Assembly: GCA_003019595.1 (NCBI GenBank)
Contig: NEXD01000001.1
Span: 43,698 to 107,697 of the forward strand
From: Candidatus Marsarchaeota G1 archaeon BE_D
Lineage (GTDB): Archaea > Thermoproteota > Thermoprotei_A > Marsarchaeales > Marsarchaeaceae
Direction of reading: 5' to 3'
DNA length: 64,000 bases
Shown here: piece by piece, positions 1 to 64,000 of the stretch
How positions within the stretch are numbered: position 1 is the first letter of the stretch
How the letters are laid out: each line of letters begins with the position of its first letter
The notes under the pieces: generated by a model
Database searches by the model: none
What the model was told of the DNA's origin: nothing
The model's input: the letters and a program-made list of their open reading frames with translations, nothing else
Program-made: the position numbers and the translations under genes

Positions 1-102
1 TAATTGAACTAATGGTGAGGAACAGGCAGGACACGCTTCTTGTCTAAGTTTAGCCCCTTCCATTAGCATTCTCGCAATTTTTTTGCTTATTTGCGATGAC
101 AT
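1..102 (-). CDS. SSSCA1/autoantigen-p27-type zinc-ribbon protein (partial)
   Basis: This is a partial gene whose 3' end lies outside the window. Reading the minus strand from the ATG at 102 gives 34 uninterrupted codons. The fragment has a short basic helix (KKIARMLMEGAKL) followed by a CPAC zinc knuckle and SPL, which is the pattern of the small archaeal Sjogren/scleroderma autoantigen p27 family (helix, then CPxCxxPL). Molecular function in archaea is unknown; the zinc ribbon is expected from family knowledge. It is divergent from the UPF0147 gene. It was too short for the ORF track. Confidence 0.6.
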   Translation of the reverse strand, partial: MSSQISKKIARMLMEGAKLRQEACPACSSPLVQL

Positions 103-168
103 GACTAAACTTTCTAACCAAAAGTATATATTTCTATCTTATTCATAAAGAAGTGGAGGTCGGTAAGT
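103..168. promoter_or_regulatory. Divergent promoter with SD site for the UPF0147 gene
   Basis: The 66-nt gap holds a TATA-like AGTATATATT and, close to the plus-strand start, GGAGGT at about 155-160, a good Shine-Dalgarno sequence. This contrasts with most starts in the window, which look leaderless. Confidence 0.45.
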
Positions 169-438
169 ATGACTCTCAAAATGACTAATGAGGAAAAAAT
201 TAAACAAGCTTTAATAATACTACAGCAAATATCCGATGATAATACTATTCCAAGAAATATAAGAAAGACGGCCCAAGAAGCATCGAAAATACTGCAATCA
301 AAAAATCTTACAGCGGGCGTTAGAGCTGCAAACGCCATAAGTCTTGTTGACCAGATTTCCCAAGATCCTAATATGCCTCCCCATACTAGGGTTCAGTTAT
401 GGCAAGTGGTAAGCACATTAGAAACAGTTAAAGATTAA
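169..438 (+). CDS. UPF0147 family protein
   Basis: An 89-aa all-alpha protein of unknown role, conserved in archaea. It shows the family pattern of paired helices, with an N-terminal QISDDNTIPRNIRK repeat echoed later by QISQDPNMPPHTRV, so it looks like an internally duplicated helical hairpin. No catalytic motif is visible. The GGAGGT site about 9 nt upstream supports the ATG at 169, although the ATG at 181 is also possible. It ends 75 nt before the convergent thymidylate kinase gene. Confidence 0.8.
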   Translation: MTLKMTNEEKIKQALIILQQISDDNTIPRNIRKTAQEASKILQSKNLTAGVRAANAISLVDQISQDPNMPPHTRVQLWQVVSTLETVKD

Positions 439-513
439 CTTATTTTTTAATATCAGAAACATAAGGTAGAAGACGTTTAACTATTCTTTTTAAGTTGTTG
501 TAGCACATTTAGC

Positions 514-1101
514 TTATTTACAATTAATACCCAATTTTTTCTTAACAACATCAAAAATTTTTTTCGCTAATACTTCACTTTTTTCTGTTGCGTCAAATAC
601 AATCATATTGTATTTGTTGGCAAGATACAAATATAGCTTTCTTACTTTGTTTAAGTACGAAAGGTTTTCAAATTTATCAAATTGTTTTAATCGGCTTAAA
701 CCTATGGCAGGGTCTATATCAAGCAAAAACACTAGGTCTGGTTTGGGTGCAAAAGAATTAATAAATTCTATGTAGCTCAGCGGGACACCACAAGCACCTT
801 GGTAAGCAAGTGAAGAATAAAAATATCTATCTAAAATGTAAATAAAATTTTTTTCTGTCAAATTAATATCCTTCAAATGTAAAGCACGGTCTGCAGCAAA
901 AAGAAGGGCGTTGGATAGTGGAAGAGAAATTGAACCTTCTCTTAATATTTTTTGTTTTATCAACGTTCCTACTGGGCCATCAGTTGGTTCACTTGAAAGT
1001 TGAACTTTTAAACCCAAACTTTTTAAATTTTCTGAAAGTAACTTTCCTTGAGTAGTTTTACCAGAACCATCGATACCTTCAAATACGATTAATGTGGCCA
1101 T
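514..1101 (-). CDS. tmk: Thymidylate kinase (dTMP kinase)
   Basis: Phosphorylates dTMP to dTDP with ATP in the cytosol, the step after thymidylate synthase. The 195-aa length is normal. The P-loop GIDGSGKTT is at residues 9-17, the DRYFYSSLAYQG nucleotide-binding segment is near residue 92, and LDIDPAIGLSRL is near residue 127. It is divergent from the HD hydrolase gene, which acts on nucleotides in related families. A two-domain ThyX encoded at about 18 kb would supply its substrate. The 35-nt divergent spacer carries one TATA-like element usable in both directions. Confidence 0.92.
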   Translation of the reverse strand: MATLIVFEGIDGSGKTTQGKLLSENLKSLGLKVQLSSEPTDGPVGTLIKQKILREGSISLPLSNALLFAADRALHLKDINLTEKNFIYILDRYFYSSLAYQGACGVPLSYIEFINSFAPKPDLVFLLDIDPAIGLSRLKQFDKFENLSYLNKVRKLYLYLANKYNMIVFDATEKSEVLAKKIFDVVKKKLGINCK

Positions 1102-1136
1102 AACAAATTTTTAACTGTAATATATATTAATGTATT
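1102..1136. promoter_or_regulatory. Shared divergent TATA element, tmk / HD hydrolase
   Basis: The 35-nt spacer contains TAATATATATTA, which is nearly palindromic. It sits about 20 nt from the start codon on each side, so both genes are probably transcribed without a leader from one bidirectional TATA region. Confidence 0.4.
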
Positions 1137-2432
1137 GTGAACAAAAAATTTTATAGTGAAATTATGGACCCTATTCATGGATACATTTCATTTACTGAGA
1201 TTGAGAGAAAAATCATTGATACAGAAACTTTTCAAAGACTTCATCGTTTAAAACAGTTAGGAATGGCTTTCGTAGTTTATCCAGGAGGTATACACACTCG
1301 TTTTAGTCATTCGATTGGTGCCATGCATTTGGCAGGTTTATCTGCCCAAAAACTTATTGAAGATGGCATTTTAGGAGAGGACGCTTGGCAAATTGCCAGA
1401 CTAGGTGCGCTTCTACATGATATAGGACATGGTCCATTTTCGCACTCTTCTGAAAACACACTAAAAAAGAAAACGGGATTAACACATGAGGATATGACAA
1501 GCAAATTAATTTTAGAAACTGAAATAGGCGACAAATTGGAAGAAGAAGGTTACGATAAAAACTTGATGTCTAAATTAGCAATTGGTCAAGCAGATTATAA
1601 AGGCAGCAAAGTTATTAGTAAAATTATAGCTGGTCAAGTCGACGTTGACAAACTAGATTTTTTAAATAGAGACGCTCATTTTACTGGCGTTCCTTACGGA
1701 AAGGTCGATCACCGAAGATTAATAGAAGGGCTTCAAGTTTATTCAAATGATTTAGTAATAAACTATAACGCTTTGTATGCACTAGAACAGTTTATCATAG
1801 CGCGCTATGAAATGTTTAAAGCGGTTTATTATCATCGCACAGTAAGAGCGGCAGAAACTATGTTTGACAAAATTTTAGGCTCTTTTTCAGATGAATTAGG
1901 AATAAGTGATAAAATTTCGTCGCAAGAATACCTTGGATTAGATGATGGTTATGTTTGGAGCAAATTACGACAACTGTGCAAAACGGAATTTAAAGAAAAA
2001 GAAAAAAAGAAATCTCAGCAACTGTTTAATATGTTGCAGAAAAGAGAACTCTTAAAAAGCTGTTATGAAATTTTGCGCCATGAAACGGACCCGTCTGGAA
2101 GGATCATGGAAAATGAAAAAGTTGTTTTCGCGATTATTGAAAGCATAGCGACTGAGGCTGGGGTAGATGTCGAAGATGTTTTTATTGATTCACCAGCATT
2201 GCCAACAATACCATTGGGCACCTTTGGCGATAAAACTTTTGATGTTAAAATATTTGATGAAAAAAACAAAAAATTGTTAAGTCTAGCAAAAATTTCACCA
2301 ATTGGTGAAGCATTAACCCGTTATATGGAAGTAATAAGGGTGTACACTCTGCCTAAACACAGAGAAGCTGTTTCGTTAGCCGCGACAAAAGTTTTCAAAC
2401 GAGAATTTCTTTCTGAAAAGGTGTCGTATTAA
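1137..2432 (+). CDS. HD-domain phosphohydrolase (SAMHD1/dGTPase-like)
   Basis: A 431-aa member of the HD superfamily resembling deoxynucleoside-triphosphate triphosphohydrolases. The metal-binding set is visible: HTRFSHSIG (about 53-61), LLHDIGHGPFSH with the HD pair at 94-95, and a distal D in DKLDFLNRD near 177. Start is GTG at 1137, directly after a TATA-like stretch. A helicase gene begins 21 nt downstream on the same strand, so the two are likely co-transcribed. Substrate (dNTPs or another nucleotide) cannot be read from sequence. Confidence 0.82.
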   Translation: MNKKFYSEIMDPIHGYISFTEIERKIIDTETFQRLHRLKQLGMAFVVYPGGIHTRFSHSIGAMHLAGLSAQKLIEDGILGEDAWQIARLGALLHDIGHGPFSHSSENTLKKKTGLTHEDMTSKLILETEIGDKLEEEGYDKNLMSKLAIGQADYKGSKVISKIIAGQVDVDKLDFLNRDAHFTGVPYGKVDHRRLIEGLQVYSNDLVINYNALYALEQFIIARYEMFKAVYYHRTVRAAETMFDKILGSFSDELGISDKISSQEYLGLDDGYVWSKLRQLCKTEFKEKEKKKSQQLFNMLQKRELLKSCYEILRHETDPSGRIMENEKVVFAIIESIATEAGVDVEDVFIDSPALPTIPLGTFGDKTFDVKIFDEKNKKLLSLAKISPIGEALTRYMEVIRVYTLPKHREAVSLAATKVFKREFLSEKVSY

Positions 2433-2453
2433 GTTTTTATAAATAATAACTAC

Positions 2454-4130
2454 GTGGAACAAACGGAACAATTATTAAAAGAGGCGCTATCGACCTTTGC
2501 GTATTTTCCTACTGAAATACAAAAAAGAATTCTAGAGATAATTTTTTTGACGCAAAAACGAAAGATTTTTTCACTCATAGAAGCGGCGAATGGTTTAGGA
2601 AAAACGACTTGTATTGCCGTAGCTGCAAAAGTACTAAGCGATCATGGTATTAAGTCAGCGATCTTTTGTTCCACTTACTCACAGATTGCAAGAGTGATCT
2701 CAGAAATAAGAAAGTTAGCCGAAAAACAAAAAGTGATTACAATAGGTAGTAGAAGCGCATTTTGTTGTGCTGATGGTATTAGCCAACCAAAAGCGATATG
2801 CACAATCAGCAAACTAAGGGGAACTTGTGTTTTTGGAAAACCAACGATGGATCATTCAAAATGGCTTCTTACCAAAGAAGAAGCAATAGAATACTACGCC
2901 TCAAAAGGAGTTTGCGCATACGAAGCTAGTTGGAAAAGTATTAAAGAAGCAGATATTATCGTTTGCCCCCAAGCTTATCTATTATATGAAGAACCTTGGT
3001 TCAAAATTTCTCAATATTTACCACGAAGTTTTGTGTTTGTCGATGAGTGTCATAATTTGATTAACAAAGGTGTAAATTGTTTTTCTTTTGAATTAAGATT
3101 TACTTCAAAAGTTGGTATCGTCTTTGAAAGAATTTTAAGAAGTAAAAGAATTTGGTCAAAAAAAGCATTACTAGAAAAGTTCACGAAAATTTGTGACCCC
3201 TTTTCAGCGTTTGAGAAAGAGGCAGAAGAACAAATAATTATGAAAAATGTAAAGTATTTAAACGCTCTTGTTGAAGACTACGAAAAAATAAAGTTGCTAT
3301 CAAATGAATTTTATGAAAAATTATATATAAGAAATAACATTTGTGAAGGTTTTGTTGGAATACCTGAAGATAAACTTTCAGATAGATTCGTTTTCTTTGA
3401 ATCGGGAATATTCGTATCTGCAACACCAGGTTCTCTAGAAGCATACGAAGTAATCGTGAGAAATCGCCCCCTTTTTGTAGAAATTTTGCCAAGTCCTTAT
3501 ACAAAAAAAGATCTTAGCGTTCTATTAATCGATGATTTCACAACTCGATATATAGAAAGAAAGGATAAAGACTATTACGAAGTTGCTAATAGAGTTGAGA
3601 AGATTTTTGCAGCATCGCCAGGAAGAAATATAGCAGTATATTTTCCTTCATACGAGTATCTATATAAGACTCTTGATGAGCTTTTGATGATTGATCCTTA
3701 TTGGCGCTTAACTAATGATCAAACTACCTACATTCTTCTAAAAGATCAAGTAAGACTAATTTTTGACGTGCAAGGAGGTAAAAGCGCTGAAGGGCACGAA
3801 TATACAGGAGGTGTGGATATAGTATTGGTTGTGGGTTTGGGTTTACCCTTTCCTAAGCCTTTCTTAACAAAACGCGTAAATAAATACAGACGATTTTACC
3901 ACAAAAATAGCGAGATACCAGCTTATATAAGTTGGAGCGTTCAAAAAGCTGTCCAGGCAGTAGGTAGGTCTGTCCGCGGACCAAATGACAGAGGAATTGG
4001 CTTACTTATGGATAAAAGATTTTGTAGAAGAGATGTCATTCAAACCATGCCAAAGTGGTTTAGAAAATGTATTGTGAAAAGAGTTGATTTTAATAATGCT
4101 TTAGAATATGTTAGAAGGTTTTGGTTATAA
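2454..4130 (+). CDS. XPD/DinG-like Fe-S superfamily 2 DNA helicase
   Basis: A 558-aa 5'-to-3' helicase-type protein. Walker A (AANGLGKTT, about 44-52) is followed by several Cys residues (104/105, 116, 125, 154, 171) in the position of the XPD Fe-S domain, then the DEAH-box variant VDECHNL (about 196-202) and the C-terminal motif VI QAVGRSVRGPNDRG. The family unwinds DNA and needs the 4Fe-4S cluster. It starts with GTG at 2454. It is coupled to the next gene by a TAATG overlap. Whether it is the repair XPD or a divergent paralogue is not decided here. Confidence 0.82.
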   Translation: MEQTEQLLKEALSTFAYFPTEIQKRILEIIFLTQKRKIFSLIEAANGLGKTTCIAVAAKVLSDHGIKSAIFCSTYSQIARVISEIRKLAEKQKVITIGSRSAFCCADGISQPKAICTISKLRGTCVFGKPTMDHSKWLLTKEEAIEYYASKGVCAYEASWKSIKEADIIVCPQAYLLYEEPWFKISQYLPRSFVFVDECHNLINKGVNCFSFELRFTSKVGIVFERILRSKRIWSKKALLEKFTKICDPFSAFEKEAEEQIIMKNVKYLNALVEDYEKIKLLSNEFYEKLYIRNNICEGFVGIPEDKLSDRFVFFESGIFVSATPGSLEAYEVIVRNRPLFVEILPSPYTKKDLSVLLIDDFTTRYIERKDKDYYEVANRVEKIFAASPGRNIAVYFPSYEYLYKTLDELLMIDPYWRLTNDQTTYILLKDQVRLIFDVQGGKSAEGHEYTGGVDIVLVVGLGLPFPKPFLTKRVNKYRRFYHKNSEIPAYISWSVQKAVQAVGRSVRGPNDRGIGLLMDKRFCRRDVIQTMPKWFRKCIVKRVDFNNALEYVRRFWL

Positions 4131-4798
4131 TGCAAGATTTTAACATGCTTGACCCATTTAGGCAATTGCACTTTGGATCAATAGATTCAGGGAAAATTTG
4201 TCTTGTTTATGGTAGTAAATCTTCAGGAAAAACTCTTTTTGCGTTATTAGCATCTTTACTCTTTTCTCTAAAGGGTCAAAGAGTATTGTTTTTATCAGGA
4301 ACTAGACAAATACCTATTTTCAAGTTTTTCCAATTAGTAAAAGCGTACCGCATAAAATTCGAAAACTTATGTAACATTTTTTTTATTAGATTTGCTTCAG
4401 ACACAAACGAAGCGCAAGTATTGCGTTTTGTAAAAGAAATGAAACCGAGCCTTTTGGTGTACGATAATTTTACAGATTTGTATATAAACTTTCTTTCAAA
4501 ATATCCAAAATTGGCAATTCATTATAGGCGCATGCTTATAAATTTTCTTGCTGAAATAAGGCATCTAATCTTTTATGAAGATATTTCAGTTATACTTACA
4601 CTTGGTGTTTCAGAGAATTATAGCAAAAAATCAATTGGTTATAATCCATTTAATTATTTTTCCGACTATCAACTATTATTAACTCGTTTAAGTCAGAAGA
4701 AACACCTCTATTTGGCTCGTCTTCCAGTAATGGAAAAAGAAGAGAGACGCTTTTATGTAATAAATGAAAAAGGTTTTAAGGTGAAAAGAGCTGAATGA
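4130..4798 (+). CDS. RecA-like ATPase (RadB/KaiC-like paralogue)
   Basis: A 222-aa RecA-fold ATPase. Walker A is GSKSSGKT (residues 28-35 from the ATG at 4130), and a hydrophobic beta strand ending LLVYDNF near 107 is in the Walker B position. It resembles the short RadA paralogues of archaea but lacks the N-terminal DNA-binding domain of RadA. The track start (TTG 4121) is less likely than the ATG that overlaps the helicase stop codon as TAATG. That overlap suggests translational coupling and a shared DNA-processing role. Confidence 0.65.
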   Translation: MQDFNMLDPFRQLHFGSIDSGKICLVYGSKSSGKTLFALLASLLFSLKGQRVLFLSGTRQIPIFKFFQLVKAYRIKFENLCNIFFIRFASDTNEAQVLRFVKEMKPSLLVYDNFTDLYINFLSKYPKLAIHYRRMLINFLAEIRHLIFYEDISVILTLGVSENYSKKSIGYNPFNYFSDYQLLLTRLSQKKHLYLARLPVMEKEERRFYVINEKGFKVKRAE

Positions 4799-5342
4799 AC
4801 TTGTTGTTATCGTTTTTACGCTTTACTATTTACTTCCTGCAATGGTGGCTAATGCGACTCCTGTTCTTATAAAAAAAGGACACCCTCTAGACTCAGGTAA
4901 AACTTTATCAGATGGCTTTAGATTATTCGGAGATGGAAAGACATTCGAGGGGTTTTTTGCAGGAAGCACGGCGGGTATTATCATTAGTGTACTTGAAGCT
5001 TTTTTGGCAACTAAAAGAATTGAAACATTAGTAATTGATAGTAGTCTGTCTATAGGTGCTTTGCTCGGCGATCTAGCTGGTGCTTTTATAAAAAGACGCT
5101 TGGGTTTCCCAAGGGGATCTCCAGCTCCTCTTTTAGATCAACTTGACTTTGTCTTGGGAGGGTATTTCTTGTCGAGTCTCATTAGTGTATTTTTGAATGG
5201 TAATTTTGAGGTTTTTGGCGATTTATTACCAGCTAGCTTGCAATTACAAATTGTGACTACATCTTTGTATATTATTCCAATTATTCATTTGTTAACGAAT
5301 AGAATAGCGTATCGGCTTAAATTAAAAGGTTTCCCTTGGTAA
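4791..5342 (+). CDS. carS: CDP-archaeol synthase
   Basis: Transfers CMP from CTP to the unsaturated diether phosphate in archaeal membrane lipid synthesis. Family motifs are PAMVANATPVL, HPLDSGK, DGFRLFGDGKTFEG and LGDLAGAFIKRR. The protein has several membrane helices. The track start (ATG 4842) removes most of the first transmembrane helix. In the same frame the sequence ELVVIVFTLYYLLPAMVANA is open back to 4785, and the only nearby start candidate is CTG at 4791, overlapping the upstream TGA. I therefore prefer a CTG start. It overlaps the convergent PUA gene by 21 nt. Confidence 0.82.
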   Translation: MNELVVIVFTLYYLLPAMVANATPVLIKKGHPLDSGKTLSDGFRLFGDGKTFEGFFAGSTAGIIISVLEAFLATKRIETLVIDSSLSIGALLGDLAGAFIKRRLGFPRGSPAPLLDQLDFVLGGYFLSSLISVFLNGNFEVFGDLLPASLQLQIVTTSLYIIPIIHLLTNRIAYRLKLKGFPW

Positions 5343-5825
5343 AATTGAATTTTCAGATAAACGTTTAAATAATTTATCATTTTTATAGTGAAGATTAATA
5401 ACAACTTTTCCTTTTCTTTTCTTAAAATTGTCTCTCCAATCAGAATGAAAAATTCCTACGGCAATAGTTTGCTTTTCGGGTGATTTGACTAAAACCGAAT
5501 TTATCACACCTTCTTTTAGAAACGTTATACCAGGCGCCATTACATCTGCGCCATTCAAGATTTTTTCAACTGCTCCTTTATCAACTTCAATAATTGAGCA
5601 TAAACTTTCGTATTTCGATGCAACTGTTAGAAAGGGAACTACATTATTTGAAACTCTGACTATTATTGGAATTTTCTTGTCTAATAACAACACTGAAACT
5701 TCTTTGTCTATTTTAGCAATCCACAATGTATTACTTTTTTTATTAAAATTAAGTGGTTCTAAATAAACATTTAATCCTTCTATTTCACGCTTACTTGCTT
5801 GATGCAGTATGAGATTCAATTTCAA
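5322..5825 (-). CDS. PUA-domain RNA-binding protein (MCT-1/Tma20-like)
   Basis: A 167-aa protein with a C-terminal PUA domain recognised by VDKGAVEKILNGADVMAPGI (about 82-101) and the following strand-rich segment. The archaeal family resembles eukaryotic MCTS1/Tma20 and is thought to act in translation; the archaeal function is not established. Its 3' end overlaps carS by 21 nt on the other strand, so the two transcripts are convergent. Confidence 0.7.
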   Translation of the reverse strand: MKLNLILHQASKREIEGLNVYLEPLNFNKKSNTLWIAKIDKEVSVLLLDKKIPIIVRVSNNVVPFLTVASKYESLCSIIEVDKGAVEKILNGADVMAPGITFLKEGVINSVLVKSPEKQTIAVGIFHSDWRDNFKKRKGKVVINLHYKNDKLFKRLSENSILPRETF

Positions 5826-5985
5826 ATAAATTTTACTTGGTCATATAATTGTCTTACTGATTTCTTAAACATTCAATATTGTGTACTTAAATGATGGGTT
5901 TTTTGACTTTCGCTAGTTCAAATTGTCGATTTATTCTTAAGACGTTTATCTGAAACCTTAAATTCTTTTTCAAAAATTCTAAAAT

Positions 5986-6555
5986 ATGCTAAATAGGTTT
6001 AAGCATGCATTTAACGCTCTGTTAACAAAAACTGTAAGCGTTTTCGCGAGGCTCGGTCTTACACCCAATTCTTTAACGATTATTGGATTTTTGCTTGCGC
6101 TTGTTTCTGCCTTTTTAATATTTCAAAAGCTGTATTATTTAGCAGCAATAATTTTCCTATTTAGCGCCCTTTTTGACGCGCTAGACGGCGCATTGGCACG
6201 ATTAACAAACAGAGTTTCGAGATTTGGAGGAGTTTTGGACTCTGTTATAGATCGTTACGTTGATTCTATTCTTATTCTTTCAATTTGGTGGAACACTCAT
6301 GTGCCGTTTTTAATTGCCTCACTGGCTTTAGTTGGTTCTTTGCTTACTAGTTATACAAGGGCTAGATTAGAATTGGAACAAATAGGTTCTTTAGCTAGCA
6401 TTGGAATAGTTGAAAGACCTGAGCGAATTTTATTGCTTTTTATCGCGCTTTTATTTATTAGTTATGCAACATATATTTTTTTCATCTTAGCGATACTTTC
6501 GAACATTACAGTAATTCAAAGACTTAACTATGGACGAAAAAAACTTTCAAAGTAA
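5986..6555 (+). CDS. CDP-alcohol phosphatidyltransferase (probable archaetidylinositol phosphate synthase)
   Basis: A 189-aa integral membrane enzyme attaching a polar head group to CDP-archaeol. The family signature DGx2ARx8Gx3Dx3D is present as DALDGALARLTNRVSRFGGVLDSVIDRYVD (about 65-94, quoted in parts: DGALAR, GGVLD, DRYVD). About six membrane helices are visible. The inositol-phosphate assignment is an inference from similarity to archaeal members; other alcohol acceptors are possible. It lies close to carS, the enzyme making its CDP-archaeol substrate. Confidence 0.75.
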   Translation: MLNRFKHAFNALLTKTVSVFARLGLTPNSLTIIGFLLALVSAFLIFQKLYYLAAIIFLFSALFDALDGALARLTNRVSRFGGVLDSVIDRYVDSILILSIWWNTHVPFLIASLALVGSLLTSYTRARLELEQIGSLASIGIVERPERILLLFIALLFISYATYIFFILAILSNITVIQRLNYGRKKLSK

Positions 6556-6560
6556 CTAAT

Positions 6561-6842
6561 CTAATAAAATTCTTTTTTTCTTTCTTCTTTAGCTCTTTGG
6601 CTGCGAAGACCCATATATACGGCACATTTCACACAATAACTTTTTGTAACAACCGATTTAAGGATTATAGTTCCCTTTTTAGCAAGTTCTTTTGCAAGTT
6701 GAGGATCGACAGGGCTAACTGTTTTGGTAACTCGAATTGCCTTGTCTCTTGGCACCCATGCACCACAGCTGTCGCATTGTATTAATTCAGCATGTCCCTT
6801 AGCTCCCTTTGCTCTACCACGATTTCTCCTTTTTTTAGGCAA
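6561..6842 (-). CDS. rps26e: 30S ribosomal protein S26e
   Basis: A 93-aa small-subunit ribosomal protein. It has the basic N-terminus MPKKRRNRGRAKG, a C-x2-C pair in IQCDSCGAWVPRDKA and a second pair in SYCVKCAVYMG, forming the zinc site. Start is TTG at 6842, with TTTAAAATAT about 20 nt upstream. S26e is typical of TACK archaea and eukaryotes and is missing from most euryarchaea, which makes this gene useful for placing the organism. Confidence 0.93.
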   Translation of the reverse strand: MPKKRRNRGRAKGAKGHAELIQCDSCGAWVPRDKAIRVTKTVSPVDPQLAKELAKKGTIILKSVVTKSYCVKCAVYMGLRSQRAKEERKKEFY

Positions 6843-7317
6843 TTCAATCCCATATTTTAAACTTGGGGGGAATAATAAGTGTGGTGATATAGTGAACTGC
6901 TACGTTGGGCATCAAAAACCTGCAATCAAGCATAAGACTTCATCATCACACCATCGACTTTTTGAAATAAAGAAAAATGCAACTCCTGAAGTACAAACGA
7001 TGACAAATATCACTGGGTATTTCTAAACTTACACTGTTAAAGGCGAATCGCAACAACTAATAAAATTTTCTTTACAATTTTTCTGCACGATTTTGGATTT
7101 TCTAGAATCTATATAACATTATTGAGAAAACCGCGGTGATTACCTCAATTGTTTTAATCCATGTTCGTATTTATTTCATTTTATATGGTTTTGAATCCTT
7201 TATAAAAAGCTGAAATTTTTATTGGCCTTAGAATAAAAGGCATGTAGCACACATCCGAATTTAGCAGGATTTAAATAAGTGTTTACTTCCTATTGGCAAC
7301 GCATAGGGTGTTAAAAA
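6843..7317. other. Intergenic region, no gene recognised
   Basis: 475 nt between divergent S26e and the acidic small ORF. The left end holds the S26e promoter (TTTAAAATAT). Near the right end are TTTAAATA (about 7270) and a GGGTG that may be the ribosome binding site of the next ORF. The track ORF 6724-7026 is mostly antisense to S26e and has no protein-like features. Confidence 0.4.
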
Positions 7318-7458
7318 ATGAGTGAAGAGGAAGAGGAAATAGAAGAGGAAGAATTTGAGGAAGAAGATTTTGAGGAAGACCTTGATGTAGAAGATGAGTT
7401 TTTAGAGGAAGATCTTGAAGAATTTCCAGAGGAAGAGGAAATAGAAGAGGAAGAGTAG
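7318..7458 (+). CDS. Small hyper-acidic protein (46 aa, Glu/Asp-rich)
   Basis: Not in the ORF track. ATG at 7318 opens a 46-codon frame of which about 40 residues are Glu, Asp or hydrophobic (EEEEIEEEEFEEEDFEED and similar). No domain is recognised. It precedes a zinc-ribbon transcription-type protein by about 40 nt on the same strand, and that protein itself ends in an acidic tail. A role in the transcription or translation apparatus is conceivable but unproven. An acidic RNA polymerase-associated polypeptide would be one guess. Confidence 0.5.
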   Translation: MSEEEEEIEEEEFEEEDFEEDLDVEDEFLEEDLEEFPEEEEIEEEE

Positions 7459-7500
7459 GTCTTTTATTCATGATGAAATATTTTATTAGGTAGATTTATT

Positions 7501-7758
7501 GTGCAATATTGCCCTAAATGTGGTGGAGTAATGATACGCAAACGAGAAAAGAAAAAATTAGTACTCGAATGTGTAAAATGTGGTGCCACAGCGCCGTATA
7601 CTTCTAGTAAAATAGAAGAAAAAGTCACTCCTGTAAAAAAATCTATTGACGTGGTCATCGAAACACAAGAAGAAGACGAAAAGCTTCAACAAGAATTACG
7701 TGAGGCTTTTTTAGAATCGTATGACATGGTTTCAGAAGAGGAAGAAGGAGAAGAATAA
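7501..7758 (+). CDS. TFS/RPB9-like protein with only the N-terminal zinc ribbon
   Basis: An 85-aa protein starting at GTG 7501. The N-terminus YCPKCGGVMIRKREKKKLVLECVKCG is the first zinc ribbon of RNA polymerase subunit M/TFS proteins. The second, TFIIS-type catalytic ribbon is absent and is replaced by an acidic helical tail ending EEEEGEE. A full two-ribbon TFS is encoded at 29.5 kb, so this is a truncated-type paralogue. It probably could not stimulate transcript cleavage and may bind polymerase or another partner. ABCE1 follows 16 nt later. Confidence 0.65.
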   Translation: MQYCPKCGGVMIRKREKKKLVLECVKCGATAPYTSSKIEEKVTPVKKSIDVVIETQEEDEKLQQELREAFLESYDMVSEEEEGEE

Positions 7759-7774
7759 TTGGTGACATACAAAG

Positions 7775-9571
7775 TTGCGTATAGCTGCGGTAGAACAAGA
7801 CCAATGCAGGCCAGAAAAATGTGATACACTTTGTATTAGAGTTTGCCCTGTTGAAAGGACAAAACCAGAAACAATTATAATCGATAATGTAACAAAAAAA
7901 GCTAAGATAGATGAAAACCTCTGTATAGGATGCGGAATTTGTGTAAATAAATGTCCATTTTCGGCTATTTCAATTGTAAACGTTCCTGATGCATGGTCTA
8001 AGGTGGTTGTACATAAATATCATTCTAGTGGCTTTTCTCTTTTCTGGTTACCTATTCCAAAGAAAGGCGCCGTATTAGGTTTAATAGGGCGTAATGGTGC
8101 AGGGAAAACGACTGCGATAAAAATACTCTCTGGAGAAATTGTACCTAATTTGGGATTTAACGAAAGCGAAAGAAAAAAAGTAATAGAATTCTTTAGAGGA
8201 AAAGAGTTGCAAAAATATTTTTCTGATCTCTATCAATCAAGAATCAAAATAGCTGTAAAGCCCCAGTATTTAGATCATTTAAGAAAAGATGTGCCGCTTT
8301 CCGAATATTTGAAAAATTATAGACAAGAACTTTTGGCAGAGTTTAATCTAAACCATTTATTAACTAGAAAAATGAAAGAACTTAGTGGGGGAGAGTTGCA
8401 GAAAGCTTCAATAGTTCACACAATTTCACAACAAGCAGACGCATATTTTTTTGATGAGCCGGCCAGTTTTCTTGATGTAAAAGAACGCTTAAGCATGGCA
8501 AAAGCGATACGAAAACTTGCAGAAGAAAACAAATATGTGGTGGTGGTTGAACACGATTTAATAGTACTAGACTATCTTGCAGATTATGTAACGATCGTGT
8601 ATGGTGAACCAGGAGCTTATGGATATTTTTCTAATCCATATAGTACAAGAAACGGAATAAATTATTTGTTACAAGGTTATTTACCTGATGTAAATATGAA
8701 ATTTAGGAGTTATCAAATTCTCTTTACAAAAAGAAGTTCTGATGAGTTTATTGCCAAAATAGAAGAGTATAAATGGCCAAATTTAGAGACGAAATACACA
8801 AATGGTTTTAAACTAAAAATTACTGAAGGATCTGTGAGTAAAGGAACAATTGTAGGTATAATAGGAGAAAACGGTATTGGTAAAACAACATTTGTAAAAA
8901 CGTTATATGAATACTTCTCAAAAGCTTACTTAAAAGGTAGATCGCTAATATTAAGTTACAAACCCCAAACATTAAGCCCAAAATTTGATGGTTCTGTTGA
9001 AGAATTATTTAAAAAGATGTCTGCTCATGCATTACAAGACGAACAGTTCTTAACTGAAGTGTATGAACCACTACAGATCCAGAAGCTTTCACAAAAACAA
9101 ATAAAAGAATTAAGTGGGGGAGAACTCCAGCGCGTTGCAATAGCTTTTACCCTTTCAGTAAAAGCAGATATATACTTGTTAGACGAGCCAAGCGCTTATC
9201 TTGATGTCGAACAAAGGCTAGTTACAGCAAAGGCCATTCGTCGAACTATTGAAAACAAAGGCGCTATAGCGTTCGTTATAGATCACGATTTGGCATTAAT
9301 CGATTATATAGCAGACAATCTTATTTTGATTAAAGGCAAACCTGGTCTTTTAGGAGAAACCACCCAACCTTTAAGTTTACGAAGCGCTTTAAACTCTTTT
9401 CTTAAAGATCTTAATATCACTTTTAGAAGAGATAAAGACACTGGTAGACCGCGTGTAAATAAAGAAGGTAGCTATCTAGATAGGTATCAAAAGGAAATTG
9501 GAGAATATTATTATGAATCGTCAATAGAAGAAAGTTCAGAAGAATCCATCAAGCAAGGAATTCAAAGCTAA
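7775..9571 (+). CDS. ABCE1/Rli1 ribosome-recycling ATPase
   Basis: A 598-aa soluble ABC protein that splits ribosomes after termination. The N-terminal Fe-S domain has two Cys clusters (CRPEKCDTLCIRVCP and CIGCGICVNKCPF). There are two nucleotide-binding domains, each with Walker A (GRNGAGKTT; GENGIGKTT) and signature LSGGELQ, and no membrane helices. The start is TTG at 7775, chosen because it directly precedes the conserved RIAAVEQDQC. The 3' end overlaps the convergent triosephosphate isomerase gene by 36 nt. Confidence 0.95.
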   Translation: MRIAAVEQDQCRPEKCDTLCIRVCPVERTKPETIIIDNVTKKAKIDENLCIGCGICVNKCPFSAISIVNVPDAWSKVVVHKYHSSGFSLFWLPIPKKGAVLGLIGRNGAGKTTAIKILSGEIVPNLGFNESERKKVIEFFRGKELQKYFSDLYQSRIKIAVKPQYLDHLRKDVPLSEYLKNYRQELLAEFNLNHLLTRKMKELSGGELQKASIVHTISQQADAYFFDEPASFLDVKERLSMAKAIRKLAEENKYVVVVEHDLIVLDYLADYVTIVYGEPGAYGYFSNPYSTRNGINYLLQGYLPDVNMKFRSYQILFTKRSSDEFIAKIEEYKWPNLETKYTNGFKLKITEGSVSKGTIVGIIGENGIGKTTFVKTLYEYFSKAYLKGRSLILSYKPQTLSPKFDGSVEELFKKMSAHALQDEQFLTEVYEPLQIQKLSQKQIKELSGGELQRVAIAFTLSVKADIYLLDEPSAYLDVEQRLVTAKAIRRTIENKGAIAFVIDHDLALIDYIADNLILIKGKPGLLGETTQPLSLRSALNSFLKDLNITFRRDKDTGRPRVNKEGSYLDRYQKEIGEYYYESSIEESSEESIKQGIQS

Positions 9572-10207
9572 CAGAGGGTCTTTTGCGAGCGTAAACCCTG
9601 ATGACACAAGAATACCATCAGCACCAAGCGTTTTTGCAATTTTTACGTCTTCAGAATTCTTAATACCTGCGCCACATAGCTTCAATGATTCAGGGTGTGC
9701 ACGTTCAATTTCTGAAAAGAATCGTAATAACAGTTGAGGTTTTGCCTTGGAAACAGAAACTTGACCAGCTATAAGTTCAGGAGGTTCTATCGCAATCATG
9801 TCAAATTTTGCATCCCTGAAATTTGCTAAAAAATCTGGTTCAGGAACGCAAAGACATGTTTTTAAACCCATCTCACTGCTCTTTTTTGCAATAAAAACTA
9901 TTTCTTCTATAGATTGCGGATATTCCGAGTGATTAAGTAGACATCCTTTTACGCCTATTTCTAGTAAATTTTGAATGCCAACCTTTCCAGTTCCACGACC
10001 TTCAATTATTGGGTCACAATGCTGAGCTAAAATGTCAGCCTCGGTATTTAGACTAAAAAAAGAAGTATCAGTTATTTGGGGCGCTATGTATAATTTAACT
10101 CCTTTGTTGATTGAAAGTATATGCGCGGCATTAGCTAGTGCCAAGCCTTTTTTTCCAGCTGTTACTTTATACGCCTTAAAGTTTAAAATAAGAATGGGAT
10201 TCGGCAC
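9536..10207 (-). CDS. tpiA: Triosephosphate isomerase (archaeal type)
   Basis: Interconverts dihydroxyacetone phosphate and glyceraldehyde 3-phosphate. Catalytic residues are visible: Lys in NFKAYKV, His in LNHSEYP and Glu in AIEPPELIAG. The phosphate-binding loop is near GADGILVSSG. Start is placed at GTG 10207 (VPNPILILNFKAY), not the track ATG at 10273. This gives 223 aa, the short archaeal length, and puts a TTAAAAAATATAA element just upstream. DHAP made or used here also feeds G1P dehydrogenase (42.6 kb) in lipid synthesis. Confidence 0.9.
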   Translation of the reverse strand: MPNPILILNFKAYKVTAGKKGLALANAAHILSINKGVKLYIAPQITDTSFFSLNTEADILAQHCDPIIEGRGTGKVGIQNLLEIGVKGCLLNHSEYPQSIEEIVFIAKKSSEMGLKTCLCVPEPDFLANFRDAKFDMIAIEPPELIAGQVSVSKAKPQLLLRFFSEIERAHPESLKLCGAGIKNSEDVKIAKTLGADGILVSSGFTLAKDPLLALNSLLDGFF

Positions 10208-10273
10208 ATTATATTTTTTAAAAAGTATCTTTATTAATTTACTCTTAATGTTTTGATAGCGTCCAGAAAACAA

Positions 10274-10730
10274 GTTAGTGAGTGTGTAATTCGAACATGA
10301 AAGGGTTTTATCGCCATATATTAATGTTTTTAGTTATTAAACTAAACACTAAGAATTGATATCTATACTTATAGCTTATATAAAATCATTGCAAAACAGT
10401 AGTTTACGTCCAAAGCATAAAAAACTTGCGAAAGGGGTTGTGAAATATTATTGAAAGCTCGTTATACGCCCAAAACATCAAAAACTGAAAAGATACTTTT
10501 ATTGATGCTTGATTCATGTTATTATGATATTTATCAAAAAATGGGGTGAGCCATTAAATAAAGAAACCACCAATACGAATATCCTGATTATTCAGAATAT
10601 TTTCTCGTTTTAATTGGTATCCTAAACACACATAAAAACTAAAAGTAAATGACCTTTGACCAAGCGTAGTATTCTATTAAAAGACATCTCACTTGGGTTT
10701 AAGGATTAAGTTATTCCTGATATGTGTTTG
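10274..10730. other. Intergenic region with an imperfect 20-nt direct repeat
   Basis: A/T-rich, with no gene recognised. ACGTCCAAAGCATAAAAAACT (about 10406) and ACGCCCAAAACATCAAAAACT (about 10466) are similar at 17 of 20 core positions and lie about 60 nt apart. Confidence 0.35.
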
Positions 10731-11090
10731 ACAACCGCGTGCTCAAAGAAGCGCGCACGCTAAGCGAAAAACTTCCATAGCACACACCAGCGTGATACCG
10801 CGTTTATGCCATACGATGTATTTAGACGAAGTGTGAATCGCACATTTCGGAGATTTGCCATTTTAGAAGATGCAAAAGCAAAGCTTGAAAATTATACTAA
10901 TTTAGCTATTCTGATAGTATCATTTAGCTCACTACAGAATTTCTTTAGACAATATGTTAAAGGTTCTTCTATAAACCTATCGATTCTGAAAATAAAAGTT
11001 GTAAATGTATTTTCATTATGTATATACATGCTAAATAGTTTAGCCTTAATCGTTTTAATTTGGTTTAATGGTAACTACAAAAGAGCCTAA
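10731..11090 (+). pseudogene. Possible transposase remnant
   Basis: The 94-aa ORF at 10806-11090 begins PYDVFRRSVNRTFRRFAILEDAKAKLENYTNLAIL, which reads like the C-terminal helical part of a DDE transposase (a VxRxFxRFA box, then a packed amphipathic region). Directly upstream, another frame reads VFDNRVLKEARTLSEKLP. This suggests a frame-broken element. No intact catalytic triad, terminal repeat or target duplication was found, so the call is tentative. Confidence 0.3.
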
Positions 11091-11147
11091 TGAATTTCGC
11101 ATACAACGCCAATCCTTAATAAATGCTAAACGTAAGTTGTTTTTGAT

Positions 11148-12164
11148 ATGCTATTCGCGTCTATTACCGCGTTTGTGGTCGCGGCTACGTTTGTTTCAAT
11201 AGCTCTGTATCTACTCAAAGACATGTTTATTAAAAAAGGGTACTATGGTTTAGACGTCCATAAGCCAACTAATCCAAAAGTAGCAGAAATGGGAGGTCTT
11301 GTTTCTTCTTTTTTTGTGATATTTGTTCTTTCAGCGCTATGGTTCTATTTAAAAGCTCCGCTGAAATCTTTAGATTTTGTTTTCGATCTTACGTTTGTGT
11401 ATTATACTCTTTTTGGTTTGGTAGACGATTTATCTTCCTTAAATGGAAAAATTAAACTATTTCTTTCTCTTTTTGGGGGAGTTTTCGTCGAGCTTGTTGC
11501 GGAATTATTCGATATAAAATTTTATAGCCCACGCCCATTTTTGCCATTAATAGGGCAAATCCATGGCATCTACACGTTGTACCCTTTTTTGATTCCAATA
11601 GCGTTAGCTATTACTTCTAATGCCTATAACATGTACGATGTATATAATGGCACACTTAGTTTCGCTTCTATAGCAAACTATTTGCTAATAGGTACACTAG
11701 TTATTTTTGATTTAGATTCGGGCTACCCTGCATTTTTCTCATTTTTAGCCTTTTTATGTGCGGGTGTTTCTTTAGGTCTGTTTATTGTCAATAGATATCC
11801 ATCAAGATTCTTTCTTGGAGATGTTGGTAGCTTACCACTTGGCGCCGCTTTTGGTATGCTCGCAATTATGAGTCATTTAGAAATAGTAAGTGCTATAGCT
11901 ATAATGCCCATGCTAATGAACGGTTTCCTTGTTTTTGCAAGCGCAAAAAAGATTTTTGAGAGACACGAAATCAAGCAAAGACCAGTAATAGTAGAAAACG
12001 GTCTAATTAGAGCAAACCCAAGTAAAGAAGCGCCGATGAGTTTAGCAAACATTCTTACTTCACGAAAACCTTTAACAGAAAAGCAAATCATAATTCGTTA
12101 TCATTTGTTAAGTATTATAAGCATAATTTTAGCCATTTTTACATTTTTGTTGACACCGTGGTGA
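11148..12164 (+). CDS. UDP-GlcNAc-1-phosphate:polyprenyl-P transferase (GPT/AglH-like)
   Basis: A 338-aa, roughly ten-helix membrane enzyme of the PNPT family. It would transfer a sugar-1-phosphate to dolichyl phosphate at the inner face to start N-glycan assembly. The diagnostic motifs are GLDVHKPTNPKVAEMGG near the N-terminus, the acidic DDLSS loop with GK, NAYNMYDVYNG, and FLGDVGSLPLG. The sugar specificity is inferred. It overlaps a small membrane protein gene by 7 nt, which points to a glycosylation operon with the GT-B gene opposite. Confidence 0.83.
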   Translation: MLFASITAFVVAATFVSIALYLLKDMFIKKGYYGLDVHKPTNPKVAEMGGLVSSFFVIFVLSALWFYLKAPLKSLDFVFDLTFVYYTLFGLVDDLSSLNGKIKLFLSLFGGVFVELVAELFDIKFYSPRPFLPLIGQIHGIYTLYPFLIPIALAITSNAYNMYDVYNGTLSFASIANYLLIGTLVIFDLDSGYPAFFSFLAFLCAGVSLGLFIVNRYPSRFFLGDVGSLPLGAAFGMLAIMSHLEIVSAIAIMPMLMNGFLVFASAKKIFERHEIKQRPVIVENGLIRANPSKEAPMSLANILTSRKPLTEKQIIIRYHLLSIISIILAIFTFLLTPW

Positions 12165-12415
12165 AAATATTGAAAAGCGATCCAATTATTGCATTGATTC
12201 TGCTTATGCTCTTTTTTTGGTCAGCGCTATTAGGGGTTTTTTACATCACAAAAACACTTTTAATACCTATCGGCGAACCCTCTCACACAAGAATTTTCTA
12301 TTTGCTAACAATTCATGCCATAAAATCTATTATTTTTCTTTTTCTTATAGCGGTTATTTTTTACTTTTGGTATAAGCTCACAAAATTTGCGCGCGATAAA
12401 TTTTTAGCGAATTAG
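12158..12415 (+). CDS. Small two-helix membrane protein
   Basis: An 85-aa protein with two clear transmembrane segments (IIALILLMLFFWSALLGVFYI and AIKSIIFLFLIAVIFYFWY) and basic ends. Start GTG 12158 (or 12161) overlaps the stop of the GPT gene, so it is translationally coupled. Family is not recognised. It may assist glycan assembly, but that is inferred from position only. It overlaps the convergent DUF354 gene by 12 nt. Confidence 0.5.
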   Translation: MVKILKSDPIIALILLMLFFWSALLGVFYITKTLLIPIGEPSHTRIFYLLTIHAIKSIIFLFLIAVIFYFWYKLTKFARDKFLAN

Positions 12416-13432
12416 ATTTTCTATAATATCAAGCGGATCTTCCATTAATGTGAGAACATGTTCCGCTTTTAGTTTAGATTGTTTTTTATAAAACCCTAGT
12501 CTACTTAGGATTTTCTTTAATACCGAAATAAAATTCGAGCTTTCAACTCTTTTGAGCAAACCCATTCGTCTTAATGCTTTGCTTATATATATTTCATTAG
12601 GAAAGGCGAACAAAGTTGGCTTTCCTAAAAGAGCGGCTTCCCAAGTCATCGTCCCCCCACCTCCGATAAATATGTCGCACGCTTCGATGATCGACAGTCC
12701 ATCAATGCCTTTTTCAAGAATAAGAGCATCTGGTATTTCTTCCTTAAACGCGATCCTTTGCGAATCATATCGCGGAAGAACAACTAGCGAGAATTTAAGT
12801 TGCTGCATAGCCTTTCTGATTAAAGGGGTTAAATAGGAAGACTCAAATTTTGAATTTAAATATGATGCCTTGACTTCTTCTGGCCTAAATAAAACAACAG
12901 GTCTTTGTAGGTCTAGTTCTACACTTATAGGTCTTTCTCGTTTCAACCAACTAACTACTTCTAGGCCCTTATACTTAATTAAGGCGCTTTTCTTTAAACC
13001 ATATTTTAGCCATTCTTTTTCTGGAATAAACGCACTACTCAACAACCTCGACGTCAAAGGTATCGTCAGACGAGCAACTGCTTCCGCGTGAGGAGAATCG
13101 TTAATATTTATGGTTTCTATGCCAAATCCAAAGCCAATTCTTGTTGCCTCTGGTGAGGCGTGACATATTATATATTTTATGTCATAATTTTCGACTATTT
13201 CTAATAGTTTACACAACCTTTCTGCGCTATAAATCATTTTTTCTTGAAGAGTTTTCCCATGTTTTCCTATAAAAAGGGGGTTTAAACCTAAAATTTTTGT
13301 CATATCGGAAAGCTCGTCATATTGACGTGACGTAAGAAGGAAATAATAGCCCTTTCTTTCGGCAATTTCTTTCACGTATTTTGCTATTCTTAGATGTTTA
13401 GGCGTAAGAGCGTCAAACCAAATAGTCTGCAT
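12404..13432 (-). CDS. DUF354 family GT-B-fold protein
   Basis: A 342-aa soluble protein with the layout of UDP-GlcNAc 2-epimerase/glycosyltransferase B proteins. The N-terminal domain begins IWFDALTPKHLRIAKYV, as is typical of DUF354. The C-terminal nucleotide-sugar site includes IFIGGGGTMTWEAALLGKPTLFAFP (about 251-275, quoted partly: GGGGTMTWEAALLGKPT). The reaction is unknown for the family. It lies opposite the GPT gene, consistent with surface glycan work. Confidence 0.7.
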   Translation of the reverse strand: MQTIWFDALTPKHLRIAKYVKEIAERKGYYFLLTSRQYDELSDMTKILGLNPLFIGKHGKTLQEKMIYSAERLCKLLEIVENYDIKYIICHASPEATRIGFGFGIETININDSPHAEAVARLTIPLTSRLLSSAFIPEKEWLKYGLKKSALIKYKGLEVVSWLKRERPISVELDLQRPVVLFRPEEVKASYLNSKFESSYLTPLIRKAMQQLKFSLVVLPRYDSQRIAFKEEIPDALILEKGIDGLSIIEACDIFIGGGGTMTWEAALLGKPTLFAFPNEIYISKALRRMGLLKRVESSNFISVLKKILSRLGFYKKQSKLKAEHVLTLMEDPLDIIENLIR

Positions 13433-13485
13433 CTTTAATTAGATTCTTAGCGAAACCTATAAACCTTAAAGAAGATTGTTTTTTA

Positions 13486-14343
13486 ATGCTAAACAACGAA
13501 TTAAAGGACAAAATTTTAGAATATGCCAGCCTTTTTACGTCTATTACGCCTAAAAAAGAGCTTTTTCAAATCATTAAAGAAATAATAAATTCGCAAAATC
13601 TTGTTCTTGCGTATGATCCTGATTCGGAGATTTATGCAGAAGTCATAGCTTGGCCTCTTATCACATTTGGTTACTCAGTTACATTAACTGATTTTCACAC
13701 AGCGCAATATTATTACGCGCCTTATTCGTCGCCTAGTACCCACTACATTTATTTTAGTAGTAATCCCGAACATCAATTTGCGGTTCAACTCACTTCTACG
13801 CTCAGAGTGATGGGTTATAATAGATTACACTTAACATCATCATCTACGAAACTTGAAGGTGTATTTAGTTTTGCGTTTGGAGAGGGGGAGCAAAAAATTC
13901 TAAGTGGAGTGAAAAACTTGGCAATAGCTTTTTGCAACGCTCTTTTTGAAAGAACTTCTAATCTGCGACTAAAAAGAGTTTTGAACAATCTTGCGATCGA
14001 TAAAGACTCTCTTACAAATTACATACTAAATTCTGTGTCTTCCTCCAAAAGCTTGGTTAATACAATAGCCGCTTCTGGTCCGCTTTTTTCGATAGCGAAA
14101 ATAGCTTCTCACATCAATCCTGACATAAAAGTTGTTCCGCTGACTTCTCTTTTCAAAATGGAAGTTAATGATCCCGTGGAAATATGGACATTAGATTTTG
14201 ATGCAGAAATAGTTGCAAGGTTAAAGTTTGAGAAAAGTAAGCCAGAATTATTAAATGTCATTCACTTTGGCTTTGATCCATTATCCTCTCCTCTTATTGC
14301 TGTTTACGCTGTTGCGCTTGCTAAAGTTTTTAGAAAAGCGTGA
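13486..14343 (+). CDS. Uncharacterised soluble protein (285 aa)
   Basis: No family is recognised with confidence. The sequence alternates predicted helices and strands (LVLAYDPDSEIYAEVIAWPL, LVNTIAASGPLFSIAKIA) in a way that could be a SIS-like sugar-phosphate or nucleotide-binding fold, but no catalytic motif stands out. It has no signal peptide or membrane helix. The next gene (Trm112-like) starts 22 nt downstream. It may be a lineage-specific gene. Confidence 0.55.
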   Translation: MLNNELKDKILEYASLFTSITPKKELFQIIKEIINSQNLVLAYDPDSEIYAEVIAWPLITFGYSVTLTDFHTAQYYYAPYSSPSTHYIYFSSNPEHQFAVQLTSTLRVMGYNRLHLTSSSTKLEGVFSFAFGEGEQKILSGVKNLAIAFCNALFERTSNLRLKRVLNNLAIDKDSLTNYILNSVSSSKSLVNTIAASGPLFSIAKIASHINPDIKVVPLTSLFKMEVNDPVEIWTLDFDAEIVARLKFEKSKPELLNVIHFGFDPLSSPLIAVYAVALAKVFRKA

Positions 14344-14365
14344 AAATATAATTAAGGAAATAAAC

Positions 14366-14650
14366 ATGCGCAAGTCTTTGCTACAAATCTTAATCTGTCC
14401 AGTGTGTTTGAGTGACGAACTTGTTCTGTTACCGATTGATGAATCTAAAGAAGAGGTGAATTATGGTGTTTTACTTTGCTCTTCTTGTAAAAGATGGTAT
14501 CCTATTATAAATGGCATTCCTCACATGTTACCAGACGAACTTCGATCAAGCGAAGACGAACAGTTTATTAAAAAAGTAGGGAACAGATTCGGAAAATATG
14601 TGTTAAAGACTGTTCCGCCAGTGTATTTGATAGACGTGACTTATCCTTAA
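14366..14650 (+). CDS. Trm112-like zinc protein
   Basis: A 94-aa protein starting at ATG 14366. The upstream part of the track ORF is an overlap with the previous gene and is excluded. It shows the Trm112/UPF0434 pattern: KSLLQILICPVCLSDELV with a first Cys pair, then VLLCSSCKRWYPIINGIPHMLPDELR. The family serves as an activating partner of several RNA and protein methyltransferases, so the methyltransferases in this genome are possible partners. Confidence 0.8.
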   Translation: MRKSLLQILICPVCLSDELVLLPIDESKEEVNYGVLLCSSCKRWYPIINGIPHMLPDELRSSEDEQFIKKVGNRFGKYVLKTVPPVYLIDVTYP

Positions 14651-14696
14651 AAGCTTGTGAAAGTGCTTTTAAGTGGGTATTAGATGTGGTATTATT

Positions 14697-16256
14697 ATGC
14701 CTTCTAAAAAAGTGGCTTTTGTAGCTTTGATTATAATAATGCTAACTGGACTATCCAGTATGGTAGAAGCGTCGACTACGACAAACAACAATGTAGTAAT
14801 TAGTGTCAACAGAAAAACAGTTTTATATACTAATTATGCAATTGCTCAAGATACTATAACTATAATGAATGGTAGTACAAATTCTTTAATAGCAGACTTT
14901 GGTTCAGGTATTCAAATACTTCAAATTAGTGGGCCAAATCTGAGCTATGCATACCAGTTCAGTACAAATCCTTCACGTGTCCTTCTTGTTTTCTCCCACG
15001 AAATAGTTGCAGGCGATAAAATCGACATAAAATATATTTATTCTGGCTTTCTTAACTCAGGGATAGCAATTTTTCCTTTTCAAGCATCTTATTCTGTTGT
15101 AAGTGTAAATGACACTGGCGTTTTTGAATATGGTTTGGCAGGTCTTGGACCATCAGTAATCCAAGTACAAACCCAAACAAAAGTTGTTAATGTGACTAGT
15201 GGACAAATTTTGAATTTTAATGGGACGACACCGCCATTTGTGTATGCCAAGGCCACTACAAATTTAAAACCGTCATTTCAAGCTTATATAACAAAGCTTA
15301 TAAGGCAAATTAGTGTAGCAAAAAATCAACTGCTAATAAATGATGAATTAACTGTAGTTTGGTCCTCATATGATGCGGGTAATCAGTTATATCTTCTTTT
15401 GCCAAACGACGTTAACACAAAATCGATCTCTATATCTGATCTCTTTGGAAATTTGACTTCAAAATTTGCTCCAAATATTTTTCCTAACTATTCAGCTCTA
15501 GTTGTTACTACCCGTTATCAAATGCAGCAAGGTTCAAAATACGAGCTACACATTAGCTATTCTGTCCCAATCAGCGTCACTTCTTTGTCGCAAACAGGTT
15601 TTTATGGTATGTATATATCTTCTATGGTTATTCAAATGTCTGGCGTAATACCGAAAAGTGACGAGTGGTACACTTCAGCTGGAAGCTATTACTTGACCTT
15701 TACAAATATTGTACCTAATAGTAATGTTCTTAATATTCCTATTACTATACGTCGGCAATCGAATCTTTTTACCACAGGTAGCTATTTCGTTCTTGTTATA
15801 GGCGCTGTAGCTCTGGCTTCAAGCTATACGTATTCAAAAGTCAAAAGAAAGAAAAAAGAACAACGAATAAGTGAGGGAGTTGTTGCTTTACTAAAAGAAA
15901 CACTTTCTCTTCTCGAGAGAACGGTGGAGTCTTTTGACAAACTTTCCAAAGGCGAAATTAAATCAAATATAATTTCCGCATTGCTTGTAGCATTGAACGA
16001 GCACGAAAAAAAGCTTTCAAAAGGTCTCACCGATGCTTTGGTGAGAAAAGAAATTGAGAAATCAAAAATTGACAAGATAATTTCGTCGTATAGAGAAGCC
16101 AAAAGCGCCTTTAGTGACAGCTCAGATTTGTATATTCAGTTTTCTAAAAAGAAGATAAAAGAAAGCGTCTATCTTCAAGTAAGGACTAGATACGAGAAAG
16201 CCTATTTAAAAGCCATTCGTGAATTGAAGGAGCAAATATCAGATTTGTTGAGTTAA
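14697..16256 (+). CDS. Membrane-anchored extracellular protein with cytoplasmic coiled-coil tail
   Basis: About 519 aa from ATG 14697; the track start GTG 14673 is alternative. The N-terminus (KKVAFVALIIIMLTGLSSMVEA) is a signal peptide. Then comes a Ser/Thr/Asn-rich beta ectodomain of about 330 residues with several NxS/T sequons, a single membrane helix (SYFVLVIGAVALASSYTY), a run of basic residues (KVKRKKKEQR), and a C-terminal helical region of about 140 residues. The orientation puts the tail in the cytosol. The family is not recognised; an S-layer-associated or sensor protein is possible. Confidence 0.6.
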   Translation: MPSKKVAFVALIIIMLTGLSSMVEASTTTNNNVVISVNRKTVLYTNYAIAQDTITIMNGSTNSLIADFGSGIQILQISGPNLSYAYQFSTNPSRVLLVFSHEIVAGDKIDIKYIYSGFLNSGIAIFPFQASYSVVSVNDTGVFEYGLAGLGPSVIQVQTQTKVVNVTSGQILNFNGTTPPFVYAKATTNLKPSFQAYITKLIRQISVAKNQLLINDELTVVWSSYDAGNQLYLLLPNDVNTKSISISDLFGNLTSKFAPNIFPNYSALVVTTRYQMQQGSKYELHISYSVPISVTSLSQTGFYGMYISSMVIQMSGVIPKSDEWYTSAGSYYLTFTNIVPNSNVLNIPITIRRQSNLFTTGSYFVLVIGAVALASSYTYSKVKRKKKEQRISEGVVALLKETLSLLERTVESFDKLSKGEIKSNIISALLVALNEHEKKLSKGLTDALVRKEIEKSKIDKIISSYREAKSAFSDSSDLYIQFSKKKIKESVYLQVRTRYEKAYLKAIRELKEQISDLLS

Positions 16257-16296
16257 TATAGTAAGAATTAAATTTTAACTCTTTTTATTTATTTTT

Positions 16297-16369
16297 AGCC
16301 CCGTCGTCTAGCGGCCAAGGATGGGGGACTTTGGATCCTCCGACGCCGGTTCGAATCCGGCCGGGGCTA
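16297..16369 (+). tRNA. tRNA-Gln(TTG)
   Basis: Full cloverleaf: acceptor AGCCCCG/CGGGGCT, D stem GTCT/GGAT, anticodon stem GGGGA/TCCTC with loop CTTTGGA (anticodon TTG), T stem GCCGG/CCGGC with TTCGAAT. There is no intron, and CCA is not encoded. Confidence 0.93.
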
Positions 16370-16389
16370 TTATTGTGGTAGAACACGAA

Positions 16390-17187
16390 ATGAATGGATC
16401 TTTGAAACTGTTAATTTTTTGGAGATACACTTGTTATGAATCAACCAAATTGATAAAATATTTATCTGAAAAACTCATAAATTTAGAATTCGATATGGTT
16501 GGTATACATATCCCACGTTTTTCTTTCGAAAAGGATGTAGCTAATATAAAAAATTTTTTAAAAATGCTCAACCTTCAAGTTCCTGTAATCCTTGATAACA
16601 ACAAAACAATTTGGAAATCCTTCGGACAGCCATTAATTCCTTCAATTATAATAGTAAACAAAGATGAAATTTTGTTTGAACATTTTGGTGGTAATGGATA
16701 CTACTGGTTAGAAAACGGCATTGAAGACATTGAGAGAATATACCTTAATAAGAATATTATAAAGCACGATTTTGCCAATAGAATTCTTCTTGAATTTATA
16801 AACAATTACGTGGAACATCCAATGTCAGTAACACCCGCTATTTACTTTGACATGAATAAAAAAATAAAACTAGATGGCAATTTTAAAAAGGATAAGCAAT
16901 GTTTAGTGCTTGAAAGTTCAGATTACGTAAAAATAAGATTTAAAGGAAAGAGGGTAGACGTCGTATTAGAACCGATTTCTGATTATGACATAGTTGATGT
17001 GGAAATAAACGGAAAACCTGTTGCAACTCATATGATTGGTGAAGATGTTACTAAGGATAAGACAAAAAGTTTCGTTCGTGTGACTCTGCCCCGCATTTAT
17101 AATATTATAAACGGCGGATGGGGAGAATATTTACTAAAACTCACTACACATCACGGGGTGAAAATTTATTCAATTGTTTTTCATTGA
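16390..17187 (+). CDS. Thioredoxin-fold protein with DipZ-type C-terminal domain; CxxS at the active site
   Basis: The track start lies inside tRNA-Gln; ATG 16390 gives a clean 265-aa protein. Residues about 8-130 form a TlpA/thioredoxin-like domain, where the DipZ-type FWxYxCxxC box reads FWRYTCYES, so the second cysteine is Ser. Residues about 150-265 match the C-terminal beta-sandwich of DipZ proteins (RFKGKRVDVVLEP, GEDVTKD, GEYLLKLTTHHGVKIYSIVF). DipZ carries an N-terminal membrane domain that is missing here, and no signal peptide is seen. The protein is probably not a normal disulfide reductase. Confidence 0.6.
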   Translation: MNGSLKLLIFWRYTCYESTKLIKYLSEKLINLEFDMVGIHIPRFSFEKDVANIKNFLKMLNLQVPVILDNNKTIWKSFGQPLIPSIIIVNKDEILFEHFGGNGYYWLENGIEDIERIYLNKNIIKHDFANRILLEFINNYVEHPMSVTPAIYFDMNKKIKLDGNFKKDKQCLVLESSDYVKIRFKGKRVDVVLEPISDYDIVDVEINGKPVATHMIGEDVTKDKTKSFVRVTLPRIYNIINGGWGEYLLKLTTHHGVKIYSIVFH

Positions 17188-18662
17188 GGGTTTTACAAAC
17201 TTGTGATAGTAGATAGGGCACATTTCTTTTGAGTTGTCTTCAAAACATACATTAAACGTATGGCATGGCGGTAAGGCGTAAAATGCCAACGTCCTGTTAC
17301 CAGCGAAATTGATATCTCGTGAGCCCCATTCGATTTTGCTAGCTATTAGTTTTGCTATTGAACGAATTTCCCACTGTGCTTTTTCACAAGTTCTAAGCGG
17401 AAGATTACCAATAATGTTCCAGCCATCTAATTCTATTACATCGTAAATATAGTGAGCATTACTTAAAAAGATCACCGCCTCCTCTTGTGAAATTTCATAT
17501 TTCGTTTCGTTGTACAAGTCATATAACTCGCCAATCATTTCATGATATTTTTGTAAAAACTTGGAAGTTTGGATTTTTGGTGGCACAACATATTCAAATC
17601 TTTCTGCTGCGTTATAGATCGATTCAAAATCGTGATTCCATGTCCTGTGTCTAATTGCTTGATGAGCGGCTTCTAAAGACATCTTCACCAAAAATGTTGC
17701 TCTAATATGCAGTAGATTAGTGTAAAACGAAAGGTCATTATCGATAATTCTTTTTGCTATTTTTTCTTTATTTAATTCGAGATTGTTTTCATTAAAACTT
17801 AAGAGTGTCACTTTTTCTCCATTGCTTTTTTTGATGGCCTGCTCCACAAATTCATTTTTCCTCGAAAAAATTTGAGGTGCAGGATAATATCTGCGCAAAT
17901 CATAATTAGGCCCGCGATTACGGAAAACTTCAGGCGCGACTTTTACTAATTCGTTCTCAATTTGTGAGACAATGTCTTTTATAACGCTAGGTAAAGAAAT
18001 AGAATTGTTTTTTGAGCAAGCCACTAAATAAGTAAATTCTCTACCACCTCCTATTGTTGTAATATTACTATTTACCGCAAGCGGTAATACCGATCTTGCG
18101 TCTTCTTTGGGTATTTCGTTTTCTACCATCTCTTTGTAAAGGTTATACGAATGAGAAAGCACTTTTTTTGTTTTTCACTTAACTTGTCATTTTCCGATAC
18201 TGTTTTTGGTAAACAAAAACTTTTTGGCTCGGTGTATCTTAAGGATTGTTGTTCATGCGAAAGATAATGAGGAGAGCATAAAAACAGCGATGCTAATCTA
18301 GGCACATTTTCTCCGACAATCAAATAAGAACTCATATCAGCTATATCAATATGTCCACGAGCCAAAGTGTTGTCAAACACTTTATTTATATACGATTTTA
18401 GATAAACTTTGATTCTCTCCTTAAGTTGGCCGTTAGTCAAATTTTCGTTTTCAAATGAAAATTTCTCAAGTTTTTTTCGCAAGATTTCAAAAATAGAATC
18501 AGAAGTGTGAGTTCCTGCTGCACACAAAGCGCAAAGGAGATCAGGACCGATTTCCATTTCTTTTGAGTAAGAGATCAAAGAAGCTGGAACAAACATACTA
18601 TTATCACTCACATGTGTGTATGCGACCACTCTGATAGCGGGCTCTTTAAAGAAAACGCTCAT
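17170..18662 (-). CDS. thyX: Two-domain flavin-dependent thymidylate synthase, frame broken at an A7 run
   Basis: Makes dTMP from dUMP using FAD and methylene-tetrahydrofolate. The gene spans two track ORFs (18123-18662 and 17170-18162). The N-terminal ThyX-like domain has a degenerate substrate box (EQQSLRYTEP). The C-terminal domain keeps the ThyX signature RHRx7S (RHRTWNHDFES). The frame changes at the A7 run (T7 at 18163-18169 on plus): adding one A joins SEKQKK to VLSHSYNLYKEM. The total would be about 497 aa, as in double-domain archaeal ThyX. No other thymidylate synthase is in the window. The break may be a sequencing error, slippage or a real mutation. Its 3' end overlaps the preceding gene's stop. 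Confidence 0.78.
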
Positions 18663-18904
18663 ACCTCACAATATAATATATCGCCTTTATTATATTTAAC
18701 TAAGCAATTGGTTCTCGCTTGTACCTAAACACCAATAATTGGTAAAATGGAACAAAGTAACATTCAAGTCGTAGTTAATTATTTCGCACTAAACAAAAGA
18801 TGATGTCTGGATATTTTCTATACTTGGTTGACGCACTCTTACCTTTTAAGCTGGACACAATCAGCAAACCATAAATTTTTATGATAAAACAAACATAATT
18901 TATC

Positions 18905-18985
18905 GGTGAAAGCGTACCGCGGAGATGGGCGGTCTGAGCTAATAGTGCAGTGATGACCCATTGCAGGTGCGGACGCCACTAAAAA
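18905..18985 (+). ncRNA. Candidate structured RNA (H/ACA- or K-turn-type guide RNA)
   Basis: In the gap between thyX and tRNA-Ala, GCGTACCGC (18912-18920) pairs with GCGGACGC (18969-18976) with one bulged A. Inside, ATGGG pairs with CCCAT. The apical part contains CTGA and TGATGA, the two strands of a kink-turn bound by L7Ae. A TATA-like TTTTTATGATAAAA lies about 25-30 nt upstream. The box after the lower stem reads ACT rather than ACA. No target was worked out. Confidence 0.4.
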
Positions 18986-19020
18986 AGGATTTAAAAACCT
19001 TTTCGTTTTTATTAAAATGC

Positions 19021-19093
19021 GGGCTGGTAGCTCAGTTGGCAGAGCGTCCGCTTCGCACGCGGAAGGTCGCGGGTTCAAATCCCGCCCAGTCCA
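19021..19093 (+). tRNA. tRNA-Ala(CGC)
   Basis: Acceptor GGGCTGG/CCAGTCC contains the G3-U70 identity pair of tRNA-Ala. Anticodon stem TCCGC/GCGGA with loop TTCGCAC (anticodon CGC); T arm GCGGG-TTCAAAT-CCCGC. No intron. Its last 19 nt overlap the 3' end of the convergent PLP enzyme gene. Confidence 0.93.
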
Positions 19094-20328
19094 TCAATTT
19101 TCTCAAAAGCCCCTGTGAGATCAGAGATAATATCTTTAATATCTTCTATACCAACAGAAATTCTTATTAGGCCCGGATTTATGCCCATTTCACGAAGTTC
19201 TTCTTCAGATATACCTGTCCTTGGATGATGAGAAGTATCACGTGGAATAGTAACAAGAGTGTGAATACTTCCAAGACTTGGCGCTTTTTTGCATATTTGC
19301 AACTTTTCGACGAATCTCCTAGCAACTTCGTCTCCACCAGCTATCTCAAAGCTTACCACTCCTCCAAACCCTCTCAAAAGCCGTCTTGCGACAGTATAAT
19401 CAGGATGTGAAGTTAAACCGGGATAGTAAACTCTTTTGACTTCGTTTACTTTTTCAAGAAAACGAGCCAAAGCCATTGCGTTTTGGTTTTGTCGTTCCAC
19501 TCTTATCGCGAGGGTCTTTAAACCTCGAGAAAGCAAATAAGCATCAAGAGGGTTGATGTTACCGCCAATCTTTGTCCTAATTTGTCTTATTTTTCTTATA
19601 ATTTCTATATTAGATACCACAGCACCAGCAATAAGATCACCATGACCATTTAAGTACTTTGTTGCGCTATGTATTACTATATCCGCACCAAACTTTAGTG
19701 GGTTCTGATTATACGGCGATGCAAAGGTTGCGTCGACCACGACCATAATTTCATGCTCTTTCGCAATTTTTGAAGCTTTTTCTAAATCCGCTACTCGAAG
19801 AAGCGGATTAGTTATTGATTCCAAATAAAGAATCTTTGTGTTCTTTTTTATCAAATCTTTAATTCTTTCGATGTGCGAGACTGAAACAAAACTTGTTTCG
19901 ATGCCAAATTTTGGAAGCTCGTATTTCATTAAAGAATAAGTTTGACCATAAAGTTCTTTTATAGAAATCATATGATCCCCTTTTGCTAAAATGGCTAAAA
20001 GCGTCGTAGATATGGCCGCCATTCCAGAAGAAAAAACTAAACAAGCCTCTCCACCTTCTAAAGTTGCTATTTGTTGTTCAACTGTAGTTATTATTGGGTT
20101 ACCATAACGAGTGTATATATATTCCTCATTTGAGAGAGGATCCCTTAAAACATTTTCATTCGAGTTAGGGTTGATGAACGCATCTTGGACAAAGATAGGT
20201 GTTAAAAAACTTCCGTAACGTATATCAACGATTTGCCCCGAATGCACCGCTTTTGTAGAAATCCCCCACTCCTTATTTTGATTTTTCATATTCTTTCTCA
20301 TGATGATATAAACCATTATGCTACCCAT
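19075..20328 (-). CDS. Cys/Met-metabolism PLP-dependent enzyme (cystathionine gamma-synthase/lyase type)
   Basis: A 417-aa fold-type I PLP enzyme of the MetB/MetC family acting in sulfur amino acid metabolism. YTRYGNPIITTVEQQIATLEGG near the N-terminus, VVDATFASPYNQNPLKFGAD, and the PLP lysine in HSATKYLNGHGDLIAG are all present, as is PSLGSIHTLVTIP near the end. Synthase and lyase activities cannot be told apart here. Several ATG codons compete (20328, 20316, 20301, 20289). A good TATA (AAACTATATGG) before 20328 would give a transcript starting near 20312, favouring a later ATG. The stop codon lies inside tRNA-Ala. Confidence 0.87.
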   Translation of the reverse strand: MGSIMVYIIMRKNMKNQNKEWGISTKAVHSGQIVDIRYGSFLTPIFVQDAFINPNSNENVLRDPLSNEEYIYTRYGNPIITTVEQQIATLEGGEACLVFSSGMAAISTTLLAILAKGDHMISIKELYGQTYSLMKYELPKFGIETSFVSVSHIERIKDLIKKNTKILYLESITNPLLRVADLEKASKIAKEHEIMVVVDATFASPYNQNPLKFGADIVIHSATKYLNGHGDLIAGAVVSNIEIIRKIRQIRTKIGGNINPLDAYLLSRGLKTLAIRVERQNQNAMALARFLEKVNEVKRVYYPGLTSHPDYTVARRLLRGFGGVVSFEIAGGDEVARRFVEKLQICKKAPSLGSIHTLVTIPRDTSHHPRTGISEEELREMGINPGLIRISVGIEDIKDIISDLTGAFEKIDGLGGI

Positions 20329-20414
20329 ATAGTTTATGCGCAGTTATTGATATTCTCCTGTAAGTGATGGATGAACGCGAAACCAAGTGTGTAAAACTAT
20401 CTGGACGCATCCAG

Positions 20415-20822
20415 TTATTGCAATTCTTCTAAATCGCTTTCACTTTCTTGAGAAAGTTCAAAATCACTGTTTTTTGCTATTACTTCGACAAACCCATCTT
20501 CTTCTGAATATCCCAAACGCTTTAAATATTCTATTTGTCTTTCGTATTCACCAATTCTTTTTAATCTTTCACAATAAACCGAAAGATCGTCGCACCCTCT
20601 TTTTATTAATCCCATTTCTTCCGCTATTATTAATATCGTTAAACCTTCATCGATCGTTAAACCTTTCTTCATACAAAAAAGTTTTGCTTCTTGTAATAGT
20701 ATACAACCATACCCAAAGGTGTTAAACATTTCAGAGATAAATGTTCGAAGATCTTCAGTGGTAAAGAGCCTCTTGTTTTTTCCTAACACCAAAAGACCGA
20801 CCCGCTCAAAGAGTCTGTCCAA
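20415..20822 (-). CDS. Hypothetical helical protein (135 aa)
   Basis: No family recognised. The protein is highly charged and predicted helical (ERLKRIGEYERQIEYLKRLGYSEEDG), with an acidic C-terminus (ESESDLEELQ). TTG at 20822 lies about 25 nt after TTATATATAT, the usual leaderless arrangement in this window, which favours this strand over the overlapping plus ORF 20387-20725. The plus ORF is full of low-complexity Leu/Phe and is rejected. Confidence 0.5.
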   Translation of the reverse strand: MDRLFERVGLLVLGKNKRLFTTEDLRTFISEMFNTFGYGCILLQEAKLFCMKKGLTIDEGLTILIIAEEMGLIKRGCDDLSVYCERLKRIGEYERQIEYLKRLGYSEEDGFVEVIAKNSDFELSQESESDLEELQ

Positions 20823-21439
20823 AACTTTTCTAATATATATAATAAGCCCTTAATATAAGCGATTAGCCAATAAAATGGAGAGATAAGAATCGCCCTCAAA
20901 TAGTGTGCCACCTTCTTTAAAAGAGTTGTAGTTTAGAATAAAAGGAATTCTGTTAGAAAGTATCATATATAATTGTTTTTGTTTGTAAAACCCCGACTCT
21001 TAAGAACATTTCTGTATTTTATGGTAGTGACTCATACAAAACTAGTTAAATTCCATTCGTAGTTTTGTTTAGTGCTTAGTAACATTAAGTAGAGCTATCT
21101 TTATTGAGCTTAGGAGTCAAGACTAACTAACCTACGCTTCCCGTTAATATCTTTAGTTTTATCAACGGTTAAATCAAACCATTAAAGCTAAGATTTTTTT
21201 AAACACTACGTACTGGGACTCGTTTATCTATTCAACTCATGATGTCTGTATAGGATGGGTGTACCTTTTTACTATTTTAATACATCATAATTATAAGTCG
21301 CCTTTATTAAGTTGGTTTTGTACGGTTGGAAAGGCAATTCGCGTGTCTTAAATCCTCACCTATCTGTTATGAAGAAGATAAAAAGTTAATGAACCTATAA
21401 AAAAACGCTTTAATAAGAGTTATCAAATAATTTCTTCAG
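20823..21439. other. Intergenic region, no gene recognised
   Basis: About 617 nt of A/T-rich sequence between the hypothetical protein and tRNA-Leu. Both strands were read; only short open stretches occur. It marks the left side of the accessory region at 21.4-25.2 kb. Confidence 0.4.
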
Positions 21440-21523
21440 GCGGGGATGCCCGAGCTTGGCCAAAGGGGTTGGCCTGAGGCGCCAATGCGTAGAGCTGCGT
21501 GGGTTCAAATCCCACTCCCCGCA
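21440..21523 (+). tRNA. tRNA-Leu(GAG)
   Basis: Class II tRNA: acceptor GCGGGGA/TCCCCGC, anticodon stem TTGGC/GCCAA with loop CTGAGGC (anticodon GAG), a long variable arm TGCGTAGAGCTGC, and T arm GTGGG-TTCAAAT-CCCAC. No intron. It flanks the accessory island to its right, so its 3' end is a candidate integration site. Confidence 0.92.
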
Positions 21524-21889
21524 CTTCATAGTTTTTAAGTGCAATTTATATACTAAAGTTTTTATTTGTAAGCGAACGAATAATTTTCGAAACGCAGATA
21601 AATCCTTAATGTTACATTTTATGTTTTGATTGACAAAAGCTAAATTTAATGTTTAATAAAGGTAAAATTATGATATCTAATTACACAAATTATAGTATAA
21701 TTCAAGATTATAGATATAATTATAGTAGACTTAACTAAGTGATAGTATCTTTTTTTAATATGTAGATAAAACCTGAACTTTGTCCAAAAATCACATACGT
21801 CACACCCATTATGGTGATCTACAAACAGTTTCAAGAAATCAAGGGCGTAAAAGTTTTTAAGATTATTTAGAAGCCCCATATACCTTATA

Positions 21890-22430
21890 GATATCCAAAG
21901 AAGCGCTCAATAGTGCTTCTTAACCCAAAGGTTTGACGAGCATGGTTTTGAAAACTCGAACCACAGGTTTATGGTATCAAGGACCACGGTTGTTGAGAAT
22001 CATAGGTTTACTCAAGCACCTTCTTCTGGGTCTTCGAAGAATTTGAGTTTTTTGTAGTGGGCATAAGCGAAACCCCAAAACGGATTGACCGCTTTCGTTT
22101 CAGCGCCCACCGCAACCCAAATTCACGTGGTCTATCGCCACACTTTATCAGTTTAGTCTACTGTAATAATTGAATACTCCTGAGCTTTTGGTGAAAAATT
22201 CAGTTTCTTCACCTTTTTTATCCAACCCTCTTCATTCGACTTAGATTCTGAAAGTATCTTAAAGAACCAAGGTCTTTCTGGACGTCCAAAGGTACTGGGA
22301 AGAACCACCGTCTGTCCTCGAACCCCTTTTTGCCCCTCATAAGCTAAATATTTGAATGCGTAGTGACATCCAAAGGTTTCAAAACAAAACCATAATACCC
22401 ACCAAGCTTAAGCTTTATCTAGGTAGCATC
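21890..22430 (-). mobile_element. Decayed IS6/IS240-like element, copy A
   Basis: Similar to copies B and C but with many small indels and no long frame. The shared stretch TTCGAAGAATTTGAGTTTTTTGTAGTGGGCATAAGCGAAACCCC occurs in copy B, in the same minus orientation. It ends just before the promoter of the Cys-peptide/radical SAM unit. The preceding AT-rich ORF 21646-21879 is not recognised as part of it. Confidence 0.65.
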
Positions 22431-22442
22431 TCCATTAGATCG

Positions 22443-22473
22443 AAATATATATATCTTTAGTAAGTAATATATT
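22443..22473 (+). promoter_or_regulatory. TATA promoter of the Cys-peptide/radical SAM unit
   Basis: AAATATATATAT at about 22443-22454 lies some 22-28 nt before ATG 22474, fitting leaderless transcription that begins at the small ORF and not at the radical SAM gene. Confidence 0.5.
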
Positions 22474-22638
22474 ATGGACAAAGAAATAAACCGAGAATTT
22501 TTAGTTTTTGATAAATATGGTAGATTAAAGAAAATAGGACCTACTGATATGGAAACCATTTGTTGCTCAGAAGAAGGAATGGAGACAATAGAAGCTCTAA
22601 CAAACAATGCTTGTTTAAATATACGGAATTGCCGCTAA
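22474..22638 (+). CDS. 54-aa Cys-containing ORF: RiPP precursor candidate or detached radical SAM N-terminus
   Basis: Too short for the ORF track. It has a TATA element at the right distance. The N-terminal half is charged (EFLVFDKYGRLKKIGPTD). The C-terminal half holds four Cys (residues 30, 31, 47, 53), ending in CLNIRNCR. The TAA stop is followed, in the same frame, by nine sense codons and then the ATG of the radical SAM gene. Two readings remain. It may be a standalone precursor peptide modified by that enzyme. Or it may be the N-terminal 60-70 residues that SPASM-type enzymes normally carry, cut off by one nonsense codon. The position of the enzyme's CxxxCxxC box supports the second reading. 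Confidence 0.5.
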   Translation: MDKEINREFLVFDKYGRLKKIGPTDMETICCSEEGMETIEALTNNACLNIRNCR

Positions 22639-22665
22639 ATTTCTAAGAGCTTACAGGGACGTAGT

Positions 22666-23646
22666 ATGCATGAAGAGCGGCATCAAATAAAATTTTTAAA
22701 TGAACATTTAAAATATGTATCGAACGATATATTACAACTCATTATTTTACCTACTGAACAATGTAATTTTCGGTGCTTATATTGTTATGAAAAATTTGAT
22801 CACGGTCTTATTCGTCAAGAAGTTGTCGAAGGGCTCAAAAACTTATTATTGGCAAGAAAAAAAGAATTAAAAAAATTGTCGGTATCATGGTTTGGTGGCG
22901 AACCCCTTCTTGCATACCATAAAATAATTGAGATACTAGATTTTATCCATGAAAATGTTATTCAAAACGGACGCCCCAACTTTGTGTCAGAAATGACCAC
23001 CAATGGTTATTTGCTTACGATTGAGAGATTTAAAACCCTAGCAGAAAGGGGAGTTAAGTTTTATCAAATTACTTTTGATGGTGATGAAGACAAACATGAT
23101 AAATTAAGGATTAAATCAGACGGTACTCCCACTTTTTCAAGAATATTTCAAAACATAATAAACGCTCATAACACGGATCTTGAATTCGAAATTATGATAC
23201 GTATCCACGTAAATGCAGAAAACGCATCAAGTATCCAATCTCTTTTAATTAAGCTTTCAAAATTTCTTGCGAGCGACAAAAGATTCCGAATATTTTTAAG
23301 ACCTCTTTCCCGCCTTGGCGGTAAAAACGACGACATATTACCTATTCTTAGTGACGAAAGAATAATCCAACAGTTGAATAACGTTGCTAAGAATTTAGGT
23401 CTTTACATTGCTGAAAAACAAAACACATGGAATGAAGTGTGTTATGCTTCAAGGTTAAATTCGTTTATTATAAGAGCCGATGGAAGAATTAGCAAATGCA
23501 CCGTTGCGCTTTATGACGAAAGAAACCTTGTGGGAAAACTCAATAGAGACGGTACTATTACACTTGATACGAAAAAGATATATTGGTGGAGCCGTGGTCT
23601 TTTCAGTGGTAATAAAGAAACTTTAGCCTGTCCGTTGCGTGTGTAA
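22666..23646 (+). CDS. Radical SAM protein of the peptide-modifying (SPASM-like) group, short at both ends
   Basis: A 326-aa radical SAM enzyme. The 4Fe-4S box CNFRCLYCYE begins at residue 33. GGEP in SWFGGEPLLAY and MTTNGYLL follow, typical of the AnSME/SPASM branch. A C-terminal SPASM-like segment has C-YASRLNSFIIRADGRISKC and ACPLRV, then stops where further cluster Cys would be expected. Relatives usually have 60-80 more residues before CxxxCxxC. The upstream 54-aa ORF is in the same frame, so the gene may be split. The exporter gene starts 41 nt downstream. Confidence 0.78.
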   Translation: MHEERHQIKFLNEHLKYVSNDILQLIILPTEQCNFRCLYCYEKFDHGLIRQEVVEGLKNLLLARKKELKKLSVSWFGGEPLLAYHKIIEILDFIHENVIQNGRPNFVSEMTTNGYLLTIERFKTLAERGVKFYQITFDGDEDKHDKLRIKSDGTPTFSRIFQNIINAHNTDLEFEIMIRIHVNAENASSIQSLLIKLSKFLASDKRFRIFLRPLSRLGGKNDDILPILSDERIIQQLNNVAKNLGLYIAEKQNTWNEVCYASRLNSFIIRADGRISKCTVALYDERNLVGKLNRDGTITLDTKKIYWWSRGLFSGNKETLACPLRV

Positions 23647-23687
23647 ATTAAAAAGGTGTCATTTTTTGCTGCTTACGGTGAAAGCTT

Positions 23688-24916
23688 ATGGTCAGATATG
23701 CGTTTTTACGCGATGCATTAATTAGACGTTTGTTTCTAGTTGATACGTTAAGTAATATAGAAGCTGCTCTTATCAATTTTTTTGTGTTACTTTATATTTC
23801 CTTAACGTACCATAATGTTTTCTATTTGGGATTAAACATAGCGGTTCCTGTGGGTGTACAGCAATTGACATACGTAGTAAGCAATTGGATTGATCGATCA
23901 AACAAAAAAATGTGATTTTGTTATCAATATCGCTTGATGCACTCTTGATCTCACTACTTGCATTTTACATACTCGTACCCAATACCTCTTTAATAGGCTA
24001 TCTTCTTATTATTTCTTTGCTATCTTTAAATGGAAATATCCTTAATCTTGCACTAGGCGCACTTTACAAATCAAAAGTTTTATCTCAGGAAGACGCAACA
24101 GAATTACAAAGCGCTCTTTTTACGATTTTTCAGATTTCAAGCGCAATCTCACCAATAATAGTTGGTGGTATTGTTCAAATCTATCACCAGTTCTATTTGG
24201 TTCTTTTGGTCGTTCTTGCTTTAATAATCGCTCAACTTTTTTTGTTTAGTTCTTTTCCAAACATTAGTCCAACAAATAATAAAACTAACGATCATCGTAT
24301 CTTAGACTTTCGAGAAGGATTTCGCGCTTATAAAACGCTTATAAAGAAAGATATGTTATTTTTAGCATTCACTTTACAGCCTGTTTTTATGGCTTTTGTG
24401 ATGGGTGGAAGTTTCTATTTAGTAGTAAGCCTGCTTTTCGGTATATCATCTTTTGCTATCAAACTTGCTATTTTAGAAGCTTTTGCGCAAATAGGTGTTA
24501 TTATTGGGAGTTTTCTTGCCGGTATTGTCAAGCTTAAGACGGGTTTTCAAACTTATGCACTTTTTACGATAGCAAGTTTGCTTAATGTTTTTGTTGCGCT
24601 TTATCCTTTTTATTTAATCATAGTAAGCCTGCTTACGCTTGCAGGTTTAATCGCATATATTGCGCAGGTCAATTCTTATTCGTACACTTTCATTTCAATA
24701 CCTAGCGATGTTTATGCCAGAGTGAGCTCATTAATAAACTTAATGAGGAATACTTCGGGTGTTGCTGGCACACTATTACTGACGTATTTAGCTTCGATCT
24801 ACAAGCCAGATTTTATCTACTTTATAAGCACTTCTCTTGCAACATTCATGTCGGCTTTGATGTTACTTTCAAGCAAAATTCGGCGTGCAACTCTAATGAA
24901 AACTTCTGATTCTTAA
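23688..24916 (+). CDS. MFS-type exporter, frame broken at an A7 run
   Basis: Two overlapping track ORFs (23688-23915 and 23912-24916) together give about 408 aa with some twelve hydrophobic helices, typical of the major facilitator superfamily. The first ORF ends after the loop WIDRSNKK. The second continues with VILLSISLDALLISLLAFYIL. The junction is AAC AAAAAAA TG: one additional A in the A7 run (23904-23910), or a -1 slip, restores SNKKNVILLS. The same change repairs thyX. The place after the radical SAM gene suggests export of a modified product, which is an inference. Confidence 0.72.
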
Positions 24917-25240
24917 GAATACACTAATGCAACATAACTTTTGGCTTATTCATACTAGCAAGTGTAGTATTCCATAACTATTTAGTGTCATAAATGCTAT
25001 TATCAATGTCTTCTTGACTCTTTGAACAGCATTCTTGAGAGAATAAATTCATAAATAAGTTTAGACGGTGTTCTATTAACGATTTCACGCACTTTGTTGT
25101 TGTCTCACATCCCTTGGAGATAATCACGCAAGACTTGACTAAAGCTATTCGTGGCGCCTGACATACATAAAGCGCTTATCCGGACACCTTCCACAAGCTT
25201 TGCGTAGGTTTTATATATCAAATTAAAAACCCCATTAACA
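24917..25240. other. Intergenic region at the right edge of the accessory island
   Basis: 324 nt. The minus strand reads MSGATNSFSQVLRDYLQGM, a TGA stop, then an open stretch REIVNRTPSKLIYEFILSRMLF, perhaps a decayed small gene. No family was recognised. The right end holds a TATA-like TTTTATATATCAAATTAAA before the next gene. Confidence 0.35.
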
Positions 25241-25630
25241 ATGGGTTTAATTGACAAAATTTCTGAGTTTTATGATAATGTGACTCATATATTGAGTGCC
25301 ATTACGCAATACGTTTTAATTATTGCAATGATAGCTCTGCTTTCAGGAGGACTTTTCGTTATAATAACTCAACCACCTATGGAAGGTGGAACTCCTACTG
25401 GTGGCGTTGCTATACTTGCAGCGACACCTAGTTACCAGTTCGGAATAGAGCTTTACGTCGTTGGTACAATTTTGGGTTTGTTTTCAATTGGTATAATAGC
25501 TTTACTTAGAGCCCCAAATATCTATGGTCAAAAAAGATATGCGACTTCGCTTGCCGCTTTTGGCATTCTGTGTCTTATTATAGGAATTGTGAGCATGATA
25601 TACTTAGGCATAGCAAAATTACACGGTTAA
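25241..25630 (+). CDS. Conserved-looking three-helix membrane protein, unknown
   Basis: A 129-aa protein with three strong transmembrane segments (TQYVLIIAMIALLSGGLFVII, IELYVVGTILGLFSIGIIALL, LAAFGILCLIIGIVSMIYLG) and an external PPMEGGTPTGG loop. A basic-aromatic loop NIYGQKRYATS precedes the last helix. Family not recognised. It is convergent with the S27e end of the information-processing cluster, 8 nt away. The TATA-like TTTTATATATCAAATTAAA starts about 34 nt upstream. Confidence 0.6.
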   Translation: MGLIDKISEFYDNVTHILSAITQYVLIIAMIALLSGGLFVIITQPPMEGGTPTGGVAILAATPSYQFGIELYVVGTILGLFSIGIIALLRAPNIYGQKRYATSLAAFGILCLIIGIVSMIYLGIAKLHG

Positions 25631-25638
25631 AGCATACG

Positions 25639-25824
25639 TTAAAAGGTGTTAAGTATTTCTGCAAATAACTTAGCTTTTCCTCCTGTTGGTTTTGCGAGCT
25701 CCTTTCCGCAAACTTTACACTTTACGATCGAAGCTGCGTGAGAAAAGACAATTTGTTTATTTCCGCAATCTTTGCACTTGACTTCAAAGAAACGAGATTT
25801 CGGTTCAGGAATCAGCGCCTTCAT
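25639..25824 (-). CDS. rps27e: 30S ribosomal protein S27e
   Basis: A 61-aa zinc-ribbon ribosomal protein: [22 protein letters not shown] and [18 protein letters not shown] are the two C-x2-C half-sites and the conserved PTGGKA end. It is the last gene of the minus-strand cluster and lies 6 nt after L44e. Confidence 0.95.
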
Positions 25825-25830
25825 CTTAGA

Positions 25831-26121
25831 TCACGAAACAATTTCGGCTTTTTTAAGTCTAATCCCTTTTCGTGCTATTATTTTTCCACATTGAGTACAT
25901 TTCAATTTCAATGAAATTTTCTTTGTGACTTTAGCTAACCTTCTCTGAATAGGTTTTTTGGAACCACCATATCCTTTGTTTTCTAATGCGTGTCTACGTT
26001 CTCCCCACGCAAGAGCACGTCTTTTTCCAGCCTTATAAATTGAGACTTGGTGTACTGTGTGTGTTCTGCATTTACGACAAAAAGTGTTAATCGTTTTTGG
26101 TATCTTCAACTTTTTGCTCAC
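25831..26121 (-). CDS. rpl44e: 50S ribosomal protein L44e
   Basis: A 96-aa large-subunit protein near the E site. The conserved N-terminus TFCRKCRTHTVHQVSIYKAGKRR and the C-terminal CTQCGKIIARKGIRLKKAE give the zinc site. It overlaps the GINS gene start region by 35 nt in another frame, evidence of tight packing with S27e. Confidence 0.95.
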   Translation of the reverse strand: MSKKLKIPKTINTFCRKCRTHTVHQVSIYKAGKRRALAWGERRHALENKGYGGSKKPIQRRLAKVTKKISLKLKCTQCGKIIARKGIRLKKAEIVS

Positions 26122-26611
26122 CTAACATTTCAACTAGCCCAAACTTGGATAATAGTATAGCGTCTTCCTCTGGTATATAAGCTATGTCACCTTTTGTGAA
26201 CGATCCTAGAGACTTCATAGCAGAGTCAATAAAATCGTGGATTTCCACTTTAAAAATTACGAGTTTTTTAGACTTAATACTAGCTTTCTCTGGTTCTAAT
26301 AGCAATCTTAAAAATCTTTGTAAAGCATTAACGAATTCATTATATTTTTCAAAAACAACTCTCTCGTTAGATGTCGCGAACTCTGCCGAAGCACCGTTCA
26401 TCACTTTGTATAATCTTATTACAAAGAGTGTTTTTAGTTGTGAAACCAAGCGTAGCCTAAAAGCTTCATAGAAGTCATAATTCTTGTATTTTTGTGCTTC
26501 AAAAAGGGTTTTTGAATAAAAATTTTCTTCAAGTTCTACAAGTTCTTTGGAATTCATTTCTTGTAATATGATTTTATTTATGTTTTCTGTTAAAGAGTAA
26601 GCTTTATTCAA
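26087..26611 (-). CDS. GINS complex subunit (Gins51/Gins15-type)
   Basis: A 174-aa replication protein. In archaea GINS joins MCM and Cdc45/GAN to form the replicative helicase. The N-terminal part is helical. The C-terminal B domain is seen as DIAYIPEEDAILLSKFGLVEML, the beta-rich ending typical of the Gins51 order (A domain then B domain). It overlaps PriS by 8 nt and L44e by 35 nt, so the replisome and ribosome genes are co-expressed. Confidence 0.75.
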   Translation of the reverse strand: MNKAYSLTENINKIILQEMNSKELVELEENFYSKTLFEAQKYKNYDFYEAFRLRLVSQLKTLFVIRLYKVMNGASAEFATSNERVVFEKYNEFVNALQRFLRLLLEPEKASIKSKKLVIFKVEIHDFIDSAMKSLGSFTKGDIAYIPEEDAILLSKFGLVEMLGEQKVEDTKND

Positions 26612-27710
26612 GAATATTACCTCCCCCTCTTATAACAAGATAATACGCAAGCGCACTATTAACTTCTATTGTTTTTCCTTGGTCGCTAGGGGAAACAGTT
26701 TCGTTATTTATTGAAACTTCAAATGGGATTTCTTTTACTATTATGCGCCTATATGAATTTAATGGCATGCTAGCGTGCACAAAAGGATCAAACTTTTCCA
26801 AAGAAGATTTTGAAAGTGGCTTAACTAAAAAACCAGATCCGCCATGAACAGTCATAGGAGCTCGCAGTAATCGATTCACATCAACTGTAACCCTTTCGTC
26901 TATGCTTATCGTGAGCTCTGATAAGGCTTTAGTAAACATGTTTTCAAACGCGCGTCTTTCTACGTTTGTTATCACAAGTTCAGACGGTTTGTTTAATTTC
27001 TTTATTTTGGCTAAAATTTTAAGTGCGACTTCGTCAGCGGAAAAAGCAGTTGAGTCAATATGTTTTAACCACAAAAATATTTTTCTATTCCAACCATAAT
27101 CATGAGCAAAGGGCAAGAATCTACTTTGGTGAGTAGGAAAATTGATAGAAGGACCGATAGCAACATATTCAACTATTTGTCTGCGTGCTTTTTGATCTAA
27201 TCCTAAATAGGTCTTTTCTTTGATCCTGATATGGTATCCCCTAGAACCTGAAAAGGAAACCAAATAATCATCACTTTTAAGCCCAAAATCTGCCTCAAGA
27301 AAGTTTTCAATAAGATTAATCGCTAATTCTTTTATTCTCTGATATTGCGACGATGATATCCAACCACGTTTTAAAAGTTCATCGCTTGTTCTTAAAACTT
27401 GTTCGGCATCCAAATCAAATGGTAATTCTGCACCAAGCCAGCCTTTATTTTGCATGTCAATAGAGGGGTTACGATAAAGCGCTATGCTGTAGTACACGTC
27501 TTTTGGCACGTTTTCAATTAAAAAAGTTTTGTAATCATCAAAACTATGAAACGAAATATGCCGTTTAAATTTTCCGTCGAAAAAAGAAAATCCAAACTCT
27601 CTATTTTCGAACTCCTCTGGCATGTAAACCTTTTCCGCATTATTTTTGTAATATTCCTGCAAAATGTTTACAAGCAATTTTGCTTGATCTTCTTTCTTAT
27701 TGTCTGTCAA
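26604..27710 (-). CDS. priS: DNA primase catalytic (small) subunit PriS
   Basis: A 368-aa archaeo-eukaryotic primase. The catalytic acidic motif is in LPFDLDAEQ (about 98-106). The nucleotide-binding segment SFSGSRGYHIRI (about 154-165) includes the conserved SxH-like motif. HGGSGFLVKPL near 290 is typical of the family. It synthesises primers with PriL, whose gene overlaps it by 14 nt. Confidence 0.93.
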   Translation of the reverse strand: MTDNKKEDQAKLLVNILQEYYKNNAEKVYMPEEFENREFGFSFFDGKFKRHISFHSFDDYKTFLIENVPKDVYYSIALYRNPSIDMQNKGWLGAELPFDLDAEQVLRTSDELLKRGWISSSQYQRIKELAINLIENFLEADFGLKSDDYLVSFSGSRGYHIRIKEKTYLGLDQKARRQIVEYVAIGPSINFPTHQSRFLPFAHDYGWNRKIFLWLKHIDSTAFSADEVALKILAKIKKLNKPSELVITNVERRAFENMFTKALSELTISIDERVTVDVNRLLRAPMTVHGGSGFLVKPLSKSSLEKFDPFVHASMPLNSYRRIIVKEIPFEVSINNETVSPSDQGKTIEVNSALAYYLVIRGGGNILE

Positions 27711-28746
27711 TTTGTCTCATCCTCCTCTTATAAACTGCAACTGGATGTCTCGCATATCGATCGCAGTAATATTGTATGGGACAAAGCTTGGCAACTTTAA
27801 GAGTGTCGCAACTAGGTGCAGAATATTTAATTCTTGAACCTATTTCTCCATAAATATGCGATATTTGATATTCAGTTCTTTGGGAATTAAAGTTTGAGGC
27901 TTTATTAAAAAATTCTTTTACGTGTTCTTTTTTCACTCCTATTTGCCGCATAAAGGCCGCTAAAGTAAATCTAGCGAAATGTGTGATAGCCAAACCATTC
28001 GAGAGTTCTTCTATAAAAAGTTTTATGCATGGGGGATACTTTGTGTGGTCGAGCTTTGTGGCTACTTTAAGGTCTTCTTTTTTGAAAGCTTTGTTAAATC
28101 TTTCAAAGTATTCATTATCAATAGCGGTTGCTAAAAACGTTTTTTCATTGAGTATTCTAAATAAATAAGAGTATGTGAGCTCACCAGCTAAGCTTGCAGC
28201 TTGATATTTATCCAAAAATATCATCCCTTTTAAAATGGGTAATTCAACAAGTTTGATTTTATGTGTATTTTTACAAAGGTTGAAAAAATCTGCTATCTTA
28301 ATCACTATACGTTTTTCTTGAATTAGAGGTGTAATTTTTAAGCTTTTTTCGAAATATTCCAAAATTATCATCATGCTTTCATTTGAAAGAAGTCTGCTTG
28401 TCCTGTTTGAAAGCCAAGAGAAAAACGCGGAGGCAAGTCTTTCTCTTGCATTTTGGAGCTTAGGATTTATGAGAAGGTTAAAAGCCAAAAGATAAGCTTG
28501 AACTTCATTTTTTGGAGTTAAATAATCAACCAAAAAATCAGCTTCATACTCTTTTTTGAAAACGCTTTCTATTTTTTGAAAAACCTTTTCATCGATTTTG
28601 TTTAAATCGATACTGTTTTTCTTTAAATATTCTTTTCCCCAGTGACTATGAGGGTATTTTGCCGCAAGGATTTCAAGATCATACTCTTCCATTACGAAAT
28701 AATGATTTATTAAATTATATTTATTTAAGAAATTACTCTTCATCAC
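27697..28746 (-). CDS. priL: DNA primase large subunit PriL
   Basis: A 349-aa helical regulatory primase subunit with a C-terminal Fe-S domain. Candidate cluster ligands are the Cys in KYPPCIKLF and the group CDTLKVAKLCPIQYYC near the end, the normal four-Cys layout. It overlaps PCNA (14 nt) and PriS (14 nt), so the three replication genes are coupled. Confidence 0.9.
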   Translation of the reverse strand: MMKSNFLNKYNLINHYFVMEEYDLEILAAKYPHSHWGKEYLKKNSIDLNKIDEKVFQKIESVFKKEYEADFLVDYLTPKNEVQAYLLAFNLLINPKLQNARERLASAFFSWLSNRTSRLLSNESMMIILEYFEKSLKITPLIQEKRIVIKIADFFNLCKNTHKIKLVELPILKGMIFLDKYQAASLAGELTYSYLFRILNEKTFLATAIDNEYFERFNKAFKKEDLKVATKLDHTKYPPCIKLFIEELSNGLAITHFARFTLAAFMRQIGVKKEHVKEFFNKASNFNSQRTEYQISHIYGEIGSRIKYSAPSCDTLKVAKLCPIQYYCDRYARHPVAVYKRRMRQIDRQ

Positions 28747-29503
28747 CCCTAGGAGCTAAGAGAAAGGTCAGCTGAACATCATTTGGAATCTTATAATCGA
28801 GCTTCAAAGGCGCATTTGTTGAAAAACCAAGCGTGGCAGATACCGCATCGTCAGCCACCGAGGTGAGATATTCTAAATATTTGATACCGTATGAGGCCTT
28901 AACCTTCTTATCACCTTTTATTTCATATTCAAGCAAATAACCACTTTCTTTTGTAAACTCTAATGAAACACTACCTCGGCTACTTTTTGCCTTTATATAA
29001 AACACGTTCTTTTCTGCCTCAAATATTGCATAGTCGCTAATCGTTCCTATATCCTTTATAGCCTCTTTTAGCGCCGTTGGAATTATTACAGCGTTTACTT
29101 CAATTGGAAGTTTTGGCATGGCCGGTGTGTTTTCGCTAAGCTCAATCAGGTTTATCAAAAATTCACGCTTGATTTGCCCTATAAACTTCAGACTTAAAAC
29201 ATTACTCTTTTCTTCGTATGATATACTTAATTTATCATTTTTTGAAGCTCTTTTTAATACATTGTTGATATCGTCAAGCCTAATCCCAAGATTTGTTTCT
29301 TCCATTACAGTATAGGTTTCAAATGCATCACTCGGTATAAAAAGGTCTACCATGGCGAGGTGTGCGCTATCCATGGCTCTTGCGTGAACCCCATCTTTTT
29401 TAAATGTAAGTAAGATTTCATCTACGATTTTTGCGACGCCCGTAAAAACTGTAGACCAACCTTTAGCCTCTGGAAAAATTGCTTCTATCAAAGTGATCGC
29501 CAA
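28733..29503 (-). CDS. pcn: DNA sliding clamp PCNA
   Basis: A 256-aa ring-forming clamp. The recognisable parts are HARAMDSAHLAMVDLFIPSDAF, the interdomain region, and the C-terminal VQLTFLLAPRG strand that binds PIP-box partners. FEN1 in this window ends in a PIP box. The start is TTG at 29503, immediately before AITLIEAIFPEAKGW. Confidence 0.95.
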   Translation of the reverse strand: MAITLIEAIFPEAKGWSTVFTGVAKIVDEILLTFKKDGVHARAMDSAHLAMVDLFIPSDAFETYTVMEETNLGIRLDDINNVLKRASKNDKLSISYEEKSNVLSLKFIGQIKREFLINLIELSENTPAMPKLPIEVNAVIIPTALKEAIKDIGTISDYAIFEAEKNVFYIKAKSSRGSVSLEFTKESGYLLEYEIKGDKKVKASYGIKYLEYLTSVADDAVSATLGFSTNAPLKLDYKIPNDVQLTFLLAPRGDEE

Positions 29504-29540
29504 AAGCCTTTATTAAAACAGCTATTTAGACTTTTTCTCT

Positions 29541-29873
29541 CTAATCATACTCTCTCCAAACATTTCCACAATTCACACATTTAAAAAAACGCGTTGAAGC
29601 TTCATCTGCTGCTCTAGTCTGTTGCATCCACCAATAAGCCTCAGCATTACCGCATTTTGGACAAATTACACGCGTTTTAGGCAACGTTTCAGTGTCTGCA
29701 CTACTACTATCTATGATTTTTGCTTGCTTCTCTTGTTGCCGGGGTTTATTGTTAAGTAGCCCACTTTTAACATTTTCTTCTGAAATTTTTCCGCACGTCG
29801 TACAAAAGTACACGATTTTGTCTTTTTGTCTTTGAATTCTAAGCAGTTTACCACAGTTAGGGCAAAACTTCAT
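29541..29873 (-). CDS. tfs: Transcription factor S (TFS), two zinc ribbons
   Basis: A 110-aa protein that helps backtracked RNA polymerase cleave its transcript. The N-terminal ribbon is FCPNCGKLLRI..YFCTTCGKI. The C-terminal TFIIS ribbon is CPKCGNAEAYWWMQQTRAADE..FFKCVNCG, with the catalytic acidic pair in RAADE. It is the intact counterpart of the one-ribbon protein at 7.5 kb. It lies between PCNA and an RNase III-like gene, sharing a tight junction with the latter. Confidence 0.93.
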   Translation of the reverse strand: MKFCPNCGKLLRIQRQKDKIVYFCTTCGKISEENVKSGLLNNKPRQQEKQAKIIDSSSADTETLPKTRVICPKCGNAEAYWWMQQTRAADEASTRFFKCVNCGNVWREYD

Positions 29874-30248
29874 CTAAATTTTTCCCTCCCCCTTAATTTT
29901 CCCTATCAAGAAATTAAGGGTTGCTATAAAAGCGTCTGAATCTAATCGCTCGCTCTCAAAACGAACAAAAATACTCCTAAGATCTTCTAATGTTATTAAA
30001 TTGTTTAGATAGGCATAGCCAACAATGGCTTCATAAATGTCCGCAAGTTTGTGTTTTGATCGTCTATGAATATCTGAAAGCCCAACTTGTCGAAGGGCAT
30101 TTGCAAGAACCGTGTTCTTTACCCTTACGCTTTTCGGTTTTCCTTTATCAATTGAGTGTAGCGTCGCAGCAGCATTTAGTAAAGCATCACCGACAATAGA
30201 ATACTTTTTATCATCAAGTACTATTCGTATCAAGTCGTTATAATTCAT
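29874..30248 (-). CDS. RNase III-domain-like protein
   Basis: A 124-aa helical protein. The RNase III fold pattern is visible: IVGDALLNAAATLH (like the family's xGDxLLN helix), RVKNTVLANALRQVGL, and HKLADIYEAIVGYAYL, equivalent to the D-x2-EAxxG signature. It has no double-stranded RNA-binding domain. The acidic residues suggest a catalytic site could be kept, but activity in this archaeal family is not established. It overlaps RpoL by 11 nt. Confidence 0.7.
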   Translation of the reverse strand: MNYNDLIRIVLDDKKYSIVGDALLNAAATLHSIDKGKPKSVRVKNTVLANALRQVGLSDIHRRSKHKLADIYEAIVGYAYLNNLITLEDLRSIFVRFESERLDSDAFIATLNFLIGKIKGEGKI

Positions 30249-30501
30249 TTAAAAAGCCCTTTAGTGAAGCTGAAAGCGATTTGGCAGCGATTATGAGCGC
30301 ATCTTTCGGAGTTACCGAACCGTCCGTTCTAAGCTGTAAAAGCACTTCTTTCGATAGAGGATGAGGAATACGGTAACCCGCAAAAATTACACCCTTTAAC
30401 CTCCGTAATTCTTGGCACAACATGTTTGCGAGAGTGTGATCTTCGCCTTTTAAAACAAACTCTGAAAAGTTTTCGCCAAATTTGTTTTCAACTATTTCCA
30501 T
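30238..30501 (-). CDS. rpoL: DNA-directed RNA polymerase subunit L (Rpo11)
   Basis: An 87-aa assembly subunit pairing with Rpo3. The diagnostic stretch is LKGEDHTLANMLCQELRRLKGV, followed by AGYRIPHPLSKEVLLQLRTDG. It overlaps Csl4 upstream by 14 nt. Confidence 0.95.
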   Translation of the reverse strand: MEIVENKFGENFSEFVLKGEDHTLANMLCQELRRLKGVIFAGYRIPHPLSKEVLLQLRTDGSVTPKDALIIAAKSLSASLKGFLNEL

Positions 30502-31099
30502 CGAGTTTCATCTCTTTTTGAGGTCGAATCTTTATATTTTGTTTAAAAATATAATTTGAGCTTAACTTTCTAACATTGAGTGTTTTACAATTAGGACAAA
30601 CCAATTTCTGGCCAACAAGATAAAGGGTGTGTCCACATTCGACACAGCTAGCCATTATTACACCTAGTTCATCTTTATCCGTCGAAAGAATAAATGGGGG
30701 TTTTTGACTAACAACTTTTGCTAAAACAAGATCGGAGGGTACGAGAAGCTTTTCTAAGTTTTCAACTCTTTGAGTGGAAACTAGAGAAACGGGGAGGAGA
30801 CCTATGAATGGAGGTTTAAACTCCTGATAAAGTGAATAACCATTAAGAGAATAAATTTCAAGAGTGGCTATTTTTGGTTTTACCTCGATAACCACTGCAA
30901 AAACAGTGTCACCTTTTTTAGGAAGCTTGGGTTTTTCTGTAAGCTTTTCGACTTTTATTGTGTGTGTTATTTTGTTTTTGACAACTTTTCCAGTGACAAG
31001 TGATCTTAACACTCCATCGTCTTCGTAAATATTATCTTGAGAAATATACTCTTCAACAACGCCTACAGCTTCTCCTGGTACAACGATCTCTTCAGTCAT
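30488..31099 (-). CDS. csl4: Exosome RNA-binding subunit Csl4
   Basis: A 203-aa cap subunit of the archaeal RNA exosome. The N-terminal domain starts IVVPGEAVGVVEEY. An S1-like domain is in the middle (KGDTVFAVVIEVKPKIATLEI). The C-terminal zinc ribbon is CVECGHTLYLVGQKLVCPNC. It overlaps Dph2 by 4 nt. Confidence 0.92.
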   Translation of the reverse strand: MTEEIVVPGEAVGVVEEYISQDNIYEDDGVLRSLVTGKVVKNKITHTIKVEKLTEKPKLPKKGDTVFAVVIEVKPKIATLEIYSLNGYSLYQEFKPPFIGLLPVSLVSTQRVENLEKLLVPSDLVLAKVVSQKPPFILSTDKDELGVIMASCVECGHTLYLVGQKLVCPNCKTLNVRKLSSNYIFKQNIKIRPQKEMKLDGNS

Positions 31100-32124
31100 T
31101 GCAACATAACTACACCTCTTTCTGCGCTTAAACCACTTGCAAAGAGTCTAAAAACTTCTCTTGCCTCAAATATAGGTATAGGAGATCTGTCAAAATCGTC
31201 TGTCGCAAGCCTAGTACAAGCCAAAGTCAGTACAACCTCATAACCTAATTCCTTTAGTTGCATAAGAAACGAATCCGTTATTACGTCTATTTTAAAAACG
31301 TCTATATGGCATCCCGGTTTTCTTTTGGAAATAAAGGAGACAATTCTTTCCGATAGGTTGGGGGCGTGCTGTCCAGGAAGATTTGAGTCAACGAGCGCTA
31401 TTTTTTTCGCTTGCATCAAGCGAAACGCGGCAAAGCACCTTATCCTATGTATTTTTTCTATAATCCTTTTATCTATCTCTTCAACATATTCCCTAAAAGG
31501 ATCGATGTGAATTACTGGCTTGTTTACCGATAGTGCTAGTCCTAATGCGTGAAACTCTCCGCCTGCAACTATTATGTGTGCGTCAACCAAATTGTCTATT
31601 CTTAAACCAGCATAATAATCGCAGCCAACGACCTGTCCCTTAAATTGTCCACGTTTTCCGGGTTCACCTAAGTAAACGATTTTACCTTTGTTCTCAAGGA
31701 ATTGGGACAGATCTTTAAGAAGTTTAATATGTTGAATTGACGCCTCAAGACCAATCTTTTTGTATTTAGTCAAAAAAGAATCCAACTTCTGTAAAATAGA
31801 TTCAGAAAGTTTCCTGTTACTATAAGCCGGTATATACAAAATAGGGTAATCGCTTTCTAAGAAGCCTGTGTGACCAAAGTGTACGACTGCGTCAAACTCT
31901 TTTAGTGTAGTAAAAACATCACAAGCTCCAAATCTGCCTCTCCCTTCTATAAAAATCTTCGCTTGAGTATTTAGTTCTAAATAAGTTCTAATGTGCGGCA
32001 TATAATAAGCTAAGCCTGGCGCATATTGTAATAAAACTCTTTGAAATCGATTAGTCTTTATCCATTCTACTACTCTTTCTAATTCAAAGTCGTATTCACT
32101 GGCGATTATCTGTTGAATTTCCAT
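31096..32124 (-). CDS. dph2: Diphthamide biosynthesis radical SAM-like enzyme Dph2
   Basis: A 342-aa enzyme making the 3-amino-3-carboxypropyl radical for diphthamide on elongation factor 2. The three cluster cysteines, spread across the three repeats as usual in this family, are in FGACDVFTT, VVGCDYYAG and LTLACTRLATDD. This is a non-canonical radical SAM, without CxxxCxxC. It overlaps L10e by 29 nt. Confidence 0.93.
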   Translation of the reverse strand: MEIQQIIASEYDFELERVVEWIKTNRFQRVLLQYAPGLAYYMPHIRTYLELNTQAKIFIEGRGRFGACDVFTTLKEFDAVVHFGHTGFLESDYPILYIPAYSNRKLSESILQKLDSFLTKYKKIGLEASIQHIKLLKDLSQFLENKGKIVYLGEPGKRGQFKGQVVGCDYYAGLRIDNLVDAHIIVAGGEFHALGLALSVNKPVIHIDPFREYVEEIDKRIIEKIHRIRCFAAFRLMQAKKIALVDSNLPGQHAPNLSERIVSFISKRKPGCHIDVFKIDVITDSFLMQLKELGYEVVLTLACTRLATDDFDRSPIPIFEAREVFRLFASGLSAERGVVMLQ

Positions 32125-32644
32125 TATTAACGCCGTCTTTTTTCATGTTTTTCTTAAGCATAATTGTTGAAGGTAGAGGAAATTTGGCTTGAGCGATTTT
32201 TAAAGCCCTTTTAGCAACACTCAATCCTTGTTCATTAACAAAAACTGAAAAGACGACGTCGCCTTTTTTGACCCTGATAGCTAAACCAGTAGGTTTTCCA
32301 AACGACAATCGCATACCTTGTTGCATACGGTCAGCTCCCGCAAAAGCCATCATCCTGTTTTCTCTCAATACTTGATGTGGATATTTGCGAACTTTGAAAA
32401 AGTAGTTTTCTTCACCTAAGCTAGAAAGAGTTTTATGAATGGCCATTCTTGCTGATTCGAGAGAATTATGTCTAACTTGTCCCCTTTCGTCCACTACAAA
32501 ATCAAGCTGGTACTCGAATTTTGCTTTAGAATTACCGAAATCAAATTTGGTTATTTTCGGATTAGGAACACCAGCTATATACTCTTTTCTTGTATAGGGT
32601 GGTGTGTCTATTCTCCGATAACACCTTGCTGGTCTTAAAGGCAT
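32096..32644 (-). CDS. rpl10e: 50S ribosomal protein L10e (uL16)
   Basis: A 182-aa protein beginning PLRPARCYRRIDTPPYTRKEYI, a hallmark of the family. The RADRMQQGMRLSFGKPTG region is the conserved tRNA-facing part. It is the first gene of the minus-strand cluster that runs unbroken to S27e. Its upstream region holds TATA-like sequences and a motif (ATTTGGTGACTAAATAATTC) also seen near 39.83 kb. Confidence 0.95.
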   Translation of the reverse strand: MPLRPARCYRRIDTPPYTRKEYIAGVPNPKITKFDFGNSKAKFEYQLDFVVDERGQVRHNSLESARMAIHKTLSSLGEENYFFKVRKYPHQVLRENRMMAFAGADRMQQGMRLSFGKPTGLAIRVKKGDVVFSVFVNEQGLSVAKRALKIAQAKFPLPSTIMLKKNMKKDGVNNGNSTDNRQ

Positions 32645-33577
32645 TTTTTGCCAGTTTACTTCTTTTTCGGAATAATTTAGGTATTTCTATCATAATCGTA
32701 ATTTGGTGACTAAATAATTCAACGAGAGTAAAAAATATATTGGCCATATAATGGAAAAGTAGGTCTTAAAGTAGCTCTTTATGTCTACGATATAATAAAT
32801 ATAACCTCTATACAAATTGTGTCCAGATAAGCCTTCATTCATGTTACCTTCACTTGGCGTACCAATTCACGAATAGTTTCTGGAAATCTAAGCGTTTTCT
32901 TGAGTGTAAGCTTGTTATTCGGTCTTTTGAGGCGGCCGAAGATTCAACAAAGCTTCTTAAAAGTTTGGTGAACATGGTTTTTGAACTTTGTTCGGATTAT
33001 AGCACCACGGTACTAGACCTCTGTCTCTGAGCACAACACAAGATTGCCAAAGTAAATTCTTCTCACTCTTCGAAGAATTTGAGTTTTTTGTAGTGGGCAT
33101 AAGCGAAACCCCAAACTAGATTGACCACTTGGTTAAGCATCTACCGCAACCCAAACACGTGGTCTATCGCCACACTTTGTAATAATTGAATACTCCTGAG
33201 CTTTTGGTGAAAAATTCAGTTTCTTCTTCACCTTCTTCTAATTCTCCACACTCACCTCAATACTCAAAGTTTTTAAAAAGGTTTTTGAGTGTCCAAAAGC
33301 GTTGAGGCCACTTGAACTCGAACCTTTTCTCACGAATTTAAATTTTTAAGTGTGATGGATTCCACGCTTACCAATTCAAAACAGCAGTGTCCGTCATAAA
33401 CCTCATCTAAACATAGTCTCTATATACAAAAGGCGACTTTATTGACCAATATTTTGATGAAAATAAAAATTTTAAACGAACTATAGATAAGCCTTAAAAA
33501 GGAAACATTTTTGCATAGCGATTTGTTGTTTGTTTATTTATTGAAAAGCTTTAAGTCAAACTATCTTCAAAGTTTAC
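32645..33577. other. Intergenic region holding a promoter area and IS copy B
   Basis: The left 120 nt carry the probable promoter of the L10e cluster; the minus ORF 32562-32747 there overlaps L10e in another frame and is rejected. The middle holds the decayed IS copy B. The last 130 nt are A/T-rich leader for NAD kinase. Confidence 0.4.
32942..33370 (-). mobile_element. Decayed IS6/IS240-like element, copy B (mosaic)
   Basis: The first 144 nt (32944-33087) are identical to copy C (37707-37850). After that the sequence follows copy A (TTTTTTGTAGTGGGCATAAGCGAAACCCC; TAATAATTGAATACTCCTGAGC). No open frame remains. The orientation matches copies A and C. Confidence 0.65.
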
Positions 33578-34420
33578 ATGAATTCAATGAGTACAAAAAT
33601 TGGTATCGTCTTTAAACCAATGGAAGAAGCCAAACGTGCGTCTGAAGATTTTGCAAAGCTAATCTTATCAAAGCAAAAAGTTGAATTACTAGGTCCATTC
33701 TGCATAACGGATTTAAAAGTGGGGGATCTAGATCTATGTGATGCAATTTTTACATTCGGTGGAGATGGAACAATATTAAAGACGGCAAGAATCTTAAACT
33801 CAGCGAAACCTGTTTTGGTGGGAGTGAATTATGGGAGGCTTGGTTTTTTAGCTGAAGTTAGTCCTCCATTAATAGAAAACGTCTTAAATGACATTCTTAC
33901 TGGTCACTTTCCGTATTATACGATACCAAGGATAATTGGAAGACTATACAGCGAAAAAGAAAGTGCTGTAAGTCCCCCAGCGCTCAACGAATTTTTCTTT
34001 GCGGCGGATGTTACCGGTAGACTGATCACCCTTAAAATAGTGATTCAAGACACAATGGTTTATAAAGGTCGAATGGACGGATTAATAGTATCTACAGCTA
34101 TGGGTTCAACAGCGTATTCTCTTTCTGCAGGCGGTCCTGTTGTCGATCCAGAAGCTGAGGTCACTGTTTTAACGCATATAGCACCAATAAATATCGCCCT
34201 CAGACCTATTGTCGTTAATAAAAGCAAAAAAATTAGTATTATCAATGTTGATACCAATAACATCAAAATGATAATAGATGGTATGCATTGGAGAGAGTTA
34301 TTGCCAGGAGAACATTTAGAAATTTCTGAATTCGAAATTCCAATAAAACTTTATCGCGCCCAACACGATCTTCTAACGAAACTTTTTGAAAAAAGACTAA
34401 TGCTTGAGCGTAAACTCTAA
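33578..34420 (+). CDS. nadK: NAD kinase
   Basis: A 280-aa enzyme making NADP from NAD. FTFGGDGTILKTAR (about 59-72) is the GGDGT motif. VNYGRLGFLAEVSP and GLIVSTAMGSTAYSLSAGGP are the other conserved blocks. ATG 33578 or ATG 33587 may be the start. Confidence 0.94.
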   Translation: MNSMSTKIGIVFKPMEEAKRASEDFAKLILSKQKVELLGPFCITDLKVGDLDLCDAIFTFGGDGTILKTARILNSAKPVLVGVNYGRLGFLAEVSPPLIENVLNDILTGHFPYYTIPRIIGRLYSEKESAVSPPALNEFFFAADVTGRLITLKIVIQDTMVYKGRMDGLIVSTAMGSTAYSLSAGGPVVDPEAEVTVLTHIAPINIALRPIVVNKSKKISIINVDTNNIKMIIDGMHWRELLPGEHLEISEFEIPIKLYRAQHDLLTKLFEKRLMLERKL

Positions 34421-34450
34421 ATTTTATTATAAAAAAGTATATCGTCGTAT

Positions 34451-34960
34451 ATGAGAAAAGACGAAATGATGAAAAAATCACACGTTTTGGTTCTAGACAC
34501 ACCTGCGATAATAAAGGGATATTTGCAACCAACTTTCAATTACACAACACAATTAGTTATAAATGAAATAAATCGAATAGCGGACTTTGATCCTTCTTAT
34601 TTAATGGCTTTAGTAGAAGTTTTAGAATTTGATAAAGACTCATTCAACCAAGTAAAAAAAGTCGCCATTGATTCGGGTGATTTTTGGGTTCTTTCATATA
34701 CTGATCTATCCGTTCTTGCATTAGCAAATCAGTTAAAGCAACAGGGATTTTTTACCTCAGTTGCTTCTGATGATTACGCACTTTTAAATGTTGCAAATTT
34801 TCTTGGTCTAAACGCGTTGATGGTGACCAATAAAAAACCCGATTTTAGACTAATAAAATGGCGTTGGTATTGCCCAGTTTGTGGTTATAAAAAAACTCTT
34901 GGGCTAAAAGTGTGTCCGGAATGCGGCTCCCCATTAAAAAGATCTCCGTGTAAATTGTAA
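34451..34960 (+). CDS. nob1: Nob1 endonuclease (PIN domain plus zinc ribbon)
   Basis: A 169-aa protein that cleaves the 3' end of 16S rRNA in ribosome maturation. The PIN domain runs from VLVLDTPAIIKGY to FTSVASDDYALLNVANFLG, with acidic residues in LDTP, LSYTDLSVLALA and SDDYA. A zinc ribbon follows (YCPVCGYKKTLGLKVCPECG). The next gene starts one base after its stop. Confidence 0.9.
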   Translation: MRKDEMMKKSHVLVLDTPAIIKGYLQPTFNYTTQLVINEINRIADFDPSYLMALVEVLEFDKDSFNQVKKVAIDSGDFWVLSYTDLSVLALANQLKQQGFFTSVASDDYALLNVANFLGLNALMVTNKKPDFRLIKWRWYCPVCGYKKTLGLKVCPECGSPLKRSPCKL

Positions 34961-34961
34961 A

Positions 34962-36098
34962 ATGATTCGTTATTTACTCGAATTCGGTAATAATAAGAAG
35001 TTGTCATTGGCAGAAGGTCTTAGTTACATTGAAAAAAATGGAATTAACAATTTCGAAATAAATAAAAATTACTTAATTTTTTTGGCAGACAAAGAACCCA
35101 TCGTCACTTTTGGTTCAATTCTTCGTATTGCGAGATATTTGTGCGCGTTTGATGAAATCGAATCTGTTTTTGAAAAAGAATTTGGTTTTTCTGAAAAAAT
35201 AATTTGGTCAATTTATCCACTAGACTCTATTAAACATGGTTACACTGATCTTTATAATAAAATAAAGTTCAAGTTCAAAACGCTTAGCAAAAAGAGCGTG
35301 TATGTTTCACCTTTGTCATTCGTCGATGACGAAAAGTTAAGTGTAACACGCGGTTTAAGAAAGAGATTAGACAAAAATGGAATAGAAATAGTAGTCACAA
35401 AGAGTGATAAAATTTTACTATGGCAAACACTTCATTATTTGGAACTAAACAATTTTAGAAAGAGAGATTTTTTCCGTCCCTATAAAAGACCAGAGATAAG
35501 TATACCACCTTCACTTGCAAGGACGATGATAAATCTTGCGCAACCTCGAATAGGTAGTAAACTATTAGATCCTTTTTGCGGTACGGGTACAATTCTACTC
35601 GAGGCGATTGACGAAAAACTAAACGTTTTCGGTGTAGATATCAATCCAAAAAATGTAAGTGGTAGCTTGTTAAACATCGCGTGGTTTAACAAAAAAAGCT
35701 TCCACAATGTTGTCTGTGGAGATTCTTTAAAACTCGACAGAATTTTTTCTTGCGAAATGTTTGATTGTATAGTTACAGAACCTCCTTTCGGACCCCCATT
35801 TAAAAAACCTCCAAAAAGACAATTTGTAGAAAAACTACGTAGCGAGTTAGAAACATTTTATCAAAAAGCTTTAGATTCAATGTCATGTGTACTAAAAAAG
35901 AACGGTAGAATAGTTATGACTTTTCCTTCTTGGAAAACTAGTGATAATGGAGTATACGATACAGGCATCTATTCAATTATACCTGAATCCTTAAGGATAG
36001 ACAACTCCTTCGAAAGCTATGGAATAAAGTATCCTATTAGGTGGTACAAACCCGATAATGTCATTCAAAGATTAATTGTCGTGTTTATTAAAAAATAG
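34962..36098 (+). CDS. tRNA (guanine-N2-) methyltransferase, Trm11/TrmG10-like
   Basis: A 378-aa protein with a divergent N-terminal RNA-binding region and a C-terminal Rossmann methyltransferase. SAM site LLDPFCGTGTILLEAID (about 202-218) and catalytic motif IVTEPPFGPP, where TrmG10 normally has DPPYG (here EPPF). The closest functional guess is N2-methylation of G10 in tRNA. It follows Nob1 with no gap, so both are in an RNA-maturation operon. Confidence 0.78.
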   Translation: MIRYLLEFGNNKKLSLAEGLSYIEKNGINNFEINKNYLIFLADKEPIVTFGSILRIARYLCAFDEIESVFEKEFGFSEKIIWSIYPLDSIKHGYTDLYNKIKFKFKTLSKKSVYVSPLSFVDDEKLSVTRGLRKRLDKNGIEIVVTKSDKILLWQTLHYLELNNFRKRDFFRPYKRPEISIPPSLARTMINLAQPRIGSKLLDPFCGTGTILLEAIDEKLNVFGVDINPKNVSGSLLNIAWFNKKSFHNVVCGDSLKLDRIFSCEMFDCIVTEPPFGPPFKKPPKRQFVEKLRSELETFYQKALDSMSCVLKKNGRIVMTFPSWKTSDNGVYDTGIYSIIPESLRIDNSFESYGIKYPIRWYKPDNVIQRLIVVFIKK

Positions 36099-36222
36099 CG
36101 TTGTCGATGAGATGGTATCTTGACATGTGTTGATGAGAGTACAAAATATAAAGCTTTCATTCGCACACAATCAAAACGCCTACGAAAAACCTTTAAATTT
36201 GTATGGACGTAACTATTCTTTA

Positions 36223-36313
36223 GCCTCAGTCGTATAGCCAGGTCAAGTATCCCAGCCTCTCGATAGTCTCTAAGAGAGAGCTGGGGACCGGGGTTCAAAT
36301 CCCCGCTGAGGCA
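36223..36313 (+). tRNA. tRNA-Glu(CTC) with a 16-nt intron
   Basis: Acceptor GCCTCAG/CTGAGGC, D stem GTAT/GTAT, anticodon stem CCAGC/GCTGG, mature loop CTCTCGA (anticodon CTC), T arm CGGGG-TTCAAAT-CCCCG. The intron (36263-36278, ATAGTCTCTAAGAGAG) is at the standard 37/38 position. Confidence 0.88.
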
Positions 36314-36318
36314 TCAAA

Positions 36319-36669
36319 GTGAAAGAAATGCACAAGTATAGAAAAACAACATCAACTTCTCATGCAAAATTAAGGGATATTGCTGTAAAAGAGTTAATAA
36401 AAGAAGGGTATTCTCCTTCGATGATTCAATTCGATGTACAAATTGACTCTAAAAGAGTGGATATTGTTGCGTTAGGTGAAATGCAAACGACCATAGAATG
36501 TAAAAGCTTTAAGCACACAAACGATTATACATCTCATCTAAAAACGACCTCAACTGGCAGAAAAATTTTGTGTCAACCCTTTTTCGATGTCGATGAGATG
36601 TGGCTTGTATACAAAACAAAAAAGAACAAATATATCGTGATTAAAGTTCCACGTCCAAAAGTAGAGTAG
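36319..36669 (+). CDS. Small PD-(D/E)xK-type nuclease-like protein
   Basis: A 116-aa basic protein. QIDSKRVDIVALGEMQTTIECKSF (about 41-64) fits the restriction-endonuclease fold, with RVDIV supplying the Asp and IECKS the ExK. The rest is basic and helical. The fold suggests a DNA nuclease or DNA-binding protein; substrate unknown. GTG 36319 is the track start, ATG 36328 an alternative. It begins 5 nt after tRNA-Glu, so it may share that transcript. Confidence 0.65.
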   Translation: MKEMHKYRKTTSTSHAKLRDIAVKELIKEGYSPSMIQFDVQIDSKRVDIVALGEMQTTIECKSFKHTNDYTSHLKTTSTGRKILCQPFFDVDEMWLVYKTKKNKYIVIKVPRPKVE

Positions 36670-36737
36670 AAACGATTTTGTGTTAACACCGCTTTATCAA
36701 CAAAATTAATAAAGACGTTTTTCTATCAAAAAATTGA

Positions 36738-36839
36738 GCGGGGATGGCCGAGCTTGGCCAAAGGCGCGAGAGCGTAACTGCCGCGTGGCTTAGGACCTCG
36801 TGCGGAAGCGCTGCGTGGGTTCAAATCCCACTCCCCGCA
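36738..36839 (+). tRNA. tRNA-Leu(TAG) with a 17-nt non-canonical intron
   Basis: Class II tRNA: GCGGGGA/TCCCCGC acceptor and GTGGG-TTCAAAT-CCCAC T arm. The normal anticodon arm CGAGG-CTTAGGA-CCTCG is only obtained by removing AGCGTAACTGCCGCGTG (36771-36787), inserted inside the 5' anticodon stem (between positions 30 and 31, or 29 and 30). Long variable arm TGCGGAAGCGCTGC. Confidence 0.85.
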
Positions 36840-37007
36840 CTTTATATCGATCTTTTAACAAACTATTAAAAAACGCTGGTTTTGTTCAAAAACTTTCCAT
36901 ATCACAGCCCTATCATATTAACATTCGATGTGACTTGGTGTCTTCTAATTTTTAGAATTTTTTGCGATCTCTTTATGTACTTAACCTTAACGGATAAAAT
37001 CTTAAAG

Positions 37008-37099
37008 CGCCGGCGCGAGGATTCGAACCTCGGACCACTCGGTTTCTGCTTTTAGTAGATTAACAGCCGAGCGCTCTACCTAAACTGAGCTACGCCGGC
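37008..37099 (-). tRNA. tRNA-Asn(GTT) with a 17-nt intron
   Basis: On minus: acceptor GCCGGCG/CGCCGGC, D arm GCTC..GAGC, anticodon stem CTCGG/CCGAG, loop CTGTTAA (anticodon GTT), T arm CGAGG-TTCGAAT-CCTCG. The intron ATCTACTAAAAGCAGAA (37044-37060) is at 37/38. Confidence 0.9.
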
Positions 37100-38459
37100 G
37101 TCTTTAATACTTAAAGTGTGTGTTTATTTAAGTTTTATAGAAATTTGCTTGATGTTGTCTGCACACTCATGCGGGTAGTTTATGGTTTTAGCTAATGATC
37201 ACAATTCTTCATATTCTCAATATTAGGCAATCAGAGAAAGCGAACATGTCGATTATCCATTTCATGGTCATACTCTCGCTTTTAGTTTATCATAGCTAAA
37301 TAGTAGATTAAAATGTTATTAGGCGAGAAAGGACTTAAGCCGACAAGCGAGTTTTTACAAAGAAACCAAATTTATATAAAACGTAAAGTTTCTTTTAATC
37401 AAGGCAAGGTTTCATAACAAATTAATCGGCATCCGTTTACTAAAATGTACGTATCATCTAAGAGACTATAAATAAGCTAATATAAAATGAAAAAATGGCA
37501 TTTATACCAACAGGCGATCTTATCTTCTAATCAATATAAAGGTTTGACCGATAATATCGATCCTGCCTGGATAAGACTCCATTCGTGTCACCTCCAGCTT
37601 GTGAACCACTGCATAAAAAGCTTCAAAAAGCCGAGAAGGGGTGTGAATAGCGTTTTTTGGGTGTTGTGTAGAAGCTTCTTGTTCCTTGAGATGCCTAAAG
37701 AAGCGCTCAACAAAGCTTCTTAAAAGTTTGGTGAACATGGTTTTTGAACTTTGTTCGGATTATAGCACCACGGTACTAGACCTCTGTCTCTGAGCACAAC
37801 ACAAGATTGCCAAAGTAAATTCTTCTCACTCTTCGAAGAATTTGAGTTTTGTGTGGTTTGAGTGAACGAAACACCGAACCAAATGGGTTTTATAGTCTGT
37901 GCGTTCACCCCAACCCAAACATAAAGTGGTCGCCCGTCACGCTTCACCACTGTTTCGTCCACCGCTACGATTATTCTCGGGGTCAAAGCTCAGCTTCTGC
38001 TCAAACTGAGTCCACTCCTCAATCACTTTGAGGTTCAGAGAGCAAAGAAACTGGAGCTCTGAGACTCCAAAAGCGTTGAGTAGAACCGCAACAACCTTAA
38101 GTTCAAACCTCTTTTTGCCCTCATGAGTTTAAATTTATAAAGAACGTAAAGATGTGATGGGTACTACATTGAGCCACAAGATCAATGCCGTGGTACCCAC
38201 TGTTTAAGTCTTAATCCAGGTAGGATCACAAAATCTTACTTAAAATAGATATGGTTTATAAAATAGCATAAAATTTGTGCTATTATCTCAACGGCAAATC
38301 TCGAATGTTGATACATTTATCAAAAATATTTGATTAATTTAGCCAAATAATTCATAATTAAAATAATTTTATAACAAAAATATTCGAAGACGAATTTATT
38401 GCTCTAGTCTTGTAAATAAAAGCTTATTGTTTTAATCTAAATATTTAAGCCGTTATAGT
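37100..38459. other. Gene-poor region with IS copy C
   Basis: Left 400 nt: A/T-rich, no gene recognised. 37.5-38.17 kb holds IS copy C. 38.17-38.46 kb is A/T-rich without an open frame. The plus ORFs 37487-37723 and 37849-38031 are antisense to the transposase remnant. Confidence 0.4.
37505..38165 (-). mobile_element. Decayed IS6/IS240-like transposase, copy C (best preserved)
   Basis: Minus-strand fragments in three frames: VVAVLLNAFGVSE (N-terminal HTH area), then IIVAVDETVVKRDGRPLYVWVGVNA with the first catalytic Asp (37720-37986), then LLRSFVERFFRHLKEQ with the catalytic Glu (37520-37738). At least two frameshifts separate them, so it is inactive. The DDE pattern (VDET...VERFF..LKE) suits the IS6/IS240 group; family assignment is from motifs only. 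Terminal inverted repeats were not found. Confidence 0.7.
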
Positions 38460-38630
38460 TCAGGGATGAAAGATAAACGACATTAATGAGTTGATAATAA
38501 AAGCGATTGAGCCTACTATTAAAATGCCTAGAGTTGCAAGCCTAAGTGAAAACAAAAATTCTTTACGTGTAGGCTTTTCAGAAAGAATTATTATATCTTT
38601 TATGTCCTTTAATCTTTTACCAAACGACAT
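38460..38630 (-). CDS. secE: Preprotein translocase subunit SecE (Sec61 gamma)
   Basis: Missing from the ORF track because it has only 56 aa. From ATG at 38630 on minus the protein reads KRLKDIKDIIILSEKPTRKEFL, then LRLATLGILIVGSIAFIINSLM, then a short tail. The KPTxxEF motif followed by one membrane helix with LGxxxxGxIxFII is the SecE signature. It clamps SecY in the membrane. Unusually, the transcription elongation gene spt5/nusG and ribosomal proteins that commonly follow secE in archaea are absent; IS copy C lies downstream. The track ORF 38491-38784 is its antisense shadow. Confidence 0.85.
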   Translation of the reverse strand: MSFGKRLKDIKDIIILSEKPTRKEFLFSLRLATLGILIVGSIAFIINSLMSFIFHP

Positions 38631-39192
38631 AATTTCTGTTAACTCTTGGATCAGTAAAAACTTAACGTTTTTATTATTTTCGATGTTGGTCAGGCATTTC
38701 AGTGGCTTACAGGCTTTTGGCTGCTTTCTAAACGGTGAAGAAATAGAGTGTAAAAACTACCTAGATCTAGTGTCAATTTATTAACGAACAGTGAACTTAT
38801 ACATTATGCTCAATACGCAAAACTAAACTAATTAGCGTGATGCTTTGAAACCAAGCAAAAGGCGTGTTTCCACACCGGCTTCTAATGATAACCCTTTTTG
38901 CTTGATCCTAAAACTTTGTCTCTTTTTACCCTTTTATGTTTATTGAAGTTACTCTGCCCTGAAACACATATATTTGGTTAGTGTGGTTCACAAATACCTC
39001 CATTATTGAACTCTATTTACTAACGCACATATGTTCTTGATCAAAGGAGATGAATCATTGCTTTAACAAATCTGAGCGTTTGAAAAGTCTTTAAGAAATT
39101 TTCCGATGTAGCCCAATTTGTGGTAAATTCTCAATCTAAGGTAAGTGGGCTTAAACTTAATAATAAGTGTGCTTTTGAAGATTTAGCCAACC
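38631..39192. other. Intergenic region, no gene recognised
   Basis: About 560 nt between divergent secE and lsm. Both strands were read. No protein-like frame or tRNA. The right 40 nt contain ATAATAAGTG before the Lsm start. Confidence 0.4.
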
Positions 39193-39423
39193 ATGGCGGA
39201 AAGTAGTACACAAGCACTTTTAGGAGAAGCCTTGGAAAGTATAGTTTTAGTTAAATTACGTGGCGGAATTTATGTACGAGGTAAAATGAAGAGTTTTGAT
39301 CAACATTTAAATCTTTTAATAGAAGACGCGGAAGAAATGTTACAAGACAATACAACTCGTAGTTTGGGTACGATAATAGTAAGGGGAGATAATGTAATCT
39401 TGATTTCGCCTAGTCCACGGTGA
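39193..39423 (+). CDS. Sm-like protein (Lsm)
   Basis: A 76-aa RNA-binding ring protein. Sm1 motif [31 protein letters not shown] and Sm2 motif [14 protein letters not shown] are both clear. L37e starts 5 nt downstream, the usual archaeal lsm-L37e pair. Confidence 0.94.
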
Positions 39424-39428
39424 AAATA

Positions 39429-39596
39429 ATGAAAGGAACACCATCACAAGGCCTCAAAGGTAGGTCAAAAACTCATATAAGATGTAGACGCTGTGGTCAT
39501 CACTCTTATCATATAAGAAAACACAAATGTGCCCATTGCGGGTTCGGTAAGTCAAAAAAATTAAGAGAATATTCATGGCTTAAAAAGAAAGTATAG
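39429..39596 (+). CDS. rpl37e: 50S ribosomal protein L37e
   Basis: Not in the ORF track (55 aa). [20 protein letters not shown] starts the protein; [20 protein letters not shown] is the zinc site; the end is [11 protein letters not shown]. Start ATG 39429, directly after lsm. Together they form a small operon. Confidence 0.95.
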
Positions 39597-39891
39597 GAAA
39601 GGGTATAGCGAGCTACCTTGCTAAAGCAAAACTTCGCGCTTCCTTCATAAGTCTTGCTTCGCCTTGAGTTACGAAGGTGTCCACAGGTGTGAATTAACCG
39701 CGCTTCGCGTGTATTCGCGAAAATATGTAGTAGAAACTCGCTTAAAGATTTTAACCGGTGTTCTGTTTTGGCAACCGCGAGGTTTTGGAAGTTTTATAAG
39801 CTTCTAGCTTTTAATCCTCAATAATACAATTTGGTGGTCAAATAATTCCTTTTATCACTAAAACGATATATTTATCAAGGCCGGCGTTACA
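39597..39891. other. Intergenic region, no gene recognised
   Basis: About 295 nt. A GC-richer stretch (CTTCGCGCTTCC, CTTGCTTCGCC, CGCGCTTCGCG) near 39.63-39.71 kb may form hairpins. ATTTGGTGGTCAAATAATTC at about 39831 resembles a motif upstream of L10e. Confidence 0.35.
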
Positions 39892-39960
39892 ATGATGCGT
39901 GTACAACCTCTTAAACCAGATTTCGAGTGTGACAAAAGCTTAATCGAATGGTACTCATAA
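39892..39960 (+). CDS. Possible 22-aa microprotein ORF
   Basis: ATG 39892 (or 39895) opens a 22-codon frame, MMRVQPLKPDFECDKSLIEW and two more residues, ending 6 nt inside the convergent FttA gene. GATATATTTATC lies about 24 nt upstream, the spacing of leaderless promoters here. No homology can be judged. Confidence 0.25.
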   Translation: MMRVQPLKPDFECDKSLIEWYS

Positions 39961-41895
39961 AACCCTTAATGCGTCCAAATTAGCAGGAACTAAAGCTTCT
40001 GGTTTTTCTTTCATGTTAGAAAATCTTCTTCTTAATTCTCGAGCAAGTTCCATAGAGCGCATAGGCTCCCCGTGATTTATTAAAATTTTCTGTGATGGCT
40101 TAACGGTAAGCGCGTATCTGATAAGTTCTAAATGATCAGCATGTCCAGAAAAACCTTCCATAACATGCACAGACATTCTTATCTGATAGGTTTTTTGAGA
40201 ACTTGATAAAGGATCAGATAATGTCACTTCGCGCGCGCCTTTCAGAATGGTTCTACCTAGTGTATTCTCTGCTTGATAGTTTACAAATATCAAGGAGTTT
40301 TTCTCGCTTGAACAGAGTTCTTTAAAGTATTCCAAGACAGGTCCGCCTGTCATCATTCCACTAGTCGCAAGTATTATACACGGTTCATTACTCAATGCCT
40401 CATCGCGTTTTGAAACATCGTCAATTCTAACGAAAGCTTGATGTAGGAAGGGGTTGTCGCCTTGATAGATTCTTTTTCTTAAATTTATAGAAAGAAATTC
40501 TGGGTAAGCAGTGTGTATAGCCGTGCTTTCAAGTAGCATTCCATCAAGAAAAACTGGCACGTCAGGTAGTTCTTTTGACGAAATCTTTTCTGCAAGAATC
40601 ATCATTACTTCTTGTGCCCTACCAACCGCTAGCGTTGGTATGAGCACTTTACCTCCTTGTTCAATAGTCTTTTTAATTATGTGTACAAATTTTTCCTCCT
40701 CTTGTAATCTATTAGGCATTATATTGCCTTTTCCGCCATATGTTGATTCAATGATTAAACAATCAACTTTATTAAATGAGGTAGACGCTTTATCAAGCAA
40801 ACGTGTATTAGAATATTTAAGATCGCTTGTGTAGAGTAGGTTGTACTTACCGTCACCGATGTTCAAGTGAACAACAGAAGAACCTAGTATATGGCCAGCA
40901 TTGGCCAGCGTAAGTTTTATGTCAGGCGAAATGTCTGTTACCTCTCCCCAATCAATCGTGATTGTATGTTGCACGGCTTTTGTTATATGCTCAATTCCGT
41001 AAGGAGGAATTTCGCCCATTTTCTGTTTTAATTCTATGTAATCTTTTTGCGTTAATACCATTAAGTCTCGTGTTGGAGCAGTCATGTAAACGGGACCCCT
41101 GTATCCATACTTAAAAAGATATGGGAGTGCGCCTTGATGGTCCATATGAGCGTGTGCAATGACAACAGCATCTATTTCTTCAACTGGAAAGTCAAGCGCA
41201 TAAAATGCTGGAAACTCGTCTATCAATTTAGTAGCACCAGCTTTAACTCCTACGTCTAACAAAACCTTGGTTTCTCCTGTGTCGATTAGAACTGCAGATC
41301 TTCCGACTTCCCCAAATCCCCCAAGAGGTACAACACGTATTGGCGCATCGCTAAAAAGTAACGGTCTATGAATTTTTTCGCCAACTTCCCTTAAAAACCT
41401 TTGTCTATACTCTCTGCCGTTCGTAAGGACGCGTAGCATAGAGGAAACAATACCAGATCTAATTTCGGGTACTCTGACAACCACTGGCCTCCAACCAGTT
41501 TGTATTAATGCGGCTCTTAGTGTAGAACCACCAGTCCCGATCACAATTCCTGGTTTTAAAGCTTCTATAATTACATCGCCTTTATCTTCATCAAATGTGT
41601 AATTCTTTACTTCTGCCTCTTTTGGAATGAGCTCTGAAAGGATTTTGACTGTTTCTTCTTGAGATTTTCGAACGGAAGGGTCAGACCGTATTACTATTCT
41701 CTTTTTAAGCAGTTTTGCGAGTTTTCTGACCGTTTCTCCGTCTGTTAGGACGGCAGAAGGATTGCGACAGTAGATAGCTATTTCTGGCCCTTCAAATTCT
41801 ATTCGATTTAATCCTGCATCTTTTGGAAAATTGCTAAAAATGATGTTTCTTATTGTCGCAAGATGGTCCTTTGTAGTGGTGATGTTTGGCATCAT
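39955..41895 (-). CDS. aCPSF1 / FttA: KH-domain beta-CASP ribonuclease, transcription terminator
   Basis: A 646-aa protein. N-terminal about 180 residues hold two KH domains (IVIGTGGSTLR is a GxxG loop). The metallo-beta-lactamase core has HAHMDHQGALPYLF and ILGSSVVHLN, and the beta-CASP part ends with ILINHGEPMRS. The family is the archaeal CPSF73 homologue that cleaves transcripts and terminates transcription. It overlaps the proteasome gene by 4 nt (ATGA), so the pair is coupled. Confidence 0.94.
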   Translation of the reverse strand: MMPNITTTKDHLATIRNIIFSNFPKDAGLNRIEFEGPEIAIYCRNPSAVLTDGETVRKLAKLLKKRIVIRSDPSVRKSQEETVKILSELIPKEAEVKNYTFDEDKGDVIIEALKPGIVIGTGGSTLRAALIQTGWRPVVVRVPEIRSGIVSSMLRVLTNGREYRQRFLREVGEKIHRPLLFSDAPIRVVPLGGFGEVGRSAVLIDTGETKVLLDVGVKAGATKLIDEFPAFYALDFPVEEIDAVVIAHAHMDHQGALPYLFKYGYRGPVYMTAPTRDLMVLTQKDYIELKQKMGEIPPYGIEHITKAVQHTITIDWGEVTDISPDIKLTLANAGHILGSSVVHLNIGDGKYNLLYTSDLKYSNTRLLDKASTSFNKVDCLIIESTYGGKGNIMPNRLQEEEKFVHIIKKTIEQGGKVLIPTLAVGRAQEVMMILAEKISSKELPDVPVFLDGMLLESTAIHTAYPEFLSINLRKRIYQGDNPFLHQAFVRIDDVSKRDEALSNEPCIILATSGMMTGGPVLEYFKELCSSEKNSLIFVNYQAENTLGRTILKGAREVTLSDPLSSSQKTYQIRMSVHVMEGFSGHADHLELIRYALTVKPSQKILINHGEPMRSMELARELRRRFSNMKEKPEALVPANLDALRVL

Positions 41896-42527
41896 ACACT
41901 CACAGCCTTTGAAACTAGCTTTTCAATTTCATTCTTTGTGAGTAGCCTTACTCCAGATTTGTCTATAAGAGCTAAATCGATGCCTTCACCAGTTGGTGCG
42001 TCCCATTCAATAGCAGCACGTATAGCTTTTGCTGCAATGGATGCCGCAGATATAATATCCATACCCTCTTTATAGTTTGAATGAATCACACCCATAGCCA
42101 CAGAATAACCAGAACCAGTAGCAATAAACTTCTCTTCGCTAATAGAACCAAAAAAGTCTAACATATAAAGTCTGGCCTCGCTATCATAACCACCTATTAA
42201 AAGAGCCACGGGCAATAAAGCAAACTTTTGCGACTGAAGAATGTTTGAAGCTAGGTTTGCTATCCCTCTGACGCTAAGTTTTGAATTGTGTTCGACAAAA
42301 TATAACTGTGTCCTTACACGAAGTGTTTCCACGAGATAAAACGCTTGCGCAACAGTACCCGCAATGGTTACCGCGCAATAATCAGAAATTTTCGCTATTT
42401 TGTTAACTTTTTTGTTGGCAACCATAAATCCAGCAGTCGCTCTTTTATCAGCAGCTAATACAACTCCTTCTATCGTTTTTATACCTACAGTAGTTGTTCC
42501 TTTTTTTAATGAAGCATAGCTTTCCAT
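41892..42527 (-). CDS. psmB: Proteasome beta subunit
   Basis: A 211-aa N-terminal nucleophile hydrolase. The propeptide is short: the catalytic Thr follows KKG in SYASLKKGTTTVGIK (about residue 10). ADKRATAGFMVANKKVNKI supplies the conserved Asp/Lys. ATGSGYSVAMGVI is the late conserved block. It would form the inner rings of the 20S proteasome. CDC48 in this window is one plausible partner unfoldase. Confidence 0.94.
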   Translation of the reverse strand: MESYASLKKGTTTVGIKTIEGVVLAADKRATAGFMVANKKVNKIAKISDYCAVTIAGTVAQAFYLVETLRVRTQLYFVEHNSKLSVRGIANLASNILQSQKFALLPVALLIGGYDSEARLYMLDFFGSISEEKFIATGSGYSVAMGVIHSNYKEGMDIISAASIAAKAIRAAIEWDAPTGEGIDLALIDKSGVRLLTKNEIEKLVSKAVSV

Positions 42528-42631
42528 GATTTATCAACACACCGTAAATTAAATCTCAGATCCTAAAATCAAAAGACTTAAGTCCAATGTTTTACTTAAA
42601 TCTTCCGAATCTATAAGGACTGGTCTTAAAA

Positions 42632-43687
42632 TTGTGGAAAGACGTTCACACAATATGTTTACCTGTTAAGGTGGTTATCGGAAGGGGGGTTAGCAACGAT
42701 CTTGGCACAATAATTTCCGCTCAAATAGCTGGTTCAGAAGTGGCTTTACTGACAGGACCGAACCTTAAAACAAAATTATTAGATCCAATTTTGGAGTCAC
42801 TCACAGTAGCTGGTTTTAAACCATTTATCGAAATTGTAAATTCGCCTTCACTTGCAGAAGTGGAACGCATTTATCACTCTTTTATGAATCGAAATTTGTC
42901 TCCAAGCGCAGTAATTGGAGTCGGTGGGGGAAAAGTTTTAGACGTCGGTAAAGTTATAGCTTACAGAATCAACACGAATTTTATTAGTGTGCCTACTAGC
43001 GCGTCGCATGACGGAATTGCTTCACCACAAGCTTCACTCAAGGGATTAAGTGGCGCCCATTCGGTCAGAGTAAAGACACCTTACATGATAATCGCAGATT
43101 CTGAAGTGATTGCAAGCTCACCTAAGTCGCTCACACTTAGTGGAATAGGAGATGTTCTAGCTAAGCTATCTTCTACGTTAGATAGCAGGCTAGCACAATC
43201 AATGGGAGAATACGTGGGCGAATACTCTATCAGTTTAGCTGAAATGTCAGCGAAACTAGTTTTCGAAAACCTTGACTCTATTGTTTCGATGGACGATCAT
43301 GGTATACGCACGTTACTAGAAGCGCTAATAAGTAATGGCATTGCAATGGCCATTGCTGGTAGTAGCAGGCCTTGTAGCGGAAGTGAACACATGTTTGGTC
43401 ATGCGTTGGATTATTTAACTTCGTCTAAACTTCTACATGGTTTTAGTGTTGCACTAGGCACCAAAGTGTCGCTTGCTTTACACGGACAAGATTGGCGAAC
43501 GTTTGACCAGCGCGTTCATGAGATAGGCATTCCAATGAACGCAAAGTCTCTTGGTATTCCTCCTATTTACTTAATTAGAGCATTAAGTTTTGCCCATAAA
43601 ATAAGACCTGAGCGCAAAACAATTTTAGGAAATGGCATATCTTATATCAACGCAAAAAAGATTTTAGAAGAAGTTAAGGCTATTTGA
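42632..43687 (+). CDS. egsA: sn-Glycerol-1-phosphate dehydrogenase
   Basis: A 351-aa enzyme making G1P from DHAP, which sets the archaeal lipid stereochemistry. NAD site GVGGGKVLDVGKVIAYR (about 97-113), substrate/metal motif PTSASHDGIASPQASL, and the zinc His in FGHALDYL and LHGFSVALG are visible. Start TTG 42632. Together with carS, the phosphatidyltransferase and the tetraether-synthase-like gene it covers several lipid steps in this window. Confidence 0.94.
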   Translation: MWKDVHTICLPVKVVIGRGVSNDLGTIISAQIAGSEVALLTGPNLKTKLLDPILESLTVAGFKPFIEIVNSPSLAEVERIYHSFMNRNLSPSAVIGVGGGKVLDVGKVIAYRINTNFISVPTSASHDGIASPQASLKGLSGAHSVRVKTPYMIIADSEVIASSPKSLTLSGIGDVLAKLSSTLDSRLAQSMGEYVGEYSISLAEMSAKLVFENLDSIVSMDDHGIRTLLEALISNGIAMAIAGSSRPCSGSEHMFGHALDYLTSSKLLHGFSVALGTKVSLALHGQDWRTFDQRVHEIGIPMNAKSLGIPPIYLIRALSFAHKIRPERKTILGNGISYINAKKILEEVKAI

Positions 43688-43814
43688 CCAATATATTGTT
43701 CATTTTTGTTGTATCTAACATCATCCGTATGTAGTTCTAGCCGAAAATGGAAATGATTAAAAAGACCTTAAAATAGTCCAAAGCGTTTAATAGATTGGGG
43801 CATTTGAAATAAAC

Positions 43815-44303
43815 ATGGTTAACGGAGCCAATCATACTTCAAGTGGCATTAAATTAGAAGAACAAAATAAAAAATTAATAACACTCATTCCAAACAATGT
43901 TGCTAAAATTGGCTATGAGTTCGTCTTTACAAAAATTACAGGGACGGAGTGTGAGTCTTGTAAGGTTAGGGCAGTTTGTCTAGATAATCTCAGCGTTGGG
44001 AAAAAATATGTTGTAAAAGAAGTCAAGATGATTGAACATCACTGCCCTCTAGTAGGTTTGAACGCAAAAGTGGTTCAAGTCGAGCTGGCCGAAACGCAAG
44101 TTAGCATAGAAAAGTCAAGAGTCATTGTCGGCGCAACCATTAGTTATTCACCAATTAATTGTAACTGGAAATTTTGTAAAAATTATACAGTTTGTGTAGA
44201 TAATGGTCTTTTGGAAGGCGAAAAAGTTAAAATAATAGAAAAGGTGAGTGAACTCGATTGTCCACGCGGCTTTAAATTGGCTCGAGTGCTCGTCAAATCC
44301 TAG
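43815..44303 (+). CDS. UPF0179 family Cys-rich protein
   Basis: A 162-aa archaeal protein of unknown function. Eight Cys occur in paired blocks: GTECESCKVRAVC, EHHCPL, PINCNWKFCKNYTVC and ELDCP, arranged as two repeats of C-x2-C-x4-C ... HCP. This suggests metal or Fe-S binding. It is convergent with the FKBP gene. Confidence 0.8.
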   Translation: MVNGANHTSSGIKLEEQNKKLITLIPNNVAKIGYEFVFTKITGTECESCKVRAVCLDNLSVGKKYVVKEVKMIEHHCPLVGLNAKVVQVELAETQVSIEKSRVIVGATISYSPINCNWKFCKNYTVCVDNGLLEGEKVKIIEKVSELDCPRGFKLARVLVKS

Positions 44304-44314
44304 CGATAATAATG

Positions 44315-45112
44315 CTACGATTGTTTTCTTTCTTCGCTCTGTATAGTCTCTTTCGAGACTTCAGTTTGTTTTTGTGGAAGTTTGTAAGTAAACTTTTCGA
44401 TAAATATTACACTCTCAATATTGTCAAGGTATTTGATAACGTCTCTCACCAATCTGATCTTAAAGGATTGTAACGATTCAGAATAGAGCAACTCCTCTGG
44501 AATTTCTATTCTGACATTAGAGTCATCAATGGACACCTTAAATTTGTCACGTGACACTGTAGGAATTAATCTGTGAATTAACTCTATAACTTTTTCTACA
44601 GGGTCTGTGACAATTTTCTTTATTTCAAATTCGTACACAAGGGTTTTGCCACTATAAGGATGATTAAAGTCTAGTTGCACCCTTCCTGCATTAACAGTCC
44701 TTATTATAGCAAGTTGACCATTTACTTCAACGGTCTTTCCCACCTCGGGTTTTATGTTCCTTTTTAAAAATTCTCTTTCAGACACAATTTTTATTTTGCT
44801 AGGATCTCTTGCCCCAAAGCCTTCTTGAGGTTCAACTTCTATAAGTTTTCGTTGACCGACATCGCTTTCAAGAATTGCCTTATCGAATCCAGGAACCACC
44901 CAACCTTCTCCAGCAATAATAAGCACTGGTTCGTAAACTTCCCTCTCTCTGAAAATGCCACTCTTTTTTGCAACTTCTGCGCTTGTTGTATCAAACACCT
45001 CATTTGTTTCTTTAAATCTTCCTGTAAATTCAACAATTACAAAGTCGCCTTTTTTGACCACTTTATATCCAAATGAGCTATAAGGTTCAAGATATAAGCG
45101 TTTAACCGCCAC
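44315..45112 (-). CDS. FKBP-type peptidyl-prolyl isomerase (long archaeal type)
   Basis: A 265-aa foldase. FVIVEFTGRFKETNEVFDTT starts the FKBP domain; ILIAGEGWVVPGFDKAILESDVGQ and VEPQEGFGARDPSKI match the SlyD-like type with an inserted flap. A C-terminal extension of about 100 residues has no assigned family and ends charged (EERKQS). It overlaps the NIP7-like gene by 11 nt. Confidence 0.9.
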   Translation of the reverse strand: MAVKRLYLEPYSSFGYKVVKKGDFVIVEFTGRFKETNEVFDTTSAEVAKKSGIFREREVYEPVLIIAGEGWVVPGFDKAILESDVGQRKLIEVEPQEGFGARDPSKIKIVSEREFLKRNIKPEVGKTVEVNGQLAIIRTVNAGRVQLDFNHPYSGKTLVYEFEIKKIVTDPVEKVIELIHRLIPTVSRDKFKVSIDDSNVRIEIPEELLYSESLQSFKIRLVRDVIKYLDNIESVIFIEKFTYKLPQKQTEVSKETIQSEERKQS

Positions 45113-45593
45113 GCCGTAAATACCACCCCTTATCCACTAAGTTTATAATAACCCTTGAGCCAACCACGGTTTTTCCAATTCCAAGCACATCTTTTTTTGT
45201 GTTTAAAATCAGAAAGAGTGATTCTTTGTCTGCTATGCGTTCTAAAGTTATGTCTTTTCCGTAAAGGAATTTAGCTGCTAGTCTATCGTTAACAACTAGT
45301 GTGTTATTCAACTTACCAAGCCGATAAAGGTGCTCAGCCAGATCCAAGCTTAGCTTGAACTTCTTGTTTTTAAATGACCCGCCGTAAATCCCTGCAAAAT
45401 AAACATTATGAAATTTAGAAATTTCGTAAACGGTTTCGTGTAAAAGATTATCTTTGATAATAAACAACTCTGCGTACTTTAACTCGTGTATACACATCAA
45501 ATATTTTTGAGGAATCGAAGCCCCAATTTTGTTCAATTCTTTCAAGATTTCTTGTTTTTCCAAATTATTAGGCGGTCTAAGAATGTCCATCAT
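45102..45593 (-). CDS. NIP7-like PUA-domain protein
   Basis: A 163-aa protein. The block VYFAGIYGGSFKNKKFKLSLDLAE and the following VNDRLAAKFLYGKDI (PUA start) resemble the ribosome-biogenesis factor NIP7. The C-terminal PUA strand region reads NTKKDVLGIGKTVV. It overlaps the NSUN methyltransferase gene by 4 nt; NIP7-type proteins are reported to act on rRNA with such enzymes, so a joint role is plausible. Confidence 0.72.
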   Translation of the reverse strand: MMDILRPPNNLEKQEILKELNKIGASIPQKYLMCIHELKYAELFIIKDNLLHETVYEISKFHNVYFAGIYGGSFKNKKFKLSLDLAEHLYRLGKLNNTLVVNDRLAAKFLYGKDITLERIADKESLFLILNTKKDVLGIGKTVVGSRVIINLVDKGWYLRRGG

Positions 45594-46522
45594 GTCTTTT
45601 CCACTCTACAAACAAAGAAACCTTCTGTTCCCTGTTTATGATGAAAAAATCTGAGTGCCCCTTTAAGCCAAGGACTTTCCGAGTTCTGGATTATTTGGTT
45701 AGATGAATCTATCGGCTTAATATGTGCACCAAGTTTTATTCCATGAGAGACCACGTCTTCTCCTTCTTCCTTTAAAACACTACAAGTTGAATAAACTAAT
45801 GTTCCACCCCTTTTTAGAACGCGAAAAGCTACTTCAAAAAGCTGCTTTTGAAGATTTTGTAATTCAATTACGTCAGCTTCTGTTATGCGTGTTTTTAGCT
45901 CAGGATATTTTGAGAAAAGCCCACTACCTGTACAAGGTGCGTCCAATAAAACCTTGTCAAATAAAATGTTGAGTTTTAAAACGTTACGGCCATCCATTTG
46001 TAATACTATCACATTTTCGCAACCCATTCTCGAAATGTTGGATCTGAGCGCAAACACCCTGTCTCTTTTTGGCTCAACAGCCACAACCACACCCTTATTC
46101 ATCATGAGTTGAGAAATATAGGTAGTCTTCCCTCCAACGCCAGCTGCAATGTCAAGAATTATTTCACCGGGCTGAGGGTCTAAGCTTTCTACTATAAGCA
46201 TTGAAATAGGACTTTGGATAAAATAATACCCAAAAAGGTATTCATTTGTTGAGCCTAGTGTAGGTGAGATTGGTTCTTTTACGACTTGAAAGCCCCATTT
46301 TAGATAATCTATTTTTTTAAATGAAAAACCCTTTTTTGTAAGACGTGAAATTGTTTCTTTAGCCCCTTTTTTTAACGAGTTGACGCGTATTGCTTTTGGC
46401 ACGGGTTTAAGATCACTTTCAGCCAATCGTAAAGCCTCATCATTTAATTGTTCGGATAGTTTTGTTGCCAAATAATCATTAAAGTTGTACTCCGTCATTA
46501 GTGTTTTTTTAATTTCTTTCAT
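45590..46522 (-). CDS. RNA cytosine-C5 methyltransferase (NSUN/Nop2 family)
   Basis: A 310-aa methyltransferase. SAM motif LDIAAGVGGKTTYISQLM, motif IV VLLDAPCTGSGLFSKYPELK and motif VI VYSTCSVLKEEGEDVV each carry the expected Cys of the two-cysteine mechanism. The N-terminal part is helical. rRNA or tRNA substrate cannot be decided. Confidence 0.9.
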   Translation of the reverse strand: MKEIKKTLMTEYNFNDYLATKLSEQLNDEALRLAESDLKPVPKAIRVNSLKKGAKETISRLTKKGFSFKKIDYLKWGFQVVKEPISPTLGSTNEYLFGYYFIQSPISMLIVESLDPQPGEIILDIAAGVGGKTTYISQLMMNKGVVVAVEPKRDRVFALRSNISRMGCENVIVLQMDGRNVLKLNILFDKVLLDAPCTGSGLFSKYPELKTRITEADVIELQNLQKQLFEVAFRVLKRGGTLVYSTCSVLKEEGEDVVSHGIKLGAHIKPIDSSNQIIQNSESPWLKGALRFFHHKQGTEGFFVCRVEKT

Positions 46523-47469
46523 TTCTTCATTTTAAGATAAAGAAAAAAATATAGGCATCACTCTTATATTCTCGAAGATAGGAAATCCTTATCCTACTTT
46601 AGTTAACACGACCTGTTTTTATAGACCTCTTATACACTTAACGAGTACTCGTATTTGGTGACCTCAAGATTTTTGTTTGTCAATCCTGATAACACCTAGA
46701 TAACAGAATAGCTATAATAAATTAAATCTCCAACGCAAGGCTTTATCTCAGCACAATACCATTTAGAAAGAGGCAAGTTCGAACTTTGCGAGTCGCCGCA
46801 AAGCAGAGCTTTCATCTCTTCCACAAAGTTCTGTCCTCGGAGAGCCTTGCTATCTACACGTGTATTTATGTATCGGGGTGCGTTTGTGAATACATCACAA
46901 AAGCCTTAATAAGGCCTTGGTCATTTTGGTCATTTCTTATCAAAAAACCTATTTTGACTTATAAAAATAAGCCATTAAGCAGATCTTTAAAGAGTAAATA
47001 CAAACAAATTCTACGCGTGAGCTTTTACAAATTCCGAACGCTTAAAACACTTCACTGTTGAAAACAGAAAGCTTTTCAACTTATACACCGATAAAGAAGC
47101 ACAAAAAAAGCTTGGGTAAAGATCAGCTTAAACGGCTCGCTTTATGTCATAATAAAGCAAAACCTTGTCAGTTTCCCAATTTTGCAAATCACTAAAGACT
47201 TTCTGATTATTTCCGTAAGAGAAATCTTTAAGTGTTATCAATTACCGCATTTACAACAGCTTGCGCGAGTGTTTGAGGTAAAATCAACTAAAACTTCGAA
47301 ACACCAAATTTTTCACTACCATTTGTGAAATCACTTTGGCAACTTGAACGTTTTTTAAAGTAAGACGCTTGGTACCATCGCGTAAATTGTTTCGCCTCTA
47401 TCCTTTTAGCTTTGCGAGTATGCAGAGCGGCTGTGTTTTGAAAAGCTTTACCGTGTGATGCTCACAAAA
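46523..47469. other. Long intergenic region (947 nt), no gene recognised
   Basis: Between NSUN and tRNA-His. Many short frames but no continuous protein-like sequence on either strand; the ORF 46786-47061 has no recognisable features. One motif, GTATTTGGTGACCTCAAGATTT (about 46650), loosely resembles the repeated ATTTGGTG motif. It may be decayed accessory DNA. Confidence 0.4.
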
Positions 47470-47545
47470 GGCCGCAGGCGGGATTTGAACCCGCGTTCCC
47501 CGGCTCCACAGGCCGGTGCGTTGACCAGACTACGCTACTGCGGCC
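47470..47545 (-). tRNA. tRNA-His(GTG)
   Basis: On minus: G-1 is encoded, then acceptor GCCGCAG/CTGCGGC with C73, so the His identity pair G-1:C73 is genomic. Anticodon stem CCGGC/GCCGG, loop CTGTGGA (anticodon GTG), T arm GCGGG-TTCAAAT-CCCGC. No intron. Confidence 0.92.
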
Positions 47546-47605
47546 ACACGCACAAATTCCAACAAAATTCTTATTTTTGACCAATATATAAGGTATTTCT
47601 GTGGT

Positions 47606-47718
47606 GGGCCCGTAGCTCAGCCTGGTAGAGCGGCAGGCTCATAAGCTCCATATCGGGCTGAGAGACCTGACGGTCGAGGGTTCAAAAGAGGCTTCCTCTG
47701 AAAATCCCTTCGGGCCCA
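47606..47718 (+). tRNA. tRNA-Met(CAT), elongator type, with two introns
   Basis: Acceptor GGGCCCG/CGGGCCC and D arm GCTC..GAGC are normal. The anticodon loop reads CTCATA, then a 21-nt intron (47644-47664), then A and CCTGA. The T stem GAGGG/CCCTT encloses TTCAA, an 18-nt insert (47686-47703, with AGAGG/CCTCT hairpin), then AT. Removing both restores TTCAAAT. A G27-A43 mismatch remains in the anticodon stem. Confidence 0.85.
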
Positions 47719-47731
47719 CCTCTTTAAAAAG

Positions 47732-48016
47732 GTGAAGACTATGGCAAAGGGAAAAGTTGTCGTGGTGGCAAAAATATATCCAAAAGACATTAATACCGAC
47801 AGAAACATGATATTACAACTCCTTTCTTTAAAATTGAATGGGATCGCTGAAATAAAAAAAGTGGAAGAAGAACCTATAGCGTTTGGTTTAGTCGCTTTAA
47901 AACTGCACATGGTTCTCCCAGAAGACACGGAAGGCGGCACTGATGTTATTGAAAATGCGGCAAGTTCTATCGAGCTTATAAGTAATGTAGAGATAACGCA
48001 TGTTTACAGATTATAG
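47732..48016 (+). CDS. ef1b: Translation elongation factor 1-beta
   Basis: A 94-aa nucleotide exchange factor for EF-1alpha. The start AKGKVVVVAKIYPKDINTD and the C-terminal VIENAASSIELISNVEITHVYRL are typical. GGTGA about 10 nt before the ATG may act as ribosome binding site. The gene begins 13 nt after tRNA-Met, so it may share its transcript. Confidence 0.94.
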   Translation: MKTMAKGKVVVVAKIYPKDINTDRNMILQLLSLKLNGIAEIKKVEEEPIAFGLVALKLHMVLPEDTEGGTDVIENAASSIELISNVEITHVYRL

Positions 48017-48078
48017 ACTCCGAACTTCAACTAAACACATAAGTTTTTGCGTAACGCTTTTTTTTCTGAAAAGAGTTT

Positions 48079-50316
48079 GTGATAAATAGGTGCCTATGCT
48101 TGTCTGCCTCTGACAGAGGCGTTAATTCCTTACCACCAGAAGATGGTTCAGTGGTATTAAGAGTAGCGGAAGCTAAACAGCGCGATGTTGGAAGAAACAA
48201 GGTGAGAATAGACTCGGATATTATGGCAAAAATCAATGTCGGTATAGGAGATGTCGTCGAAATTTACGGTAAAAGGCGTACAGTCGCGATAGTATGGCCA
48301 GCTTATGTTGAAGATAAGGGTACAGACACAATCAGAATGGATGGGCTGATAAGAAAAAACTGTGGTGTCAGTATTGGCGACAAAGTGGTAGTAAGAAAAA
48401 TAACACCCAAACCCGCAGTCATGGTTAAGCTTGCCCCATCCTCTTATTCAATAACAGTAGACGCCCCCTTTATTTCTTATGTTAAAAAGAAACTAGTAGA
48501 CTATCCACTAGTTGAAGGTGACACGGTCCTTATACCAGTGCTTGGTCAAGCGATTTCATTTTTGGTGGTCTCAGTCAAACCACCAGACGCTGTGATGGTG
48601 ACCGAAAACACTCAAATAACAATTCTTGATAAACCAGCAGAAAGCACAGGTGTTCCACGTGTAACTTATGAAGATATAGGTGGCATGAAAGACGTAATAC
48701 CAAAAGTTCGCGAAATGATAGAGTTGCCATTAAGGCACCCAGAACTTTTTAAGAGGCTAGGAATCGAACCACCTAAGGGTGTGCTTCTTTATGGCCCACC
48801 AGGTACAGGAAAGACGTTATTAGCCAAAGCCGTCGCAAACGAAACAGAAGCTTATTTTGTCGCCATAAACGGGCCTGAAATTATGAGTAAGTTTTACGGT
48901 GAAAGTGAACAAAAGCTTAGAGAAGTTTTCGAAGACGCTAAAAAACATGCGCCCGCAATAATATTTATCGATGAACTAGATGCAATTGCTCCAAAGCGTG
49001 AGGAAGTTACAGGCGAAGTGGAACACAGAGTAGTCGCACAGTTGCTCACACTCATGGATGGCTTAGAAGCCAGAGGCGACGTGATTGTAATCGGTGCGAC
49101 AAACAGAGCGGGTGCTCTTGACCCTGCGCTACGGAGACCAGGTAGATTTGATAGAGAAATAGAAATCACTCTTCCAGACAAGCAAGGAAGGATGGAAATT
49201 CTACAGATACACACTAGGAATATGCCTCTTGAAAAAGACGTTGACCTTAGAAGACTTGCGGATATGACGCATGGTTACACAGGTGCTGATTTAGCAGCTT
49301 TGGCAAGAGAAGCTGCTATGAAAGCTCTTCGACGATATCTACCGACAATAAACGTAGAACAAGAAAGCATTCCGCCAGAAATACTTGAAAAGATGACTGT
49401 TAAGATGGAAGATTTTCTTGCCGCTTACAAAGAAGTGGTTCCAACGACTTTGCGCGAAGTTTATATAGAAACACCTGAAGTCAGATGGGATCAAATAGGA
49501 GGTTTGAAAGAAGTACGAGAGTTGCTCAAAGAATCAGTCGAGTGGCCACTTAAGAATCCCGAAGTCTTCGAAAGATTTGGTATAAAGCCTACTAAAGGAA
49601 TACTCTTGTACGGACCTCCAGGGTGCGGAAAGACGTTAATTGCAAAAGCAATTGCCACTGAAAGCGAAGCCAACTTTATAACAATAAAAGGTCCAGAAAT
49701 TTTCAGCAAATGGCTTGGTGAATCAGAAAAAGCGATTAGAGAAGCGTTTAGAAGAGCAAGGCAATCCGCTCCCTGTGTGCTCTTTCTTGACGAGCTTGAT
49801 GCAATAGCACCTTTGAGAGGGTCGGGTTACGAAGACTCTGGTGCAACAGAAAGAGTGGTCACACAACTGCTTACAGAGCTTGATGGTATTGAAAAATTAG
49901 AAAATGTAGTTGTTATAGGCGCGACTAATAGACCAGACATACTTGATCCAGCATTGCTCCGACCAGGAAGGCTCGAAAGGCTTGTTTATGTTGGTCCACC
50001 AGAACCAGCAGAAAGACTTGAAATACTTAAAATCTATACTAAGAAGATGCCACTTGCGCCAGATGTTGACCTTTCAAAACTTGCGGATATGACCGAAGGT
50101 TACAGCGGTGCTGATTTAGAGATGTTGTGTCGTGAAGCGGCTCTTTCCGCTTTGCGTAGTGATATAAACGCAAAGTTTGTAAGGGCTCAAGATTTTGAAA
50201 AAGCGCTTAAGATTGTAAGACCGTCAATTACCGAAGATATGATTAGATACTATAAAAGCTGGGGAGAAAGAGCAAGGCAATTCAAGTCACGAGAGCCTCT
50301 TGTGAGTTACGCATAG
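48079..50316 (+). CDS. cdc48: CDC48/VCP-like AAA+ unfoldase
   Basis: A 745-aa two-ring unfoldase. N domain ([20 protein letters not shown]), D1 Walker A GPPGTGKT and Walker [10 protein letters not shown]2 Walker A GPPGCGKT and Walker B FLDELDAI, each followed by ATNR and an Arg finger. The conserved N domain starts at about residue 25, so the real start may be GTG 48151 or TTG 48100 and not GTG 48079. Followed by a winged-helix gene 10 nt downstream. Confidence 0.95.
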
Positions 50317-50326
50317 GCGTAATTAT

Positions 50327-50560
50327 ATGGTTCAGCGCTTAATTCAAACAGAAAAACTTGAACGCTTCATATACGAATATTTGTTAGAAAAGGGATCTGC
50401 TGTCACCCTAAGCGAATTAAAAGAAGCTTTAAAAAGATTTTCGGGAATTTCAGATCAGAAAATTCGTCACGCGATAATGAAGCTTGAAATGTATGGATTT
50501 GTGGTGACGTACGAAAGGAAAGAAAATGATTTGACTATAACAATCAAGGAGAGACCCTAA
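50327..50560 (+). CDS. Small winged-helix protein
   Basis: A 77-aa winged-helix-like protein (EKLERFIYEYLLEKGSAVTLSELKEALK, then helix HAIMKLEMYGFVVTYERKENDLTITI as recognition helix and wing). It sits between cdc48 and fen1 and its stop overlaps the FEN1 start (TAATG), so the three are one operon. Function unknown; DNA binding is inferred from fold only. Confidence 0.65.
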   Translation: MVQRLIQTEKLERFIYEYLLEKGSAVTLSELKEALKRFSGISDQKIRHAIMKLEMYGFVVTYERKENDLTITIKERP

Positions 50561-51588
50561 TGGGAGTAGACCTTTCAGAGCTAGTACCGCGTAAAACCGT
50601 GGAATTACAAGCGCTTCCTAAGGAGGGAATCGCAATTGATGGAAATAACGCGCTATACCAATTTCTTACTGTTATTCGACAACCAGATGGCACACCTCTT
50701 ATGAATACTAGAGGCCAGATAACTAGTCATCTACAGGGATTATTTTACAGAACAATAAATTTTATCGAGCTTGGCTTAAGACCAATTTATGTTTTCGATG
50801 GTGAAGTTTTGCCATTAAAGAGACAAGAAATCGCAAAAAGGTCTGAAAGAAGGGAAAAAGCAAAGGAGGAAGCAGAAAGGGCAAAGGAGCTAGGGCTTTA
50901 CGAAGAAGCGTACAAAAAATCGGTTCAAGCTGCACGCCTAGATAAGCAAATGGTAGAACAGGCAAAAAAACTGTTACAGCTTATGGGAGTCCCATTTGTT
51001 GATGCGCCTTTTGAAGGTGAGGCGCAGGCAGCTAAAATAGTGTTAGACGGAAAGGCCTATGCCTGTGTTAGTCAAGATTATGATTCTTTGCTTTTTGGCG
51101 CCCCACGACTTATTCGCAATCTTACGATATCAGGCAAAAGAAAATTACCGAATAAGAATGAGTATATAGAAATTAAACCAGAAATTATAGAATTGAACCA
51201 AGTGCTTTCGACGCTAGGACTAGAAAGAAGACAGCTTATTTGGCTTGCGATTTTGATAGGCACGGACTATAATCCAGAGGGTTTTCCAAACATTGGACCA
51301 AAGACCGCTTTAAAGCTCATTAAGCAATACGGCACGCTACAAAAAGTGTTGGAAGTAAAAGGACTAAAGCCAGACTTTGATTTGGAAGCGGTTGAGCAGG
51401 AATTCTTAAATCCACATGTCAAAAACGATTATGAAATAGTATGGGGGAACGTTCAAAAAGACGCAATAATAAATTATCTTTGTGAAGAGCAGGATTTTTC
51501 AAGAGAAAGAGTTGAAGCAGCGTTGCAAAGACTGATTAAAGCAAGAAGTGGCGGTTTTCAGCAAACGCTTGAAAAATGGTTTAGCTAG
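50560..51588 (+). CDS. fen: Flap endonuclease FEN1
   Basis: A 342-aa structure-specific nuclease for Okazaki-fragment maturation. N-region block IAIDGNNALYQFL with catalytic Asp, PIYVFDGE, the I-region VDAPFEGEAQAA and ACVSQDYDSLLFG acidic cluster, and the helix-hairpin-helix IGTDYNPEGFPNIGPKTAL. The C-terminus QQTLEKWF is a PIP box for the PCNA encoded at 28.7 kb. It overlaps the convergent PCMT gene by 8 nt. Confidence 0.95.
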   Translation: MGVDLSELVPRKTVELQALPKEGIAIDGNNALYQFLTVIRQPDGTPLMNTRGQITSHLQGLFYRTINFIELGLRPIYVFDGEVLPLKRQEIAKRSERREKAKEEAERAKELGLYEEAYKKSVQAARLDKQMVEQAKKLLQLMGVPFVDAPFEGEAQAAKIVLDGKAYACVSQDYDSLLFGAPRLIRNLTISGKRKLPNKNEYIEIKPEIIELNQVLSTLGLERRQLIWLAILIGTDYNPEGFPNIGPKTALKLIKQYGTLQKVLEVKGLKPDFDLEAVEQEFLNPHVKNDYEIVWGNVQKDAIINYLCEEQDFSRERVEAALQRLIKARSGGFQQTLEKWFS

Positions 51589-52255
51589 GCCTGAATTCTT
51601 CTCCTGCCCTTCGAAGTTGGACAAAACTACACTCAATTACTTCATTTTCTTTAATTCCTTCTTGTGTTCGTTTAGCTTTTATGAGTAATTGTGGTTCCCC
51701 TTGGATGCCATAAGGGTATAGCAAAATACCCCCGATTTTTAACTGTTCGTATAACATTTTTGGCTTTTCCACCAATGCGGCTGTGACGTAAATTCTATCG
51801 AATGGGGCCTCTTCTTTTAACCCATAAAAACCATCACCCAAGTGAATAGATATTTTTGTTTTGAAGTTATAGGAAGAAAGAATTCTTTTCGCTCTTTCAA
51901 GCAAAAAGGGATTTATTTCAATAGAATGAATTTCCCCTCCGCTTAAGTAGTCTAAAGCACACGCGGTCACTGCCAAATGGTACCCGCTACCTGTTCCTAT
52001 TTCGAGAATCTTTAGCCCTGATTGAAGCTCAAGTTGTTCTAAGTAAATTGCAACCATATGTGGTGCTGAGCTTGTTTGCCCATATCCAATAGGTAAGGGA
52101 ACGTCTTTATAGGCGTGTTCAGGCGCAAGATTCACAAACTTCTCGCGTTCGATTGTAAGAAACGCGTGTTCCACGTGTTTACTCATAATGTAACCATTTT
52201 CGACAAGTTTTTTTACCATCTTTAACCTTAAATCATAAACTTTTTCATTTGGCAT
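51581..52255 (-). CDS. pcm: Protein-L-isoaspartate O-methyltransferase
   Basis: A 224-aa repair methyltransferase for isoaspartyl residues. PLPIGYGQTSSAPHMVAIYLEQL and LKILEIGTGSGYHLAV are the family substrate and SAM motifs; FDRIYVTAALVEKPKMLYEQLKIGGILLYP follows. The start codon (CAT at 52253-52255 on plus) directly abuts the ATG of the divergent DUF371 gene. ATG 52219 is an alternative start. Confidence 0.92.
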   Translation of the reverse strand: MPNEKVYDLRLKMVKKLVENGYIMSKHVEHAFLTIEREKFVNLAPEHAYKDVPLPIGYGQTSSAPHMVAIYLEQLELQSGLKILEIGTGSGYHLAVTACALDYLSGGEIHSIEINPFLLERAKRILSSYNFKTKISIHLGDGFYGLKEEAPFDRIYVTAALVEKPKMLYEQLKIGGILLYPYGIQGEPQLLIKAKRTQEGIKENEVIECSFVQLRRAGEEFRPS

Positions 52256-52693
52256 ATGCGAATCATATCATTTACAGGGCGAGGACACAAAAATATTCTT
52301 GCATTACACGATACCACCATAGAATTTACTCGGGAAAAGAGGTTGACTAAAAGAGGTGATTGCATAATTTTGGTTGACTGCACGATGGCAGCAAAAGATA
52401 TACCCGAAGATTTCAAAAGGCTAATGAGGGACGATCATGCAACGTTAATTTTTGAAATACGAGTGGATCATCTTTTTGACACAATTATAGCACACGGTAG
52501 TAAAAATCTCACACTAGAAGATCCAGTAAGCATGGTAATAAGAAAAAGCGGATACATATCCCCAAGAACTGTGGCGATTTATGCGAACAAATCAGCACGA
52601 GACTTGGATAGAAAGTTGATAGGCGAATTACAAAAAGAGAAAAGAGCGTCTGTGACCATAAAGCTGATCACCGCAATTCAAGATCATATCTAA
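52256..52693 (+). CDS. DUF371 family protein
   Basis: A 145-aa archaeal protein of unknown function. The family block RGHKNILALHDTTIEFTREKRLTKRGDCIILVDC is clear. Later SARDLDRKLIGELQKEKRA is also typical. Its start abuts the PCMT start, so its promoter must lie inside PCMT coding sequence (TAAATCATAAAC, about 25 nt upstream). It overlaps the convergent Trm5 gene by 26 nt. Confidence 0.85.
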   Translation: MRIISFTGRGHKNILALHDTTIEFTREKRLTKRGDCIILVDCTMAAKDIPEDFKRLMRDDHATLIFEIRVDHLFDTIIAHGSKNLTLEDPVSMVIRKSGYISPRTVAIYANKSARDLDRKLIGELQKEKRASVTIKLITAIQDHI

Positions 52694-53600
52694 AAACAGC
52701 CTTTCTTGGCGCATACTCAAAAACCTTTTGTGATCGGATTAATGTGAGCGATTTTTTTTCTATGAGCGAGTTTATATCAGAAGGGTTTGCTATGTAAATG
52801 TGGATTCTCCCCCTTTTTTTGCAGAAAGTCTTTGCTAGATCTAAATATTTGATCGATTCAAAAGGAAGATTCATGATTATATGGTCGTACGAATTTTGTG
52901 GGTAGAAATTGCGAATGTCAGTGTTGTAGGGATTCACGAATTTCTCTACCTTATTCAGTTGGATATTTCTTTTCATTAGCTCGTATGCAATAGGATTAAT
53001 ATCGACCGCATCAACAAACGCTTTTGAATATTTGGCAATAGTTATTGCGAATGGTCCTACGCCAGCAAACATATCAAGAACTCTTTTACCGTTTTCAATC
53101 AAGCTTGCGATTCGCATTCTTTCGTGTGAAAGCCTAGGATTAAAGTACACCTTCTTAACGTCCACCCAGAAAAACAAACCGTTTTCTTTGTGTAGCGTTA
53201 ACGGCTTATCTTCTCCATATAAAAACTTTAATCGAGGAACTCTTTCTACACCTTCTACTTCTCCTATTTTTAAATAAAAAGATTTTAAAAATTTATAAAT
53301 GGATAACAACTTCTTAATTTCTTGAGAATAACGGATACCTCTTTTACCTTGTTTAAATATACACACATCGCCAATGATATCATACGGCAACAACACCTTC
53401 TTTGATTTCTCATTTTTTGGTAGTTTCATCTTTAGGTATTTCAAATTAAAACTCGTTTTGTCAATTTTTTTCTTAACTGGAAAGAAAACATAATCTTTGT
53501 CCTTCGTAATAGGATAATCCTTTAAAAGGAGACCCGTTTTACTTAACCACTTTTTAAATTTCTCTGCTTCTGTACGATTTATTCTTACTACTAACACCAT
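52668..53600 (-). CDS. trm5: tRNA (guanine-37-N1) methyltransferase Trm5
   Basis: A 310-aa methyltransferase making m1G37. SAM motif RVLDMFAGVGPFAITIAK, VDAVDINPIAYELMKRNIQLNKVE, and the NLPF motif in HIIMNLPFESIKYLD are visible. The N-terminal D1 domain is short. The gene lies divergent from AspRS with 56 nt between starts. Confidence 0.9.
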   Translation of the reverse strand: MVLVVRINRTEAEKFKKWLSKTGLLLKDYPITKDKDYVFFPVKKKIDKTSFNLKYLKMKLPKNEKSKKVLLPYDIIGDVCIFKQGKRGIRYSQEIKKLLSIYKFLKSFYLKIGEVEGVERVPRLKFLYGEDKPLTLHKENGLFFWVDVKKVYFNPRLSHERMRIASLIENGKRVLDMFAGVGPFAITIAKYSKAFVDAVDINPIAYELMKRNIQLNKVEKFVNPYNTDIRNFYPQNSYDHIIMNLPFESIKYLDLAKTFCKKRGRIHIYIANPSDINSLIEKKSLTLIRSQKVFEYAPRKAVFRYDLELR

Positions 53601-53656
53601 GCATTATACAATAGCTCATCAAGACTTAAAAGCTGGTCGTCTTTTTTTAAAGAGAG

Positions 53657-54952
53657 ATGCGCGTCGGTTCTTTCGAGCCTGGAAAAACCGTAGCAATATA
53701 CGGACATTTAGAAGAAAGCAGAGATTTGGGTGGTCTTAAGTTCCTTATAATAAGGGACATAAAAGGTCGACTGCAGGTTGTTGTAAATAAAGCGAAATCG
53801 CCGAAAGAAGTTATTAAAATTGTTGACGATATAACGCGTGAATCCGTAGTGAAAGTTGTTGGTACGGTAAAAGAGGATAAACGCGCACCAGGAGGAGTGG
53901 AAATAGAACCAACTTCTATCGAGGTAATTTCAAAAGCCGAAACACCACTACCAATCGATGTGTCGGGCAAAACCGAAACTAATCTTGATTTAAGACTTGA
54001 TTGGCGCTTTTTAGATCTTCGTAGACCAGAAACGGCAGCTATTTTTAAAATACAAAGCAAAGTTGGAAGGGCAGTACGCGATTTTTTTGACGAAAAGGGT
54101 TTTTATGAGATTCACACAAGCAAAATCGTTTCACAAGCAACTGAAGGCGGGGCAAATGTGTTTCCGATTATTTATTTTAAAAAGCCCGCTTATTTAGCAC
54201 AAAGCCCACAATTCTATAAACAAATGATGATAGCAGCAGGTTTCGAAAAAGTCTGGGAGATAGGACCAGTTTTTAGAGCTGAGCCTCACCACACTCCTCG
54301 TCACATCTGCGAGTATATTAGTATTGACTTAGAGATGGGTTATATAAATGATCATCAAGATGTCATGAATGTTATCGAAGAACTCATGACTTATGTTTTA
54401 CAAAGAATTTCTAAAGAAGCTGCTGAAGAGCTAAACATTTTAGAAAAAGAAATAAGAGTTCCATCTAGACCATTTCCACGCGTGACAATGAAAGAAGCAT
54501 ATGAAATTCTTGAGCAGCGTGGGTTACACGTGGAAAGAGGAAAGGATTTGGATGCTACAGGCGAAAGGGAACTTGGAAAAGCAATATTAGAAAGGTTCGG
54601 ACACGAATTTGTGTTCTTAACTGAGTTTCCATGGAGTGTGGCCCAATTTTATCATATGCGTAAAAGCGACGATCCAAACTATACCAACCGAGCGGATTTA
54701 ATTTATAAAGGTATGGAAATTTGCACACTGGCGCAAAGAGAGCACAGATATGAAATTTTACGTTCGCAAATAAAAGAAAAGGGTCTTAACCCTGAAGATT
54801 TCAAGTTCTATTTGGATTTCTTCCGCTTCGGGGTTCCTCCGCACGGTGGAGGGGCGCTTGGTTTGGAAAGAATTGTGATGCAAATGCTTGACCTTAAAAA
54901 CATAAGAGAAGCAGTGCTTTTGCCGCGCACGCCTGAAAGGCTCACGCCATAA
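53657..54952 (+). CDS. aspS: Aspartyl-tRNA synthetase (archaeal type)
   Basis: A 431-aa class IIb synthetase. The OB-fold N-terminus (VAIYGHLEESRDLGGLKFLIIRD), class II motif 2 FRAEPHHTPRHICEYISIDLEMG and motif 3 GGGALGLERIVM are present. Whether it is discriminating or also charges tRNA-Asn cannot be settled here. It would also need amidotransferase genes not in this window. Confidence 0.94.
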   Translation: MRVGSFEPGKTVAIYGHLEESRDLGGLKFLIIRDIKGRLQVVVNKAKSPKEVIKIVDDITRESVVKVVGTVKEDKRAPGGVEIEPTSIEVISKAETPLPIDVSGKTETNLDLRLDWRFLDLRRPETAAIFKIQSKVGRAVRDFFDEKGFYEIHTSKIVSQATEGGANVFPIIYFKKPAYLAQSPQFYKQMMIAAGFEKVWEIGPVFRAEPHHTPRHICEYISIDLEMGYINDHQDVMNVIEELMTYVLQRISKEAAEELNILEKEIRVPSRPFPRVTMKEAYEILEQRGLHVERGKDLDATGERELGKAILERFGHEFVFLTEFPWSVAQFYHMRKSDDPNYTNRADLIYKGMEICTLAQREHRYEILRSQIKEKGLNPEDFKFYLDFFRFGVPPHGGGALGLERIVMQMLDLKNIREAVLLPRTPERLTP

Positions 54953-55000
54953 AAATTATCGAGCGTAAGCTTAAATTTGTGTTTACGAGAATAAAGGTAA

Positions 55001-55072
55001 GGGGCCATAGCTCAATGGCAGAGCGCCCCCTTGGCGTGGGGGAGGCTCCGGGTTCAAGTCCCGGTGGCTCCA
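55001..55072 (+). tRNA. tRNA-Ala(GGC)
   Basis: Acceptor GGGGCCA/TGGCTCC with G3-U70, anticodon stem CCCCC/GGGGG and loop TTGGCGT (anticodon GGC), T arm CCGGG-TTCAAGT-CCCGG. No intron. Confidence 0.93.
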
Positions 55073-55091
55073 TTTTAAAAGGCGCTTTTAG

Positions 55092-55796
55092 TTGTCAAAA
55101 AGCGTTTTGGAACTAAAAGATTTGATACCTTGTGAAATTATGGAACGTATTAACAGATTTGTCGTTAAGATAAAACTTGTAGATAGAACAGAAATGGCTC
55201 ATCTTAGGAATACTGGTCGACTTAATGGTTTAGTAGAACGGGGAAAATATGCGTTGTGTATACCAAAGTCAAAAGGCAAGACGAATTTTCTTTTAATTGG
55301 TGTAAAAGTCAATGAGTCGTACGCTTTAATTGACACAAAGATTCAATGTCTAGCTTTTGAACACGCTATAGAAAACAACTTGATACCACGGCTTATTGGA
55401 TGGAAAATTAAAGAAAAAGAAAAAACCTTTTTGGATAGCAGAATTGACTATGTTCTTGTTAAACAAACAGGCGATTCGGCTTTGCTCGAAATAAAGTCAG
55501 CGGTAGATTTTGACGGTTACTATTCCATGTACCCAGATTGTCCAACAGACAGGGGTTTAAAGCATTTGCGCACACTTACATATGCAAGAAAAAAAGGAAT
55601 GGCTTGTTTCATCGTGTTTATCGCTGCCCATCCACTCGCAAAAGCTTTTAAACCAAATTCGCAAGCGGATCCACGTATAAAAAAGGCGTTGATTCAAGCA
55701 AAAAACGCAGGATGTGTGATTCGTTCCATTAAATTTCATCTAGAAAAGAATGGTAAAGTTTTGCTCGACAATCCTAGTCTTGACGTTGTTCTATAA
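55092..55796 (+). CDS. sfsA: SfsA family protein
   Basis: A 234-aa member of the SfsA family. An N-terminal OB-like domain (VDRTEMAHLRNTGRLNGLV) is followed by a PD-(D/E)xK-type nuclease-like domain: SRIDYVLVKQTGDSALLEIKSA (about 116-137) and DCPTDRGLKHLRTL. Some relatives show DNA or RNA binding or cleavage; the role is not settled. TTG start at 55092, 20 nt after tRNA-Ala. Confidence 0.85.
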   Translation: MSKSVLELKDLIPCEIMERINRFVVKIKLVDRTEMAHLRNTGRLNGLVERGKYALCIPKSKGKTNFLLIGVKVNESYALIDTKIQCLAFEHAIENNLIPRLIGWKIKEKEKTFLDSRIDYVLVKQTGDSALLEIKSAVDFDGYYSMYPDCPTDRGLKHLRTLTYARKKGMACFIVFIAAHPLAKAFKPNSQADPRIKKALIQAKNAGCVIRSIKFHLEKNGKVLLDNPSLDVVL

Positions 55797-55926
55797 ATCC
55801 AAACAAATTAAGAGTTTGGCATTTTTTAATATTAATTATGTAAGGCTTCTCGCATAAAAACACTTCCAACGGTAAATTGTAGGAAATTACTTAAATAAAG
55901 GGGAACTTATTTTATCCAGAACAAAA

Positions 55927-57588
55927 ATGGCAGTGGACATCATTCAAGAAAGCGATCTAACTAAACACGTTATAACAGAGACGAGGAGTATTTGTCCTGA
56001 ATGCAACTTGATTTTACCAGCTACAGTTTATGAAAAAGATGGCAAAGTGTACATGGAGAAGGTTTGCCCAGAGCACGGCAAAACCGAAGAATTGTACTTC
56101 GGTTCTTATGAAATGTATGTCAAATTTAGCAGGTATTTGCACAACGGCAAAGGCACTGAACATCCAAACGTGCGCAAAATCAGTTGCGACTGTCCTAATA
56201 ACTGCGGTTTGTGTGAAAGTCACTTAAGTCATACGGGGCTTGCTAATATAGTGGTCACCAACAGGTGCGATTTGACATGCTGGTACTGTTTCTTCTACGT
56301 GAAAAAAGGAGTCGAAGGAGCTTATGTATATGAACCTACATTAGAAGAAATAAAAGAAATGGCCGAAAATTTGCGGGCAGAAAGACCCGTACCTGGTAAC
56401 GCGGTCCAAATTACAGGTGGAGAGCCTACTCTAAGGGAAGACCTTCCTGAAATTATTAGAATAATTAAATCAGCGGGAGTTGACCATATACAGCTCAACA
56501 CTAATGGAATTAACATAGCTTTACACCCAGAGCTTGCAAAGATTTACAGAGAAGCGGGCGTAAACACCCTTTACATGAGTTTCGATGGTGTTACACCAAA
56601 AACCAATCCGAAAAATCATTGGGAAGCTCCGTACACAATTGAGGCTTGCAGAAAAGCTGGGCTTGGTATAGTTCTAGTTCCAACTGTTATTAAATCCGTA
56701 AATGACCATGAGCTTGGAGCGATAATTAGATTTGCACAAAAGAACATGGATATTATAAGGGCTGTTAACTTCCAACCAGTGTCACTTACTGGGAGGATGA
56801 CAAAAAGTGAAAGAGAAAAGTATAGAATCACCATTCCTGATTGCATCAAGAGAATAGAAGAACAAACCGATGGCGAAATAACGGCAGATTCCTTCTTCCC
56901 AGTACCTAGTTGCGCTCCTATTACGCACTTTGTTGAAGCGCTTACAAGAAAACCGCAATACGAGCTTTCAATTCACTTTGCTTGTGGAGCTGGTACATAT
57001 GTTTTTAAAGACGGGGAAAAACTAGTGCCCATCACAAAATTTGTCGATGTTGAAGGTCTACTCGAATACTTAAAAGAAAAAACAGAGGAGCTTGAAATGG
57101 GTGCAAACAAGTATGTAATAGCAGCCAAAGTTTTGGCAAAATTACCTTCATTTATCGATAGAGAAAATCAGCCAGAAGGAATAAACTTTGCAAAATTGCT
57201 CTACAACGCCTTGGTGCGTCACAATTATAGCGCTCTTGGAGAATTACACAAAAGAACACTTTTCATAGGACTAATGCACTTCCAAGACAAGTACAACCAT
57301 GACGAGGAAAGACTTAGAAGATGTGACATACACTACCTTACACCTGATAACAGGATTATACCTTTCTGCGCGTTTAACGTTTTACCAGAGTGGTACAGAG
57401 ACGCTGTTCAAGCTAAGTTCGGAATACCAGTCGAAGAATGGGAAAAGAAAACTGGGAAAACGCTTGAACAAGGACTTTACAGAGGTACGTTAAGAAGAGG
57501 ACAAAAGGCTGTAGCGAACTGCGCTGTAGGAGCTCTAACTGGTCAAAAGCAAGATCACAAAGTGGTGGAGTTACAAGTAAAACAATAG
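55927..57588 (+). CDS. tes: Radical SAM enzyme of the tetraether lipid synthase (Tes/GDGT synthase) family
   Basis: A 553-aa enzyme. N-terminal Cys motif CPECNLILPATV and CPEHGK, then DCPNNCGLCESHLSHT, then the radical SAM box NRCDLTCWYCFFY (CxxxCxxC) and ITGGEPTLREDLPEI, QLNTNG. The C-terminal Cys in RRCDIHYLTPDNRIIPFCAFN is also typical. Family members join lipid tails by C-C bonds to make GDGT membrane-spanning lipids. ATG 55927 follows AGAACAAAA. It fits the other lipid genes here (carS, egsA). Confidence 0.82.
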   Translation: MAVDIIQESDLTKHVITETRSICPECNLILPATVYEKDGKVYMEKVCPEHGKTEELYFGSYEMYVKFSRYLHNGKGTEHPNVRKISCDCPNNCGLCESHLSHTGLANIVVTNRCDLTCWYCFFYVKKGVEGAYVYEPTLEEIKEMAENLRAERPVPGNAVQITGGEPTLREDLPEIIRIIKSAGVDHIQLNTNGINIALHPELAKIYREAGVNTLYMSFDGVTPKTNPKNHWEAPYTIEACRKAGLGIVLVPTVIKSVNDHELGAIIRFAQKNMDIIRAVNFQPVSLTGRMTKSEREKYRITIPDCIKRIEEQTDGEITADSFFPVPSCAPITHFVEALTRKPQYELSIHFACGAGTYVFKDGEKLVPITKFVDVEGLLEYLKEKTEELEMGANKYVIAAKVLAKLPSFIDRENQPEGINFAKLLYNALVRHNYSALGELHKRTLFIGLMHFQDKYNHDEERLRRCDIHYLTPDNRIIPFCAFNVLPEWYRDAVQAKFGIPVEEWEKKTGKTLEQGLYRGTLRRGQKAVANCAVGALTGQKQDHKVVELQVKQ

Positions 57589-57627
57589 CACTCGTTTAAA
57601 TTTATTATTTTTAAAGCATTTTTTATT

Positions 57628-57909
57628 GTGTGTTTGATAATCATTTTAAAAGACGTTTGTCATTCAAATGAATTGGCTGTTTGGAAACTCTCAAGGTTAT
57701 TTAACAATATTTGTCTTGTTTACTTATCGATAGCTTTTCAAACTAAATACGAAGGCGCTTTTAAAATTTTTAATTGCGCAATTAATTACTATGACAATAA
57801 GAAGCAGTATGAAGCCATGCTGTTTTTTCTTGTCAGAAATATTATCCGCATGGTCAAAAAAGCGTTAGATCATTTAAGACGCACCATTCAATTTTCAGGG
57901 CTTAGGTGA
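57628..57909 (+). CDS. Doubtful small ORF before the pilus locus
   Basis: A 93-codon GTG-start frame (CLIIILKDVCHSNELAVWKLSR ...) ending in a basic stretch VKKALDHLRRTIQF 6 nt before the first pilin-like gene. No family. It fills the 327-nt gap after the tes-like gene. The closeness to the next gene is its only support. Confidence 0.3.
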   Translation: MCLIIILKDVCHSNELAVWKLSRLFNNICLVYLSIAFQTKYEGAFKIFNCAINYYDNKKQYEAMLFFLVRNIIRMVKKALDHLRRTIQFSGLR

Positions 57910-57915
57910 GTCGAT

Positions 57916-59034
57916 ATGGAAAAAGCGCTTTCTCAGACAATCATCTTGGCTGTTATGATAACGATGTTTGCTCTTTCTTTGCCTAGCATAATTTATTCTT
58001 TTAATGTTTTTTCACAATATTCAAATTATTCAAAAGCAAAAGTAACATTTGATGCAGCTCAAGAAATATACGCTGATGCATTGAGTTTAATTTCAGAAAA
58101 CGGAAATCAATCTTCCTTTGTTTTGACAAAAGATAGCGGTTCATTTGAGCCAAACTGGGTGTGCGGAAACTTATGGCCAAGCGCTTTCTCTCCATGTAGT
58201 CTTGATTCGAATGGCACATCTGCTTGGCGTTCTTTTACACCAAATACACCTGCATGGGATTATGTAATGGAGTTCTACGTTCCAAAAGGAACGGCTTCCT
58301 TTCTCCTGAAATTTTCTTGGTGGTTTTACGGGTACGGGTTGTACAATTTAATTTTTGGCGCAGAAGTGGGAAAGGGAAATTTGGTGGGAAAGGGTGATAA
58401 TGCTTGGACAAATGCCGTTTTTTACGAGTTTTATTATAGTAACGAGCTTTTTGCAGAACCTGTTTCAGATTCAGGACAAGCTAGTGTTGCTTTAACTGGC
58501 GATGAAACGTTTGCTTTAGACGCACAAATCCCTCCCTCTGACTGTGCTAATTTCTGCTATTTTTCCTTTGGTATGAGTGTTAAAGTGATAACTTCGCTTG
58601 CGAATTTTACAGTGCTTCTTCCAACGAATTTGCAAGTGCAACTTGTTTCATCAAATTTTAAACTAGGTCCAAAAAATGGACCTGATGCGCAATTCGATTT
58701 GTCACGTTTCGGAAATGTCACAGCGACGCTTCAAATAATATATGATTCAAAAGTTATAGCGCAATATACATCAAACTTTTCGAATGGTGAAACGTTGACT
58801 TATTATGTCACAAGTCTCTATCCGTATAGCGAGCTACCAAAAATCACTATTTTGTTCAACGTTCCAATCGCTATAACGGGTAAAGCAAACGATATTAGTG
58901 TAGAATATCTTGGAGATAATGTGAGTTTAGCTTTACCCTTTAAAACAATTGTTACAACGGGCACTTCTCAAACTTGGGTGTTGATGCTTTTAGGTTGCCA
59001 AAAACAGTGTGAAGTGATTATTTCACCAGCTTGA
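57916..59034 (+). CDS. Large pilin-like surface protein with N-terminal membrane helix
   Basis: A 372-aa protein. The N-terminus EKALSQTIILAVMITMFALSLPSIIYSF resembles an archaeal type IV pilin or pseudopilin (short basic/charged start then hydrophobic helix). The rest is beta-rich, with many Asn/Ser/Thr, NxS/T sequons and four Cys pairs in SPC, DCANFCYF and GCQKQCE. It is the first clear gene of the pilus locus. Likely membrane-anchored and exposed outside; adhesin or tip pilin is a guess. Confidence 0.6.
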   Translation: MEKALSQTIILAVMITMFALSLPSIIYSFNVFSQYSNYSKAKVTFDAAQEIYADALSLISENGNQSSFVLTKDSGSFEPNWVCGNLWPSAFSPCSLDSNGTSAWRSFTPNTPAWDYVMEFYVPKGTASFLLKFSWWFYGYGLYNLIFGAEVGKGNLVGKGDNAWTNAVFYEFYYSNELFAEPVSDSGQASVALTGDETFALDAQIPPSDCANFCYFSFGMSVKVITSLANFTVLLPTNLQVQLVSSNFKLGPKNGPDAQFDLSRFGNVTATLQIIYDSKVIAQYTSNFSNGETLTYYVTSLYPYSELPKITILFNVPIAITGKANDISVEYLGDNVSLALPFKTIVTTGTSQTWVLMLLGCQKQCEVIISPA

Positions 59035-59169
59035 AATTTCCGTAGATCGTGTCACGCCAATCATAAAACTTTAAATGTGTGCTCGATTTCGAACATTTGC
59101 TGTACACAATAAGTCAACAACGGCTGAAATTAGGGTAATAAGCGCAAAAGAAAGTAATCTTGATGCAAA

Positions 59170-59589
59170 ATGGCTAAACATGCGAAAAAAGGCGTTTCAC
59201 AAAGTTTAGAAGCAATCATTCTTGTTGTCGTGGCCCTTTCGATCGTAGCGGTTTACGCAGGCTGGGCATTCGGTGTTTTTGGAAGGGCTGTAAACACACC
59301 GATATTAACAGTTGTGGGCACACCGGTGATTCAAGGCGCTTCTAGTAATAATCCAACACTTTATATAACGATCAAAAACACAGGAGCTGTTACTGCAAAC
59401 ATAACAACAATCTATGTAAATAATCAAGTGTTCACACCGAAAAATGGCTTTGTTTTGATACCAGCAGGCAGTGCTGAAACCTTAGTTCTCCTTTTGAGTA
59501 ACTTAAGATTAAACGTGGGATCACAGGTGAGCGTGGTTGTGAGCGCGGGTCAAACCTCACTTTCCACAATCGCTATCGTGGAAAGCTGA
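59170..59589 (+). CDS. Archaeal pilin (archaellin-like fold)
   Basis: A 139-aa protein with a class III signal: basic MAKHAKKGVSQ, then hydrophobic SLEAIILVVVALSIVAVYAGWAFG, then a beta sandwich rich in Thr/Asn. Prepilin peptidase would cut near KKG-VSQS. It is the best candidate for the major pilin. A perfect 8-bp inverted repeat (CTTTCCAC/GTGGAAAG, 59560-59585) spans its last codons, right before the ATPase gene. Confidence 0.75.
   Translation: MAKHAKKGVSQSLEAIILVVVALSIVAVYAGWAFGVFGRAVNTPILTVVGTPVIQGASSNNPTLYITIKNTGAVTANITTIYVNNQVFTPKNGFVLIPAGSAETLVLLLSNLRLNVGSQVSVVVSAGQTSLSTIAIVES
59560..59585 (+). repeat. Perfect hairpin at the 3' end of the pilin gene
   Basis: CTTTCCAC, a 10-nt loop (AATCGCTATC), and GTGGAAAG. 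It ends 4 nt before the end of the stop codon and 10 nt before the ATPase ATG. It has no U tract after it. Confidence 0.6.
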
Positions 59590-59595
59590 TCAGAA

Positions 59596-61197
59596 ATGTT
59601 CATGAAATACACAAAACTACTAAAATTTTTTGATAAAAAGCGCGCAGAAAAAGTGAACTTTGTCGAACCATTTTTGAGAACCACCTTGCCAAAAGGCTTT
59701 ACTCCTACTAAAGTCACAAAAAAGGTCGGTTTGGCCACAGTGTATGTTGAACCGCCCTTCTATTACGTCGAAGATCCTCCCCTTGAACAAAATACAATTA
59801 TCGAGTACAAAAGAATAATTGAGGACGAACTAAAGTGGCTTCCAGGTTCACTTTTTGTTTCAAACGAGCAAATAATCGATTCTTTAAAGACGCATGGAAT
59901 TAATGATCAAGTTCTCCTTTATTACATAGAAAGAGAGTTAATTGGGTATTCGGTTTTGCAACCCTTAATTGACGATGAAGAAGTTGAAGATATAGTTATA
60001 GCATCACCAGGTACTAGTGTTTCTGTAAAACACAAGCTTGGAAACCTTCAGACCAATATCGTGTTAGACAAAGAACGTTTGGATGAGCTAGCCGAACGTC
60101 TTGCCTCAAAGGCTGAAAAATCCGTGAGCACGTATAATCCTCTGCTTAGCACAAGATTACCCGACGGAAATAGATTGACTCTGAACTACGGTACAGAAGT
60201 GAGCCACAAGGGAACTTCTATCGCAATTAGAAAGTTTCCAAAAAGCCCATGGAGTATTACAAAAATCCTTTTAAATGCTTCGGCTACGCCAGACGTGCTC
60301 GCTTGGCTATGGCTTTTGATCGAAAACAAAAAGGCGCTTCTTGTTACAGGAACGAGTGGTGTTGGAAAAACTAGCTTAATTAACGCGCTAACGTCTTTTA
60401 TTCCGAGTAACGCGAGGGTCGTAACGATTGAGGATGCGGGTGAGCTAAAACTTAGCCACAGTCACTGGACTCCTCTAATCGCTAGACCCTCTTACACCCA
60501 AAACAGGTATGCCGAAATAACTCTTGATCAACTCGTAAAACACGCGTTGAGAATGTCGGCTGATTATATAATCGTTGGAGAAATTCGAGGAGAAGAAGGA
60601 AGAACTTGGGCCCAAAGCGTGTTGACAGGACACGGAGGTATAACTTCTATTCACAGCGAAACACCACAGCTTGCGATTCAAAGGTTGACGTCGCAGCCGA
60701 TTCTTGTTGAACCGCAAGCTCTTACCGCTTTGCATGGTATAGTGGAGCTAAGAGCGAGTGGCGGTAAAAGGTATATAGCCACCGTTCTTGACCACGAGTT
60801 TTTGCCAAAAAAAGGGTCGGTTTTCAAAAAGGTGTACAGCTTTAATCGCACTTCGGTTAGCTCAATACGCCAAGAAGAGCTAGTAGACCTTCCCACAGCT
60901 AAACAGCTAATTGAACAAGGTATCTATACACGCCAAGAGCTACTTAGTGAAATCAGATGTCGAACTAACTTGCTAGAAACGTTATATGTTGAGGCACACG
61001 TGGACTCTGAGCTGCTTAGCCATGAGTTTGTTTCGAAAATTAGCTGGATTTATCAGCAAAAACCTGAGTTAAGACAAAAACCTGAAGAAATTATAAGGAG
61101 CATAAGACCTGTGTGCCCTTCTTGTGGCGCGCCGCTTAATCAAGGCGAATGCCCAACATGCTCTGTGATAAACAAGATAGAGGCGAACATTAAATGA
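59596..61197 (+). CDS. Type II/IV secretion-type ATPase with C-terminal zinc ribbon
   Basis: A 533-aa hexameric secretion ATPase powering pilus assembly. LVTGTSGVGKTSLINAL (about 252-268) is Walker A, VVTIEDAGELKL the Asp box, DYIIVGEIRGEEGRTW Walker B, and TGHGGITSIHSET the His box. Unusually the C-terminus adds a zinc ribbon, VCPSCGAPLNQGECPTC, after a helical linker. No N-terminal GspE domain is evident. It overlaps the TadC-like gene by 4 nt. Confidence 0.88.
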   Translation: MFMKYTKLLKFFDKKRAEKVNFVEPFLRTTLPKGFTPTKVTKKVGLATVYVEPPFYYVEDPPLEQNTIIEYKRIIEDELKWLPGSLFVSNEQIIDSLKTHGINDQVLLYYIERELIGYSVLQPLIDDEEVEDIVIASPGTSVSVKHKLGNLQTNIVLDKERLDELAERLASKAEKSVSTYNPLLSTRLPDGNRLTLNYGTEVSHKGTSIAIRKFPKSPWSITKILLNASATPDVLAWLWLLIENKKALLVTGTSGVGKTSLINALTSFIPSNARVVTIEDAGELKLSHSHWTPLIARPSYTQNRYAEITLDQLVKHALRMSADYIIVGEIRGEEGRTWAQSVLTGHGGITSIHSETPQLAIQRLTSQPILVEPQALTALHGIVELRASGGKRYIATVLDHEFLPKKGSVFKKVYSFNRTSVSSIRQEELVDLPTAKQLIEQGIYTRQELLSEIRCRTNLLETLYVEAHVDSELLSHEFVSKISWIYQQKPELRQKPEEIIRSIRPVCPSCGAPLNQGECPTCSVINKIEANIK

Positions 61198-62711
61198 TCA
61201 GCAATAAATTGCTTGAGGAAGCCAACGCAGAACTTTCTCGCGCAAAAATCAAAAGGATTATCAGGAAAAGAGTTTGTTTTTCTCTTGCGATTTCGACAAT
61301 AATCGGTTTCATTCTTTACAAAATGACACACATTTTCGTTTCAATTTCGATAATACCAGTAGGCGGTTTAATTGGATTCTTTTCTTTGATGTTTGAACTA
61401 TTACTACAACGTAACAGGCGTGAAACGCTTGTTGAAAAAGAATTGCCCTTTGTGTCTACGGTTCTTGCGATGGGTGCGAACCACGTTCCTCCATTTTCGG
61501 TCTTAAAAAATCTAATTGAGTTGCACGCGTTTTCTCAAACTAAGAAAGAGTACTTTACGATTCTTAAAAAAGCGAAAACCGAACACGTGACGCTTTCGCG
61601 TGCAGCAGCGCTCATTTCGGAGATTCATCCATCTGCACGTTTTCAGGAATTTTTAAAAAGCATTTCCGCTTCAGAAAGAGGAGTCGGCGATCCTTACTAT
61701 TCTCTTAGAGATTTGTCAAAAACTGAGCTTTCAACGCTTTCCCATAAAGTGGAACTTTCACAAGAAAAATTTGGCGTTGCGTCATCGCTTATTCTCGTGA
61801 GCTTTGCGATTGTTCCCCTGACAATGATGGTATTTTCGTTGATAACTGGAAATACCCAGTTGTTATACCTTACATCTCTACTGTCTTTACCAGCTGCCTT
61901 TGGTGCCAATTTGCTGATTGAACAAGCATATCCACTCGGACTTAAGCCAGAACCAAAGAAGCCTTCGCGCTTTCTTTTAACTATTCTAGCGCTTCTCTTG
62001 GTTTTGTGTTTCGTTGTGTTTTTTAGCTGGTTAAAGCTTCCGCTCCATCTCGCAATCGGCGTATCGCTTTTGTTGTGCTCCATTCCATTTTCACTGTTCT
62101 ATTCCAAACATTCAAGTGAACACTCTCAATCGATAAAACTTATGCCATCAATTGCACGAGACTTGGCCGAAGAAGCGAAAAAAGGATATCCACCTTCTCA
62201 ATCGATTGGAAGACTTACAAAAAAGTATCCCAAAAAAATTCTTATGAACCTCTACAACGTTGAGGATAAACCGTACCTTACTAAAGCTTATGTGGCGCTT
62301 CTTAAACAGGCAGAAAAGCTTGGTGCGCAACCAGAACAACTAGATATCGTCGCAGAGACGATGAATGTGATAACTAACGCGCATTCGACGTATAATTCAA
62401 AAGCAAATTTGTTTAGAATGATGGTTTACGGTAGCGTAGTTATCTTAACCACTTCGTCAGTAATCGTAATTCGAACGATAAGCGAGCTAGCCAGAAAAAT
62501 GAGTGCGGGTTTGAGTTTATCGGCCATCGCTCTCTTACATCCCTCGCCCAGCCTTAAAGGCGTGGTTTACGTGGCGGTGGTGGTCAATTCTTATTTGCTT
62601 GGCATTCTTGCTGGAAAAGCGGTAAAGGGTTCACTTTTGTTCGGTTTTGTTGATGCAATAATCACAACACTACTCGCTCTGTTTTTACTGAATATAGGTG
62701 GATGGCTATAA
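61194..62711 (+). CDS. TadC/FlaJ-like pilus membrane platform protein
   Basis: A 505-aa polytopic protein with two T2SF-F-type halves, each ending in paired hydrophobic helices (SLILVSFAIVPLTMMVFSLIT; FLLTILALLLVLCFVVFFSWL). It is the membrane platform working with the ATPase. Start ATG 61194 overlaps the ATPase stop (ATGA). The two halves have cytoplasmic helical parts rich in Lys/Glu. Confidence 0.83.
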   Translation: MISNKLLEEANAELSRAKIKRIIRKRVCFSLAISTIIGFILYKMTHIFVSISIIPVGGLIGFFSLMFELLLQRNRRETLVEKELPFVSTVLAMGANHVPPFSVLKNLIELHAFSQTKKEYFTILKKAKTEHVTLSRAAALISEIHPSARFQEFLKSISASERGVGDPYYSLRDLSKTELSTLSHKVELSQEKFGVASSLILVSFAIVPLTMMVFSLITGNTQLLYLTSLLSLPAAFGANLLIEQAYPLGLKPEPKKPSRFLLTILALLLVLCFVVFFSWLKLPLHLAIGVSLLLCSIPFSLFYSKHSSEHSQSIKLMPSIARDLAEEAKKGYPPSQSIGRLTKKYPKKILMNLYNVEDKPYLTKAYVALLKQAEKLGAQPEQLDIVAETMNVITNAHSTYNSKANLFRMMVYGSVVILTTSSVIVIRTISELARKMSAGLSLSAIALLHPSPSLKGVVYVAVVVNSYLLGILAGKAVKGSLLFGFVDAIITTLLALFLLNIGGWL

Positions 62712-63181
62712 TGGACGATGCCTTCGATGCTCTTGTTGCGACTGCTTTGTTTGCCCTTTTTGCCTCAACTACAGTTAGTCTTGTGATGATTTCGCTAGGA
62801 GAGTATCAATCAAGCGTAATTATTTTGAAAGAAGAACAAGTGTACGCCAAACAAATTTTGAATCAGCTTGTGCTAAAACTCGGTAGTAGTGAGGCGCTAT
62901 GGCTTGTTTTCGCAAACAGAAGTTATGATGTTCAACCTTTGAACTTTGTTTCTGGGACGCTAATCGCTCTGCCGCATTTTAATTTGACTCTTGAACCGAA
63001 AACCACCAATCCTGTAGCCTTTTCGACGAGTTTGGCTGACTATTTGGGTAACAAAACTCTTTGGAAAGCCAATTTTACAGTGAATTGGTTCATACAAAAA
63101 ACGTCTACAGGTTGTGCTTACACCTTTGTTGTGCTTGATAACGGTTCACTACTTGATGTAGAGGTGTGTTACGCTGAATAG
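62702..63181 (+). CDS. Pilin-like protein
   Basis: A 159-aa protein with an N-terminal hydrophobic helix (DALVATALFALFASTTVSLVMISLG) and a soluble beta-rich rest containing FNLTLEP and GCAYTFVVLDNG. The acidic residues before the helix (MDDAFDA) replace the usual basic end, so processing by prepilin peptidase is uncertain. It overlaps the TadC-like gene by 10 nt. Confidence 0.6.
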   Translation: MAIMDDAFDALVATALFALFASTTVSLVMISLGEYQSSVIILKEEQVYAKQILNQLVLKLGSSEALWLVFANRSYDVQPLNFVSGTLIALPHFNLTLEPKTTNPVAFSTSLADYLGNKTLWKANFTVNWFIQKTSTGCAYTFVVLDNGSLLDVEVCYAE

Positions 63182-63560
63182 CAACGCGCAAGCAAGAACA
63201 TTTGAGGCGCTGCTTGCGGCTGCAATATTAGCATTTTCGTTAAGCACACCTTTGTATGTTGAATATCAACCAACTCAGCATTCACAAAACGCGCAAGTGT
63301 TGCTTAATAACTTGGTATACAGCGGAACCTTGGCTCATTATATTCACCAACCCCAAAATCTTTCAAATTTGGTTAATCAGTATGTTCATGGGCATGCATG
63401 GGCTCTTTTGGTTTACCAATACGATAACGGTAAACTTATTCCGTTTTTCAAAATTGAGCGGGGTCAACTCAAAAGCGGCTCTTTTGCACAAGCGATATTT
63501 TACGTTTTGTTGCAAAACGGGACGGTGAAAGCATTTTATGCGTACTTCTCGTATTCGTAA
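63174..63560 (+). CDS. Pilin-like protein, probable CTG start
   Basis: The track start (ATG... at 63252) would cut through the N-terminal helix. In the same frame SNAQARTFEALLAAAILAFSLSTPLYVEY is open back to 63162, and the only nearby start-like codon is CTG 63174, overlapping the stop of the gene before. With it the protein is 128 aa, a pseudopilin-like helix plus small soluble domain (NNLVYSGTLAHYI, LLQNGTVKAFYAYF). Confidence 0.6.
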   Translation: MNSNAQARTFEALLAAAILAFSLSTPLYVEYQPTQHSQNAQVLLNNLVYSGTLAHYIHQPQNLSNLVNQYVHGHAWALLVYQYDNGKLIPFFKIERGQLKSGSFAQAIFYVLLQNGTVKAFYAYFSYS

Positions 63561-64000
63561 AGCACAAGCGATCATTTTTATGGCACTCATAATTGTTTCG
63601 CTTATTTATACAACGGTGGCCTTTACATTAACACCCTATTTGGCACAGAGCGAAGCTACACAAGCGGAAGTTTATACAGAATCCCTACTTACTGCATTAG
63701 GCATCGCGTCCAAAAATCAGAATGTCACTCTCGCTATTAACACTTTTAACTCACTCATAAAAAACATGTTAGCTCTCAATTCTTCTTTAGTGAGTTTTCT
63801 CGAGCTACAAGGTAATCCCAACTTTGTATATTACGGCTATCAAAAAACGCTCGAAGTAGATGGTGTTGTCTATGCGTTAGCAAGCTATCCACCATATTTT
63901 GTTAATGCAAGTGTGCAATTATTACTGGTAAACGCAAGCAGGAATACGTATATATTTACTTTAGCGTATCACTTCGTTGTAAATGGCGAAAATGTCCTTC
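63538..64000 (+). CDS. Pilin-like protein (partial, runs off the window)
   Basis: ATG 63538 opens a frame that stays open to the window end. RTSRIRKAQAIIFMALIIVSLIYTTVAF is a basic start plus hydrophobic helix of pilin type, then a beta-rich, Asn/Ser-rich exterior (NASVQLLLVNASRNTYIFTLAY). It overlaps the previous gene by 23 nt. The track lists only the antisense ORF 63363-63590 here. Confidence 0.6.
   Translation, partial: MRTSRIRKAQAIIFMALIIVSLIYTTVAFTLTPYLAQSEATQAEVYTESLLTALGIASKNQNVTLAINTFNSLIKNMLALNSSLVSFLELQGNPNFVYYGYQKTLEVDGVVYALASYPPYFVNASVQLLLVNASRNTYIFTLAYHFVVNGENVL

Follow-up and report, generated by a model that had tools for sequence, protein, structure and literature searches.

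The 64,000-nt stretch of DNA analysed here (the window) is part of contig C1 of G000, a draft genome of 2.19 Mb in 195 contigs with an estimated completeness of 91% and contamination of 5.66%. At 47606–47718 on the forward strand, it carries a tRNA gene split into three exons (Table 1). With the introns bracketed, the gene reads GGGCCCG TA GCTC AGCCTGGTA GAGC G GCAGG CTCATA [AGCTCCATATCGGGCTGAGAG] A CCTGA CGGTC GAGGG TTCAAA [AGAGGCTTCCTCTGAAAA] T CCCTT CGGGCCC A. The preliminary description of the locus had these coordinates, and inserts of 21 nt and 18 nt, exactly right. The short gap between the 3′ end of the tRNA and the ATG of the EF-1β gene is retained in the relatives read, which suggests a tRNA-mRNA co-transcript from which the mRNA is released by tRNA 3′ processing.

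Table 1. Features of the tRNA locus, in window coordinates.
Feature	Position	Strand	Basis
Intronless tRNA-His(GTG), divergent neighbour, kept in relatives	47470–47544	-	tRNA searches, relatives
TATA-like box (ATATATAA), 5′ of the tRNA gene	47584–47591	+	sequence; resemblance to consensus only
Exon 1: acceptor 5′ strand, D arm, anticodon 5′ half (..CTCATA, last base is position 37)	47606–47643	+	at most 1 base different among same-family genomes
Canonical intron 37/38, 21 nt (A GCTC CATATC GGGC TGAG AG)	47644–47664	+	BHB; shuffles; same place in 5 relatives
Exon 2: position 38, anticodon stem 3′ strand, variable loop, T stem 5′ strand, T loop to position 59	47665–47686	+	sequence, relatives
T-loop intron 59/60, 18 nt (A GAGG CTT CCTC TGAA AA)	47687–47704	+	BHB; shuffles; 5 relatives
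Exon 3: T60, T stem 3′ strand, acceptor 3′ strand, discriminator A73; CCA not encoded	47705–47718	+	sequence
aEF-1β-like gene, downstream neighbour, start 22 nt past tRNA end	47741–48016	+	short spacing retained in relatives read

The gene was missed both by ARAGORN (bacterial code, no introns) and by the Rfam tRNA model at its gathering threshold, and in further ARAGORN trials it was recognised only once the T-loop insert had been removed. Removal of both introns yields a 74-nt cloverleaf with all stems present and a single mismatch, G27-A43; this predicted spliced tRNA contains CTCATAACC and TTCAAATCC. The mismatch is real, but it is not the oddity that it was first taken for: Lys(CTT), Lys(TTT), Arg(TCT), Arg(TCG) and Trp of the same genome have it too, several tRNAs with G27-A43 have G26-C44 beside it, and it is ordinary for the tRNAs of this genome.

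Introns were placed by the bulge-helix-bulge (BHB) rule, with the cut after the second base in each 3-nt bulge (arrows). The 37/38 motif consists of a 4-bp central helix, CTCA(32-35)/TGAG, the bulges TA↓A and AG↓A, and an inner helix GCTC/GGGC; the 59/60 motif has the central helix TTCA(54-57)/TGAA, also of 4 bp, the bulges AA↓A and AA↓T, and an inner helix GAGG/CCTC. Both introns in G000 therefore have the 4-bp central helix and the two 3-nt bulges that characterise archaeal BHB tRNA introns. When each intron was shuffled by composition while the exons were kept fixed, an equally good motif (4-bp central helix, inner helix of at least 4 bp) arose in 33 of 200,000 shuffles of the 37/38 intron, and in 30 of 200,000 for 59/60. 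The folding of both junctions into splicing-competent motifs confirms the earlier observation of a two-intron tRNA gene with one intron inside the T loop. The boundary proposed for that insert (TTCAA-insert-AT) fared less well, as the BHB rule favours 59/60 (TTCAAA-insert-T); the mature product is the same under either boundary because of the A-run at the junction.

We then asked which amino acid the tRNA serves. The gene had been described as tRNA-Met(CAT); its anticodon is CAU, and ARAGORN, going by the anticodon alone, names its spliced form tRNA-Met. However, a two-intron elongator tRNA-Met(CAU) is very unlikely. The genome has an initiator tRNA-Met at C1:24833 (A1-U72, GGG/CCC anticodon stem) and a separate elongator-type tRNA-Met at G000:C27:4194, both intact and intronless, and the body of the tRNA studied here is Ile-like: the mature sequence is identical to tRNA-Ile(GAU) at 63/74 positions, to the elongator at 45/75 and to the initiator at 47/75. 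It is also identical at 65/74 positions to a CAU tRNA of another genome, G107. The intact genes elsewhere and the Ile-like body led us to reject the methionine identity, the gene itself standing; as a candidate for the genome's own elongator gene, it is ruled out by the separate copy on C27 together with the low identity to it.

The remaining tRNA complement points to isoleucine. Once the names that ARAGORN gave to genes with introns (Tyr, Cys, Lys(TTT) and Leu(TAG)) had been corrected by eye, the 46 Rfam tRNA hits in the genome covered 45 of the 46 isoacceptors that are standard in archaea, with Arg(CCT) present twice. The sole isoacceptor absent from these hits is Ile2, and the gene described here is the 46th. 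No TAT anticodon, as expected of tRNA-Ile(UAU), occurs among the 46 hits, although in a genome 91% complete an intron-broken UAU gene could escape. A methionine reading would leave the common AUA codon without a reading tRNA (ATA accounts for 377 of 921 isoleucine codons, 41%, in 27 long ORFs of the window) and TiaS, encoded at C1:25457 (E 4.9e-36), without a substrate. The locus thus provides a CAU tRNA with an Ile-like body, distinct from initiator and elongator tRNA-Met, in a genome that has TiaS and in which no tRNA-Ile(UAU) was found. Being the missing isoacceptor and Ile(GAU)-like, alongside TiaS and frequent AUA codons, the gene is therefore almost certainly a tRNA-Ile2(CAU) that reads AUA codons, and not a methionine tRNA. 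If the isoacceptor set is complete, it must be functional.

We read the same locus in five other genomes of the family (G001–G005, four distinct sequences), making six with G000. The relatives of G000 all belong to one archaeal class, which resembles Thermoproteia in genome sizes and gene content. All five relatives have the tRNA gene with both introns at the same places, and they also retain the neighbouring EF-1β and tRNA-His genes. A contig search with EF-1β returned two named same-family records, unclassified archaeon FK5.bin12 and a 'Candidatus Marsarchaeota' bin, which carry sequences identical to ones in G001 and G003/G005. Exons are nearly invariant across G001–G005 (one or two bases different), and the introns vary in length from 14 to 21 nt at 37/38 and from 16 to 19 nt at 59/60. 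The 4-bp central helix at 59/60 is kept in all five relatives, as are the TGAA of the insert and the 3-nt bulges; the inner helix varies on both sides with its pairing preserved (GAGG/CCTC, GACC/GGTC, GAC/GTC, and GG/CC in G001). The 37/38 central helix is relaxed in the relatives, with three of four standard pairs. Fixed exons next to introns that diverge yet still pair are what splicing, and not decay, would predict.

This pattern bears on two further explanations. A decayed tRNA pseudogene broken by small insertions would account for a gene missed by bacterial-mode ARAGORN and Rfam, but we give it next to no credence: the introns diverge while the exons stay near-invariant in five other species, both inserts form BHBs, and no other Ile2 gene was found. 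Alternatively, the T-loop insert might stay in the mature tRNA as an extra hairpin that enlarges its T loop. By itself, this hairpin is stable; nevertheless, all relatives keep TGAA, the exact complement of TTCA(54-57), and the 3-nt bulges, which the endonuclease requires and a retained hairpin would not need, and exact removal gives back the standard TTCAAAT loop. Retention is thus extremely unlikely.

Candidate genes for the splicing enzyme are present. The EndA α subunit at C25:694 aligns over its length with the α subunit of A. pernix, including the crenarchaea-specific loop, whose broad-specificity lysine is aligned to A. pernix K44. A β-like EndA subunit at C38:2522 is similar to other archaeal EndAs over their structural half, with weaker matches to the known β subunits NEQ261 and PAE0789 and a weak Pfam score (E 0.0016). 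Together they point to a cognate (αβ)2 splicing endonuclease with the loop, the β match being the weaker one. Contig C38 also holds one of two tRNA-Arg(CCT) genes that are a base or two apart, the other being on G000:C8; C38 could be a duplicated or contaminating contig, the contamination of the genome being estimated at 5.66%. Enzymes of the (αβ)2 type that have the crenarchaea-specific loop accept relaxed and non-canonical motifs as substrates (PMC6379350), and an enzyme of this kind would fit the relaxed 37/38 motifs of the relatives.

Collectively, our results favour, with a probability of roughly 0.92, a single-copy tRNA-Ile2(CAU) with two BHB introns spliced by (αβ)2 EndA, whose C34 is converted to agmatidine by TiaS for the reading of AUA. 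In archaeal tRNA-Ile2(CAU), agmatidine is made by TiaS. Each intron of the precursor would pair with the adjoining exon as a BHB, and the (αβ)2 endonuclease would then cut both bulges of each motif. The exons would be ligated, presumably by an RtcB-type ligase, to give the mature 74-nt tRNA with anticodon CAU, and TiaS would finally change C34 to agmatidine such that AUA is read as isoleucine. For the precursor as a whole, the fold of minimum energy is dominated by pairing between the D arm and an intron and is not the cloverleaf with BHBs (-58.1 versus -41.8 kcal/mol), and correct splicing should therefore need folding help or a co-transcriptional order. In this fold, 12 nt of the 37/38 intron (UAUCGGGCUGAG) are complementary to the D arm (CUCAGCCUGGUA; window 47611–47664), an extent reached in ~0.055% of shuffles. 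Since this pairing is not conserved (12 pairs here, 5–7 in relatives), we left it out of the explanation; it is specific to this species and may be due to chance.

We also considered that the introns might serve as a maturation checkpoint which blocks TiaS action and mis-charging by MetRS until splicing is complete. In the unspliced RNA, C34 and A35 would be locked in a BHB helix and the T loop could not form the elbow, and the 12-nt D-arm complement could add a fold switch. If true, unmodified CAU tRNA-Ile2 would be kept from being read as methionine. Such a role appears unlikely to us.

The rarity of T-loop introns had been overstated. Position 59/60 is among the known non-canonical intron sites (PMC4090602), and the Thermoproteota genomes that we searched have introns there in nine or more isoacceptor types. 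A previous survey of 217 archaeal genomes counted 673 non-canonical introns, a single gene having as many as three introns (PMC8450103); two- or three-intron tRNAs are common in Thermoproteales (PMC4033280, PMC8450103), and T-arm introns are known in Caldiarchaeum (PMC3293823). A strict 59/60 pattern gave candidates in 94 of 397 related genomes, many by chance; candidates were counted only if they parsed as full tRNA genes, with isotypes read by eye, and those include Glu, Trp, Ser, Leu, Asp, Tyr, Arg, Pro and iMet. The Ile2 genes read in the sister family (f2) are intronless, whereas Trp and Ile(GAU) there have introns at 59/60. The first sister-family matches with GGCTCATA to be read were initiator tRNAs and not Ile2. 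In the rest of the class, the Ile2-type genes that were read have the 37/38 intron only. With 59/60 introns on varying isotypes across families, T-loop introns therefore come and go among isotypes in the phylum, and the one in Ile2 was either gained in this family or lost in the sister family.

The gene shares its combination of a canonical 37/38 and a non-canonical intron with multi-intron tRNA genes of Thermoproteales, other Crenarchaeota, Thaumarchaeota and Caldiarchaeum, but differs from them in lineage and isotype; the two-intron arrangement of Ile2 is found in 6/6 genomes read from the family and not in the sister-family Ile2 read. Like other archaeal tRNA-Ile2(CAU), it has the CAU anticodon, the Ile-like body and TiaS, with the 59/60 intron as an extra. 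Permuted tRNA genes of Thermofilum pendens are joined at 59/60 (PMC3218864) and share the T-loop site and the BHB logic, whereas the gene order here is normal and a simple cis intron occupies 59/60.

Other intron-bearing tRNA genes were noted. The iMet genes L109, L110 and L115, from other Thermoproteota families, look three-intron, 59/60 included, which is the join site of the permuted Thermofilum iMet genes (PMC3218864). In the sister family, tRNA-Ile(GAU) genes L158 and L159 combine a 59/60 intron with inserts in the anticodon arm. Within the window, tRNA-Leu(TAG) at 36738–36839 has its anticodon stem interrupted near 30/31 by a non-canonical intron; when run in intron mode, ARAGORN misnames the gene Pro(AGG), and otherwise it misses it. 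The tRNA-Trp gene L069 (G000:C20:6031-6168) has a long intron (~64 nt) at the canonical position. In other archaea, the canonical-position intron of tRNA-Trp hides a C/D box guide RNA.

The Ile2 gene is a new, lineage-conserved case of a known phenomenon, as 59/60 introns and multi-intron tRNAs have already been described in archaea, and the general picture of archaeal tRNA splicing is unchanged. It adds a 59/60 intron that is family-wide and has a covarying hairpin. In such genomes, the gene would escape a generic tRNA search, possibly creating a false decoding gap; with it, the decoding set is completed for an uncultured Thermoproteota lineage that leans heavily on AUA.
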